64,000 nt of DNA from Chytridium lagenaria (lineage: Eukaryota > Chytridiomycota > Chytridiomycetes > Chytridiales > Chytridiaceae): assembly GCA_025449115.1 (NCBI GenBank), contig JAHLKC010000039.1, positions 62,001-126,000 on the forward strand. Direction: 5' to 3'. How positions within the stretch are numbered: position 1 is the stretch's first letter; each line of letters starts with the position of its first letter. Positions 1-64,000 of the stretch are shown here, in pieces. The position numbers and the translations under genes are program-made. The notes beneath the pieces were generated by a model, which did not search any database, was not told where the DNA came from, and saw nothing but the letters and a program-made list of their open reading frames with translations.

Positions 1-2
1 AA

Positions 3-332
3 CTCATCTGGTTGAAGCAGCTCCTGGAGGAGATAGGATACTCCTTTGACGATCCACCAACGCTTTGGTGTGATAACACGGCAGCAGAGGCCATTGCAAA
101 GAACCCCATCATCAGCTCGAGGACGCGACACGTGGATCTTCGGTTCCACGCGGTTAGAGATCGCGTTGCCAAGCGTTTGCTTCAGGTGGAGCACATTGGA
201 ACCAAGGAACAGCCTGCAGACATGCTCACGAAGGGGCTGGCGCGTAGAGACCTGGAGAGGTGTCGTGAACGCGTGGGGATGGTAGTCGTTGATGATGATG
301 CTTCAGAGATGGGGGAACCAGAGAAGTCGTGA
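3..332 (+). pseudogene. Copia A: 3' end of pol (RNase H)
   Basis: This is the end of a Ty1/copia polyprotein entering from the left window edge. The frame has the copia RNase H signature: a TLWCDNTAA core with the catalytic Asp, then the SSRTRHVDLRFHAVRD block, then QPADMLTKGLARRDLE near the C terminus. It stops at 330-332. Immediately downstream come a polypurine tract and an LTR in the expected order, so this is the 3' end of a plus-strand element. Its 5' part is outside the window, so I cannot tell whether the whole element is intact. Confidence 0.9.
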
Positions 333-344
333 GTAAAGTTCACG

Positions 345-356
345 AAAGGGGGAGAA
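345..356 (+). promoter_or_regulatory. Polypurine tract of copia A
   Basis: The 12-nt purine run AAAGGGGGAGAA abuts the LTR start at 357. This is the position and composition expected of the plus-strand primer for reverse transcription. Confidence 0.8.
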
Positions 357-861
357 TGTTGGGTTTCGCTCACTTGACTCACGAGGACGCGTCAGGATCA
401 CTCGCACCATTAGTCCGCGGCGTCGGGCGCAACACTAGAGTGCTCTGGAATTTACGCGTCATTAGAGTTGAGCGCGAACGCGCCCACTGGACTTCTCATT
501 TACATTCTGGACTCATTTGAATTTCCCACTTTGATTTACCTTCCTTGATTGGTTTATTTTCTTTATGCCACTTTAATTATAACTCTACCTGTTTGTGATT
601 GGATATTCCCTTCTAGCCTTTATTCCCTTTGTTCCCGTCAAGGCTCTCTGATTTGTTTATCTTTGTAGTGGAGAGTTTAACGCGTGAGTGTACGCGTCTC
701 CGATAGGTTTACCTTTGTGTTGTCTTTCCTCTTTACTTGTTCGTTTTGTTTCAGTATTTAAAGACTCGTGTTTTGAGTTGAAATAAATTAAGAACGTTGT
801 TCGAGCAAAAGTGCGTTTAACTTTGTTTTAATTGAGCCCCGTGAACAACAAGTATTCAATA
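357..861 (+). repeat. Copia A 3' LTR
   Basis: A 505-bp LTR begins TGTTGGGTTTCG and ends ..TTCAATA, with the canonical CAACA end mutated. It is aligned by eye over its full length with the LTR at 1192-1695, with scattered substitutions. It follows the copia RNase H frame and polypurine tract. It interrupts the minus-strand copia B reverse transcriptase just after the motif DPCLYYK. The target duplication cannot be tested because the 5' LTR is off-window. Confidence 0.88.
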
Positions 862-1786
862 TTCACTTGTAGTAAAGACATGGATCCGCCGTAGAGCGAG
901 TAAACTTCTCCTCGTCGACTTGGAACGTGTTCAAGTCGGTGTTGAAACACATTTGTGCTTGAACGAGTCCGTAGAGGCTCTTCATGCACAAGCACACCCA
1001 ATCTTCTTTCCCTTCGACGACCAATCCTTCTGGTTGTTCGATATAAATCTCATGATCTTCAATCTTGCCGTTCAAGAACGCGGTCTTGACGTCGTATTGC
1101 CGAATCTCCATGTTTTCTTGACAAGCGACCGCAAGCATCACTCTCAGCGTCGCTTGCTCGATGACAGGTGCGAACTTCTTGTCATAGTCGATGTTGGGTT
1201 TCGCTCACTTGACTCACAAGGACGCGTCAGGATCACTCGCACATTAGGTCCGCGGCGTCAGGCGCGACACTAGATTGCTCTGGAATTTACGCGTCGTTAG
1301 AGTTGAGCGCGAACGCGCCTACTGGACTTCTAATTTACATTCTGGACTCATTTGAATTTCCACTTTGATTTATCTTCCTTGATTGGTTTATTTTCTTTAT
1401 GCCAGTTTAATTATAACTCTACCTGTTTGTGATTGGACATTCCCTTCAAGCCTTTATTCCCTTTGATCCCGTCAAGGCTCTCTGATTTGTTTATCTTTGT
1501 AATGGAGAGTTTAACGCGTGAGTGTACGCGTTTCCGATAGGTTTACCTTTGTGTTGTCTTTCCTCTTTACTTGTTCGTTTTGTTTGAGTATTTAAAGACT
1601 CGTGTGTTGAGTCGAAATAAATCAAGAACGTTGTTCGAGCAAAAGTGCGTTTAACTTTGTTTTAATTGAGCCCCGTGAACAACAAGTATTCAACAGTCGA
1701 TTCCTTGTTTTTGCGAATAACCTTTAGCGACAAATCTAGCTTTCCGTTTGTCGAGATTTCCCAACTCATCTCGCTTTGTTTTGTAC
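862..1786 (-). pseudogene. Copia B: reverse transcriptase segment, split by a solo LTR
   Basis: Minus-strand copia RT (RVT_2). The segment at 1786-1696 reads [25 protein letters not shown]. After removal of the solo LTR at 1192-1695 it continues YDKKFAPVIEQATLR..MLAVACQ, QYDVKTAFLNGKIEDHEIYI, EQPEGL, SLYGLVQAQ, DPCLYYK. The motifs are collinear with the classic copia order. The N-terminal side breaks off at the 8-bp duplication of the 13-kb transposon (1787-1794) and resumes at 14,957. The C-terminal side is cut by copia A. The element is dead. Confidence 0.9.
1192..1695 (+). repeat. Solo LTR of the copia A family
   Basis: A 504-bp LTR, TGTTGGG..TTCAACA, is flanked by the 5-bp target duplication GTCGA (1187-1191 and 1696-1700). 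Excising it with one duplication restores the copia B reading frame (..GID/YDKKFAP). It is therefore a recombined solo LTR rather than a second end of copia A. Confidence 0.93.
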
Positions 1787-1794
1787 ACCCATCC
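1787..1794. repeat. 8-bp target-site duplication, left copy
   Basis: ACCCATCC directly precedes the left terminus of the 13-kb transposon. The same 8-mer follows the right terminus at 14,957-14,964. Joining the two flanks through one copy restores the copia B codons for K-T-I-K-S-G-W-V-Y. Confidence 0.9.
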
Positions 1795-1858
1795 GGGTTA
1801 TATCCCATAGTACAAAACCGACAACAACTAAAAAAATTTCGTCGAATTTGGATATAGT
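1795..1858 (+). repeat. Left terminal inverted repeat
   Basis: It begins GGGTTATATCCCATAG and passes through ACAAAACCGAC, AACTAAAAAAA and TTCGTCGA. It matches the inverse complement of the right end over about 60 bp, at about three quarters identity by eye. Confidence 0.85.
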
Positions 1859-2399
1859 TTGCCGTAAATCGGCGTATGCTGCCGCTTTTGCACCAAATTA
1901 ATTCGTTGGTCACACAATATTCGCCACTTATTAAATGCGGCAGAATACCGCCAAATACGTAAATTTTTTCATCATACGGGGAGCTGAATTTTCGGTCACG
2001 CAATGGAAATTTCTTAATTTTACAGAATTCAGACAGTACCACAGGATTTGCATCGAACTATACTACAGCGCCGTAAACGGCCATCTACGGGAGTCTTCTG
2101 TTTCTCCACCATATGGACTTTACCGTAGCCTAAAGCTTTTAATCTGAATATATATTTTATACAGTCGTACTTAAAAATTATTTAGACTCCTAAGCCACGT
2201 GTGCATAAAGAAAACGTTCTTCCTATTTATCCACATACGCAGTGTTCAGTATACAAACATTGACGTCAGACCGCAATACTCTTTTCCACAAAGGTATTTT
2301 TACCTTTTTTGCTTTTGTCAAACTATACTGATTTGTGGTCATATTCTTTGTGTATACGCTGACTATCGCAGAATGTTGACGCTGCCAATGCAGGTATAG

Positions 2400-2545
2400 T
2401 ACGTTTTGTCGCGTGTACGTACGCTTACGTGCGTACACGTGCGTTTGTGTACGCATGCGTACGTGTGCGTACATTTGCGCACGTAAATGTAAGACACGTG
2501 CACAAGTGTACGTAAACGTACGCAAACGTGCATGTACGTACGTAT
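2400..2545. repeat. CG-rich micro-repeat tract (ACGTACG/TGCGTAC)
   Basis: A 140-bp stretch of alternating purine-pyrimidine hexamers built on GTACG, ACGTG and TGCGT. It lies between the left TIR and the 3' end of the minus-strand cargo gene. The same vocabulary, with CCGTA and ACGGCC, recurs at about 1855-2110, 3490-3660, 4420-4520, 11,000-11,080, 11,995-12,115, 13,010-13,090, 13,905-13,990 and 14,160-14,900. It occurs only within the transposon. Confidence 0.7.
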
Positions 2546-2719
2546 AGTGGAATTAATGCTTACTTCGTGAACGTTCCTATACATACTCTTGTATTTTATT
2601 TTTGAAGATGTTCACGATTTTTTCTCAGTAACTTCAAAAATAAATACATTCTGCACATAACTGGGATTTTGATAAAATATATTAACGTAATTTTGACATC
2701 AACGTACAGCACCTTTAGT

Positions 2720-5131
2720 TCAACGTCTATAATTCCTGACGTTGTACCTGTGAGCTTTGTTAGGAGATATGTCGCTATCCAAAGAGGTGTAACTCAAGTT
2801 TGTACGCGAACGGTCGCGTAAACGAGATGTTGATCCCCTCAAACTACCACGTGACAGGCTTCTAGCTCTTCCCTTGTCAGGAGAAAAGCTAGCTGAATTT
2901 CGAATACGCTGAGACCGGCGAGGTGGTGACGGGGGCAGTTCCTCAGATAAGATTTGTCGAGAGCTGCGAGGTGGGGACTCTGAAAATCGTGGCAATGGTC
3001 TTACTCCTTGTCGGCGCACGCGGTTATTGGCTACAGCAACGTCATGCTCAAAAGAAGCTGAGGAGACTCTTCCTTGTGCTTTGCCATGAAAACAAATTAC
3101 TAAAGTGCTGATGGAGTGTATGAAGCAAGAAAAACTTATAGTTGCTGCTGTTTGTTAAGGCATCCACAGATCCCCTAATAGTTTCAAGTTTTTCGTCGAA
3201 GTTGTCAAGTCTTTCCTTCAACGCCAAAAGAGAGGATTCAAAACTTTTCTGCATATTGTCTTGCGCTTGACGTAGATAAGTAAAGTTAGATGCAAGCGTT
3301 CTCTGAGTCAAGTTGTTTTCGTGTATGAGAAGGACGAGACTGTCCTGTTGTGCAGCAGCGGTCTGCAAATTCTTGCCGCCAACGCTAACAATGAAACAGT
3401 CGTTCAGCCTTTTGAGCTCGTTAACACCGAACCCTAAATCAAAATTAAGTTAATTTTAATATTTTTAATTGTCAGCCAAAACATCAAATAAATGCACAGT
3501 ATACAACAGTATACTACCACACACTACAGTATACTGCCGCATACTACAGTATACAAACGCACACTACATTATATAACCGTATTTAGCCGTACATCATTGT
3601 ATGCGGCAGTTTACCACCGTTACCAGCCGTACAATGACTATACACCACAATATACCTTGAATCCTTACTGGAACATGCTTTTGAAAGCCTGGTGACATGT
3701 ATGCTTTTGCAGCCAAAGCCTCAGGGTACGTAGCTAATAAGACAATACCAGCGTCAATCTTTCTACTCATGTTATCAGCCTGTTTTTTAAATTAGTTTCG
3801 GCCCTAAACCGATAGCAATGGGACTGACCGTCTGAACAAGATGCTCCAATGTCGACGGAAAAAGGAGTTGATGTTAGAGCTTGTCGAATTAGCATTTGAA
3901 AATGCATTCCTTCTGTTGTTTGACTGCTTCACACTCTCTATAAAAGTAGGGTGTTAGCAAACTTGTTAGATCTTTCCCACCAGTATACCATCATGCATCA
4001 CTTGACCACTCCGAATCTTATATGCTCCTTCAATGGGACAGGAAGAGAAGGAGCCGGTGGAGCACGTATTCTTGATTCCTCGTTAGCGGCATCAACCGCC
4101 ATCATGCCTGCAGTAACAGTTTCGTTGTCGTCTTCGCTGTAAGTTGGCTCCGAGTGGCTTCTGGACCCTGCAGCTTTATTAGATAAATAGTTAATTTACC
4201 GTGTCAGTGAAGATGATTTGGATTTGAGTATGTTACAGAGTTCTCACCAAGGTTGTATTGGAACCCCCTTCCCCCATGTTCATCATCATGTCCACCAAGG
4301 CTCATCGGTATGTTGATCTGTCTGCACAAGTCAAAAAGCTCTGTTGTCAAACCATCGTATGCCTTTAAAATTTTCTTCCAACACCGTATGATGCTGTCAT
4401 ATAAAAAAAGTTGACAACCGTACATAAACGCACGTTACCGCAAACAACCATAGAATGACGCATTAGACCATATATTGCCATAAATAAACGCAAACGGCCG
4501 TATACCACAGCCGTTAAGGTGATTAATGAAATATTTCAATATCTTGAGTCCATCGAATCGTAAACTTTTAAAACAGGTTTGTGGTCTGGTACGTAGGTAT
4601 ACGTATACAGCTAGCTGCTGCGGTAAGCTAAGATAGGTTTATTTTATCACATCAACTTCAAACATTTGCCTTTTGGCCATAGACTCTAAAATATTATAAC
4701 TTCATGTGGCGCTTCTATATTTTATTGTCTTGTACAAAAGACGATGGAATACTTGCGTACCCCACCGCCTTCGTATGAATCACTCATTTGGTTGTATACA
4801 CTGTCACAGACGGTTTAGTCAGTAAAAGAATAACCATAGTGAAAGTCAAAGTTACGTCTGATAGTGCGACATTAGTATTACGTACGTAAAAAAATTCGAC
4901 GAAGAAAATGTACTGTCCATGCTGTGCTGAAGACGTCCCTCCGTCACGTCTAGAAAGATGCTTGAGAACCACATTAGAGATGACCATGCTTCCAGTGGTG
5001 CTCTCATAACCTTGCTTCTGAAGCTTGATAGTGAAGCGACCATTGAACGAGTCTTGACTATGGTTATTGGCGGCGGTTCCCACGCCCAAGCGCAGCCCCC
5101 CTAGCCCAGCAGACGCAACGACAGCCATCAA
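2720..5131 (-). CDS. Transposon cargo gene 1: multi-exon coiled-coil protein
   Basis: I do not recognise this protein. Codon-consistent minus-strand blocks separated by GT..AG-like gaps suggest one gene. The N-terminal block (about 5131-4860) starts MAVVASAGLGGLRLG and contains FTIKLQKQGYESTTGSMVIS. Middle blocks are at 4425-4204 (KAYDGLTTELFDLCRQINI..GGHDDEHGG), about 4140-3990 (SEDDNETVTAGMMAVDAANE) and about 3780-3660 (MSRKIDAGIVLLATYPEAL). Then comes a coiled coil at 3368-3048 (LKERLDNFDEKLETIRGSVD). The C-terminal tail (3019-2720) is basic and Ser/Arg-rich with repeated RSQRIR-like patches, and stops at 2720. It is divergent from cargo gene 2 with about 165 bp between them. A basic tail after a coiled coil would fit a DNA- or virion-like packaging role, but that is speculation. 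Exon ends are approximate. Confidence 0.5.
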
Positions 5132-5295
5132 CTATAGGCGAGTCTCGCTCAGCAAAAGGCACCTACCATATAGAAACCAGGATGGCGGAAAAAAAGTAAG
5201 ATGGTGTTGCTTAAATCTCTCATTTCTTTAGTGTTTTGGGGTTGCGAAGCAACTTTTTAAGTTGAGCACAGAGGAGAAGAAGGCCATAAGATAGG

Positions 5296-8200
5296 ATGAC
5301 GGCGGAGCAGAAGACGTTATCCGGAGCAATTCGAATGATTCCGCATTTGATTGAAGATGCAGCCGTAGCTGAAGCATTACGTACGAAGATTACCGAGGTA
5401 GGCAAAGCTCTGTTGTTTTAGTGATATTGAAGTTGTTAGGCCAAAGAGAAGTATCTTGCCGCTTACCGTGCTGGGTACACTCAACAAAATCCGAACGTTG
5501 CAAGCTATCAAGTCACCGATAACAATCAAGTTCGCATTGTTTGGAAGACAGGAAAAGAATTCGAGGAGGTACTGCTTTTTTTTCCATACATTAATCTTAC
5601 TTCGAGGGCGAGGAGCAACGCAGACCTAGCTCTCCAAAGCTTAGAGTCGGTAGCAGTAAAGCCATCTACGTAGAAGATGACAGTGACAACGACGAGGTCC
5701 ACGCGCAATACAAGCCTGCCTTGGGACAGTACATTGAAGGTTTGACGACAATTTTATTTAAACTAATGGGTATAGAACCTAAGATTGCCTCAAAAGGTCA
5801 TCCACTTGCATTGCGGGTCGACGTGAGCAAAATTCGGAAGAAACAAGAAGAGGAGGAGGCTGAAAGCCGACCACGAACGCCATCGGAAGAATACGAGGAT
5901 CGACCCGTTAGAAAAGGTGCGTAATCTTCCGCCCTCCCCTGCTTTTATTTACTGACAGATGGGGTTTTTTCAACCGTTTACCGCCGCTTACTCCTTTTTT
6001 CACCGCATTTTTTGTTTATTTTTATTTTGCGCTTACTGAATTTGTTTAGGAAAAGCTCCAGCGGCAACTTTACAGCAGAGAAGGAAGGGTAGGCTTTAAC
6101 TTTTTACTCAGCTTTGCTCACCACGCTAAAAGAGGAAATCGAAGGAGGACCGCCATCCGAGGAGTATGAGGAGGAGCCGCCCGTTGGAAAAGGTGTTTTA
6201 AAACGTTACATATATATATATAACCGGAACGTTTCAATGTGATTTTATATAGGTAAGGCTCCGAAGGTCGTGTTGCCGCGGACAAAGAGAAAGGGTAAGA
6301 TTTATTACTTTATTTTTAAAAAACGCTTGCTAAACCAAAGGGCAGAAACTGTTGAAGAAGAGTTCCGTCGAATTCATGAGGAAGCGGCAGCAGCTGGTGG
6401 GTTAGATTTATTTAGCAATAAGCCGTTTATTAAACTTACCGATTATATGGAAGCACCGCCAGAAGTGAGAAAGGTACTTAAATCTCCGAAAAGCCCCAAA
6501 TCTCCGAAAAGCCCCAAAATAGGTGCGTAAATTTATTATATTCCTCGAAAACCAAAATAAAAACATGTGTGGTGGCGGGCTTGCCGACTTTAACCATGTT
6601 TACTTTTTCCCGGTGTCTACTCCAGTTTTAGCTTCTCTAATTTTCAAACAATTTTAGCCAAGGAACAGCACGAAGAGGTACCGATTTCTCCGGCAAAGTC
6701 AAAAGCGGGTAAGTACTTTTATTGTTTTACTTTCGTGCCCTTTTTTCTTTTGTTCATGTCGTAATTGATATCATTCTATTTTTAGTCCATGAGACGGTGC
6801 CGACGTCGCCTAAAGCTGTGAAATCATGTAAGTGTTTTATATTTTTTTTGTTATCACGAACTGGCCATCTTTATGGCTCTTTTTCCTTCACAGCCGTTTG
6901 CGTTTCCTTTTCGGTCGTTTGCGCTTTAATCTGGTTACTTACCCCCGTTAACGGCCATCTCCTCTATTCTACTACTTTTTCTGACTTTATATTACTCAGC
7001 CAAAGGTTTGCCCGTTTCAACTAAAGGCAAAGGGAAGGGTAATTATTTATGAGGTTTATTAGAAATTAACCGTTTACTTGCTATTGTTTCAGGGCCAGAG
7101 ATTCCTTCGGGAGAAGGTGAGTATTCAAAAAATAATTTTTCTGAAGTACCCTAATTATTTGTAAGGTGTCGCCAGCTCTTCAAAGGAGCTGCCGACGTCA
7201 AAGGGAAAACAGGTCGCAACCGAAAGTGAAGGTGAGGCGGTTGCTGTCCACCTGATGTACATTTTCGCTAATGTTTGGACAAAAATTTATTCTTATTTCC
7301 AATTTTTTTTTTTAAAAAACCAGAATCGCGAACTGCTACCCCGAAACCGAAGTGTGAAATCTCTGGGCACGCTCCGTGGACTCTAAGTCCATAGGAGGAG
7401 ATCACAAGATGTCATTACATGTCTAATAAAGATTAGCAGTAACAAGTCTACTCATTAAAGAGCTATTACACTCAATGTTAGTAGTATGAATTTAAGGTGT
7501 GAGGATGAAGTGATTCTAAAGGGGTTTTTCTAAGGGTTTCCAACAATGCCGATCAATGAAGATACTAGGGTGACAAAGCTCTAAGCTATGCCTAACAACC
7601 ATTCTGGTGTCAATCTACAAGACTCTTCCAACAACTTATTTATATAACCCATTACCTATGCAAACCAGCAGTCAAGTCGTATTTCCACGCGCTCCCAGGT
7701 GGTGGAGTCGTTTCAGGACTCAATGGCATGCATAAGAGGGGAAATAGTGTAGCGTACTTGCCTGTCATCGTCCATGAGCATCAGGAGGGGCATTGAAGGA
7801 GTTCTCATTCAAGAGCATGTCACAACATCCCGTGCCATGGTACACTTTACAACTTAATTAAAACAGGGCCCATTCCAAGTAAGAGGCAGATAGAAAGACA
7901 TGGTGTCATATAAGCAATGTGGGGGGAAGATCATGCACAAACAGGACAGGATATGATGATTTTTGTGGGGACAACTTCTCTCTCAGTTTATTATTAATTT
8001 TGCTGCTGTAAATAAGTTAGTCAAAAAAGGATATAGTAAACAACAAAACAAACAAGAAACGAGAAAAATATAAACAATAAACACATAAACCCTATATACA
8101 TAAGTACGTCTGCTTGTTCCTAACGCGCTCATATAACTCTAAACAAATACGCATTAGTGACGTCAGTCGTAATTTGACAACGAAGTATCATCATATAAGA

Positions 8201-8752
8201 GAACACGTACTCTTGGAAATATAAGTGACGCCTAGGCTAAGACAATCATTTATAGTCATTATATCTTTTATTTATAGTAAAATATATCACGTGAAATATA
8301 GGAAAACCTTCAATATTTCACAGAAGGAACAGCGGAAACCGTCATCGTCAACGTGGAGCACCCAAACGCAAACATCAGGAAGAGCGTGCTGGTTGGAGAG
8401 AGGATAAAGCACAGCTAATCTTTATGTAGCTCCTCCAGCAAAATCGAAAAAGGCGAAAGAAACGCCTGAAATCCCGGACTGTAGTTTAGCGTTTAGTTTC
8501 TAATTTTATCCCTTAATTATAATTATTTTAGTCGTAACAAAACAATCCTCAAGGACGAACTGTTATCATTTGCCTTCGGGTTGGGGTTGAAGTTAACTTC
8601 AAATAATAGCAGGGAGGAGATTTGGAATGTAAGTGACTTTGAATATTATCTTTACTAAGGAAATTAACATTATTTAGGAACTGTCGCAGCTTTGGATGTC
8701 CCTTTATGAAGGAAGACCCCTGCAAGGATCTACGCCGATAAAATTGGTTTAA
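5296..8752 (+). pseudogene. Transposon cargo gene 2: KSP-rich multi-exon protein with SAP-like C terminus, split by a solo LTR
   Basis: It starts MTAEQKTLSGAIRMIPHLIE at 5296. Exon 2 begins AKEKYLAAYRAGYTQQ after a 42-nt intron. Next comes an acidic exon (VEDDSDNDEVHAQYKPALG). A run of tiny exons then each ends in Gly/Lys-rich text (KGKAP, KGKGKG) and encodes Ser-Pro-Lys repeats (SPKSPKSPKSPK at about 6490-6520). The last exons (about 8533-8752) contain LKDELLSFAFGLGLKLTS followed by EEIWNELSQLW, which resembles a SAP DNA-binding helix-turn-helix. The stop is at 8750. A solo LTR at 7353-8322 sits in the exon reading TATPKPK/EQRKPSSS. Removing it with its 4-bp duplication keeps the frame. Several KDZ-group elements encode SAP domains, so a DNA-binding partner is plausible. 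The function is unknown. Confidence 0.6.
7353..8322. repeat. 970-bp solo LTR (TGTGAAAT..ATTTCACA) with 4-bp TSD
   Basis: The 8-bp terminal inverted ends are perfect: TGTGAAAT at 7353 and ATTTCACA ending at 8322. They are flanked by the direct repeat GAAG (7349-7352 and 8323-8326). Removing it restores the cargo-gene frame. Terminal TGTGA and a 4-bp duplication are shared with the larger LTR element at 22,616-30,148, but the internal sequence is different, so it is another family. No coding capacity was seen. Confidence 0.85.
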
Positions 8753-9105
8753 ACAACCAACATGGTGACACGTAGTTGTTTAACTTTTCCAGATACATAG
8801 CTTATTTGTACTTGAAATATCCACCTATTGCAGGATTTTGCGGCATTTGTATAATAAATTCGTCTGTTCTATGTATGTTATTAAATGCGCTAAAAACAAT
8901 AAAAAAGTGCAAATATATTACCGGCTTATATTGCCACGTGGATACATCTAAAATTTTGATATAACTTTCTATGTGTTTAATGCACACCCGCAAACTGGGT
9001 CAGACGCTAGTGCAATACCTCAAGTGCAAGCTCTTGACGTGTTGAGGCTACAAGTAACGTGAACTGGCGTCTTATGCTCCTAACCACTCGGTATCGGTGG
9101 ATTAT
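8753..9105. other. Spacer inside the transposon
   Basis: AT-rich spacer between cargo gene 2 and the next solo LTR. I see no convincing coding sequence. It ends with the target duplication ATTAT (9101-9105). Confidence 0.5.
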
Positions 9106-9723
9106 TGTTGAGTGAACTTCTTATTATTTCTCGTTATAATCTTAACTTAGACTCTTTACTCGTTATACTTTTAAGCAGAGTCTCGGGGAAAAACTTATTG
9201 TTCACTACTTTTATTCAAATAAAGTCCCTTTGCTTATATACGCGTTTTCTTCCTGAAACGCTCCCTCAGCGGCTAACGCCGAATCTCGCGTCATAACTAA
9301 TCAAAGACGCGTAAAACCAATTTAACCCCCTCAATCAAGCGGCACACGTACCGCACTTAAAACCAAGCCTTCAGCGGTCAACCAGCCGCTACCATAACAG
9401 GCAAGTGGGGAAAGGGAAAACAAACTTAAACAAAGGGAATAAAGAAATCTCCAATCACATCAATCAAACTCGTCAAAGTCAAAACTTAAACTTTGAACGC
9501 AAGTAAAAACAGAACCGACGGATGTGTACTAACAAGAATATAAAGAACCGGCGGAACGTAATTAAGATGAAAACATCCAAAGGAAACAACAAGTGAATAA
9601 CAAGGGAAAGGTAGGAACCAAAACTAAAGTCCCTGACGCGTCGGGAACGCGTCCAATGAAGTCCAGCGCGAATTCTCGTGAAGGTAAGTCATGACGCGTA
9701 GCCCAGAACGCGTAAATCTAACA
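9106..9723 (-). repeat. 618-bp solo LTR with TSD ATTAT
   Basis: It begins TGTTGAGTGAAC and ends ..AATCTAACA. ATTAT lies on both sides (9101-9105, 9724-9728). Read on the minus strand it shares a style of ACGCGT motifs and a GCGCTGGACTTCATTGG-like stretch with the copia A LTR. It is probably a diverged member in reverse orientation. Confidence 0.82.
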
Positions 9724-9728
9724 ATTAT

Positions 9729-10082
9729 CGTAATTTATATATAAATACGGGATGTTCATCGGCATAGATATTTGTAGCGACGCGTCAGCGTCTTAAAACC
9801 TTCACCAATGTGTTCCTGGATGCCAATGCTTTTCAAAAACACGCCATTACTCTACCCACTCTTGTAATGTTGCTGATGTATATTTGATTGGCGTTTGTTT
9901 TTGGATGTAAACGGCAAAATTATATAAGGTTGAATAAAATGACAATTTTTGGTAGCAAGTTTTTTTTTTAAGATTTTTCACTCCCGCATACAACAGTAAA
10001 TGTGTAACATCGGTGGTAAGCGGTTGTATGCTGTGAAGTACATGTTTATACTGAGGTATGCGGGTCTGTTTTTTGTTTGCAG
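9729..10082. other. Spacer/upstream intron of the transposase gene
   Basis: No supported coding sequence. It is AT-rich with a poly-T run near 9960 and CCGTTT/GTATGC micro-repeats. It ends in a strong acceptor (TTTTTTGTTTGCAG, ending at 10,082) before the first clear transposase exon. The promoter and first exon of that gene may lie here. Confidence 0.4.
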
Positions 10083-13000
10083 AATTATTTTATTTGCCAT
10101 GACCTTGTCAAAATCCACGTTGAAAACGTGATTGTCCGTGATTTTAACGGAAGTACCATGTATTCTGCAAACTTGGGGACCTTGAGAGATAGGCCCTATA
10201 CCAAATGGGAAAAATACATGCAAAAGAGGTTAGCCTTGAAGGGCCTAGTTTATACACGCGGGAATTTAGGTATTCCTTTATGGCTTGCCGTTTGCTGATG
10301 ATCTTAAGATGCATACGTCGAAAAGGAGCTTTCGTGGACTGTACTTGACTCTGGTTCCGACACATCCCGAAACACAAGTACTCCTTTGCATGGGGCCACC
10401 TTTCAGGATGCTTCTAGTTTACAAGCAGCAATAACGGAATACACTTTGATGGATCCATATGGTGATGTTACAATTCAGGATGGTGAAGGAATGGACAGGG
10501 ATATACCGGCAGATATCAACATATCTGGATCAGACCGAATTGGATACGGTCCAAATGAGTATGATAACCAATTCTAGTATGTCATCTAATGTATTGCACC
10601 ATAGCACTGAAGAATACCGACGAAAAGTGTTGATTGATTACAAAGAAAGTATTCTAAATCAAGAAACCACTGCAGCGCCTCGTCCCAACAACGTATTCAT
10701 TCTTCAAGACTATAGCGCCAATCCTAAAGTGAATCAGGTATCGACGTCATGATCTAACAGCTACTGATATTTGGAAGAAAACTAAATTCGTTTCGCTTCA
10801 AATATACAATATGGGGATGGAATTGGAGCGAACCGAATGCAACTGCACTCGTAGAATATCGACTTGTATACATAAAGACGTTATCCCCTTTGTTAAAGAT
10901 CACATTAAATATCCGCAAGGTGAGCTTAGTTTTTTCTCGGACGACACAGTTGTCCACAACAGCGGTATCAGACAAGTTGTACGCTTACCGCTAAATACGT
11001 ACGTTTACTAGCGTTGTTACACGCATAAAGCCGCATTTGTTTGGTTGTTGCCATAACTGCACGCATACTGTTTTCAGCTTACTGCACCTTTATTAGTGTA
11101 TAGCTGATCGCAAGCGTTTTTTTTTTTTATCTTCCACACAGATACAGACCCGTTTATAAGTCTTCACTTTGACAAGAGATTTAAGATATTCGCGGTTCTT
11201 GATGAAAGAATTACTACTGGATCGCAGTGGCTTATACTTCGCATGTTCATCAACAAAAGCAACAAGGTGGCTTTCCACTGCGAAGGTATCCATTGCAGAA
11301 ATGGGAAAGTCAACGTCAGCCCATGTTATCACATTGATGTCCTACGAAAAGCTGATCCAAGTACATTAAGCTTCAGTCAACAAGTCGTATCTCCTGAAGA
11401 GGACGAAAAAAATGGTTCGGTGTCTTGGAAGCCAATACCCCCACCGCATTATTCACTTCTTGAACGTGAGGCTAGTTTTTGGCCTCCAAGAATCTTCAGG
11501 GCTGGAGAAGATGCGATTCTGAACCCTGGCACTGTCTTCTACCTTGAAGGTGACTCTCAATGCGTCTGCGGATTAAAGATACGAAATTGCGATTCTGAAA
11601 AAAGATTTCGGTGGTGTATGCTATACACAGAACAGGGTGCCGTTCGCTGCTTTATTGAAACAGCAAAATGCTCTCGTTGCCCTCCAAGGTATAACAGATT
11701 TATTGGGCCTGACCTTGGAGATCGGGGAATATTCAATAAGAACAATTTCTGTCTTATAACGCACTTTTTCCTGGACAAGATAACGGAACTGATTACCTCA
11801 ACAACATTCTCCTTTCACGCTTACTCAAAGCACTTACAGTCAAACTATAATGAGTTTGGTCGGGGAAGGTGCCTGTACAAGCCTCCTTCTAGTAAAGTCA
11901 TATCTGCGGTAAGTCATCACTTGTCATAAATTTTTTTCCATTCCATTCCTGCAAGCTGGCCAGGTACTGCTTGACCATCTGGATCAATGATCCAAATGCC
12001 CGCATACTAACGTTAACGGCGGTAATACACCGCACATAAACGTATGTTAACGTTTGCGGCCGTCTGTTTAAGTGTACAGCCGTAAACGGCCGTATGCGTT
12101 AATTTTGTACCTACTTCCGGGAATCCCTAACTTTTTTTTAGGCTTGGTTTTCCTTTCGTAAGATACAAGATTTAACCATGGGCATGGATATACAATGCCC
12201 ATTCTGTAAGGAAACTGGCTACGATATGGTTGCTTGTGACGGTATCAGCATTGGTTATCAAGAAGACAAAAGACAAGCAACCTCATCCCACCAACATTCA
12301 TCGATTCATACAGCAGTGAGAACAACACTGTGAACTACTTAGCGTCAAAACAGGTGAGAAATTCTTTTGCAGTGAATATTCTAATATGGCATAGTTTGTT
12401 GCCTAGCAGAAAAAAGGCAGGACGAGAGTTCTGCGATATATTCAAGCATGTGCATAACGGTGTTACGCGTCAAATGAAAGCAGCTGGAAAAGAGTTGGGA
12501 TTGCTTTTAAACGTATACTGGGACAATGCACCGCGTTTCATGGCATTCATACTTAGAGATGAGATATGGACCCCAGCTGAAATAGCGGCGCTTAGAACTT
12601 TGCTTAAAGTAGTGAGTATATTTCATTGTGCCGTATTACTCTTTGACCTATCGTAACATCTATAAAGATATTCTGTGAACAGTCAGTTGTTACAATCATA
12701 TTGCCTGTCGGTGATAAATGTCTTCAGGAATTAGAACGCTGGGAGCAGCTAGATGTGCAGGAGAAGTTGACTTTGATTGATGATCTTCGTCAAAACGTAC
12801 CTTCAGTCGGCAATTTGTTATTTGAGGTCATTGTTGTTGGAAACAACACATATTTACCGGAAGAATTCATCAAACTTGCTCAATGGTTAAGAAAGAGAAG
12901 GAATGTTGTTGAGAGCCAACATAGCCGCCATCCTGTAGCGGATCCAAAGACAACCGAACATGGAGATTATGTGAACAAAAACTGGCAAAAAGTAAGTACA

Positions 13001-13804
13001 GAAGCCGTACAAAACCCCATGTAACCGTATACAACCGTATACTGTTATGTACCTTTGTATACTGCCGTTTACGTTTGTGTGCGCCCGTCTTTGGACTCTG
13101 TTGATTAACGCTTTCAAAAGACAGGTTCCTTTTACTTTTTACCTGAAATACGGCAACGTCCACGATATCTCAACCTTGGACCTGCAGACAATCTACCTAC
13201 AGCAGCTAAAAAGGGGACAACGGAAGCTGACGTTTGTCCTAAATATTACGACAGGCAGAGGAAGGCTAAATCAATGACGGCCGGAGCAATGGTTTTTTTA
13301 TGTCGTCATCGATTTTATATTGGATTTCACCTTTTTCCTAAAGCTGAAAGCATCAATGATGTTTTCGCAACTCTATACACAAGGTACCATACAATTCAAC
13401 AATTTAACTCTAAATCTTGCAGGTTTGAACAGTGCCCATCCATTTGTGTTGGTGATAATAATTGCCATGCTGCAGACTACTGCACTTTGCGGGAGTACGA
13501 ATTCTTCAAAGATTGTCGATTTGTTATAGACGATTTTCACTCAAATGCTCACAGGGGCTGTTCCGCTGCTTCTCACGCAAAACACTACAGAAAGCATATT
13601 AAAATTGGAGATCTTAATACGAGCTACACCGAATCGGCCAACCACAACATGGGAGTCTTGCGTCAAATGGTTTCATATATGACTGAAGGACATGCTATTA
13701 TGACTATATTCACCTACATTTGTATGGCAAATAGGACGGTTTGGAAGGAACTGTCAGTGAAGGGTAGCGAATTGTTTTTAAAAAAGTTTGCATGTCGACG
13801 ATGA
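10083..13804 (+). CDS. KDZ-like transposase with CxC cysteine clusters (multi-exon)
   Basis: Likely the transposase of the 13-kb element. The N-terminal exons (10,083-10,920) include an acidic stretch and a Cys cluster (ECNCTRRISTCIHKD). The middle exon (about 11,140-11,910) has CEGIHCRNG, then CVCGLKIRNCD, then a CSRCPPRYN knuckle followed by FFLDKITELITSTTF. This order matches the cysteine-cluster (CxC5/CxC6-type) regions that accompany KDZ transposases. A short exon then reads IQCPFCKETGYDMVACDGIS. The C-terminal exon (about 13,260-13,804) carries GAMVFLCRHRFYIGFHLFPK, NDVFATLYTRY, CTLREYEFFKDCRFVIDDFH, HRGCS and ESANHNMGVLRQMVSYMT. Those match the RNase-H-fold core I recognise from this family: acidic DDFH, then a Cys, then an ESxN..M segment. 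It ends at 13,802-13,804. Frames shift at several places. Some shifts are introns with micro-repeats inside them and others may be indels, so activity is uncertain. Confidence 0.75.
11990..12115. repeat. Intronic CCGTAAACGGCC micro-repeats
   Basis: Inside a transposase intron, short copies of CGTATG, ACGTTAACGG and CGTAAACGGCCGTATGCG follow one another, several of them palindromic. They are the same vocabulary as the tracts near both transposon ends. Confidence 0.65.
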
Positions 13805-14091
13805 AGAATATATATTGTCTTATTACAAAAGTTAGTTTACAATGACTACGTTGAAATGGAACCGTAAAATTCAAATGAGCTGCAAAAGTAACTTTCAAAC
13901 AACCATCTGATGCCGTAAACGGCCGTTACCAATTTCTTTTACATTAGACAAACCGCCGATCACGCCTGTTTACGGCTACGCGTCATTTTTTATGGCCGTT
14001 AGTTTTATGAATGAATATGATATAATTTATATTAAAATCGCTGACTTTAGAAACAAATGGCATAACCCTCCAAACATAACGCTTCTATATG
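13805..14091. other. 3' flank of the transposase gene
   Basis: Non-coding stretch with two micro-repeat clusters (CCGTAAACGGCCGTTACC near 13,914, and GTTTACGGCTACGCG near 13,970). It is otherwise AT-rich and precedes the 284-bp tandem repeats. Confidence 0.5.
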
Positions 14092-14770
14092 TTGGAGTGA
14101 TTAGGTAGTCCTGAAACATTTAATGCATTCGAGCGCAAAAGTAGATTCATGCCGATAGCAGAAGGAACAGTATACAACCGTAGACGGCCGAAAGCGGTTA
14201 TGATAGAATATCCGTCTATAGCCGTCTACGGCCGTTTGCGGCCTTTAGTTTCTGTCTAACATTTAAAACAGGATTTGCTTGCTGACCGTGTTGACAGGTG
14301 GCTGTCAGTTAAAAGATACAAGGTTCATCTTTTGCTATGCTGCTGAAGATTAGAAGAGCTATGCCATGGCAAAGATTGGAGTGATTAGGTGGGGTCCTGC
14401 ACCATTTAATGCATTCGAGCGCAAAAGTAAATTCATGCCGATAGCAGAAGGAACAGTATACAACCGTAGACGGCCGAAAGCGTTATTATGAATATCCGTC
14501 TATAGCCGTCTACGGCCGTTTGCGGCCTTTAGTTTCTGTCTAGCATTTTAAAACAGGATTTGCTTGCTGGACCGTGTTGACAGGTGGCTGTCAGTTGAAA
14601 GATACAAGGTTCATCTTTTGCTATGCTGCTGAAGATTGAGAGCTATGCCATGGCAAAGATTGGCGTGATTAGGTGGAGCCTGAACCATTTAATGCATTCG
14701 AGCGCAGAAGTAGTTTCATGCTGAAAACAGAACAAACAGTATACAGCCGCAAATGGCGGTGTACGATTAA
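14092..14770. repeat. 2.4 tandem copies of a 284-bp subterminal repeat
   Basis: Copies start at 14,092, 14,376 and 14,660 (exact 284-bp spacing) with TTGGAGTGATTAGG or TTGGCGTGATTAGG. Each contains ATTTAATGCATTCGAGCG and, in the first two, GTATACAACCGTAGACGG plus CTATAGCCGTCTACGGCCG. The third copy is cut at about 110 bp. They are adjacent to the right TIR and absent from the left. Subterminal repeats of this type can be transposase binding sites. That role is inferred. Confidence 0.9.
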
Positions 14771-14892
14771 ATTTTTGTGCAACCAAAAAATTTTCTAATG
14801 CTTCCGGCTAATTACTGCCGTTTTTGTCAAAGCATTGATGAAACTAGATTGGTAATGTATTTTGGTAACCGTAAATAACCGTATGTTTACGA

Positions 14893-14956
14893 TACTGTCA
14901 TGAAAATCGACGAAGTTTTTTTAGTTGTCATCGGTTTTGACCTTGGTATTTATCCC
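14893..14956 (-). repeat. Right terminal inverted repeat
   Basis: On the minus strand it begins GGGATAAATACCAAGG and continues CAAAACCGATGACAACTAA and AACTTCGTCGA, mirroring the left end at 1795-1858. It is followed outside by the duplicated ACCCATCC (14,957-14,964). Confidence 0.85.
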
Positions 14957-17310
14957 ACCCATCCTGATTTAATAGTCTTTCTCCCTTTTGGTCGGGGAAC
15001 CAACCTCCATATTCCCATCTCAACCAAACTCTTCATTTCCTCCTCCATCGCTTTCCTCCACTCGTCCTTCTCCTTCCTACCCATCGCTTCCTCGTAGGTT
15101 TTTGGTTCGTCGTCATCTTCTAACGATGCGGTGTTTGCACATGGTCTAACCGTCCAAAACTCTCCAGGTTTTTTTGTTCCGTGATGACCTTCGAAGGGAT
15201 GTCTCATATGGTTCATCCAGGTCTTCACGGAAGTTTGGAACTCTTCTTCCACCGGATCGACCAACCGTAGGTGAGTGAGGTTTCTCTCTTTCTTCGTCTT
15301 CATTGTCTTCGCGATTCGGTGTATGATAACTAACATTATCATCTTCGTCATCTTCAGACTCTTTGTCGTTTACTGCCGTATCAACTTCACTTCCACCAGA
15401 GCTTGACGAGTCTGTGGAGTAATCCTGTAAGTCTAGGTCGTTTTTCCACTCTTGAACCTCCCCTTCAAACTTTGATTCTCCCTTCTCTGCTTCTGCCGCC
15501 ATTACCCCTCGTTAAAAAATCACTGACTTGCTTCTAACGTAGTTTGTTGCGCTATCGACTATGGTAAGGAAGTAACGTGCACCACCATTTGACGCGGTCT
15601 TCATAGGTCCAACGATATCAACATGGATTTTCTCGAGAGGGTCTTTGGCTTTCAACTCGTCGGGTTTGTCAGGAAATATTGTCCTCGTTATTTTCCCATC
15701 AACACATCCCTCACAAAGATAAGTGTCTTCTTCATTCGTCATGTTGACCCCCTTCGCTACCTTCATTAACTTCTTCACTCCCGTTTCTTTCCTAGGTGAC
15801 CCATCCGCAAGTGCCATTGGTGCGGTGTCAGAGACTTCTCGGCTTTTGCTGAGGCGGTGCTTGGCTTGAATTCGATTACTTGATCAAGGTAGATAAGGTT
15901 CTCTTTGCTGCTGTAGGTGAACGTTGCAAGTGCTTGCGCTGACGGTTCTTTCTTTGGTTTAAGGTTGTATCCGTCATCCTTCGGAAAGATGTCAAGATCC
16001 TTCTTTCTCGCCATCCCAAGCGAGATCAGGTTTCGTCCGATGTTTGGTACGTATAAGACGTTCTTGAGTATTAACGTTCCCGTTCTACCGCCATTGCTAA
16101 TCTTCACTTCACAGTCACAAAACTCCACGGGATTCAAGATTGCTGTTGTTGTCGGCAGTGCTGATGTTGCACTGGATGGAGCGGTAGTTTGACAGGATGT
16201 TGCGCTGGAACGTCATGTGGTGAGTGGCTCCAGAGTCTAACATCCATCTAGTGTCTCTAGTCTGCGGACCGCCTTCCGAGCTCATGTTGACGGTAGGTAC
16301 TGCTGCAACGAAAACCACAGGATTTCCTCCGTTGTTGTTGTTCTGATTGTTGTTCTGGTTTGCCAGGTTTGCGTTAGGTCCTCGATTCCAACCACCTCGG
16401 CCTCACCTCCCCTTCCCGTCCTCCTTGACCACGGAAACCTCCGCGGCCTCTTCCACGGAAAAAGCCTCTTCCTGCAGCCGCAGGTTGAGCTTGAGGTTCG
16501 TTGTCTCTTTCGTTTCTGTTGTCGTTATTTCTTCTTGCCCTCCAGCAATCTCTTGCTAAGTGACCTTTCTTTCCGCAATTGTAGCATTCTCGGTCCTCGC
16601 CGCCGCGGTGTCTTTGTTGTTGGTTGTTGTAGCGTCCCGCAGCGTGAGCCTGGGCGCCTTCGTTCTCTTCATTTTCTTTCTTCTCTCTTTCAGTTTCGTT
16701 TCATGGTCTAACAGCTTTCCGACGACATAGACATAGTCAGCCTCGGCTTTGGGTTCGTTCTCAAGAAGGTTGACAATAATGTCGTATGCTTCAGGGAGGG
16801 TCGTCAAGAGGATGGAGATGTGTTGCGGGGTTGCCGTGTCCTCCCCCGCAGCCTTCAGTTGCTGAATGGTTGACGAGACTTCCGCGATGTAAGTCTTCAA
16901 GTCGTCTCCTTCTTTCATCTTCAAGTTCGTGAGTTTGCGTCTAATCGCGTTTCTGTTCGTCTGAGCCTTTCTCTCATAGGTCTCGATAAAAATTTTATCC
17001 CAAGTCGCCTTTGCCGTGGATTCGTCCTGTATCAACGGTAGGATGATGTCGTGAACTCTTGATTCGATTCTTGCTTTTGCTTACATGTCCAAGTCTTCTT
17101 CTTCTAACCTAGTCTTCTTTTCGGCATTTGTAGGCGTGTCAACGACTGCATAGGGTGCATAGGGCGTCCAGCCCTTTTCGACGATCTTCCAAAGGCCTTT
17201 GCCTTTCAAGTACCCGATCATATGCGGTACTTCCAGATGTGGAACTGTGTCCCATCAAACATCACAGGTTTGTCGTCGTTCTCTTTTGTCATCTTCTCGT
17301 GTTGACAGCT
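14957..17310 (-). pseudogene. Copia B: gag, protease, truncated integrase and start of RT
   Basis: Read on the minus strand from about 17,310. Gag begins MTKENDDKPVMFDGTQFHIW with the typical KYRMIGYLKGKGLW block, and has an in-frame stop after LEEEDLDM. The UBN2-like part ends near 16,556. A CYNCGKKGHLARDC zinc knuckle follows. The protease has LDSGATHHM (16,200s). The GAG-pre-integrase block is LTPHQWHLRMGHLG. The integrase start is CEGCVDGK..HVDIVGPM..RYFLTIVDSATNY. The frame then jumps to the Ser/Asp-rich linker (about 15,500) and to PKTYEEAMGRKEKDEWRKAM..KTIKSGWV at the transposon boundary. The second integrase Asp and the Glu are therefore deleted. With frameshifts, stops and this deletion the element cannot be autonomous. 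Confidence 0.9.
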
Positions 17311-17410
17311 TTCTTTTCTTTCTTGGGATGATTGCTCTTTTCTCTTTTACTCTTCGGCCCTCAAATGGATCGATTCACTCCTCCTTTCAACCAGGTGAAG
17401 TGCTACCACT

Positions 17411-17664
17411 TGTAGGGGTTACGGGGCTCAATTGTAATTATAATATAATATTTAAATAAAGAGAGTTAAACTATAATGAATGGTGATGTTGTCTCCAGCG
17501 GTGACAGGGAGCTAATAACGATGAAACTTCCATATATTGATTCTAACTACTTTCGCAATACATGTAGAAAGGTGGGGATTTACAACAGAACTCATGATCC
17601 GTAAATCCCTCCAATTACGTATCATAAACTAAACATAAAATAATAGAGTTAAGGGATTAACGCA
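17411..17664 (-). repeat. Copia B 5' LTR
   Basis: On the plus strand it starts TGTAGGGGTTACGGGGCTC, next to the copia B leader. It resembles the solo LTR at 19,393-19,653 in its first 25 bp and in the CTCCAGxGGTGAC block. The right end is placed at ..TTAACGCA (17,664) by comparison and is uncertain. The putative primer-binding region lies just inside (minus strand AGTGGTAGCACTTCACCTGG). Confidence 0.7.
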
Positions 17665-19392
17665 TCCTCAAATGGAATGAGGGACATCATGAAGTATTCG
17701 GGAACATACGCGCCAAGAACCTTCCAAAACGACTTTCTCAAAGACCTCCGACAAAAAGCCCTTAACGCCCACCTAGCATGGCTCCATGCCACTCCTGCTG
17801 ACCGCCAATTCTGCTGGTACTGTTGAACCTCCGCTAATCAAATCTACCGTACAGCCGCCTGCCGGCGAGGCCTTAAACACTTTCAACTATGCGTTGACAA
17901 ACTCGCCCAGGACCACGCTACCGCCATCAAAATCATCTCCTGCAAGAAAGCCCGAAAAAAACCGCACCTCCTGCGCCCTCGACCTCACCAAGCTTGAAGA
18001 ATACTCCAACTACTTTGCTACTACCTTTGCTGCACACCCAACCGGTACTGAAGCGACCAACAATGAATACCTTCACTCCACCGACCCCCACCGACCCCGC
18101 CCACCAGCCCCCCTACCCCCATGGATCTCCCTCGACACGACTAAATCTGCCCTCCATTTCTCACCCTCTGGAAAAGCCGCCGGCGAAGACGGCGTTTACG
18201 GCAAAATGCTCTCCATTGCCTCCCATACCCTCACCTCTGCCCTTACCCTTCTCTTTCAAATAATCACATCCTATCTCTGCACCCCCACTCCATGGTCACA
18301 CGCAAACGTCGCCCTCGTTTACAAAGGCAAAGGCCCCTAAACCAAAGTTGCTAACTACCGCCCCAGTTCATTAATGTCCATGCTCCGCAAGACGTTTGAG
18401 GCCGTCCTCAGACCCCCACTCGACAAACGCATTGTCCCAACCCTCGACAAAGCGCAAGGTGGATTTCGCGCCAGCCGATCTAGCCTTGCGCAAGTCATGG
18501 TCCTCCACGAAGCAATAGCCACCAAACCGGAACTCACCTTTGTCTATCTCAACATTAAAGCCGCATACGACACCGTGGACAGACGTATTTTGTGGTCGCG
18601 TTTTTCTCTCCTTCTTGGAAACGCTTTGGAAAAGATGAAACTGACTCAATTTGTACCCCTTCTTTGAGCTCTCTTTGATATTAATTTAGCCTACCTTCTA
18701 GTACTCGGGTACAAGTCAATACCGATCCCAGTGTTGAGAGGGCTGATCCAAGGTACATCAGCTGCGCCGGTCTTATTTAATTTCTTCTTCAACCCTACCA
18801 TCCCGCCGTTGTAATCTTCACTAAATATCTTCCCTTACACCCCAACCTCCGTCTTACTTCACAACTCCCGCTTTAACTCCCTACTATTTGCCGACGTCAT
18901 TGTTTTATTTCACCTTATCCTACCCATACTCCAACTCCTTTTAAATGACTTTTCGCGTAGGCCCATTCGGTGGGACTGTGTTTCAACGCCACAAAGACCA
19001 TCTCGGTGGCTCCACGGATCATCGCGCCGCCACTGAGACTAGGACCAGATATTAGCTACTTTGGAATGATGATGGCGGGGAGAGGAGTCAACGTAGTTGC
19101 ATCCCTCCTACCACGGATTGCTGCAGCCCGGGGCATGTTGGATGGATGGGAGCAATTAGAATGAACAGCAACAAATCCTTCATTCGCCCAACCATGGAGT
19201 ATGGCCTTAACCTCATGCCCTCAAACAACCCACCCTTGACGCCCGACAGCGAGTCCAGAACACAACCTTACGCTGCGCTGCATCTTTGGAGTCTCCTCAA
19301 AAGCCAGTATCTCCGCCCTCCACCACCTCTCCAACCTCCAAACTATGTCCTCTGGCAATCATACCCTCAACGCCTCCTTCTACTACCGCCTC

Positions 19393-19653
19393 TGTAGGGG
19401 TTTACGGGGCTCTTTGTAATAATAATAATAATAAACTTAATAAACTAATTATTATATAATGAACTGGTGAACGAGGTCTCCAGAGGTGACGACTAATTAA
19501 TACTGATGACAACTAACTTATATATTAAAACTTCTCTAAACAATACAGGTAAGTTGAGGGTGGCACACCTAGCCATAAGGTCTTCTGACCGTGCATATCT
19601 CATTGTAACAGATACAGTTGTAAGAGAAAAAAAAAAAAACCCCTAACCCAACA
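19393..19653. repeat. 261-bp solo LTR with TSD GCCTC
   Basis: It starts TGTAGGGGTTTACGGGG and ends AACCCCTAACCCAACA. It is flanked by GCCTC on both sides (19,388-19,392 and 19,654-19,658). Removing it rejoins the LINE frame (..ASFYYRL/HQSNDRTH). It is related to the copia B LTR. Confidence 0.88.
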
Positions 19654-20176
19654 GCCTCCACCAATCCAACGACCGTACCCACATTTTGGTTACCCTACCG
19701 CGGCCAAACCACCCTTCCTAACCTCCCTTCCTCCCTCCCAATTCTCACTCTATCCAAAAAAATTCCCCTCTGGCCATCCTAAACACCCCACCTCACCCCA
19801 CTCAACACCAATATACTTACTGTCCCACAACACATCTTCGTCGTCAGCCGACCCATAAAACCACCGCCTCCTACCACCCATGATACTGAACACCTTCCAC
19901 ACCAACCTCACCAACCTCCAACAACACTCAACAAGCCGCACAGGACGCCTCCTTTCCATCCCCAAACGTGGGAAACCTCACCCCATCATTACCACTTCCA
20001 CCTTCCTCTCCCGCCATCACCAACGCCCCCTGATTCATTGGTTACTTGGAGCCATCGCCAGCCACCAAATATGTACCAATGTGTCCCCGACACCGGAGTT
20101 TCCGAAGCCCACTGTGAGGTTATTGGATAACCTCACCAAGAAGCATGAATGTGTCGCTTATATAGACGTCGTGCCT

Positions 20177-21457
20177 TTACTCTTATTTCCTTGTTTTTGT
20201 TCAGTTCTTTTCCCTCTCGGGTTTTTCATAGTTTTTCCCCATAGATACGAGAGAGTTTTTATAGAAGAAAGGGCGGTTGACGTGGTATGCCAACTTATGT
20301 AATGCTACCACGTTGGTCGAGATGCCTGTTGTTGTTATTTGATTCCCCTTTATATATTGTTTTATTATTTGTAGAAAGTTGAATAGATTTACGTGCACCT
20401 CTGTAGTCCTGGATTGATCCCAAACATACATCCAGGCATGGCTGCCCTTGGGCCATGCTTTCTTCATTCTTCTGTTATTCAATATTGTATTATTTGTTGT
20501 ACCTGCGGGCGCTCAGGGCTTACGCTACTGGGGGAGACTACACCTTGAACCAAGACACTTGAGTCTAAGAAGGTCGGAGCCCTGGATAGACGCCTCTGTG
20601 GCATGATTCCTTCAAAGGTTTGCGTAGTATAACCACCTCTGTTCTATTCTTGATTGCGATGACTGGCTATCTAGTTGCCTGTGAGTGGGAGTGTACAGCC
20701 CTGCTGTTCTCGCGAGGTTTTATCATGGAAAAGGAGTGGAAATAACGAAATAATGAAGAAAAGAAAGAACCTAGGCGGGGATCACACGTACCTAGGTAGA
20801 AGGGGCTACAAGGAGGGAGTCTATCCCGCTCCAAGGAGTATTTTGGACCTTCACAATCATCTGTAAGCCGTTTTAACTCGTTCCTACTTCCTCCCTCGTC
20901 TGTCTGCGGCTCCTCTCTGGTCGCACTCCCTGTCAAAGACAAGTAGACAGCCCAAATCATTGTAAAGGAAGTAGTACTTAAGTGGTTTATCCGAGCAGGT
21001 CTTTGTAAGGGGTTGTGCCATGAAGGCGTAATAACTCCGGTTTACCCTTACTTAGACTCAGTTGTCTTGACCTAGCGTTGCGGCACCCTCCGACAACGTC
21101 CGATCCTTGAACGCCTCACAGAATACTCAAACACAATATATAATATAAGGGTAGGATGAGCACAGCTCAAGGCTGGCCTAGAACGAGGTCTTTATGGGTG
21201 TCGTAAATCTATTCAAGTTTTGCTCAATCTCTACCTTACAAAATACAATAGTGTGGGATATATAAACACAAAACGCAACTAAACACACACAACATAAATA
21301 CAAGCCTGTCGTCAACTCCCACACATAATAGGTCTCCACGCGCATAAGGAAGGGGCTCACGTAGCCATGCGGAGTAGACAAGAAGGGGAGAGACAAAGGG
21401 TAACGGGACGTAAGACAACCAACAAACGACCCAAGAGCTACAAGTACTTACGCGCTT
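20177..21457. mobile_element. Unclassified 1.28-kb insertion with 6-bp TSD
   Basis: GTGCCT occurs at 20,171-20,176 and again at 21,458-21,463. Deleting the interval plus one copy rejoins an open LINE frame (HECVAYIDVVP/VQWSCFTTS..). The insert has no long ORF, no obvious TG..CA ends and no clear terminal inverted repeat. It could be a non-autonomous element or a degraded LTR. Confidence 0.65.
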
Positions 21458-21637
21458 GTGCCTGTTCAGTGGAGTTGCTTCACAACTTCACACTATAACT
21501 CAACCGCCAAAGAAACAACTCAGTGGCTTGCCAAAGCCTCCATCCCTGGTGTCCTTGCCCAAGCCCAACGCCTCCTGGCAATAGCAGCATTCAACCAGCA
21601 CTCGCAGCAGATCCTGGAGTATGAAAACCCACCTTAA

Positions 21638-22469
21638 TAACCCTCCGTAAGAGTCACACCCTGCACATCCCCTCCCTTTAGCACTTGTATTACCTGTAGT
21701 TGTAGCTATTAACCAGATAGCACCTCAACACACTGGACGGTCAACCCAACCCAAGGACAAGGCTCTTTCTTTCTTCTACATCAACCTTCTCTCTGTACTC
21801 TGCTTTGTTCCCTCTATTTTCTACTTCTATGTTTTGTTTACGGATTGTTGCCCGACTAGATATGGTTGAATCCTGAGGCTGAGGGTAAATAGGGCTTGCC
21901 TCCGTGTTGCTTTTCCTTGTCCTTTTCTCTCGTTCAGACCTCTACTTTCTTCTATCTTCCCACTTAACCGAAATTTCTTGTCTAAGTCGCCTTCATATTA
22001 TTCCTTTTCCTTCTAACATATATACTCTTCCCCTTTCACTATGTACACTTCGTTAAGCAGTTAAGACTAACTTACGGGGACGTAACCAAATATATTTGAT
22101 ACATATTATTGTAGGTGTTGAAAAGGGTACATAGAAGTATGAAGTTGAAAAGGTGCTTGAAAGAAATACTTGGGCAAAATCTAAAAATACTCTAGGTTAC
22201 ACAAAAACTAAGATGTAATGCGAAATCTGCGAAGTCCCCTTCATCCGTTGAAGGAGACGTGTTTCCTTCATCCATGAAGGAGAATCATCCATAGAAATGT
22301 TCATACTAAAGAAGGAAATAAAATTAGGCCCTTCAGTAGACTTCCCGTTTTAGCATAACAAAGCTAAAAGAGTATAAATACATTACTGTGGCCTGTTTGC
22401 TTCAATCCAACTTGATTTTGACTCTACTTGTACCCGTTTTTGCTCCAGCACCTTACAGTTAACAAAGTC
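21638..22469. other. LINE 3' tail and unassigned sequence
   Basis: Pyrimidine-rich DNA after the LINE stop probably includes its 3' UTR. It grades into AT-rich sequence from about 22,080. No convincing coding or structural feature was seen until the copia C remnant. Confidence 0.4.
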
Positions 22470-22615
22470 AACCTAGGGCTTGTGGTACAATTGCAAAAGG
22501 GATTGTAAAGTTTTTATGCAGGCTGGTTGGCTATGGTATCATATGCAGTTTCCAAATACCGCAAAACCTATGGCTATGGTCAAAATTGAGCCAATGCCTG
22601 CATTCTTGTGGATAA
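22470..22615 (+). pseudogene. Copia C remnant: RT fragment
   Basis: Translation in one frame gives LVVQLQKGL, a stop, then SFYAGWLWYHMQF. This is a decayed version of the copia LxKxLYGLKQAxRLWY motif. The sequence is cut at 22,615 by the LTR element and continues at 30,149. It is older than the LTR element, as shown by in-frame stops. Confidence 0.6.
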
Positions 22616-23556
22616 TGTGATCTTCTCTTGACCCATCCCTCCCTACCTAGCTTCGACTAGGGGGTAGGGGAGAAGAGTAAAGGAGTTGCTCCAGCAGAGC
22701 AAGTCCACAGAGCACCTAGGGACAGGATGTACTCCTGAATCTAAGTGATGTTAATGTTGTTTGGCGATGGTGTGGGTGAGTGATCGCGAGATTCTGCTTA
22801 TTTAAGGGAGAAGGGAACGTGTTTAGTATCTTCATTATCGACTTACCTTGCTTCTAAACCAATATCAGCACCAGATCGTCTCCTGGCGATCGGGGATGGC
22901 TATAAGTCTCCATGCCACCCTACTATGGCACCTTTTGGAACATGGGCTCTCGTTTGCCTCTCAGAGCTTAGAACAGGGTAACCTCACTCATTGCCTGCCG
23001 TTAGCGCCTGATCATCGGGTCGGAGAGCACCAGAGGTGGAATGTAGCTGACCAAGCCTTGACTAAAGGACACTGTGAATGAGGAGGGGTTCCATCACAGC
23101 CTTCCGTCTCAAACGGCCGGATTGCAGCTTCACCAGGTGGTAAGGGGGCAGAGGGGTCGACTGTCATCCAACTAAGAGTGAAGGGGAGATCACGCCGCGA
23201 GGCCACGCGCGTGGTGATAGAGGATGGGGATCAACTCAATATCAACTACTTAATTCAACAAGGTACAAATTAAATCAAGAAATCTCTCATATTAAAGTAA
23301 TACACAAAATACAAATAAATAATAGACACAACATATGCACACACATATAAACGGCACATATGCGCGCCACCTCCTTCAATAAAAAACCCTATAAACGTGG
23401 GGAAAAAACTATATATAAAAACCCAAAGGGAAAAGAAGGGAGGATTCAATATGACGCGTAAATATACGCGTCGACGTGGGATATAACGGAACTCAACGGA
23501 CTTAGACGGAATGTCCTTATGAGCCATAGGCCATGTGAATAATGTAATTCTTCACA
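22616..23556 (-). repeat. 3' LTR of the 7.5-kb element
   Basis: Ends TGTGATCTTCTC..ATTCTTCACA (TGTGA/TCACA inverted ends), 941 bp. It aligns end to end with 29,209-30,148. Most visible differences are one-base length changes, for example GGGAGAAGG against GGGGAGAAGG. Confidence 0.93.
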
Positions 23557-23709
23557 TTCTCCCGTTTTTAAGAAAAGACTTACGTAAGAAAAGTCTAGCT
23601 TAGTTTTCAGAAGTATAAGAACTATCTGTATATATATCAGAGCTTGCATTATCGGCAAGTCTATAAGGCCAATATTGGCAAGGGTTATATAGTTGTTACC
23701 ATCTAGCAT

Positions 23710-24720
23710 TTCTACAGCTAAAGGTACTTAGGAATATGTTTGCACTGCTATCATTTGCAGAAGGCCCGGGGTTTTTTGGGGCTTTGTGCGGTGGCTCCTG
23801 ATCAAGTAGGTCAAGTGCTGGCAATGAGATCATGTTACAATAATCATTGTGGTGAGCATCGCTGTGCTCTAAGACCAATACAACCATTTCATGGTCCAGT
23901 CGGTGACGCCACAAAATGGTGGTTGACATTCAATTTCAAGGATTCCTTTATCTACAATGGCGTAGTCAAGTCTCCAAACAGCATTATAGAATTCTGTTGG
24001 ATCATGCCAAGTATATCCTGGCGTATGCAGATGGCTATGACGAAATCCATCCTTAAAACCTAAGTTAATGATGAGCTAAGCCAGTAGCGTTCATTGTTGC
24101 GGAATCCAGAGTATCCATAAATCTGGATGGTTCGCGAACATCAATTGCTTTGTGAGCAATATTGAAATTGCCTACAACAATTGTATTTGACTGAGCTTTG
24201 AGACTCTTTACAAAAGTATGTAGTCGTTCCAGGAACTTCATTTTGTATTCCTGTCTGTGATCATGCCTTGTGCCATTTGGCGCATAGACATTCACTATAT
24301 TCATACCTAAAAGGCAGAGTGTAAGGCACCGTCCTTCTTCAACAAAGTTGTCAAAGTCAGTGCGCATCATATGAGTCCCGCATATTACTGAAAGTACGGG
24401 GATATCTTCGCGGACCATGGTCATAACACCATTATGTCCATTTCTTTTGTCGTCAGCATACATCTTCCATCCGCGGACGGACTTCAGTTGTTGCCAAAAC
24501 TTTTCATGACCATCGCCAACCATAGTCTTCTTGGAAGCAGGCGATGCACGTTCCATTTCATCCAAATATTTAGCAAAGAATTCTGCTCTATTGGATTCGT
24601 CACCTCAATTCTCTTTGCAAAGTGTTTCTTAACAAGAGCTTGAAGGCTGTTCACATTCCAACTTATAATCTTCAGCTTGGAAGAGCGGAATGGTGTTTGT
24701 ATATCATCAATGGATATAAC
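23710..24720 (-). pseudogene. AP endonuclease (ExoIII/APE1)-like frame inside the LTR element
   Basis: Minus-strand segments follow the order of the exonuclease III / APE1 fold: IISWNVNSLQALVKKH (about 24,690), GHNGVMTMVRED, VEEGRCLTLCLLGMNIVNVY, APNGT, then NTIVVGNFNIAHKAIDVREP (about 24,200-24,130), GYTWHDP, WRLDYAIV and a final LDHEMVVLVLE. Family knowledge: APE1 uses a Glu in a LQETK motif, Asp and Asn in GDxN, and the terminal Asp-His pair. Here the LQETK segment is not visible, GDFN reads GNFN, and the Asp-His pair is kept. Two or more frameshifts interrupt it. It looks like a captured host-type repair nuclease rather than a LINE endonuclease, and it is probably inactive in this copy. 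Confidence 0.65.
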
Positions 24721-26026
24721 TTTTTCATTGACTCTGGTGGGAAGTCGTGGATCATACGAGAAGGAACGTCAGGCAGGGCCGTCGTTCTCTCAACGCCATA
24801 TATCTCGCGTAGAGATGGGGGTGATTCTGCAGTAGTTCTCCTTTCATTGAGGGGTGAGAAAGCTCACGTATCTCAAGTATTTCGTAAGCGTAAAACTACT
24901 TAGAGATTTTGGACCGGTGTCAGGCACTGGGTAGTTTACAGCATCTGGTGGTATACCAGCACTAACTGTTATGACATGGGTAATTTGTCCGGTATGTGCC
25001 TAGGTGCACGAGAGGAGTTGACCTCAGGATCAGGGCACCTGGCAAATCCAGAATCGGGTAGTTCCCGTGAACTCCCGTTTTTGATATTCAAATAGTCTGC
25101 GTCTCTCGAGATGTCCTCATCGAGATGCTTTATCCTGAACAAAGACATTGTCAATGAGCTGTTCAGGGAAGATAACTTCACTGGAAAGCAATGGTCGATC
25201 AGATCCAAACTCCCGTTTTTGAGAAGGAGAAAAGACATGGGGGGTGGGTGGGTATAATGAATGCTTTAGCATCCTGCTGTGAGTGAACCACAAATAGTCA
25301 ACATCTCGAGATAGGCTTCATTAGACGGCGACTCTATCAGCATCCTGCATCCGGAATAAGATGATTTTAAGCCTATCGTCGTGGAGACAATAAGCAAAAG
25401 GTAGAAACGTATTAAGATACGTCAGCTTATTGAGAGAATCAAAAGGACCCATGCAGAACGTGTCCCAGTGAAACTACTCAACGTTTATAACAGATCCATC
25501 TCGTCCGTATTAAGAGCAAAGTTGCGACAAAGGACCGTTGGTAAGTTGACAAAGTGTTGTCAAGGTGTTTGTCATCAGCGCTGTCGTGAAGAAGAAGCGT
25601 CGAATGGGTTGTGTCCAGGTTTTCACTAGGGAACGGTGTTGTTGTGGATAGACACCACGTAATATTAAATTGCATCTACATAAGCGACTCGAAGCCCATG
25701 GATGCGGTAAGAGCAAAGGGAATCTCCTAATGGGGAGACTTGCCCTTGCAAGTTTATGAAAACATTAACGGGTAGTTAACGTCTGCATGGTTGTAGCATC
25801 GAGTTTTGGAGGGGGAGATGGATTGCCCCAAAGGGCGCGTTTGTCTCCCAACTTTAGTTCTCATAATGTATTTTTGAAGTTAATAAATTTCTCTTCAGGA
25901 TCTTGATACCATACACGACGCAGGTAAGAAGAGGAAAGAAATCTATTAGTTCTAATTATATTCTATCACTACAGAGAGGAGAAAGAAATAAGGTAAGAGG
26001 AATGGTTCCATCATTTCATTGCTCAT
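24721..26026 (-). other. Unassigned internal region of the LTR element
   Basis: No RT, protease or integrase motif is visible. A degenerate direct repeat (AAATAGTC..TCTCGAGAT, then a CAGCATCCTG-like or GATGCTTTATCCTGAA stretch) occurs near 25,090-25,150 and 25,290-25,360. Short purine runs are common. Confidence 0.4.
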
Positions 26027-28150
26027 TTAAGAGGTGGCATCAAGGACAAGGTCCCGAAGAGTAGGAGAAGGTGAGCGGGGTGGAGTTGATGAGGGACTAA
26101 CAGAATCATCAACTTCAATCAGCTCACCATCATTAACAGGGTTTGGCTCATCAACACCGACAGGGAGAGCCGTGAGGGGGATAGCGGCTGCGGGGTCCGC
26201 AGAGGAAGCGTTGGAACCCTTGGTGAGTACTTTAGGTGCATGACTATCAACTAAAGGAGTATTATTTCCCACATCAGCATCAGCACTCCTGAGAAGGGGG
26301 AGAGGAGGTCTGCTGCAAGTAGTGGAAGAGCCAGAACGAAGCTCACGGTACTGAAGAAGGGTGAGCTTCTTAGTGATTCCTTCAACATCCGACGTCAGAT
26401 GCTTTGTGTTTGCTAACCCATGGACTCTATAGCGTGACAATGGATGACGGGGTGCTTTACGGCGAGAAGCAAGAGCAACTGGAGCCACCTGACGGGGGTC
26501 GGTGTGGTCATCGTCATCACTGGCAGAGCCCACAGAGGAAGTGGTGGTGTCCGTAAGAGAATCACCATCAACCGAGGAGAGGCTGGTAAGTGGGAGTTGT
26601 TTCTTCCCAACGTTGTTGAGGGGATGGTCCTGGGGAAGACGGACCTGACTTCTCTGTTTCAGCAGAGCTCGGGGAGTTGGTACGGAAGGGACCAAAGGGA
26701 CCGGAGCAGGAGCAGGGGGTGAGGATGGATGCCGATGTGTGGTGAGTCGATCACGCATCTCTTTCACCTTCATCTGACTGTTCACCAAGCAGCTGGTGAG
26801 GTCGTGCCGTACAGCTACAAGTGCTGCATCGGTGTATTCTGTCGCAGCGTCGAGCTGGCGGATATTAAAAGCACCACAGCCCATGAGCATAGCAAGTTCG
26901 TTGGTAGAGTCGACTAACATGTCTCGAGCTCCATTAATTGTTTTGTATAGGCGCTTGCGACGTTCGTCCACAAGAGAGGTGAGAGACTCTAGTCTCTCGT
27001 TACGGTAAGCAACGTTACTTTTGAGTCGTCCCTCATTAATAGTAACTTCAACACCTAGGTCTCCAAGGCGCTGAACGAGATGGAAGACCAAGTCGATGTT
27101 GTAGCGGTTGCTACCAAGTGTCCGCTCAGTTTTGGGGTAGCTGTTGGAGCAGGAGCGGCCATGCTCGGCATCATCAGCAGGATTGAAGCATGCTGGTGGA
27201 GTAAGAGGTGCAGGAGGTACACGACGGCGCCTAGTGATGAGTATGCGGGGGTCAAGGGAGCCCTCAGCACGCTGGCGGATGGCTTGGTCGCGCAATGAAC
27301 CCCAAGCAATTCTTCAAAGGAGGTGGGATCCTTGGATTTGGGGAACAGGAAGACCTCGTCCCATTCGACTACATCGGTAAGGGTTCTTTCCCTTTGTTTG
27401 TCATATGCTCAGAGGAGGCGGGTTCGAAGCCTGCCCTGAGCTTGCGGAGGTTGGAGGTGTGTTCATCGTCTGAAAAGACACGAACTACTTCATCATCCTC
27501 ATCCATCGGGTCGTCGTATGAAGTCTCTCGAGTACAATGATGGGAGCGAGGATTGCGGGATGAAGATGCAGGTGAGAAAGGCGGTCTTCATCCTTGCTAA
27601 CACCACCAGGGTGGCGAGAGCCAGAGGAGGCAACGACGGTTCTTTCTTGGCGACTGGGGCCTCTCTAGAGAGAGGGGGCGACGATTTGACAAGCTGAGGA
27701 GCCCTGAGGGTCGGAAAGGACCTTCTGATGCTGCCCAGCTGTTGCACGAGGGTCAAGGACCGTTATTCCTCGAGTTTTGCACTCTGATGCGTCAAGGTAA
27801 GGGTCCGAGAGCTCGGTTTGCCCTTTGTTTTGGTTTCGAATAAACCTTGTTAAGTTTTCCTGGCAGATAGGCACCTGGAAGATCGCGCAAGTGGCGCGGA
27901 ATTCGGAGATGATTCCGTTGGATCTCTCCTTGATGGATGGGAGGTCCCGCCCTGCCTTGATTTGGAAGAGGCGGGCGTTTTCAGGGATCCCAGTCCTGGT
28001 AAGTTTAGGGCGCTTTTTATATACTTTGCCGCCATCTTTGCGCGGGTAGTCATTGCTAGCCCTTGTATTTCCCCGGTCTCGCCAGTTCTTATCTCTAGAG
28101 GAGGACACTGGGAGAGCGAGCAGTATAGGTAAGTAAGTGCATTGCAACAG
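26027..28150 (-). CDS. Gag-like ORF of the 7.5-kb LTR element
   Basis: The main open frame (27,295-26,027, 422 aa) contains a helical, charged middle part (LVDERRKRLYKTINGARDML.. ..DAALVAVRHDL) and a Pro/Ser/Asp-rich C-terminal half ending in SPTLRDLVLDATS. It is preceded by in-order segments (VEWDEVFLFPKSKDP, then FEELLG) that join it if one G is added to a GGGG run near 27,301. It therefore extends upstream, probably to the frame at 28,147-27,665 (ARLFQIKAGRDLPSIKERSN). No zinc knuckle was found. The position just downstream of the 5' LTR leader and the coiled-coil character argue for a capsid-like structural protein. Homology is not established. Confidence 0.55.
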
Positions 28151-28328
28151 AAGGCATCATGCCGTTTAGCGTACACTTACTTGTAGTAGTTTAAACAACA
28201 GTATAATAAACTAGTTGTCAAAGTTATTTTGTTTATTTTGTTTAATTATATGTAAATCATTATTGCCGCATAGGGCATATAATAAAAACAGTTTGTTTAC
28301 AAACATTTTCGATTATAATCTTGTTGAA

Positions 28329-28383
28329 ATCCTACGATGCCGCGTTGATAAGCATAATGCTTTTTACAGCGTCGTCGTAGGAT
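28329..28383. repeat. Hairpin in the leader of the LTR element
   Basis: ATCCTACGATGCCGC at 28,329-28,343 pairs with GCGTCGTCGTAGGAT at 28,369-28,383 (13 of 15), with a 25-nt loop. It lies in the 5' leader upstream of the gag-like ORF. Packaging or dimerisation is possible, but so is a small palindromic insertion. Confidence 0.6.
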
Positions 28384-29208
28384 AAGTTTTCATTGAGATC
28401 CCACCGCACCATCACTCGCTGCAGACTCTAGTCTAGCGAGGTGGTGGGACAGGTCACTTTTTGGCAAAAAATGAATTGTCAAATTAATTTTTCGCGAAAT
28501 TTGGCTAAGTCCAAACTTCGTCAACAAAATAAAATGAAGATAAATTGATTTTTCGAGGGAAAACACCTTTATAATGCATTCGAAAATTAAAAGCGTCTTT
28601 TGCAAGCCAATATGAAGGCATGCTGCAGGGAGGGTGGATTAAACCAGTTTTCACCATATTTGAAATGAAATATCATAATCATAATAAAATATGAAAATGA
28701 AAATGCGAGCTAGAAGCTCGAAAATGAAAGAGGATGTATAAAACATGCTCAGGGTCCGCTTTAAAAGCGAGGTGAGGCCTAAAAGTCGAGAAATCGAGTT
28801 TTTAATAGCCAATTTTTTCTCAGTAGATAATAAGGAAGCCTAAAGGCTCCATCTAGTGAGGTAGGTATCACATATAGCATGGCCCAGTGGCGTGAGAACG
28901 CGACGTGATGGCCATGCAGTGATGATGTGGGCTCTGGTGGGCCTCCCATTGAAGTCCAGATCATTCTGAGGGATCAGAACAATGACGGGACAATGGGAGG
29001 TGACACAAAATGAATTCTGGGCATGCCGGGAGGGAGGTAGGAGGTCCCTGCATGCCCATCAACCATCCAGAAGTCCATTTTCAGCGGGGGAACGCGTCCA
29101 GATCGGTCCAGAGCGTCGGTGACGTCGATTTTGCGAAAGAAATAAAGCAAAAGAAGCAAAATTCGACGAGAAACTCACCAGAACACCCATTTTAGGTTGG
29201 GCCCCCAC
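28384..29208 (-). other. 5' leader of the LTR element
   Basis: No long ORF. Bases 29,195-29,208 on the minus strand (GTGGGGGCCCAACC) abut the LTR and are the likely primer-binding site. The rest is unassigned. Confidence 0.5.
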
Positions 29209-30148
29209 TGTGATCTTCTCTTGACCCATCCCTCCCTACCTAGCTTCGACTAGGGGGTAGGGGAGAAGAGTAAAGGAGTTGCTCCAGCAGAGCAAGTCCA
29301 CAGAGCACCTAGGGACAGGATGTACTCCTGAATCTAAGTGATGTTAATGTTGTTTGGCGATGGTGTGGGTGAGTGATCGCGAGATTCTGCTTATTTAAGG
29401 GGAGAAGGGAACGTGTTTAGTATCTTCATTATCGACTTACCTTGCTTCTAAACCAATATCAGCACCAGATCGTCTCCTGGCGATCGGGGATGGCTATAAG
29501 TCTCCATGCCACCCTACTATGGCACCTTTTGGAACATGGGCTCTCGTTTGCCTCTCAGAGCTTAGAACAGGGTAACCTCACTCATTGCCTGCCTGTAGCG
29601 CCTGATCACGGGTCGGAGAGCACCAGAGGTGGAATGTAGCTGACCAAGCCTTGACTAAAGGACACTGTGAATGAGGAGGGGTTCCATCACAGCCTTCCGT
29701 CTCAAACGGCGGATTGCAGCTTCACCAGGTGGAAGGGGGCAGAGGGGTCGACTGTCATCCAACTAAGAGTGAAGGGGAGATCACGCCGCGAGGCCACGCG
29801 CGTGGTGATAGAGGATGGGGGATCAACTCAATATCAACTACTTAATTCAACAAGGTACAAATTAAATCAAGAAATCTCTCATATTAAAGTAATACACAAA
29901 ATACAAATAAATAATAGACACAACATATGCACACACATATAAACGGCACATATGCGCGCCACCTCCTTCAATAAAAACCCTATAAACGTGGGGAAAACTA
30001 TATATAAAAAACCCAAAGGGAAAAGAAGGGAGGATTCAATATGAACGCGTAAAATATACGCGTCGACGTGGGATATAACGGAACTCAACGGACTTAGACG
30101 GAATGTCCTTATGAGCCATAGGCCATGTGAATAATGTAATTCTTCACA
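29209..30148 (-). repeat. 5' LTR of the 7.5-kb element
   Basis: 940 bp, TGTGATCTTCTC..AATTCTTCACA. It is nearly identical to 22,616-23,556, which indicates recent insertion. Confidence 0.93.
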
Positions 30149-31050
30149 ATAATAGCTCAATCTTTGGTTTAAAAAACTCATTGATGAGGTGATTCTAATT
30201 ATCCTTTGGAGATTTGGGAGACTAACCTATTGCATTGGAAGACAAGCCAACAAACGTCCAAGGGATTTTAGTCCTTAAAGTATTCCACTGTAGAACGTGC
30301 TGAAGCTTAGAGGAGCGCGGACACGCAAAATTTGATGAGGATTTAAGGAGCCATTTTCCTCTCACAATCACTTCAACTCAATAAGATCCTTGATTCACTC
30401 AGTTATAAAAACATGGCCAGATACTGCATCTGCAGTGAGTTACTAAGCTAATTTTGTGAAGAATCTAGGACAAAGACATTGGCCAGGTGTTCTCTAGAAT
30501 CTGAAATCAACCGTCAGTCATGATTAAGCTTTCTACGCATATAAAGGCAATCAAGTACCTTGAGGCTTCTCCCATACAGCCTTTAACGTTCATCCTGTAG
30601 CACGTTCCCATGGGTCACTGTCTGCTACTAGCAAGAGGAGCTATTACATGGTTGGTCATCTACAAGTATTCAGTAGCGCTCTCACCCACAGAACCAGAAT
30701 ATATGGCAATCTCAGAACTCGGGTGAAAAATTCAGTCATTAGTCATCTCTACCTCGCGCTGGAGCTGAAACTCGAGCTCCCTTTTACAGCTTTTTAAAGA
30801 CAATTGTGGTGTTTTGGCTTTGTGTGCTAGTGATGTGTAATCACGCAGAACTCACCATATAGATCTTCAACCTCATTATTTCCGCGCTGTATATAGAGAA
30901 CAACTTGTTGACTATGAAGACCGTTAGGAGGGATGAAATTGCGGATATCCGTACAAAAGGGCTGAATTGATCACCATTTACTGCTTCCGGGCACGTTTAG
31001 GAATGCCAAAATGAGAACATGAAGAAAAATCTGAAGAAGTAAAGCTCATC
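30149..31050 (+). pseudogene. Copia C remnant: RNase H region
   Basis: The plus-strand translation shows GAITWLVIYKYSVALSPTEP then EYMAISELG, which corresponds to the copia SWxSKxQxxVALSxTEAEYMA block. It is followed by DNCGVLALCAS, a stop, then RRTHHIDLQPHYFRAV, corresponding to DNxxAxxLAxNP..RTKHIDIRYHFIR. Many stops make it an old relic. It continues the RT fragment at 22,470-22,615 across the inserted LTR element. Confidence 0.75.
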
Positions 31051-31854
31051 GCTCGAGCTGGAGTTTTGAAGATAGAAACACGAGTCGCGCATTCCGTGCC
31101 ATACTGTTGTCTCATTTTGGTTCTTATTTCTTATTTCTTATTCATAGCATGTCTTCATTCACTATCCTTGGTTAAATACTCCCTTAAGCAATGAATTTCT
31201 TGTGAACCTCAAATGCCCAGTGTATTTTGCTTACCTTCACCATCTGCAGTTTGCCCTTTACTTTGTGCAATCGACTCACTTGAGTCCCACAGAATTCGTA
31301 GTAATAAAAATAATTTTCCAACCATAAACTTGCATTCTCGATAAACACATACCGCTTTTACCACTCGGAAGATCTTAAATAGTTGACGGATTTCAAAAAC
31401 TATCTGTTTTTTGTATACATACAAGAAAAGAATTTTGCACCTGCTCAGCATAAGCTTCTTGCGAAAACTGCCTAAAACAATATGAATATCAATAACGGGC
31501 TATTGTTTCAATGAAATATACGAAATAGTACTGTAGGCTTGCTCATTTACAAAGGAATTCCTTACAACAGACTTTATCGATCCACAATTTCATCTAAATT
31601 GGGATGTCAGCGAAAAAAAAAGGGCGGACAACAGGAAATATACGGAATAGATAGATACTTATGATAGTAATAATAATAAGAAAATGAATTTCGGGAGAAG
31701 GAGAGCAGGGCTCGAAACTTTCAAATTTATTACTACAATTTCTTCAATTTTTAAAATAGGCAATTAGGCGGAGAGGAGATTATTGTTTTGCTATGTTCAA
31801 TGAATAACCCAAAATACGAAGGAAAAAATAAATAACGAATGAATCCAAGTATGT
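31051..31854. other. AT-rich intergenic boundary between repeats and genes
   Basis: No supported gene. It marks the transition from the mobile-element block to the gene block and probably includes the 3' UTR of PACRG. Confidence 0.5.
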
Positions 31855-32934
31855 TTAAACTCGTGAAAGGACAGACTCATATGTTGGTACCTAGATATTT
31901 ATAGATCAGCAAAGAATAGTTATTGGTAAGCTTACCATGTATTTGATGTTGATAAAAGCATCTTCACCGCCAGTGAGTTCAAATTTCTCCAAAGTTTCTT
32001 GGATCAAGTCCCCAATATTCTCACGCTTTTGTTGAGAATAGTAAATGCCATCTCCGAGGTTAACTTTTTGTGTTAGCAATAATATTTGGTGATTGAAATA
32101 CCATTCTTGTTTTGAAAGGTTGAATACAGGGAGAATTTGTCTGTAGTATGGGACGAGTGCTTCTCCTACCATGTCTGCGGACTCGACGAGGTGTTGCAAA
32201 ACCTTTAGCGTTGTTGTTATCACTTGAACATTTCTAGTGTTAAGAGCCTCTACGGTACGCGTTAGAAGAAGTTACGACTATCGGCGTCGGGAAAGCTTAC
32301 TCTTGATGGGGATAATGAGCTGGGGCACAACAGGGAGAATCTTGTTCCCACCCTTATCCAAAAGATCATGGATACCCTGACGAGCCAAAAATGCGTAGGG
32401 TTCCTCAGTTTCGCAGAGACCAGAGAAGAAGAGGGGAAGGTAGTGGTGGTAGTCAAGCTTCTCAATATCAACCTATGCAAACACAAATTAGATGTTGAAA
32501 ATTGAGTAATTTACAGGTACCTTCCAGTTGATCTTGTTCCCTTTTGCATCGTGGTTCACCGCCATAGGGAAGTCGCCACGATCGTAAAGTTTCCTAAACC
32601 CAGATGAAGACGAGACGCCTGGAAGTAATGGGGTGGGGTAAGATGACTTCATTGCTGTCAATATCGTTACCTGAATCGGTTGTTTTCTTGTCGCCTGTCA
32701 TCCGGGGCTTAAAAGCGCCTGCTTTTGGGGGAGAAGATCCCCTGGGAGCAAAGTAGCCGCCCGCACCGCCAACTGGCCGTGGCGCAGAGCCTACTGAAGC
32801 AGCGTGCTTCGATGAGCTCTGAATCTGAATGGGGTGAACGCTAAAAGTGTAACATTTTGAGTTCAGTTTTTTCTGTGTTGACGGTGGTCGCTGTCGTTAC
32901 AGCGGAGCTCAGCATCGTTCACTCACCTCGCCAT
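31855..32934 (-). CDS. PACRG: PACRG, axonemal inner-junction protein
   Basis: Parkin co-regulated gene family. In cilia it sits, with FAP20, at the inner junction that closes the B-tubule onto the A-tubule of axonemal doublets. The start MAS at 32,934 is followed by an immediate intron (GCGAG/GTGAGT). The low-complexity N terminus ([15 protein letters not shown]) leads to the conserved core: [56 protein letters not shown] and [13 protein letters not shown]. It continues [33 protein letters not shown] and [18 protein letters not shown], then [12 protein letters not shown], and after a final intron [10 protein letters not shown] and a stop at 31,855. Introns are about 45-60 nt. Length and motif order fit the family. 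Its presence implies a motile-type axoneme, hence zoospores. Confidence 0.93.
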
Positions 32935-33192
32935 GTTGGGTGTCAGTGCGTTCAAAGAGTGATTGTCAAGTTTCTGGGAAATCCTTTTGAGGTTCAAGAG
33001 ATTGTCACCACAATATTTATTTTCAACTTTTTCTTTTAGCTAGGATTTCAGCAAGGCAGATTCGTGAGTTACTGAAAAACATTATAAAAAGTCGCTCAGT
33101 CTCCGGCAAAGTGAAAAGAATGTCTTGCAAAACACAGTGATTATTATCTAGAGGGATAGTATTTTAGTCTCTTTATGGACCTCGTTTGTTGT

Positions 33193-34288
33193 TCATTTTT
33201 TAAATTTTACAAGATTGCGGTCCAGCAGATACGCAAGGCCGGAGCCAACCGTCGTGCCAGCAACAGTCCACCGCAAGGCATCCAAAAAGAAATGATCAAT
33301 GGGTATTCCTGCCACTGGGCTTAACAGAGACACCCCCATTAAGCCAAGCTGTAGTGCCGTGTTGACCTGGGTTAGCGTTAGAGCTTAAATTTACTTTTTA
33401 AAATCAAGAGCATTATAAAAGTACTGCGAACTCTTAAACACAAAGGAAAAAGGTTAAACTGAAAAAAGGATAAAATCACCTTGCTGATCATGGGAGGTCT
33501 TACTTCAGCGGACGGCAGAGTAATATCCCAATACTTATTCCATGTTCTATGCTGAGACACGACGAAAAACTAGATTAGATAAGACTCCCAACTGAATTAT
33601 ACCGGACGTGAGAGCGACAGGTATCTCAAAACCATAGCTCCGATGGTGAGTCCAACATCACGACCCAGAATAAGCGTGGTGAGAGGTACTTTTGTTCCCT
33701 AATATGTCAGTTTTAAGCTTTCCATCGACTTAGGAAATACTAAAGCGAATTACATACATGAAACAAGCCCTGCTTTGCAAAGCGAGATAACCAACACCGT
33801 CATAAGGACCTTGTCTGCGGCAGGATCCATTGCCGAGCCAAGATATGACTTTTGATTTAAACGCCGTGCCAGCCATCCGTCTACTAGATCTGTCGCGGCC
33901 GCAAAAACTAACCCGGTCAATGCGATCGTATACTGCTCGGTTACAATCCAGTACCCGATAACAGGAGACATGACCAAACGGGAGAATGTGAGAAGGTTCG
34001 GCCATGTGTAAATGTTTTCCTTTACGATAACGGCAGGAGATTGTTCCGACGGGGTTCGACGTTAGATGCTTTCGAAGAGCAGGAAAAGGGACGCTTGATG
34101 ACGCTGCCAATGCTGACGTGCATGCCAACATGCATTGGCCGCAGCACTTGCTTGCGATGATGATTTAGCTGATGAAAATGAAAGCGATGTTGCTGAAGAT
34201 ATGCAGGCGCTTCTAATGCGGTCGTGCGTCGCACGCTCTCGATGATCGAGCGACCGCATTGTCGCAGAGAATGTTTTAACAACATCAT
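33193..34288 (-). CDS. CRLS1: Cardiolipin synthase (CDP-alcohol phosphatidyltransferase)
   Basis: It joins phosphatidylglycerol and CDP-diacylglycerol to make cardiolipin in the inner mitochondrial membrane. The family signature DGxxAR..G..D..D is present as DLVDGWLARRLNQKSYLGSA then MDPAADK. It is preceded by ENIYTWPNLLTFSRLVMSPV and followed by PLTTLILGRDVGLTIGAM, RTWNKYWDITLPSAEVRPPM and SKVNTALQLGL, with hydrophobic segments between. It stops at 33,193. The N-terminal frame (MMLLKHSLRQCGRSIIESVR..) is Arg-rich and Ser-rich like a mitochondrial presequence. It joins the core if one C is restored in the CCCC run (plus-strand GGGG 34,051-34,054), so I read this as an assembly indel. It is divergently transcribed from NFU1 with almost no gap. 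Confidence 0.9.
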
Positions 34289-34333
34289 GATGGAAGGATG
34301 GGAATTTGGAAAAAGGCTTTGAAATTCGAAGAA
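34289..34333. promoter_or_regulatory. Compact bidirectional promoter CRLS1/NFU1
   Basis: Only 9 bp separate the outermost ATGs of two divergent mitochondrial genes, or 45 bp if NFU1 starts at the second Met. Core promoter elements must lie inside the presequence coding regions or 5' UTRs. No TATA box is visible. Confidence 0.5.
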
Positions 34334-35223
34334 ATGTTCGTTGCTAGCCGTTACCTCTCACCCCGCACCGCCCTCCAAAATGGATCAAGATCCAGCATCC
34401 TCTACACATCCCTTCGCTCCATGTTCATCCAAACAGAGTCAACCCCAAACGTCGACTCCCTCAAATTCAAACCAGGCGTCCCCGTCATGCCTGGCTCAAC
34501 CACGGAAGAATTCATGTCGGGTCGTGAAGCCATGAAATCACCACTCGCAAAGCGTCTATTTCAAATCGACGGTGTCCGCAGTGTCCTTTTTGGCCCTGAT
34601 TTCATCACTATCAACAAGGATCAAGACTCTGCATGGCAATTGATGAAACCCGATGTGTATGCCTCCATCATGGACTTTTATGCATCTGGAAAACCTTTGA
34701 TTGAGGATGTTCCCGAGCATAAGGATACCGCCATCACGGCGGAGGATTCCGAGGTGGTTGCAATGATAAAAGAGTTGTTGGATTCGAGAATAAGACCGAC
34801 CATTCAGGATGATGGAGGAGATGTGGAGTTTATTTCTTTCCAGGATGGTCTCGTCAAGCTTAAGCTCAAGGGAGCTTGCCGGACATGCGATTCTTCTGTC
34901 ATTACTCTCAAAAATGGATTGAAAATATGTTGAAGGTATACTTTATTCATCTGATCTTTTCTTTCAGTTCTATTCATCTATTTTACCTTCCCCTTCCAAG
35001 TTTTTTTATAAAACTAATCTTTCCTTTCTGTCTTCAGCATTACATTCCCGAGGTCGAGACTGTCGAGCAGGTGAGCCTCATGAGAATTCTCATACCGTCC
35101 TTTCGTTCTTTTTGCCAAAACGTCTCTAAACAGGTTTTTCCTTTTTTTAAGGTTTCCGATGAACTCGAAGAACTCGCCAAGGAAGAATTTAAAAAGTTCG
35201 AAAAGTCTATCGAAGCTCAATAA
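34298..35223 (+). CDS. NFU1: NFU1-type mitochondrial Fe-S scaffold
   Basis: It delivers [4Fe-4S] clusters to mitochondrial targets such as lipoate synthase and respiratory complexes. The alternative start at 34,334 gives MFVASRYLSPRTALQNGSRS, a good presequence. The N-terminal Nfu domain follows: FIQTESTPNVDSLKF, PGVPVMPG, SPLAKRLFQIDGVRSVLFG, DFITINK. The C-terminal NifU domain has IRPTIQDDGGDVEFISFQDG and KLKGACRTCDSSVITLKNG with the cluster-binding CxxC. Then comes a frame break: one A must be added near 34,917 to read NGIENMLK. After an intron (ending CTTCAG at 35,038) it reads HYIPEVETVEQ, and the final exon reads VSDELEELAKEEFKKF. It stops at 35,221. All catalytic features are present, so the break is probably an assembly error. 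Confidence 0.92.
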
Positions 35224-35347
35224 TAAAATAAACCATATCCATTGCAGCACATTATCGTATTCGGCATCATTTAGAAGAATTGTTGAAGAATACATCTGTG
35301 TTGAAAAAAGTGCGCACAATCTTTTACAAAGTCATTTTTTCACTGTA

Positions 35348-38300
35348 TCAGCTCCCATCCACAAGCTCGCCCTCCTCCCTTGCCTCTTCGTCAGGAATAA
35401 CAGCTATCGGCTCACTTTGATCTTGCAATTTCATTGGGGTATCCATAGGCTGACCCGCATCACTTGCAACGGGTTGTCCTTCTCCATTCTCACTAGTTCG
35501 AATTGACAATGTCGCCGCTACCGTCTGACCATCAAATTCGGGTCGCGGAGCTGGAATCCCTTGCGGAACAACGACTCCTCCGCCCTCCTCAATAACCTCT
35601 TCTTCCATGTCTTCACTGACACTGGTGACAGTATGGGGTGGTGCGGGAACGGGAACGGGAAACTCACAGCCACGGGCACGGGCATGGGCGCAGAAGCAGA
35701 GGCGGGGACGGGGACGGGGACGGGAGCAGGCACGGGAATAGATACGGAAACAGACAGGGGGGCAGGCGTGAGAACATGCACGGGAGCTGGCACGGGAGCT
35801 GGGGGAGCTACGGGGGCTAGCACAGGGGCAGACATGGGTACTGGCACGGGAGCTGGCATGGCAACTACAGGGGTGACAACGGGGTGTTGCGGCTGAGGAG
35901 GCGAGCGTGGTGGAGCTGGAGCCGGCGTGACCTCTTCGTCATAATTATCATCAACGCTACGAATCGTTTGCGATATAGCGATAGGTCCAGCATTAATAGC
36001 CGCCACCACTGGTCTGGACTCCACCGTCACAGATGTAGTTGCCCACTGAGCTGTACCCACTGGCCTGGGTGAGTTCAGGCTTTCAGTGCCTCCGAGACTC
36101 CTTACTGGGTCAGTCTTGATAACCGGTGCCTTTTCTGGGGCAGCAACAACCATTTCACTTTCATAGCTCGATTGTGGGGCAGGTGGAGGCACTTGTTGAG
36201 CTGGTAAAACTGCTTGCGCAAGCGCAGGGGTCTTCTTCCCACCCTTGCCTCCACTTCCTCCTTGAGTCCCAGAGTTTGACTTTCTCGAATGCTTGCCTTT
36301 AGCCGACTTCCCTTCTTTTGGTGTAGAAGTTACTGACTCTCCATCTGGCGTCCTCTTCGCGTAGTTGTTCGAAACATCAATATCCATCAATTCCCCGCCT
36401 CGAGGCAGTATATGTGGAGTCCGTGCTTGACTAGGTTCCTGAGGTACCGTCCGCTGCATATCCGCGGAGCGATTGATCTGCTGCGGAGTTCCGTGACCAG
36501 ACGCCCCAGCCGATTGGTAGCTGTATTGCCCTGAGACCTGCGCTTGCGGAGTACCATGAACCCTATATTCTGCATTAGGGTAAGGATTTGGTGACCTCCG
36601 GTCGTGATGGCCGTCATATCCAGGTGCATATCCAGCTGAACCTGCACTGCCCTGTGCATTAGAATATCCAGCGTCACCAGGCCCTGGAGACATTCGTCGA
36701 GCAGGAGGTTTTGAGGACGGAGTCTGGCGTGGATCTGCCAAGACCTTTGGAGAGCCACGTCCTCCGGATGAAGGGCGCGGTGGAGCCTGCTGCTGCTGAA
36801 GCGCCAACGCGTGATGCTCCGGCTGCGAAAATGGTGGAAGCGGTTGGTTTGAACCAGGTGGTGGTCCTCCTAACTGTTCAGGGAAGGGGGGTGGCTCTTT
36901 TCTATCCTGAAACTCTGGGGGCCTGCCCACAGGTCGAATTTCTTGGCTAGGTGGACGTGCAAAGCCTGGGCCCGGCATCCCGGAAGGAGGCTGAGGGCCA
37001 GTAAAGTATTGTGATGCAGCCGGAAGAGGCGCCCCGCCGTTAGACGAAGGGTTATAGGTTGTAGGGTCATGAGGGGCAGGCTGATATGGCTGGAGCGGAG
37101 GCCCTGACGGAGGTTGTCCAGTGGCCTGCTGCTGCCGTAGCATCTGTAGGCGTTGCTTGATATGGGTATGATATGGTTCCAAATCCAAAGCTTTCGAGTA
37201 TGCATCGATTGCATCGGATATTTGATTGTTACAATTCTCATATAATGTTCCAAGATTATACCTAAAAGTTCAGCAAAATTACGAAACAAATATTACTCAC
37301 CAAACTTCCGAAATATTGGATTCAAATAAATAGCTCTCAAATAGGCGTCTAAAGCGTCATGATACTGATTGATCTGGAAGTATAAAACACCAATATCTTT
37401 CCAAAAAATTGGGTTCTTTCCATCCTTTGTGACTGCTTGCTGATACGCCTCATACGCCTTTGGGTATTTTTGTTGGGCCATATAGCAGCGGCCCAAAATA
37501 TGCCATGTCTGTGAATCCGCGCTATCTGCTTCTAAGGACCTCGTCAAAAAAGAAATGGCCAGCTCCTGATTCGAAAACGAAGATGCTTGATGATATAGCC
37601 ATCCCAGCTGCTGGAGAACTTTGGCGTGGGAAGGATTCTCTGCCAAAACCCTCTCATAAGCATCTCTCGCCAAATGATACTAATGGAAATGTTCAATATA
37701 TGAAACAAAGGAAGCAAACCTCTTTTTGCTGCTCATACACATGTCCAATTTGGAACCAAATGTCAACTTCTGTCAGGGGCTTTGGTGGGCAGGAAAGTAT
37801 GTACTTGAAACACGAAAGGCTCAGGTCATATTTCCCCTGTTGCTTATAGATTATCCCAAGGCGAAAGTATATCTCGTTCGCTTTATCAAACTTCGGCTCC
37901 ATGCGTATAACGGCTGAAAAGGCTTCCTCGGCGTGTTCAAACGATCCATACCGATCATAGAGAATCCCGATCCCATACCAAAGCTTGGGCTCCTATCCAG
38001 GGTCAATGCTTCATCCACGATAAGTCAAACCTTTGGATTCGGTAAATGATATAGAGCTTGTTGATACGCATGATAGGCCTTTTGCAAATCGTCTATCATA
38101 AGACAACAATGTCCGAGGGCACCCCATATCTCGCCGTTCGAAGGGTCTATTGCCACTATCCTCTGGAAATACTCTACAGCGCGGTAATACTGCTCGCGGG
38201 CTCTACAGAGAGCAGCTATCCTGGTGAGAGCTTGAACCGATGATGGATTATGTCGCAAAGCTGAATCGTAAGCTGCCATTGCCTTTTCTGGCTCACTCAT

Positions 38301-38465
38301 CGACTCGTAGGCCGAGCCTGCAGGTGATTGTAAGCATCAGCGCGATATGCAAGAAAATCAAATTTCCGGATGGACAGCAAACTCACCAATAGCCAGCCAT
38401 GCCTGCTCGTTCGAGCCGTCAGGCGCTGCGAGGTCGTCATCAGTCAGCAACAAATGTGCCCTTTC
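35348..38465 (-). CDS. CYC8: Cyc8/Ssn6-type TPR corepressor
   Basis: TPR subunit of the Tup1-Cyc8 general transcriptional corepressor. TPR units run from about 38,400 to 37,200: NEQAWLAIG, MAAYDSALRHNPSSVQALTR, YRAVEYFQRIVAIDPSNGEI, KAYHAYQQALYHLPNPKV, KANEIYFRLGIIYKQQGKYD, DAYERVLAENPSHAKVLQQL, FLTRSLEADSADSQTWHILG, AYEAYQQAVTKDGKNPIFWK, DALDAYLRAIYLNPIF and a last unit leading into DLEPYHTHIKQRLQML. About ten repeats, as in the family. A long Gln/Pro-rich tail follows (37,180-35,640), with a PVPVPAPVP-type low-complexity tract. The acidic C terminus (MEEEVIEEGG..EEGELVDGS) joins if one C is added at the CCCC run (plus-strand 35,635-35,638). The N-terminal exon is uncertain. Confidence 0.88.
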
Positions 38466-38625
38466 CAATTTTTCTGTGTGGTCCAATCAACGTGAAAAAA
38501 TTTTTTTTTTTCTTAGGAGGAGCAAGGTTCAGGCGCTTAGCGTCTTCTGGGTGGTCTACTAATTATCTAATAAATATGTAGACGTGGAAAGATATATAAA
38601 CAAATATTCTGTTAGTTGCTTAAAT

Positions 38626-40085
38626 CTATTTAAAAACTCCAAAATCAAACATGCAGATAACACCGTCTTCAGCACCGGTCACAATTTTTGTATCAGTCAA
38701 GTAGCAGCAACTGACGGACTGCGTGTGGCCTTCCTTAAACGTATACATCGGACTGCCACTCTCAAGATCCCAAAGAATCACCTTGCGGTCGTTGGACCCG
38801 CTCACAATACGTAATGTATCAGAAGATACGCACCACACGCCCTCCTCGTGCCCAAAGAGAGTTTTCAGGCATTCTCCATTCTCGATAGACCAAATCTTGA
38901 CTGTTTTGTCTAAAGAGGCAGTTACGAGCTTGGCTTCCCCACCCTTGCTCTCGCTGGAGGCTCTTAGCGGATTCCGCATGTGCGGAAGGGAAATATGTAA
39001 AGATTGAACTTGATCGTTGTGGCCGGTGAAGCAGCGAAGTTGCTGCTTTGATTGGAGGTCCCATAGTCTCACTGTGTGGTCGTCGGAACATGAGAAAAGA
39101 AACTTTTTGCGATATATCTCCAGTTGATTCACCCAGTCCGAATGGCCTTTCAATACAAAGCATTTGCCTGTGCTGATATTCCAAACACGGATCGTAGCAT
39201 CTGCGGACCCAGATGCCAATATCTTATCATCAAAGTGGAGACAGACCACTCCGTCGTTGTGTCCCTCCAGAACTCGAATGCAGTCGAAGGTCTTCATGTT
39301 CCAAATTCGAAGAGTTCGATCAAGGGATCCTGAGATGATCTTGTGCTCGTCGAATTGAACTGCTCTTACACATCTACTGTGTCCGATTAAAGTCTTTATG
39401 CATTCTTTCGTTTCAGTATTCCACACCTTGATGGTATGGTCATAGGAACCAGAAACAAGCATTGAGAGGCACTCGTCGTATTGAACCGACATGATCCCAT
39501 CAGTATGCCCTTTAAATTGAAAAGTGCGATAGTTTCCTCTTCTCCAGTTTCTCTCCACAAGAAGCCGTTCGGAATAAACATGCTTCCAGCTCTTTAATGA
39601 CTCCCCCTTTGAAGTCTGGCCATCCTCTTCCGATGTCTTTGCTTTTTAAAGCCTTCGGAGTCCGAGTCGAGAACCTCAGCTTTGCGCTTTCTATCCAGAA
39701 GCGGCAATCTGTATAAAAGCGTTAGAAATTGGTGTGATGGGAGGTATTCTCACCCCCATCCACACTTCGCACATTTCTTGTCGATATGCTGTTCACACAT
39801 CCGATGCCATATCAAGTCATCGTCAGCGGCCTTTCGCCATGAACGACTGCACTGAGCGGCATGGCAGAGCGACGTGGCGTCCAGAAACTGGAAGATCCGC
39901 ATGGCAACTTCGACAGGATACTCCTTCACGAAATCAACCCTCAGCATCTTGGCGATAAGGTCTGACAGCTCTGATAATTCTGCAGTCGAGCACTTGTGGA
40001 GAAGAGCTTTTAGAGAACTCAGCCTGTGTTCTGACGGGACTCTTCCAAAACACTCAGTCAGCTCAACAACAACACGTCGAGGCAT
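38626..40085 (-). CDS. Met30/SconB-type F-box WD40 protein
   Basis: Substrate receptor of an SCF ubiquitin ligase. In yeast Met30 and filamentous-fungal SconB it controls sulfur assimilation and the cell cycle by targeting Met4/CYS-3-type activators. The N-terminal dimerisation part is STAELSELSDLIAKMLRVDF. The F-box is YPVEVAMRIFQFLDATSLCH..SRSWRKAADDDLIW. The diagnostic [24 protein letters not shown] spans a 50-nt intron. SWKHVYSERLLVERNWRRGN then leads into seven or eight WD repeats (GHTDGIMSVQYDE to FDFGVFK, stop 38,626). One base missing in a CCCCC run (plus-strand 39,603-39,607) breaks the linker frame. The CGWG linker distinguishes this clade from Cdc4/FBXW7. Confidence 0.9.
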
Positions 40086-40147
40086 TTTTTAATTTTGGAA
40101 TAAATTCAAAAGACGCAGTTGTGAATCAGCCACTAGAGCAGTCTTTA

Positions 40148-41145
40148 TTATTGCTGAGACGATATGACAAGAAGGTTTCCATGGCTCAGGCAGTATCGCA
40201 GGAGCTCGTCGTCGTCGACAGGAAGTAATTCGTCGTCTTCCTTGAAATAGATGGAAAAGTTTTCTTCTGCGATGTCTAATTTGAGCTTCCTTAGTACTTT
40301 TTCTAAGAAGACGTCGAGGCTAATGGTATGGTCTACCAGCATGACCACTCGCTATCAGAAGTTTAGAGTAATATTTTGTATTGGTGGTTATCACCTCTCC
40401 TTTGAACGACAATTTGGCTGCTACATTAGTATTTGGCTTTTGCTCAGATCGAGTCTTTTCTTGTTTAGATTCCTTGGAGATGTTCTCCTTGGACGAATCG
40501 CAAAGCGTTCCAATAGACACCCCAACGGGACTCTTGTCACTTTTGCTCATTTGTCCTTGTTGCTTTCGAGGAACGTCGGCAGGCATGGATTTTTTGCAGT
40601 GCCTGTTGACTTCCCTTCGACCACGGTGCCAGATTCTTCGATCCTCCGTTTTCCGCCCGCAGTTCCATAGAGCACATCGTTCCAGGCAACATCCTCGGTC
40701 TTTTCTTTCAGAAACTCGTAAACCAACGTGCTCTGAGCAATTCGCGGTTCAAGATGCAAAAGATCTTGGAAGTAATCATCCAGCTTCTTTACGCGCTTTT
40801 TGCACACCCTCTCAGTAACAAATATTTTTGGGCCAGGGAGATAAGGAATTATGCGCTCCATTCCCTTGACGTGGAAAGCATCTAGCATGCGAAGTTGAAA
40901 CTTGTAAAAGTCTAATTACCATGACGTAAGAGATATTCCCATACTATTGATAACAAACCATCATACGTTCTGTACAAAACCAGATTCTTTCCATCAACGT
41001 TTGCTTGGCATACGAAATATATCTTTTTCGACTTTAGTTCGTACCTAGACACTCTGACCGAAATGAGGTCGGCGAGCTGACCGTCTTTATGCTCTGACAC
41101 AGGAGTGGAGTCGCTCATGAGCGCTGGCATAAGAGGCATTTTCAA
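40148..41145 (-). CDS. PX-PB1 scaffold protein (Bem1-like)
   Basis: The PX domain covers roughly residues 25-140: VRVSRYELKSKKIYFVCQAN, LVLYRTYD/DFYKFQLRMLDA (joined by a 47-nt intron, GTTTGT..ATTAG), IPYLPGPKIFV, then KKRVKKLDDYFQDLLHLEPR. A Ser/Lys-rich linker follows. The PB1 domain is at the C terminus: KLSFKGE/VVMLVDHTISL, EENFSIYFKEDDELLPVDDD, ending LLVISSQQ. The PX..YLPGP order and the terminal PB1 with an acidic OPCA-like motif (YFKEDDELLPVDDDE) match fungal Bem1, the Cdc42-GEF polarity scaffold, and phagocyte p40phox. No SH3 domain is visible upstream of 41,145, so it may be a short form or the annotation may be incomplete. The start is provisional. Confidence 0.78.
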
Positions 41146-41804
41146 GTTGAACTTTTGCTATGACCCCGATTGGGCAAAGATACAATGGGTAATGCCTAAC
41201 AAAAGATTTTAAGTCGTGTCTTTAAGGCCAGTTGAGCTTAATTTGAACTTATAAAATGCAAGTGCGTGAAGACTCTGAATAAAATCCCTGCCTATCGATA
41301 TATAGATTATAGGATATGTGCTAATATTTTGAAAGTCAGATACAATTCCCTATATTGACGCGGAACAATTTATGGATATCATACCTATACGTTCTATTTG
41401 GTTTTGCCATCGAAACATGCATATGGATAGAGACATTTACCGTTTTTATTAGATGTTTTCACATTTAGGCCCGATATACTTCATATTGGTGTTGCACTGT
41501 GAAATTCGGATTGATAAGTTTGCTTATCTTTACGACCCTTTTTTAGTGATAAGGAGTTCGAGACTAAAACTCTTACGCTGCCAAAGTAGCATGAGAAAAG
41601 ACACAATACGGCACACCTCTTGTTAGTAGATAAGGAGGGGATGAATTTCTGGAAAAAATTCAGTTGAGTTGCTAATGAAATATAGATATTTATCTTAAGT
41701 TGTATATGTAAGAATGCAATTTACGTTGGGAAAGATTTATGGTAGGGATCTCTAGAAAAAAAGTCATATCCAAAGTTCAGACTTCACGAGAATGTAAGTC
41801 CGAG
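41146..41804. other. Intergenic region between PX-PB1 gene and DRC12
   Basis: AT-rich with no supported ORF. It probably holds the PX-PB1 promoter (or missing N-terminal exons) and the DRC12 3' UTR. Confidence 0.45.
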
Positions 41805-42629
41805 TCAGATGAAAGTCAGAGAGACGCTTCGTTGTAGCTTCCGAAAGATGCATGTATCATTTTCTTTCCATCTTTGAGAAACTGCGTCAAGCTTTCGTGA
41901 CATTCGCGCAAGAGTCTCCTTTTGTTGAGCATTTAGCAAAATGAAAAAAACCGAAAACCGCATACATTTAACATAGTTTCGAATTCTGTCGACATGTAGC
42001 TCATTTTCACATTCTGCTCCTCGATAATCTCGTCTTTCTGTTCTATAATCCTCGTAAACTCTTTGCCGCCTCCTGGGCTGCTGTTTGCACAGCTCCTTTT
42101 AGACAAAGTCCATAGTTTGTCAGTTGTTAAGAATCAGCACAGTGACAACCGAGTCTCTGTCGAAGGTCATCGTTCGTGGCTTCAAGTGAGTTGATTCGAG
42201 CAATCCATCTTCCGCTTGCATCGACTTGTACTGTCGACTCATATCTGTGATTTATTAAGATAGGAAGAAGGTGATTCGAAGTGCCCATTACCTGAGGTCA
42301 TATCCACTCTGTCCCATGTCTTTAAATCCACCTGCTCCTCGAGTTGCTCAATCTTCTCTTTCTGTCCCTCGGCCTTGGTTTTCAATCTCTCGTTCAGCTC
42401 AGTGTTGTGTTCTTTACAGTCAAATCATTGTGAGAGATCTGAGCAAACCTAATGTTTTCAAAAGAACTTCGATCTCTACACCAGCTTTAGAAAGCTTATC
42501 CTTCAATTCTGTATCAGGCCCAGTTGCTTATTCAAATGTCATTCAAATGATATTGATTTATAAAATACATTGACTCTTCTTATCCACTTTCTTGCGGGAC
42601 GCACTTCCAGGTTTACTTTTCGGACCCAT
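41805..42629 (-). CDS. DRC12/CCDC153-like axonemal coiled-coil protein
   Basis: Small multi-exon gene. Exon 1 is MGPKSKPGSASRKKVDKK. Coiled-coil exons follow: GPDTELKDKLSKAGVEIE, ELNERLKTKAEGQKEKIEQL, MSRQYKSMQADGRWIARINS, LEATNDDLRQRLG. Then come FTRIIEQKDEIIEEQNVKMS and TEFETMLN, and after a GTATGC..AAAG intron ETLARMSRKLDAVSQRW. It stops at 41,805. The DMSRQYKSMQ..RI..LE segment and the terminal EFExML..ETLxxM pattern are what I know from CCDC153, recently named DRC12, a subunit of the nexin-dynein regulatory complex. It supports a motile flagellum together with PACRG. The assignment rests on short motifs. Confidence 0.65.
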
Positions 42630-42695
42630 TTTTTGATGCAAATACAAAAGGCAAACAACAAAACACTTTTGACGTAAATCGCAAATTTCTAGTAA

Positions 42696-43610
42696 CTATG
42701 TCGATATCCCCATCTGTTTGGCCAAATCAGCAACAAGCGATTCTCGCTCTGTCACAAGCTCCGCTTGAAGTTCTTCTTCCATTTTCCCAACGTCGGCCGC
42801 AACCATCTCTTCGAACTCGCTTGCCAAAGAACTTGCGTTATGCATCGCAAGCCAGTCCACATTAGCCTCAAAGGTGTAAGCGAATTTATTGAGGCTATCA
42901 CTTACAACATCCTCAATTCGAGGGGGTTTGGGCATAGGTCCTTTTGAAGCGGTATCATCAAACTTAGATGTTTTTTTCATTTTGAGACGATGAACTAAAC
43001 GGTCAAGTTTAATGTGCAAAAGCAAGAAATACCTTGGTCTATCTTTCTGCTTGTCCTTGAACAAATCCGGCTTTTTTTCTTCGGTTACTTTCTTCGTCTG
43101 CTCAATCTTCTGTCGTTTTTCAAGTTCCTTCTTCACTTAGTTGATAGTTAAAACTTCAACAATACCTCTTCCTTCTTTTTTGCTTCAAACTCTGTCACAT
43201 AACTAAAAATGTCAACAGTTTCTCGTCGCTTTGGAGGTGGGGCCGCCGTTCTCTGGGGAGGACGCTTGAGCAGGGCTGAAGTGGCCGACACTGCAGGATT
43301 CAACCGCCGCGGTTGAGTTGCAGTTGCAGTTGTTGGAGTAGTTGTTAGAATCGGCGCAGTCACGACAGAAATCTATTAAAAGTTTAGTTCATATCAAAGT
43401 AAACCACTCTCACTACTTCATCCTTCTTCACTGCGCGGTCAAAAGCCATTTTAGGCAATAACTGTTTAGACAATTTTAAATCTTCGGTTTCTACAACGCT
43501 AATATTTACAGGCGACGCCTGAATTAAGTTATTAAAAAAAACCAGAAAGGGAGCTCACCGCCACCGGAGACTCGGAGTCTTTTTCTGAGCTGGATTCTAA
43601 TAAAAAAGAA
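42696..43610 (-). CDS. Unknown protein with central coiled coil
   Basis: I do not recognise this gene. Exons are connected by short GT..AG introns. A Ser/Glu exon (SSSEKDSESPVA, about 43,600-43,560) is followed by ASPVNISVVETEDLKLSKQL, LPKMAFDRAVKKDEV, a Thr/Pro-rich stretch (TTTPTTATATQPRR), DIFSYVTEFEAKKKEE, a Lys/Glu-rich helix (KKELEKRQKIEQTKK), then PPRIEDVVSDSLNKFAYTFE, WLAMHNASSLASEFEEM and a helical end (EEELQAELVTERESLVADLA). It stops at 42,696. It lies between DRC12 and the BET gene, on the same strand. No domain is assigned and the 5' end is uncertain. Confidence 0.6.
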
Positions 43611-43938
43611 AGTGGAAATGGAAAAAAAGTTGCGTTAAAAAAACTAATTAAAACAAATAGGCAAAGGTAAGGTATAAATGAGAGTTTAAAATCAACTTGG
43701 GCCACCAAACAGAACCAGTTGACAACAAAGAAAGAAAAAAGAGAACGGGGACCAAAACCCCAGCACGATGGGGGCAGGAAAATTATCAATAGTTAAAAAG
43801 GGCTTTATTGAGGTGCACCTCCACCCTACATCAAGAGTCCCGCCCCCATACGCGAAAGGCATGATAGAGAAACCCCCCAAATTCATACAATAAAATAGGC
43901 AACATTACAAGGAACATCTAAATATCTACAATCTCCAA

Positions 43939-46183
43939 TTAATCACTGTTACTACCTGAGTCTGAATCCGACCCAGAAGAACTGGAACTATCACTGCTCG
44001 AGGAGCCATTTCCAGACTTCTTCATTACTGGGGCTAATACAGGCAATTTAGACAATAGAAATAAACATCAACTTACGATGCTTTTCCTTCGGTTTGGCGG
44101 GGGCGGCTTAACTTCAGGCTTCTTTGGCGCTGCTGTCTTTTGCCGCTTTGGAGGGGGTTTCTTGGTCGAATTTCTGACGAATTTATACAATTTATACAGT
44201 GTTGTCTTGTCGAGGGAGTCGATATCAAGTTCGATTTCATCTTGTCCACCGTGCTACAATAATTAGATCATAAACAAAGTCCTGCCTACAGTATCTAAGT
44301 TCGGGACACCTTTCCGAATAATGTCATAGACCGTTTCCAGCTTATCAGGACTCAAATCATTGATCTTCTCGCTAAGTTCCTGCTTCTGCTCATATGTAAC
44401 ATCTTTCACAGTATCTTCATCACTAGAGGCTTTTCGCTTGTTGCCGTTGCTAGTGGATGACTTCTTAGGCTTTGAAGGCTTGTGTGTTGACTGAGACGAT
44501 TCCTTTGATTTGGCTTTTGGCTTTGTGATTCCCGATAGCAATGCATGGCTCTTCGACCGGCTCTTGTCCTTATCCTTCTTCTTCCCCTTCTTTTGAGTCA
44601 GAACGTGCATAATCTTCAGTAAATTCTCATGCAAATGAGAGACTATGCCTATTGTTAACATCAAATAATTACTCCAAGCAACTTCACCTTCGTCCTCAGA
44701 AGAGCTGGAATCTTCCTCTTGCTTAGGGAGTTTCTCCTGAAACGATTTGTGTTTTGGGGGGAGCGGCGCAGATTGCACCGGTCGATCTTTTAAGGCCTTC
44801 CACTTGGAGTCGAACAGGACTTCCAACTTCCGACCCATTTCGAAAACTTCTGTACCAGGCTGATTAAAAAGCCGACAGTTACCAAACATGAGGCGAACAT
44901 CCGCTTCACATTCCGCAACAGTAGAGTAATGGCCATTATCCAGCCTCTTTGAAATTGTACCGAGATCCATCGGATTCTTCACAATAAGAGGGTATGTTGG
45001 TATTTGCAGCTTCTCGTGGTCTACTGGCACCAGAAACGGCAAGTTAATTGCGATGTACTTGCGCTTCATGATCTCTTTGATAATGTTGTTCGCTATTTTC
45101 AGTTCTGGAGCAATCTTTTTCGATGAGGATTTCTTTCCAGGGATGATTTGCGGAATATCACGTGCGGGTATCTGAGTTTCGCGCTTCGGTCTTGAAATTT
45201 CTGATTGCGAGTGTGTTGGTGTCTTTTATAAATGGATCGAGACGACGGGTGAGAAAATGTTAAAATATTCAATGCACTTTTAAAGAGTTAGCAAACCTTT
45301 GGTTTTCTCAGAAGACCTGATAGATCCGTGACCTACAAGGTAGAATTAGCCGGACATTGAAGAAAGTAAGTTATACCGTTGTTGGAAGACCTGCTAATTT
45401 TTCAGTAAAGTACTTTTGCAGATTCTGTGCCATTTTACTAACAACGGCTTCCGTTCCATTAAATAAGTAGCAATTGTTGAACATCGTATCCAGATCGTGC
45501 TTAAAGCCGGCAAAGTTGACATAAAGGTTCTTATCGAGTTTCGACTGGATGGTCGAAATATCCATGGGGTGTTTGACGACACTAAAATAGGTCGGAATCT
45601 TAAGCTTCTCAGGATCTACAGGCACCAAAAAGGGAGGCACATCCTTTAATCTCTTTGAACTCTTTAGAATCTTGTTGCAGTATTTCAACTGTATCCGATC
45701 CAATTCAGTCTGCTCGCTTAAAGTAGCCGAACCATTCGCATTCGACGTCTAAAATAAATAAATGAGAAAATTATTGCAACAATACATACAGCATTATCGG
45801 GCCTCTGTCATTGCTACTGCTTTCGCCGACAGATACGGGAACTGGCTCCGAGTCCGGAACTGCAGTGATATCGCGGCCTTGTACAGCAGGCTCCTCTGAA
45901 AGGGAGGAGCCATTATCAGCGGCAGGCATGGGAAGAGCTTCCCGTTTTGCAGGTGATTCCGCAAACCCTTGTCCGGGAGAAGCCGTGGAGTCAGGATGCT
46001 GCTGGTCAGGCATGTTTCTGAACGCTGCTGGTTCTGAGACGTCCTCCATTTCGACATCCCTAGATGTGGCAAATTCCTCACCATCTACCGTAGGTCTGCT
46101 ACTCATACAAATAGATGTCAATGGCCATCCTTTGCAAGAGAATTCGAGCCTCACTTGAGTTCCTCCTCATTGCTATGCTCCAT
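43939..46183 (-). CDS. BET-family double bromodomain protein (Bdf1/BRD-like)
   Basis: Acetyl-histone reader of chromatin. It starts MEHSNEEEL at 46,183, with a short intron before RPTVDGEEFATSRDVEMED. Bromodomain 1 (about 45,690-45,380): LKDVPPFLVPVDPEKLKIPT, YFSVVKHPMDISTIQSKLD and MFNNCYLFNG. Bromodomain 2 (about 45,070-44,780): LPFLVPVDHEKLQIPTYPLI, NPMDLGTISKRLDNGHYST, FGNCRLFNQPG. A Lys-rich region follows, then an ET domain (VTYEQKQELSEKINDLSPDK, then DEIELDIDSLDKTTLYKLYK). The acidic Ser tail (SSSSGSDSDSGSNSD) ends at 43,939. Domain order and spacing are classical. Both bromodomain Asn residues (NNCYLFN, GNCRLFN) are present. Confidence 0.93.
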
Positions 46184-46387
46184 TTCGTTTTTTTCCTGAG
46201 ATGAAAATTTTCAGTCTGAACGGACGAAAAGAAGTTGGCGAGCCTTCCTGCAACATCGATTCTGAGTAGAGTCGAGTAGCAAGCAAGCATCTGGAGGTCT
46301 TGATTGGGGGGATTCAAATTATCAGAAACACACTGGATTCAGCATTCTGTGCATGACTTTGGGAACTGATTATATCAAATATACATT

Positions 46388-48661
46388 TTACTTAAAAGAT
46401 ATCTTGCTGAATATGGTTGTTGGTGTTTCCTTCCCTGTCGACTTTTCCCTCTCTTCTAGGACTCTTTCCTTGCACTGCTCCATGATCTCTTTAATCTGAC
46501 TGCGATCCAAATCATCTCTTTTGGTCAGCAGCTCCTCAATGAACGATAGAGGTACGTCCGGGTAGGCCTTCCACAAGGAGTAGAAGTCGAGGAAGATCAT
46601 CCGTGAGTTGGATTCTATAAAGTTAATGATCTTTTCCATGACTTCAAAGGCGACTTTGACTCGTTTTGCGGTTCTAAAGCGGGAGAAAAATTCTAAGGCC
46701 ATCTCAAGATCAGCCTTCATTTTCTCCACCGCTCCAGGCATTCTTAACTTGGCACCCTGTTTCTCAGTGCCTCAACGTACACTACAATGAAGCGATCTTG
46801 AAGGTCAGAGGTGAACTTGCTAAACAGGTATTCTTGCATGTGTTCCTGGAAGTCCGTGCAGTAATCTTCAAACGTTCCCACCACAAGGCGCATGAGATCT
46901 TGCTCATACCATTCGCTGCAGTAGAAGCGGCTGGTGGCAGGTAAAATATCTTTGATCGATATTTCTATAAGAATGCCGTAGCATCTTCTAGCCAGTTTCA
47001 TAAATCCATCAAGTAAAGACTTCACCTTCAAAGAAGCTTGCGCTTTAAAGGGGTCGTCTACAAGGCTATCAATACGTTTGATGATGACTTCAGAGAATTC
47101 TGCCCCCTCAAACTATCGTTAGCTAGTGCAACGATATATTCCGGGAGTCCCTCTGCAATGTCTTTATCCTTGTCGAAAAACCTTTGATTTTCCTTCTCAA
47201 GCACCTTGGACCATGCTTTTTTGAAATTCTTCAATAGCGTTGCAGCACTCTGCAATAACATCGTAAATTAAGGGGCCACGACTAGATTGAGAGACCACGT
47301 CTACTTGCTGGTTGAACATTTGGAACACAATCACAGAACCGCTTAGGAGGTAAATGCCATTACTATCCGAATCTGGCGGCGCCGTCCTCTCTACAAAATC
47401 ACGAGTCTCGCTGTTCAGAAGATTGTTGAGCCACTCGCTTAGCTTTTGCCGAACCAATTTGATGTACTCTAATATAAGCTCCTCTTCTCTGTCGTCCAAA
47501 AGGCGGGGCTCTAATAGCTCTTCTCCAACACCAAGCCTTCCGTTCATACTGAAGTAGTAATCTCTCACCCACTTGAGCAAGAGCAAGATTGCCCCTGTTC
47601 CATGGGACGAGATATTATCATATTCACCATGTCATATATAGACCGATGGTATTCTAACACAAAAAATTGAAAGATATTGTACTTTCGAGGAAATCGTGGC
47701 TCCAGCTCGTCGTTGATGAGAATAAGATCATCAATTATAAGCTCCGCTGTTTGAAGCAGTTTTGGTAGATCACCTGAATTGTTCTCATACATCAACTTGA
47801 CTTGCTTCCCGATGGCTTCACGAAGCACATCAAAAAACTTTATCCGATAGCCCTTCACGACACGGGCGTCGTCACCTTCATTTACAACCTCCTCCAGATT
47901 TTCTGCTTCCACCAACGAAGCATACTCATCGGCTTGTTCTTGGTTTCAATAATTTTAACGAGCCTGATAACGGCACCAGTATTGCCGCTTTTGACGAGGT
48001 CCATGGTCCTGCCACCGACCAGCCAAAGATAGGCCTCAAATGCTTCCGAAAGATATCAATGCGTTCAAAATAATGACGTAGTGTGTCCAGCACATCTTCC
48101 GTCGATGATCTTGACTTTCGTAATGTGTTGTCCCGAAAAGCCTCCAACATTTGTAATTGGTAGTGGACGAACAACAAGTTTTCCCAGCAGATGTCGATTT
48201 GTTGAATCATCACGCAATATCTTTTGCACGCGCGAGATATTTGCGTATTAAGCTTTTGGAATTGCTCAACCAACAGCTTTGTAGCTACAAAGTTTTGATG
48301 CGTTCTAGAGATCTAAACAACTTGTCAGCCCTACTACATACATTACATGAACGACCTTCTTAATCCTTTGGTAAGTTGTTGATGTTGTTTTTGGAGGTTG
48401 ACACCATAAGTTATCTATCAGAGACAGATTCTTCTGTATGTGAGACGTCTCCTGGTCGGAAAACTGAAGGATGTCCATCCCATGTTGGATCTCCTCTAGC
48501 TGAGTTTCGACAGCAGTTCTTAGCTGTGCATCGATGGAGGCTCGCTCCGATGAGAGTTTCTTCCGGACGAGCGCTAGCTTGTTGACTAAATCATCTGGAT
48601 GCTTCAAGATCTCTTGTATCCGAAAGACAGCAGCTTCTCTGGCCTCTGTTTCGAAATTCAT
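46388..48661 (-). CDS. SEC6: Exocyst subunit Sec6 (EXOC3)
   Basis: Tethers secretory vesicles to the plasma membrane. The start at 48,661 reads MNFETEAREAAVFRIQEIL, KHPDDLVNKLALVRKKL and VETQLEEIQHGMDILQFSDQ, the Sec6 N-terminal coiled coil. It continues VEQFQKLNTQISRACK, VLDTLRHYFERIDIF, TMDLVKSGNTGAVIRLVKII, LEEVVNEGDDARVVKGYRIK and LLKWVRDYYFSMN. The end is WYEQDLMRLVVGTFEDYCTD, MPGAVEKMKADLEMALEFF and FLDFYSLWKAYPDVPLSFIE. It stops at 46,388. At least three one-base breaks occur, two in homopolymers (A6 at about 47,217-47,222, C5 at 47,103-47,107). In an essential gene this argues for assembly error. It is head to head with MMAA, 36 bp apart. Confidence 0.92.
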
Positions 48662-48697
48662 TTCAGCTTTCGTGACAATTCTGTTAGAAGCATAGTC
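48662..48697. promoter_or_regulatory. 36-bp divergent start gap SEC6/MMAA
   Basis: The start codons of two divergent genes lie 36 bp apart, leaving no room for separate promoters outside the transcribed regions. Confidence 0.55.
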
Positions 48698-50153
48698 ATG
48701 CTCAGGTCATTCAGAGTCACTACTTTCCGAACATCGGCAGGAGTGCGATGCATCAACGTGTCGACTCTATTTTCAAAGCTAGTAGCGGGGGATAGGGGAT
48801 CATTGGCTAAAGCGATTACTTTGGTGGAATCAACGCGGAGGGATCATAGGAAGGGGCTCAAGAACTTTTGGACCTTTCGCTGGAACATAGCCGACAAAAG
48901 AAAAAGGGCAGTAATGTATGGGGTGCAAGTGCTTCGTTCCGCATCGGTCTATCAGGTATGCTAATTTATACATCGATATGTCACTCATCCCTCACAATAG
49001 GTGCTCCTGGAGTTGGAAAGTCTTCTTTTATTGAATCATTCGGAACATTTTTAGTAGACAAAGGTCACAAAGTAGCTGTTTTGGTATGGAAGCCTTATTT
49101 GTTTGAAATTACATACTCTTTCTCATATGGATATGCTGCGGTTGTTATAAATAGGCAGTTGATCCATTTCCACAAGAACTGGTGGCTCAATCCTAGGTAA
49201 GCTAACGCGATCCATAAGTCGTTAATGTCATTAGGCGATAAAACCCGCATGTCAGTTCTTTCTAGGATGGATAATGCTTACATTAGGCCATCTCCAAGTA
49301 AATGCACGTTAGGGTATAGATAAAGACTTATTTTTTGTACTGATATCTGTAAGGTGGAGTCGCTCGAAACACAAATGACGTTATCGTTCTTTGCGAAGGT
49401 AAGTTTTCATTTAATTTCTATTATCAGAATATTGAATTCCTACAGCAGCTGGCTATGACGTAGTTTTGGTCGAAACTGTTGGGGTTGGACAGTCCGAAGT
49501 CATGTACGAAACCAAAGCATTGTTTTTGTCATGATGTTTAAGGCTCACTGGCTGTATTACTTCAGGGTAGCTGATATGGTTTGACATGTTTGTACTTCTT
49601 GTGGCTCCTGGCGCCGGTGATGAGGCTACAGGTATTAAAACTTCAAAATTTGTAAATTATAACAATAGTAGGGAATTAAGAAAGGAATTGTCGAGCTGTC
49701 GGATATTATATTAGTGAATAAATCAGATGGAGTGTTGGAAGGGCCGGCTCGAATCGCGCAGGTTTTACTTTAGTCATTTTTAACAATACTAACAATTGAA
49801 GATGGAATACATCAGCGCTTTGAAATTTTGTTCGAAGTACATTAAAAAACTGGACTCCACAATTTTGAGGATATCTTCATCAGAAAAAATTGGCCTTGAT
49901 GATGCATGGGAATCTATGACCCGTTACTATCAAACACTGCAGGATAACAATGAACTTGAGGAGAAACGCGGAATTCAGCGACAAAAATGGGTTTGGAATA
50001 TCGTTTCGCGAAGAACTACTCAGGCAGTTGAGAGAGAGCGAAGGCGTGCGTGAAGCAATTCCAAAAATCGAAGCAGATGTGCGCAAAGGTGTCGTGACAT
50101 CTGGCCAAGGAGCTGAAACTCTACTCTCCATCTTTAAATCTCATTATCATTGA
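48698..50153 (+). CDS. MMAA: MMAA/ArgK-type GTPase, chaperone of methylmalonyl-CoA mutase
   Basis: G3E-type P-loop GTPase that loads and protects adenosylcobalamin on methylmalonyl-CoA mutase in mitochondria. The start at 48,698 gives an Arg/Ser-rich presequence ([17 protein letters not shown]), then [20 protein letters not shown] and [12 protein letters not shown]. The Walker A is [15 protein letters not shown], followed by [49 protein letters not shown] (switch), [24 protein letters not shown] (G4 NKxD) and a helical end with [19 protein letters not shown]. It stops at 50,151. Four single-base breaks were found (G4 at 48,853-48,856, TTT near 49,165, TTT near 49,579, GG near 49,622). All are repairable and all motifs are intact, so I favour indel errors. 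Family presence implies vitamin B12 use. Confidence 0.85.
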
Positions 50154-50285
50154 ATCAAAGTCAATACCCTGTCATCTCACCAGCAAAAAAGCCTTCTAAC
50201 CTGTCCTCTTGTATCAAAAAACAAGTTCAGTTTCTAAGACTACCAATGAAAGCCTAAACACTTAATGTCTATTGTAACACGTTAA

Positions 50286-53200
50286 ATGCCCTTTCGTATT
50301 GTCCGAGTGTGCGAACTCAACACACTGTTCCTTCCAGACGATGGCACCACCCCGCTTCTAATAGGCCAACTCTCATACTCAAAGGATGGATCATGTTGGT
50401 GGTCATTTCATGACACGTAAGCTTAGTCATGTAACAAAGTCTGATCCAACGCAGAACGGTAAGGTTTCAGCCGAGCTGGCTAAGCCATCTAAAATACCAT
50501 CGGATGCCCTGGTGTGCTTGTTCAAATGGACTTATTGTACATGCAAGAACATGGCAAGTAGTGAAGATGTAGCATTCTAGAAGTGTCGGGCTACTGGATC
50601 GTACCGCAATGCCACTTTTTGCGAACATCAAGCTTTACGAATTCGATGAAGAGGATTGCGACCTCTTTTATGAGTTTGCCCATGGCGCCATGCCCATGAG
50701 TGATCTAGAAGCCGAGATCATCAGTCTGAATGAGAATGAATATCTCGGTTTCACTGGCTTTTCAGAGGATTTAAGAAAAGCAGGCGGATATCTCTCTACG
50801 GTGAGGTCAGAGAAAAGTCTGCCTTCATGAGAAATCTGAAAACTGGAATGGGGTACTTTATTGTCGGTCTAAGACTTGTAACATCGTTGACGATCACATC
50901 AGATTGTACCGTAAATGTTGTCTTTGAAGATAGTTTGCAGGACGCCGGGATCTTAGTCCAGTATCACGAGCTTGGTATCGGCTCCGTGTGCTGGCTAAGC
51001 GACTTAACGCCGCAGCAAGTACGTGAAAGAGGATCAAAGTTCTTAAAGTTTTGCTCGGACTCAAACTTTACCGTCTCCACCCTAATGCTGCCTTTTCACC
51101 CGTTCTGAACGACTTCCTTGCCAAAAACTCGATTATGGCCCCGCCATCGGAAAAGTGGGAAAACGGGCCTGTCATCTCATATTCTGGTGAGATAACGGAT
51201 GTCGTCGACCCTATTTTGGGCTGTTACGTCTTGGACAAGAAATTTGATCTGTACCTGACGTTCCATCCCTTGGTATATAAGGGGCAAGGTTTGAGAGCTG
51301 GAACCGCAGTGGAACTAATTAATCTGCACGTTATGGCTGCTAACATCAAAGGGGGTGGATTTCGAGGGTTAGGTAACAATGTTGCTTTAGTGGCTTGTCC
51401 CATGAGCACAGTTGTTATTACAGAGTTTCCGTTGAAGGCAAACCTTGGAACACTAATGGATTGGAACACCCAACACAATGCTCTTCAGAAACTGAAGGGT
51501 ATGAGTGTCCCAGATATTTTCTTCCTTAATGTACTTAAAAGGAATGTTGAATATCTCGCTAAAGATCTTCCTGAAGAGGATTTGTGGAAAGAGCATGCTC
51601 TTGACATGGCAAAGACGATATTGTTTCACATTGGCTTCAAGCCTTTGACATCTAACCCTCACAAGCTTTCCTCCCTACTTTCGCATGAATATATTTGCCA
51701 CGCGTCGTCTCTCCGATATAAGTCTCCCAAGTTCTTCACTATTCGAGAAATTGTGGACTCCGAGGTGATCCGTAGCCATACATCTATCACCAATCCATCT
51801 CGGTCTGGCTCAGACCACCGCTCTATTCGCATCTCCGGTGAGGACCTAGGTCTTGGAGAACTATTACTTCTAGCGTACCTTGAGTGCGATAGTGACGGAA
51901 ACGTGTGGATCAAGGATTCAACGGGCTGGCTCCGGGTGCAATGCCCTCTTCATTTCTTTTCACCGTTAGATGCAAAAGAGCGTCGATTTCCTCTTTTAGT
52001 ATCCACGTTCGTAGTGGTGGTGGAGGTCTTTGGACAAAGCAATTCAAGCTTGCATATTCCTCACAAAGTATATGTTCAAATTTGTGATGCGCTTCCTTTA
52101 CTTCGCAACTATCACAAGCCAGAGCATAAATTGGACGTTCCTGTTGCTCAAAACGTTGCAACGGTGGATAATCTTTATGTTTTGATTCAACACATCACCC
52201 CTGTACACTTGAGGTTCCATTCTGGAGGTTCTGCCATGGGGACCCGCACGGCTCATATATACTTCAGATTTTCGCCCGCCTCTCAAGCCAACAGCGATCA
52301 GCATAAAGTAGAAACTTCGAGATGTTCGTATGGCGTTGCAGAAATTCAGCAACCCTTTCTGCATCTACTTCAATTTTTGGAAGTTGGCGTTGTGTATCGC
52401 ATGGATAGTTTGAAGAGAACTTTCTCGGAAGAGGACAAAAGTGAGGGACCATTCTTCTTCTTAGTAAATGTAAATACAGTTATCTCGAAGGTAATTTGAG
52501 CCCTATTTGTTTGCAAGGACTTAGTTTTTTCAGGTGGCACATGAAGATAATACTTCATTGCTCTTTACCGATGAACAGATGATTTTCCTCAATGTTCAGG
52601 ATATATTCCGCTCTTTCGAAAATATTGAGCAGATAATTGATCTTGAGGGATTGGTTTTGGCCAAATATTTACGGGCAGCTGATCATGAAGTTTATCTGCC
52701 CTCAGACATTGATCCCTTAAGTCTTTTTGCCGACGGAAATATTGGGTACGGAAGACCAGATAGGCTACTCGTAATTCGATTGTGTGATGCTAAGTTGTCT
52801 GATCACGATACCAATGTTGAAGTGGTTTTGGATGGCCGATTATCGACGTTTTTCCTTGGCATCATACTCGGCGCCGTCGTTAGATTCTGCCGGCTCAGCA
52901 TTCGCAAATCCAAAAAGGGCACATATTTTGTCAAGGTCTTCCTGAGAGCTCGGCGAGCATTTATGAGGCATCACGAAGCTTGCCTTTCGAGCGGAAAGAA
53001 GTCCTCTCTCGAGAATGGATGAAAAAACCCCGAACGTACCTAAAGGATGTTTTTCTCCTTCGCGATGCAAAAAGTATGCAGCCGTGCCTTATTCAAGCAT
53101 ACGTGAGCCAGGTCTTGAATGTGTCACTGGAGGTATTCTGCGGCGAATGTTTACAAACAATCACTGGACTTGGTGATTGCAAAAGCTGTCTGAAACCCAT

Positions 53201-53765
53201 CGTTAACTCTAGTCAAATCAGAGGTTCTGCTACATTGTTCATCAATGACGGTACGATGGAGGCTCAATTGTTTTGTGAAAGTTTTGAACCGATCTTGGAA
53301 CTTCTTGCAGAAGACTCCCGAAGCCGGTCAACAGTTCAAGCTCATATATTACAAAAAAAAGAATTGAGATATGAAAATGACCTGTTTGGCCAAAACGGCA
53401 GTTTTGGGATTTCCGTCGGTGGTGAGAATGAATTTATCACAGTCATCGAAAAGGCCGATTTCTTTAGAAAACTCATTCACAATCAAGCTGAAAATCGCCT
53501 CTTTTGGTTTGACTGCCTTCCCTCCTTCAACAACCTGGATTATCGGTTTGAATCCATTTCCCGGGAAGGCTCAAAAGCGAGTTGGGACATATCCAATGCC
53601 ATCTCCCCAGATGACATCCGACTGAGATCAATCCGTATAAGCGAAACGTCAATTTTACCAACTGGGTGCCTTCCAAGACTTCAGCTTCAGGGCTATCGGG
53701 CTGCAAGAGTTGATCCTCGCCAAGAAGCTCAAAGCATTTTGTCATCCTATGCACTCCCTCCCTGA
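50286..53765 (+). CDS. CTC1-like telomere OB-fold protein
   Basis: A probable large subunit of the CST (CTC1-STN1-TEN1) complex, which binds single-stranded telomeric DNA and recruits DNA polymerase alpha-primase. The N terminus reads MPFRIVRVCELNTLFLPDDG, PLLIGQLSYSKDGSCWWSFH. A long OB-fold region follows: GEITDVVDPILGCYVLDKKF, LYLTFHPLVYKGQGLRAGTA, VELINLHVMAANIKGGGFRG. The C terminus has a zinc ribbon, CGECLQTITGLGDCKSCLKP, set in an OB-like strand pattern (GSATLFINDGTMEAQLFCES), as in RPA70/CTC1 C domains. An intron lies at about 52,497-52,532. It stops at 53,763. Several frame breaks (near 50,800, 51,045 and 52,970) are probably indels. RPA70-like or another OB protein is the alternative. 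Confidence 0.6.
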
Positions 53766-55362
53766 GCGGTTTCCGTGGTTTCATCCACAGAAACAGGAAT
53801 AAACACGTCGTCCCCATCCAAGTCGGACATCTCATCGATGTTAATGTCGTCCGCGCTACATGGCGCTGTTGATTGTAAATAAATGGATCCTTTTGCATTC
53901 TCTTCGATCTTTTTTAATCAAGTTAAAAAGAGACGGCTTTATAAGACCCACGTAATCAAACTCGTACTCCTTTTCCTCATATTCCACATTTTCTTCTAGT
54001 TCTTTAAAATCTATATTCACTTAGTGTTGCCAACAATTTAATCTTACCAGGGGCAAATGCCGACCAATTTTCTTCAACTGAATCAGACCAAATGTTAATA
54101 ACTCCAAAAGAAGATACAGATGCGAGCGAGGACTTTTTTGGATGCCACTATTGCCATCGTTAAACAAAGTCACCATCATTCTGCATACCGCTATATCAAC
54201 AAGACCTTGACGAGGTCCTTCTAAAATCTTCATTAAGCTTCCTGTTTCCTTATCCCAAATGTATATTTTATGTTCATGCTTAGAACCAGAACCTAAGAGA
54301 ATTTAAAAAGTTTGCAAGATGACGAGATTACCCCCAACAATTAATTTGCCATTATGATTAAAAGTGCAATCCGCCCAGCGGTTTTGGTCCACAGAGTCCA
54401 AAAACTTCATCAAAGGCTCTAGAAAAAAGCCCCCGTCTCCGTCTTCAAGTATGCTATACAGTCTTAAAATTTTGTCCGAACTATTCACCAATAACTCTCT
54501 GGCGTAACTTTAGTTTTGAAAAAGGGAAATATATACCTCCCATTTAAGTTGGTGTGAATGGATTTGATGGTCGTTCCGGCATTTACTCGTAAAGAGAATA
54601 GCCTCTGATATTAATATTTTAAATATACACAATTGTTAACATTTTAAACGCATATCAGTGTGCTCACTTTCAGGGTTACCGTTTCGTACACAATAACCAT
54701 TCCGCGGTTGTTGCCAAGAATTAATCGGTCGCCGTTGTGGGTAAAAGCAATAGAGTGAACCTGTGGGAATTCTTTTCTCCTAGAAATCAGTGACTCGTTT
54801 TATCTTGAAGTCTTACTCGTCTGATACATCTTCGACACCCTCGATCGGCATTTTGGTGACAGATATAGAAGAATTTAGGTCTCCCATATCTTCTATTCGG
54901 CAAAGCAGCGCATGCTCAAACTGAGGACATAGGACGGAGATAGACCTGTAATGGATGAATAATAGAACATTTATTTTGTATTTACCAATCCAAAGGATGA
55001 ATAGCACTCGCTGCAACAGGGGAAAAGAATCTGAAAGTATGGACGCGGCTTCCGGATTGAAGGTCCCAAATTATAGAATTCCAATCGTTAGAGGATGAAA
55101 GCAAATAGCGCCCATTCCGAGTCCAGCTTTGCAGTTTAGAAACATCTGATAATTACTCGCAAAACCTCAAGGATGTAATGGGTGCAACATGTCCAAGCAG
55201 TTCCAAGCTTATGTCCTTCGTCACCATGTCCCATACTAAAATCCTCCCATCTAAGCATCCCGAGGCGAGTAAGTTTCCGCGCGAGTTGAACGTGCAGCTT
55301 GAGATGTTGCCATTCTCTTCGACGAAGCGATGCTGGATTCCTTCAGGAATTGGCTTCGTCAT
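53747..55362 (-). CDS. SWD1: Swd1/RBBP5-type WD40 subunit of COMPASS
   Basis: Scaffold of the Set1/MLL histone H3K4 methyltransferase complex. The start at 55,362 ([19 protein letters not shown]) leads to [27 protein letters not shown] and [13 protein letters not shown] blades continue through 54,900-54,300 with [37 protein letters not shown] and [20 protein letters not shown], which is the RBBP5 hinge that binds ASH2L/nucleosome. An acidic tail ([19 protein letters not shown]) ends at 53,747. A start further upstream (55,434) would overlap VIP1 and is less likely. The 3' end overlaps the convergent CTC1-like stop by 19 bp. Confidence 0.88.
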
Positions 55363-55396
55363 TTTTGCAAGGATTTTAATATATATTTTCGTCAAA
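55363..55396. promoter_or_regulatory. 34-bp divergent start gap SWD1/VIP1
   Basis: The ATG of SWD1 (minus, 55,362) and the ATG of VIP1 (plus, 55,397) are 34 bp apart. Core promoters must extend into the transcribed parts. Confidence 0.5.
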
Positions 55397-58300
55397 ATGA
55401 GCCCGTTCCTTGTTGGAGTTGCGTGCATGGACACGGTAGGTTTCCGAGCCTAACTTGGCGATCGTCTACTTACACCATTTCCAGAAAGGTGCGTAGGTGG
55501 GTTTTCAAAGATTCATGTTATAATATAGCGAGATCAAAGCCTATGAGGAACATACTCAATAGGCTGATATCCACTGGAGAGTTCGAGGCGATCATCTTTG
55601 GAGATAAAGTTATTCTTGATGAAGGTTCTTAAGAAGATACAATCAAGATCTCACCCTTTTAAGACATTGAGAACTGGCCAACTTGCGATTTCTTGATCTC
55701 ATTTTTTTCTACTGGTTTTCCGCTAGAAAAGGCCATTAGATATGCAAACCTGCGAAAGCCGTTTTGCATAAATGATCTGACCATGCAAAAGGTGTTGATG
55801 GATAGAAGATTGGTCTTGAAAATTCTGGACTCCATCAATGTGCCTACTCCAAAGCGTTTGATCAGCTCCCATTTGAGCAATAGGGCACCAGATACAACAA
55901 AGGAGATTGTTGATGACGTATATCAACGTACAGGAACCGATATTTCGCATGAAACGTTTATAAATAGTATTCAAGATGTGTCGCTTTTAGATGCTGATAC
56001 ATTAATTGCAAATCCGGGTATTTATTTACTTTATCGTCCATATGAATATTAATATAGTCAGCGGGCGAGACTTTAAAAAAAGCCTTTCGTTGAAAAACCT
56101 GTGTCGGGAGAGGATCATAACATCAGAATATATTATCCCACGTCGGAGGGCGGTGGAATGCGACGACTGTTTCGCAAAGTTGGTAATAAATCAAGCGAGT
56201 TCTGCCCCACTGTAGACGCGATACGAGACGACGGATCATACATATACGAGGAATTCATGTTTGTTGACAACGCTGAAGACGTTAAGGTTTATACTATCGG
56301 CGAAGGATTTGCGCATGCAGAAACTCGAAAGTAAGGCTTTCGATTTTATTGATTAGCTAAGATCTTGAAGGTCCCCTGTTGTAGATGGTATTGTGAGAAG
56401 GAACTCTGAGGGGAAGGAAATTCGATACATCACGGCTCTTTCTGATGAAGAAAAGGAAATTTCGAGGAAGGTCTGCAAGGCTTTTGGTCAGACGGTTTGC
56501 GGGTTCGACCTTTTGAGAGCCTATGGAAAATCTTATGTGATAGACGTAAATGGATGGTCTTTTGTCAAAGGAAATGACGAATACTACGACAAATGCGCTC
56601 AGATCCTAAAGGCGCTATTTATTGATGTGGCAAAGAAGAGAAGAAGGTCTCCGATAAGCCGTAGTATCGAAAGCCAGTGGCGATTGAAGGCTTTTTTATC
56701 AGTATTACGGCACGGAGATCGCACGCCCAAGCAGAAAGCTAAGGTTGATATATACTATTATTGCTTATATTTGCTCATTATATCTTAGTTTAACTTCAAG
56801 TCAAAGCCTTTTATGAGCCTTTTGAAGTCGGGTGACGAAGAAGTTGTGTTAAAGAATGATCAGATTCAGCAAGTCTCCATCGCCTGCAATGAAGCCATCC
56901 AATCGCAGCTCGAAGATGCCAATTCTTTGCAGTCGTTACGCGCTATTTTGGATTTGAAAGCGGAGCTTCCTGGAACAAAAATTCAAGTAAAGCCCTCTTA
57001 CAACAAAACCGATAAGTCGCTCGAAAAAGTCCAACTCATAGTCAAGTGGGGCGGGGAGTTCACTCACGGCGGAAAGCACCAGTCGAAAGACCTCGGGGAG
57101 AATCTACGTAAGGATCTTCGCATCATTAACAAAGCTCTATTGGAAGATATCAAAGTTTACTCAAGCTCGGAAAGAAGAGTTATGGCAACTGCGGTATATA
57201 TTAGCATTCTATTTCTTGTTAATTTTTAAAAATTAGGATATATTCGTGAAAGCATATCTTGATATTCCACAACTTCCCGATGGGTTGATTACCGTCAGTA
57301 AGGAGATGCTTGATGATAGCAATGCTGCCAAAGAGCAGATGGAGGCCGTTAAAACGAAGCTTCAAGCCATCTTGAATCCAAATGAGCCAATTAAGCTCCC
57401 TGAATACTATCTCCCGGAAGACATTGACGATCCAGAGGCGTTTTTGCAAGAAATTATAGATCTCCTTTCAAAGATCAGGGGTGTGATGCAGAGCAATCTT
57501 GAAGAAGGCGACGAGATTCTTTCGATTCAAGATCGATGGTGCTGCGCTGAATCACCTTACCTTTTCAAGGCATCTTTTACCGTTTAAGTTATGTCTAACG
57601 TTACTTAGGAAAGATGGGAGAAAATCTTTAAAGATTTCTGTGATGTGGATCGAAGTGCGTTTGAACCATCCAAGATCTCGGAGCTTTACGATTCTCTCAA
57701 ATATGATCTTCTTCATAATCGTGAATTTTGTGAAGGTAAGAGTTTGCTTTGGCTTTTCTTAACATCAATAGCAATCTTTGCCTCTCCTGAGTTTGGTAGA
57801 GATCTCCTAAAACAACTTTACGGGAAAGCGAAAACTCTCTTCGATTTTATTGCACCTCAAGAGTATGGTATTCAGGTGAGTCTATGAAAGTTAATCTATA
57901 TTAATCTCTGTTTATTAGCCTGGGGAAAAACTTGAGATTGGCATGCTTAATTCGATGAGCCTGCTTAGACAGATAGTTGAAGACTTGAAGAAAGGACGTG
58001 ACTCTGAAGCTCCTTGCACGAGACTTTACTTTACAAAGGAAAGTAAGGTCATTTCACTATTGAATATTGTGCTATTGTGTGGTTTGCCGACAAAAGTGAG
58101 GAACCACGAGATTGATGAACTGGACTGTAAGTCTTTGATTTTGTTCTCATTTTGACATTGTTTTAATATTTGTTTCTGATGTGACTGTTCTTACGACATT
58201 GACAGATTTAACGCAAATTACTTTTGAATTGCATGAGAGGAATAGCGCAGAAGGTCAAGAATACTCTCTGAGGATTGGATTTAGCCCTGGAGCCCATGAT

Positions 58301-58417
58301 CCTAACCTCATCGATCAAACTCTGGATGGGCGTCATTCACTATCAGTGGCTCCGCGACGATGGATATCAGAACACATCTCGTTGGACGAAGCGTTGGGAT
58401 ATCTGACCCCAAAGTGA
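55397..58417 (+). CDS. VIP1: Vip1/PPIP5K inositol pyrophosphate kinase-phosphatase
   Basis: Makes 1-diphosphoinositol polyphosphates (InsP7/InsP8) and carries a second phosphatase-like domain. The N-terminal ATP-grasp part reads [119 protein letters not shown] and [20 protein letters not shown]. The histidine-acid-phosphatase domain begins [17 protein letters not shown] (RHGxRxP) and ends with [14 protein letters not shown]. It stops at 58,415. Around ten short introns are seen, including an apparent 4-nt microexon at 55,485-55,488. The frame is otherwise clean. Domain architecture is complete. Confidence 0.93.
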
Positions 58418-58520
58418 ATGATTTTACTGTCTGCATGTCATGTTCTCTTTTTGGTTTTGATGTCGCGTTTTTGTAATAGAATTTAATTAAAAAAAGTCAA
58501 ACGTTCCCACACTCGAAAAT

Positions 58521-61500
58521 ATGGATTCATCACTTCAACAGAAAGTTGCGCATATAGTAGAAAGCAAAACATGGTCATTCGAAGAACTCCAATCAGCATG
58601 TCAAGAAACCGCATATTTCGCATCCACCATGCCAGTCGACGATTTCAAGATATGTGTAGTATTGGACGAGTGCGGTGTCCTCCTCTGGAATGAAACGTGT
58701 CAACGAAAGCATCAAGGCTGCAGTAGTCTTGAAATCGCTGAACTCCGTCACCTCGCCTACATCCTCATTCGGACAGCTGTCAAAACGTCGTCAGACCTCA
58801 GATGTATGTCGTTCTGATGACAATGCTGACGCAAAACAGGCGTGAACAAGATGTTGGATCTTGCGACAAGAGTGGGGAAAGCGTGGTTGAAGGCGAAGAA
58901 CTACGAAAAAGGTGGGATATCGTCATCATTATATTCTGATGTTCATTGAAGCCGACGAATTGTTTCAACAAGCTTTGGCGTATTCCGAATGCCATTGTTT
59001 CCAGGAATCACCCAGCTACAAATCCATCTGTCTTCTTCAAAGTTATAGAGCTCAGATGCTTTGGGAGAAAAGCAAGTGCCAGATTGCGTTCCAGATCTTC
59101 AACAAAACACGCACACATTGGACTTCGAATCTTGGATACATAGCAGTAAGGAAATGCGACACGTCACTATTTCTAAATTATCGCAGGCCGATATGATTTG
59201 CCAGGTTTGCGTTGAATGTGCGAAAAGCTCTATCGACACTTCGGATTCTGTGGATTGGTTGAAATCAGGGCTTGAGTTTATCGAGACGGTAAATGCTCCA
59301 AATCTGAGGATCAGGAAAGTATTGGCGGTTTTCTGATCCGTCGCTAACGTGTACATCTAGAACGAAATCTTGCTGCTTCTCGCGCATGCGCTTCTCAAAC
59401 TTAAAAAATACGATATGGTGGAAAACACGTTAAGCATTCTTATTGAGGTGTTAATTCCTTTTTGTTTTTTAACAAATTACAAGTGCTCTTCGGGATCTTT
59501 TCTACTAGGTGCGTTTTACGTAAAGTTCTCTCTCCTGGAGCAAAACGATGGGAGTGTAAAAAGCTTCACAAATGGTAAGTACAGTCATCTAAGGCCGCAA
59601 AAACTAAAAACAACTGTAGCCTTTAATTTGATGAAAAGCCGTTTAAATGTTAAATCACTTGAAAAAAAGTCCCTCGATGAGTATGCAGACGTGATTGTGT
59701 TTCTCTATATTTTATCATTTCTTCTTCACACAGCACCAAACACTTCCGCTAAACACCAAAACCCAGATTGACGTCAATTCTTCATCTCATATCCGCAAAG
59801 AGGTAATCACCATTTCCCATACTCAATTAATATCAGCCCGCAACTCGGAGTCTCTGGTATCGACTGGATTCTCGAAGCCAACGACTTTTACCAGCATAAC
59901 CGCGAATTCTTCGAATCCCTCTGCCTAGCCAAAATCTCCTTTCTTGCGTCCACAGAAATGATGAAAGACCCCTCCACCATTCAATTGGTTCGTGGCGTTG
60001 TGACGGATTGTGTGAAGATGAATTTCTCCAGCGAGAGCACCCACGTTGCGCAGTTGACAGTTTGGAGGTCCGGGGATAAAGCTTTGGAGGAAAATCGGTA
60101 AAACTATTGATGCTATTGTTTGTAACGAATTTAGCTTGGAAGAAGCAATTTCGTGGTTTAAAATAGCTCTACAATTATCGACGGATGAATTGCAGGACGT
60201 TAAAAATATTTCGCATCTTCGACGAAAAATTGCTCTTACTTGTATGTATAATGTCTATATGCTCTTCTAACTCTCTTGTCGAAAGATTTGGATCTAGGAG
60301 CTCTAGAAGAAGCAAAAAAGTACTCCGAAAGTAATACCCGCCATTATCTGGCCTCACTAACCAAATATCAGTCGTCGAAGAATCAGATCCAAACAACATT
60401 CGAACTGCTTTCCTTAATTTCCTGATCGCAGTCGAAGAAGATGATATTGACGCAGCCACTTCCAGTCTCACCAAATTTCAATTAAACCAACAAAGCGGGT
60501 CCGACGATGTCGGTTTGGATTATCTTCTTAGCGCTGCGGAAAGAGCATTTAAAAAAGGGAACAGAAAGATTCTGCAGACAGTATTAGAAACGATCGCTGT
60601 TTACATCGAGAACTATGACGTGATGAAGGATAGCACGGGATATTCCGGTTTGATCTTTACAATTCGGTGAGCAAACAAATTATCCCCTAAATAACTTTGT
60701 TCAGATGTCTCTTGCAGCTTATTGATTCTGCGGACGCCAACATATCCACAGAAGAATATTTCGTCAAAATATGCGGTTACTTGCAGAAAGGTAAATAACA
60801 TGTTCAAGCTTCACGACCTCATTATTTCAGGCTTGGCTGCGTTTGAATCTTGGAAACAATGCTCCGAGAATGATGAACTCAAGTTTCAAGCTGAGCTTTC
60901 GTGGTATTACACTTTTACATGGAATTCTGCTGTAAGCGCCGCTGAGAAGTCGCTTTCGCAATCGGCGATCGACTTGTTTCGAATTTCGGTCAGGTTGCTC
61001 AAGATGTCATCGGATGAGGCTCTAGTTGAGAAACAAATGCATCTAAGGTGAAGTAGAATTATAGCGTAAGCCTGACTTTTTAAAAGTGTCTTTATCTTGT
61101 TGGCATACGAAGTAGAGCTCCTTCGAGAGAAAAGTAACGAAAAAACATCGCTCATTACATCTATAGAAAATGGCTTTGAGAGGTTTGATCCTTTACTTTG
61201 TCACCAACTTTAATATAGCTTATAGATTTCCGATCGGTTTGTTGAGCATCCAGCCAAAACTAATTAAATTAAGCTCAAAAATGCAAACGAGAACGATCAG
61301 CTTGTCCTTCATACGATTTGTTTCGAATACGAACTGGTTTTGCATAAATTCGAATCGGGTATGATAAACATCAAGGATGTCGGTAGTCGCGTTATGAATT
61401 GCATGAAGGTTTAGAAGCTGCGCAATTAGTCTATTCACGGTTTAGTTTGCAAAATCCGTTGACGCGCCTGTCGAACTTTTCAAAAAACTCGCCGATATAA

Positions 61501-62240
61501 CCATGAGAATGCAGTCCCCGAGTTCCGGTAAGTTTCATATCGTCCAAAATGTAAAGCTAATGGCCCATAATAGTTGTTTTTGTTGCGGTGCAAGCTACGT
61601 TGGAGGCGATTTTAAAAAAAGATATGCAGTTTGATTTGACGATCTTTAGTCACTGGTATGTTGAATGTTTAACAGCGTTGATGACGATTAGGTTCCGCAT
61701 TCTCATCAAATCGAGCCTCGTTAACAACCGGGACATTTCTCTCTTCCGACAGGCATTTACAATAATCAAGGCGAATGGAGTTCCTGTAGCAGCTTTCTCC
61801 GAAATTCTCTAACTATGTTAAGACGACGTATCCGCAAGAAGAGATTCTTTGGCTTCAAATTTCTGCGTGGTAATTTTCTCGAACTATCTCATAGATTAAA
61901 TCTCTTTTTGTTTCCTCCCATTGCCCTTGTTTCAGGAACTGCGGGTGCGAGGTTGGCCCAAAATTCACTGACTAATACTAAACTTTTATAGTATTTCAGG
62001 TGCGGAATAGAACCCAAGCCATATTCATAATATCCTCGAATTTTCCAGCTCTGATGATAAAACAAACGCCAAAGCGTGGTGCGAGATGGCTTTATCCTTT
62101 TCAGAGTTTCTGCCTCAGGATCTACCTTCAGTTCAAGAGGTAAACCTAATGGTATAGTTAATTTGTGCGGTAACGTCATGATGTAGATGCGGAGAAGTTA
62201 TGGGGAGATTCTTGAGACTTTTACAGAAAGGTTTTCTTGA
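58521..62240 (+). CDS. Spo22/Zip4/TEX11-type meiotic TPR protein
   Basis: Meiotic crossover factor of the ZMM group, made of degenerate TPR repeats. It starts MDSSLQQKVAHIVESKTWSF, then CGVLLWNETCQRKH, LRHLAYILIRTAVK, MLDLATRVGKAWLKAKNYEK, ADELFQQALAYSECHCF and LLLAHALLKLKKYDMVENTL. The centre reads HYLASLTKYQ-like frames and a conserved block FQAELSWYYTFTWNSAVSAA, corresponding to the ExxWFxxxxYNLAL segment of the family. The C terminus has TYPQEEILWLQISAW and DDKTNAKAWCEMALSFSEFL. At least a dozen exons; some boundaries are uncertain. The SPO22 assignment rests on architecture and a few motifs. Confidence 0.7.
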
Positions 62241-62530
62241 CGGTTTAGAAGAGGTCCGCTCGAAAGAATTTTGTAGGATTGTTTGTGCAGATGTAAAGCG
62301 TTGTAGACATATTAGTAAAACAACGTACTATCGCCCCTAAAAGCCTATGATTATAACGACTAGGAACATTTATAAAAAGATTCCTGCACAGCATGTCGTA
62401 GCTTCGTTCAAAGAAGACTCCTTACGTCCATACATTGACCCGACAATCTCTCGTTCAATTTGTTGAGAGGGTGACAAGTCTGACGCTGGATTGTCAAATT
62501 TCGATAAGCAATACTTGGTGGTCATCTATC
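62241..62530. other. Intergenic region SPO22 to coiled-coil gene
   Basis: No clear coding sequence. An open but Met-less frame precedes the next start at 62,531. It probably contains the promoter. Confidence 0.4.
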
Positions 62531-63982
62531 ATGGAAGCCGTTGAAAAGGCCTCGGCTGCCGATCGTACAGCAAAGAGCTCACCAACAAAGCAACACCATC
62601 CTCAACCTCATCACGGCAACAGCAAAAAGGGACCTCCCGAAGTTCTTAAACTGACTCACAATCAAGACCTACCACCATCAACATGGGCACATCCAGAAGC
62701 TTTTCTTCCTCGTTTGAATCAACAGGAACCCATGTCAAATCGAGCGTTATCAGCAACGTATTTTTCGCAGATGGAGAGTTTATTGGAACAGATGGACCGA
62801 ATGAGATCAATGATGAGGGAGAAGGAGGTTGATTATTTGAAGATTCGACATGAGAATATTGTGTTTAAAGCAGGTTGGGAGATTTCGTTTTCATGAGCAA
62901 GAGTTGACGTTGATGAAAGATTGAGAGGCGCCAGCAAAAGGAGATTCAGCAGTTAGATACTCAAAATCAAGACGCTCCAAAGTGATAAAGGGACTTCGAG
63001 AGGAAGTGGCTGGATTAAAGGTGTGATTTAACTAGATAGATAAATCAGTTTACTGATATGTTGCATAATAGCAAAAGATCAAGGCTTATTTTTCACAGCT
63101 TAATGTGGACTCACGGCAAATTCGAACGTTGAACGATGAATGTAGAAAACTAAGAGATCATGGCCAAAGACTGGAATCACTTGTCGCTTCCAAAGAGCTG
63201 TTGGAGAGAGAGGAATTGACAAAACAGATATTGGACTCGAGTAAGAAATTGATGGAACAGGAGAAAGTCGCCACAGTACGTATTTTTCAAACAACCGTTT
63301 GTGTCGCGTTGTGGTTCGTGGAACAATATTGTTGAAACGTTTTTTCTCGTAGGAAGCCATCCGTCGAGGCGAAATGATTGAAAAAAACGTGACAACGGAA
63401 AACCGTCAACTTCGTGGCAAAATTCACAATTATGAAAAAGAAAACACCTTTTTAAAAGAGAAAACCGAAACTCTTGAAGAGCAAATCAAGGTTATTTGAA
63501 TCGACTCTCCTCATTTTATTTATTTGTTGCTAAACTTGCCCTTTTTTTTCTTTGATAGGATAAGGACAAGGAAATTGCGTCACTCTCCATCTACAGATAC
63601 AACGCCATTCACCGTAAAGTCGAAACGACCTGCAAAAAATGTGAACAAAGATCAAAAGAGGAAACCGAGATGCGACGACGTCAGTCTATTTTAGGTGAGC
63701 GCGTGAGTACTTATTCAGCATTAACTTCTTTCGGTGTCAGAAAAATTACCACAGCTTTCAAAAGCGCAATTGGTTTTAGAGGGAGCTACATCCGTCACCG
63801 CCAATTTCTCAGTACCACCCATCAACACTGATACATGCGAAGGAATGAGGTTTACGCTCCGTTATTCCGCCGACAGCACTTTTACGAGTGACGTCAAAAA
63901 CATTGTGATATCTCCCGCAGTGCCCAGCAAATCAAGATCACGGGCGCCCTCAGTAATACGACAAGGTGAAATTCAAACATAA
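62531..63982 (+). CDS. Coiled-coil protein of unknown function
   Basis: I do not recognise the family. The start at 62,531 gives MEAVEKASAADRTAKSSPTK, a His/Pro-rich stretch (HHPQPHHG), then MSNRALSATYFSQMESLLEQ and a long heptad region across exons (MDRMRSMMREKEVDYLKIRH; RTLNDECRKLRDHGQRLESL; SKKLMEQEK; ENRQLRGKIHNYEKENTFLK). It continues SLSIYRYNAIHRKVETTCKK with a CKKC pair, and a Ser/Arg-rich tail with VPSKSRSRAPSVIRQGEIQT. It stops at 63,980. Introns are about 50-70 nt. The gene appears complete at its 3' end. A centrosomal, axonemal or SPB role would fit the shape, but nothing specific supports it. Confidence 0.6.
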
Positions 63983-64000
63983 TTCTTACGGTTTTCCATT

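Follow-up and report, generated by a model that had tools for sequence, protein, structure and literature searches.

A probable KDZ-type transposon of Chytridium lagenaria with borders fixed to the base

Positions 1795-14956 of the window (the whole stretch of 64,000 nucleotides that was analysed) hold a KDZ-type transposon of Chytridium lagenaria, 13,162 bp long and with borders fixed to the base. It represents a single copy from a multi-copy cut-and-paste family of DNA transposons with terminal inverted repeats (TIRs). This family very probably belongs to the KDZ superfamily, in the branch with a CxC4 transposase. The transposase, consisting of a zinc-binding N-terminal part and a DDE core, would be predicted to cleave the GGG...CCC ends and to insert the element with an 8-bp stagger; the window copy entered a copia pol gene. 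Gene A, which adjoins the left end and is read towards it, would act as partner or regulator. The remaining space is variable, with gene B in the window family and a TET/JBP oxygenase gene in a sister element at C114.

Both ends bear inverted repeats, as originally predicted. The left TIR (1795-1849, forward strand, GGGTTATATCCCATAG... type) has the terminal sequence GGGTTATATCCCATAGTACAAAACCGAC... and the right TIR (14903-14956, reverse strand, GGGATAAATACC... type) has GGGATAAATACCAAGGTCAAAACCGATGAC... in reverse complement. The repeats are imperfect, with 37-nt core arms (1813-1849 and 14903-14939) that are 89% complementary, and the conserved terminal sequence of the left end differs from that of the right end. 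Scanning the genome with the pattern of each end at no more than two mismatches gave 52 matches for the left end (against 0 for the reversed-pattern control) and 34 for the right end (against 1 for the control). The predicted 8-bp target-site duplication is confirmed too: ACCCATCC occurs at 1787-1794 and as an exact repeat at 14957-14964 (no strand). That excision would restore the copia frame had likewise been claimed. When the flanks are joined without the element, a single pol frame is open across the junction and reaches a stop 34 codons further on, inside the 120-base flank. The 5' part of this host element, up to the interruption in pol, lies at 14965-17080 on the reverse strand and the remainder at window positions 1-1786; within the left flank, the open reading frame at 863-1201 gives 3.3e-27 against RVT_2. 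A search of the window against Rfam gave no match at gathering scores.

The search for further copies with the same TIRs, suggested along with the original prediction, was successful: the 41.9-Mb genome contains at least 20 other left ends and at least 12 other right ends. For the left ends, whose count is a lower bound, the matches extend over nearly all of the 606-bp query; identity is 96-98% in 18 of them, 90% in one and 78% in another. Three other copies were read at both ends. Copy C221 (13,164 bp) has its own exact 8-bp duplication at the same ends as the window element, and so does C155 (7,385 bp, with an internal deletion), which carries one extra base within the right repeat. C229 (14,005 bp) also shows an 8-bp duplication, but here 4 extra bases separate it from the left end. 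A stretch of 696 bp over the last two transposase exons is 100% identical at four loci, the window included; judging from such near-identical copies the family appears to have been mobile recently. Just inside the right end lies a 286-bp tandem array (14092-14749, no strand) of 2.3 units, of which C229, C103 and C156 have more than the window copy.

The transposase gene (CxC4/KDZ, 10083-13804, forward strand) comprises 10 exons, based on comparison with C229, and its 5' end is provisional. It encodes a CxC4 cysteine-cluster domain (PF18717, 11534-11866) that matches at 8.5e-25 (87.5 bits against a cut-off of 26.9). Candidate catalytic residues are a first Asp at 12238-12240 (ACDGISIG), a second Asp at 13454-13456 (VGDNNC) and a Glu at 13631-13633 (TESAN), with the motif DDFHSNAHRGC (FHxxxHxxC) at 13529-13561, all on the forward strand. 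Such an arrangement of D, D and E, with FHxxxHxxC between the second Asp and the Glu, is what we take to be the KDZ motifs. Protein P0007 of the basidiomycete Infundibulicybe gibba can be aligned with 26% identity over 91% of the query (E 1.1e-45) and matches CxC4 at 4.1e-44. In this pairwise alignment D, D, E and FHxxxHxxC are in register (WDGVTLAF, IYDFAC and GECGN being the respective sites in P0007). The second Asp, FHxxxHxxC and the Glu are invariant in both transposase alignments; the first Asp is aligned pairwise with P0007. Both catalysis and zinc binding may be predicted for the protein. Comparison with the relative at C114 gives a pN/pS of 0.19-0.33 over four exon blocks, which points to purifying selection. 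The structure model of P0007 (pLDDT 37.4) is too poor for recognising an RNase H-like fold. Viral contigs scanned with alignments of the transposase and of gene A yielded no relative. Only 10 of 48 CxC4 loci have a detectable gene A on the opposite strand in the 25 kb upstream; a right end is found no more than 15 kb away in 11 with the expected orientation and in 1 with the wrong one. These low counts speak against the main reading, but part of them may be explained by broken contigs and pairwise searches.

The window copy itself is decayed, with a broken transposase frame and two solo-LTR-like inserts. The frame is interrupted by a 1-nt deletion (placed at 12262-12275, forward strand), which C156 has as well, whereas C229, C221 and C155 lack it. 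A programmed frameshift was rejected here, since the deletion is missing in three of the four other copies that span this position. The first insert (970 bp, 7353-8322, no strand) is a dispersed repeat TGTGAAAT...ATTTCACA with GAAG flanks, and the second (615 bp, 9109-9723, no strand) has TG...CA ends and is missing from C229 and C221. Together, about 1.6 kb of the 13.2 kb consists of later insertions. The copy has lost the ability to make a complete transposase, and any movement must be served by other copies.

Apart from the transposase, two unknown cargo genes had been proposed. Neither of them indeed shows a Pfam domain, but gene A proves to be conserved across elements well beyond the window family. 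This multi-exon gene (2723-4305, reverse strand) is a conserved accessory gene of the lineage; its exon joints were chosen among GT-AG options and its start codon was taken from comparison with the NCBI model P0008. The protein has a Ser/acidic N-terminus, a conserved core (ADNMSRKI..LLATYP..ELKRLND) and a basic Ser/Arg-rich tail. No Pfam domain scores above the cut-off, and the structure model of the protein (P0009) has a helical part at low confidence (pLDDT 44.4). The position of the gene is highly regular: 38 of 46 gene A loci have such a left end at a distance of 0.9-2.5 kb, lying inside it in antisense orientation, and none of the 46 does so on the same strand. Gene B (5296-8480, forward strand, with a 3' limit of about 8480 that is approximate) is composed of many short exons and encodes an acidic, low-complexity product without a domain in Pfam. 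It is interrupted in the window copy behind 7352 by a nested insertion.

The original prediction also called the absence of TET/JBP informative. Within the window family this absence holds: none of the three PF12851 matches of the genome lies inside the window element, though a divergent type could be missed. It is, however, a property of the window family and characterises neither the host nor the lineage. In the same genome, a sister element at C114 (17.9 kb, with both TIRs and the 8-bp duplication AGATGATG) contains between its ends gene A, a related transposase and a Tet_JBP gene that scores 37.7 bits against a cut-off of 34.9. Demethylation would be the expected activity of the encoded protein; a search for related solved structures found only CcTet entries, at E 0.3.

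Comparison with known systems shows partial agreement with several of them. The KDZ groups were reportedly named in a PNAS paper of 2014. Zisupton is described in PMC12730594 as having TIRs and an 8-bp duplication. Set side by side by described features, the window family shares both as well as the KDZ-type C-terminal motifs, but differs in its CxC4 domain, the weak PF18758 match, the presence of gene A in antisense close to the left end and the chytrid host. For Dileera that source gives an 8-bp duplication, and TET+ families from rust fungi (Pucciniomycetes). The duplication length is again shared, and the TET/JBP association recurs in the C114 sister, whereas the window family has no TET/JBP and its host is not one of the Pucciniomycetes. 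Duplications of 8 bp flank the window copy, C221, C155 and the C114 sister alike. The Kyakuja elements of mushrooms are similar as members of the KDZ superfamily with a TET/JBP association. They are listed there with a 7-bp duplication, CA..TG termini and no TIRs; the window element instead has an 8-bp duplication and clear TIRs. P0007 is homologous over 91% of the query and equal in motif order, but distant in sequence at the identity given above. Two-gene DNA transposons such as MuDR, En/Spm and PIF/Harbinger encode a transposase and a second conserved element protein. Likened by gene layout alone, the present element resembles them, although gene A has no detected domain.

Several other explanations need to be weighed. 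Assembly error or chance pairing of inverted repeats is practically out of the question as an explanation of the interval. A number of retrieved copies do run into contig ends, but the ends and the duplication of the window element are not chance because C221, C155 and C229 have 8-bp duplications of their own, which differ in sequence, and the control counts in the end-pattern scans are near zero. More serious is the question whether the transposase falls outside KDZ proper, in a separate superfamily that shares only CxC4 and would be called KDZ by association. The window exon reaches no more than 16.0 bits (E 0.0098) with the KDZ profile PF18758, below the curated cut-off of 26.6. P0007 has no match to this profile at E <= 10, as far as the HMMER filters pass weak ones, and all 17 PF18758 matches in the genome scan lie outside the window element. 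Nonetheless we judge a separate superfamily to be improbable: PF18758 is matched at E <= 1 by six of the seven sequences in an alignment that includes the window, with 1e-5 as the best value, and the window match spans positions 73-213 of the 217 in the profile. Protein P0002 has a precomputed PF18758 assignment. Furthermore, D, FHxxxHxxC and E follow in equal order in P0007, and the duplication has the length stated for Zisupton and Dileera in PMC12730594. The transposase is hence filed as a divergent CxC4 branch of the KDZ superfamily on the basis of CxC4, the aligned relatives and the motif order. Of the KDZ-like transposase first proposed, the Cys clusters and the DDFH..ESAN core stand; the suggested profile search supports the CxC4 part, and the KDZ score of the window remains below its threshold.

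The accessory genes allow for alternatives as well. Gene A could be cargo captured near an ancestral left end that spread along with the element and has no role in transposition, a view we regard as a minor though real possibility. It fits the lack of a recognised domain and the differences within the family: between the window and 16 other copies there are 8-11 nonsynonymous and 0-5 synonymous ones (over 161-209 codons of two exons), so that gene A would seem to be under little constraint at this level. Outside the family, however, the gene occupies a similar place and orientation at such a left end in 20 of 27 loci (31-63% identity in the comparisons used), and its pN/pS between three families is 0.31-0.53, with synonymous sites near or at saturation. 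Gene B, by contrast, is found only in copies of the window family. Since relatives with the shared ends have retained gene A, its product most likely assists in transposition as a partner or regulates the element. Similarly, the TET/JBP gene at C114 might have been brought by another TET-bearing transposon that inserted there, and so would not be part of the lineage. The gene is located 4.1 kb downstream of the transposase, and a second copy of the TET region (97-98%) is found at C351, a 10.6-kb contig without a CxC4 or KDZ match. Yet this same contig shares a 255-bp array with C114 and bears a matching right end in the expected orientation, and the window element, too, has an array followed by the right end. 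A separate insertion is accordingly considered unlikely, and we retain the TET/JBP gene as part of the C114 sister element.

Summarizing, the results describe to the base how KDZ elements with a CxC4 transposase are built in a fungal phylum that diverged early. A second gene travels with the element ends, and TET+ and TET- sister families occur in one genome. We tentatively suggest, at somewhat less than even confidence, that these elements represent an undescribed two-component KDZ lineage in Chytridiomycota, made up of a CxC4 transposase and the left-end partner gene A, with exchangeable further genes and one family that carries TET/JBP. In the consulted parts of PMC12730594 and PMC13297926, TET+ transposons are reported only from Dikarya; if our reading is true, transposon-borne TET/JBP genes would not be confined to that group. 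In early-diverging fungi, 6mA is described as a mark with a regulatory function (PMC13297926), and the fungal CcTET is stated to oxidise 6mA too (PMC12730594). The chytrid enzyme could then act on 5mC or 6mA. As the TET+ and TET- sisters are present in one genome, the question whether TET/JBP protects its carrier from silencing through DNA methylation is testable, and the two families can be compared for methylation and copy number within the same nuclei.

The element at 1795-14956 starts with GGGTTATATCCC and ends with TATCCC. Its inverted repeats have a 37-nt core that is 89% complementary, and ACCCATCC is found on either side as an 8-bp target duplication, which bears out the TIR transposon of the original prediction. 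Joining the flanks yields a copia pol frame that is open across the junction, and an ORF in the left flank (863-1201) matches RVT_2 at 3.3e-27. Together these results place the element within a copia pol gene. Excision would restore the copia frame over the junction, as had been proposed, but a stop codon follows 34 codons further on. Elsewhere in the window, an RVT_1-like ORF at 18341-18667 scores 28.5 bits, just under the Pfam threshold of 29.6, and is perhaps part of another retroelement.

A search of the Chytridium lagenaria assembly (41.9 Mb, 356 contigs; the window is C39:62001-126000) for further copies with the same ends reveals a multi-copy family. For its first 606 bases there are at least 20 other near-full-length matches (a lower bound, with 40 of 47 candidates scored), 18 of them at 96-98% identity and the other two at 90% and 78%. 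For the last 607 bases, 12 other matches reach the end, counting those that start within the first 27 bases of the query. Scanning the genome with up to two mismatches gives 52 ends of the left type (control 0) and 34 of the right type (control 1). Both ends were read in three other copies: exact 8-bp duplications, different in sequence from that of the window element, flank the ones on contigs C221 and C155, and the copy on C229 has an 8-bp duplication with four extra bases on the inner side at the left. The copies on C185 and C138 share an identical left flank; they probably represent a single site that entered the assembly twice, or else a segmental duplication. At C22:15913-22532, ends of both types bound a 6.6-kb element that contains a relative of gene A and part of a transposase.

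The large transposase exon matches CxC4 at 8.5e-25 (Pfam), and the last two exons match KDZ weakly (0.0098; 16.0 bits against a cut-off of 26.6). Among seven aligned sequences, including the window, KDZ is matched at E <= 1 in six (best 1e-5). The profile check thus supports the predicted KDZ-like transposase through CxC4 and the aligned relatives, whereas the KDZ score of the window itself stays below the cut-off; none of the 17 PF18758 rows above cut-off in the genome lies in the element. Canonical KDZ loci occur elsewhere in the assembly, for example at C185:10206-10748 and C32:32899-33426. All six protein matches to the C-terminal exons come from C. lagenaria. The joined exons, taken from the copy on C229 where they are open, encode 944 residues. 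With residues 240-944 as query, one of 4704 candidates reaches E <= 10. It is a CxC4 protein from the basidiomycete Infundibulicybe gibba (26% identity, 91% query coverage, E 1.1e-45). Here the D of ACDGISIG is aligned to that of WDGVTLAF, the D of VGDNNC to that of IYDFAC, FHSNAHRGC (FHxxxHxxC) to FHSKDHTKC, and the E of TESAN to that of GECGN. Canonical KDZ proteins have the order YD.AC ... FH...H..C ... E. Between the window (C229 for one block) and a 17.9-kb relative on C114, pN/pS is 0.19-0.33 in four exon blocks, with synonymous sites saturated. The transposase would presumably be catalytic.

The window copy itself is decayed. A 1-nt deletion lies shortly after the first putative catalytic motif; it is common to the window and C156 and absent in C229, C221 and C155. 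A dispersed, solo-LTR-like repeat of 970 bp (7353-8322, ends TGTGAAAT...ATTTCACA, 40 other rows in the genome) interrupts the last exons of gene B, and a second solo-LTR-like insertion of 615 bp (9109-9723, TG...CA ends) is absent in C229 and C221. In 300-base bins, two blocks are 100% identical to C229 apart from a few gaps: that of the transposase (about 9895-13795) and that of gene B (5395-7195). Divergence reaches about 5% in the left part of the element, at its right end and in 8320-9000. Against C221, one bin of the transposase block differs by up to 4%. Selection on the protein does not account for the identical blocks, because the introns within them are identical too; gene conversion or template switching during gap repair could explain them.

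Both other genes had been described as cargo of unknown function. Gene B (plus strand, from 5296) has no Pfam domain, and its matches in the genome lie only in family copies, the lowest being 64% over 28 residues. Gene A, however, is probably more than chance cargo. It runs through linked exons from 4305 to 2723 on the minus strand, towards the left end, and no Pfam family matches it above cut-off; of 7992 protein candidates scored, nine reach E <= 10, every one from C. lagenaria. Relatives in the genome are many, down to 31% identity among the matches listed (106 of 160 candidates scored, rows merged by hand into at least 46 loci). Among these, 38 of 46 lie antisense to a left end 0.92-2.53 kb away and none of the 46 in the opposite orientation. 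Excluding 19 loci assigned to this family, the figure is 20 of 27 among the matches listed. Its conserved exon shows pN/pS of 0.31-0.53 between three families. Compared with 16 family copies, the window has 8-11 nonsynonymous and 0-5 synonymous differences, and from these sequences gene A looks to be under weak constraint within the family. At 48 CxC4 loci (of 51 profile rows, second pieces dropped), gene A is detectable within 25 kb upstream at 10 and a right end in the expected orientation within 15 kb at 11; these low counts may partly reflect broken contigs and pairwise sensitivity. Gene A would presumably have a role in the element.

The predicted lack of TET/JBP holds for the window element, which contains none of the three PF12851 rows in the genome (C114, C351 and C46), but not for its relative on C114. 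This is a complete sister element of 17,908 bp, with its left end at 1028, its right end at 18935 and AGATGATG as an 8-bp duplication at both sides. It has a gene A homologue (41-47%, tblastn), a CxC4/KDZ transposase with about 65% identity to that of the window in the same exon blocks, and a Tet_JBP ORF at 15437-15961 (37.7 bits against a cut-off of 34.9). The only solved relatives found for this ORF are CcTet entries (E 0.3, HxD aligned), and its product would be an active TET protein. Immediately inside the right end is a 255-bp array of 8.8 units, in the position of the 286-bp array of the window element. On C351 the TET region and array recur at 97-98% identity, together with a matching right end. 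The match at C46:79215-79472 (24.5 bits) is below cut-off; a copy of the window element's family has its left end roughly 6 kb away, with the match on the outer side. One paper (PMC12730594) reports TET-bearing DNA transposons from Pucciniomycetes, Agaricomycetes and Pezizomycetes, and the term chytrid does not occur in it. The literature searched, largely outside the subscription journals, yielded no description of such a transposon from a chytrid.

Overall, the element originally described is real and well drawn. It belongs to a branch of the KDZ transposons marked by CxC4, here in a chytrid; its second gene is conserved, and a sister family carries TET.
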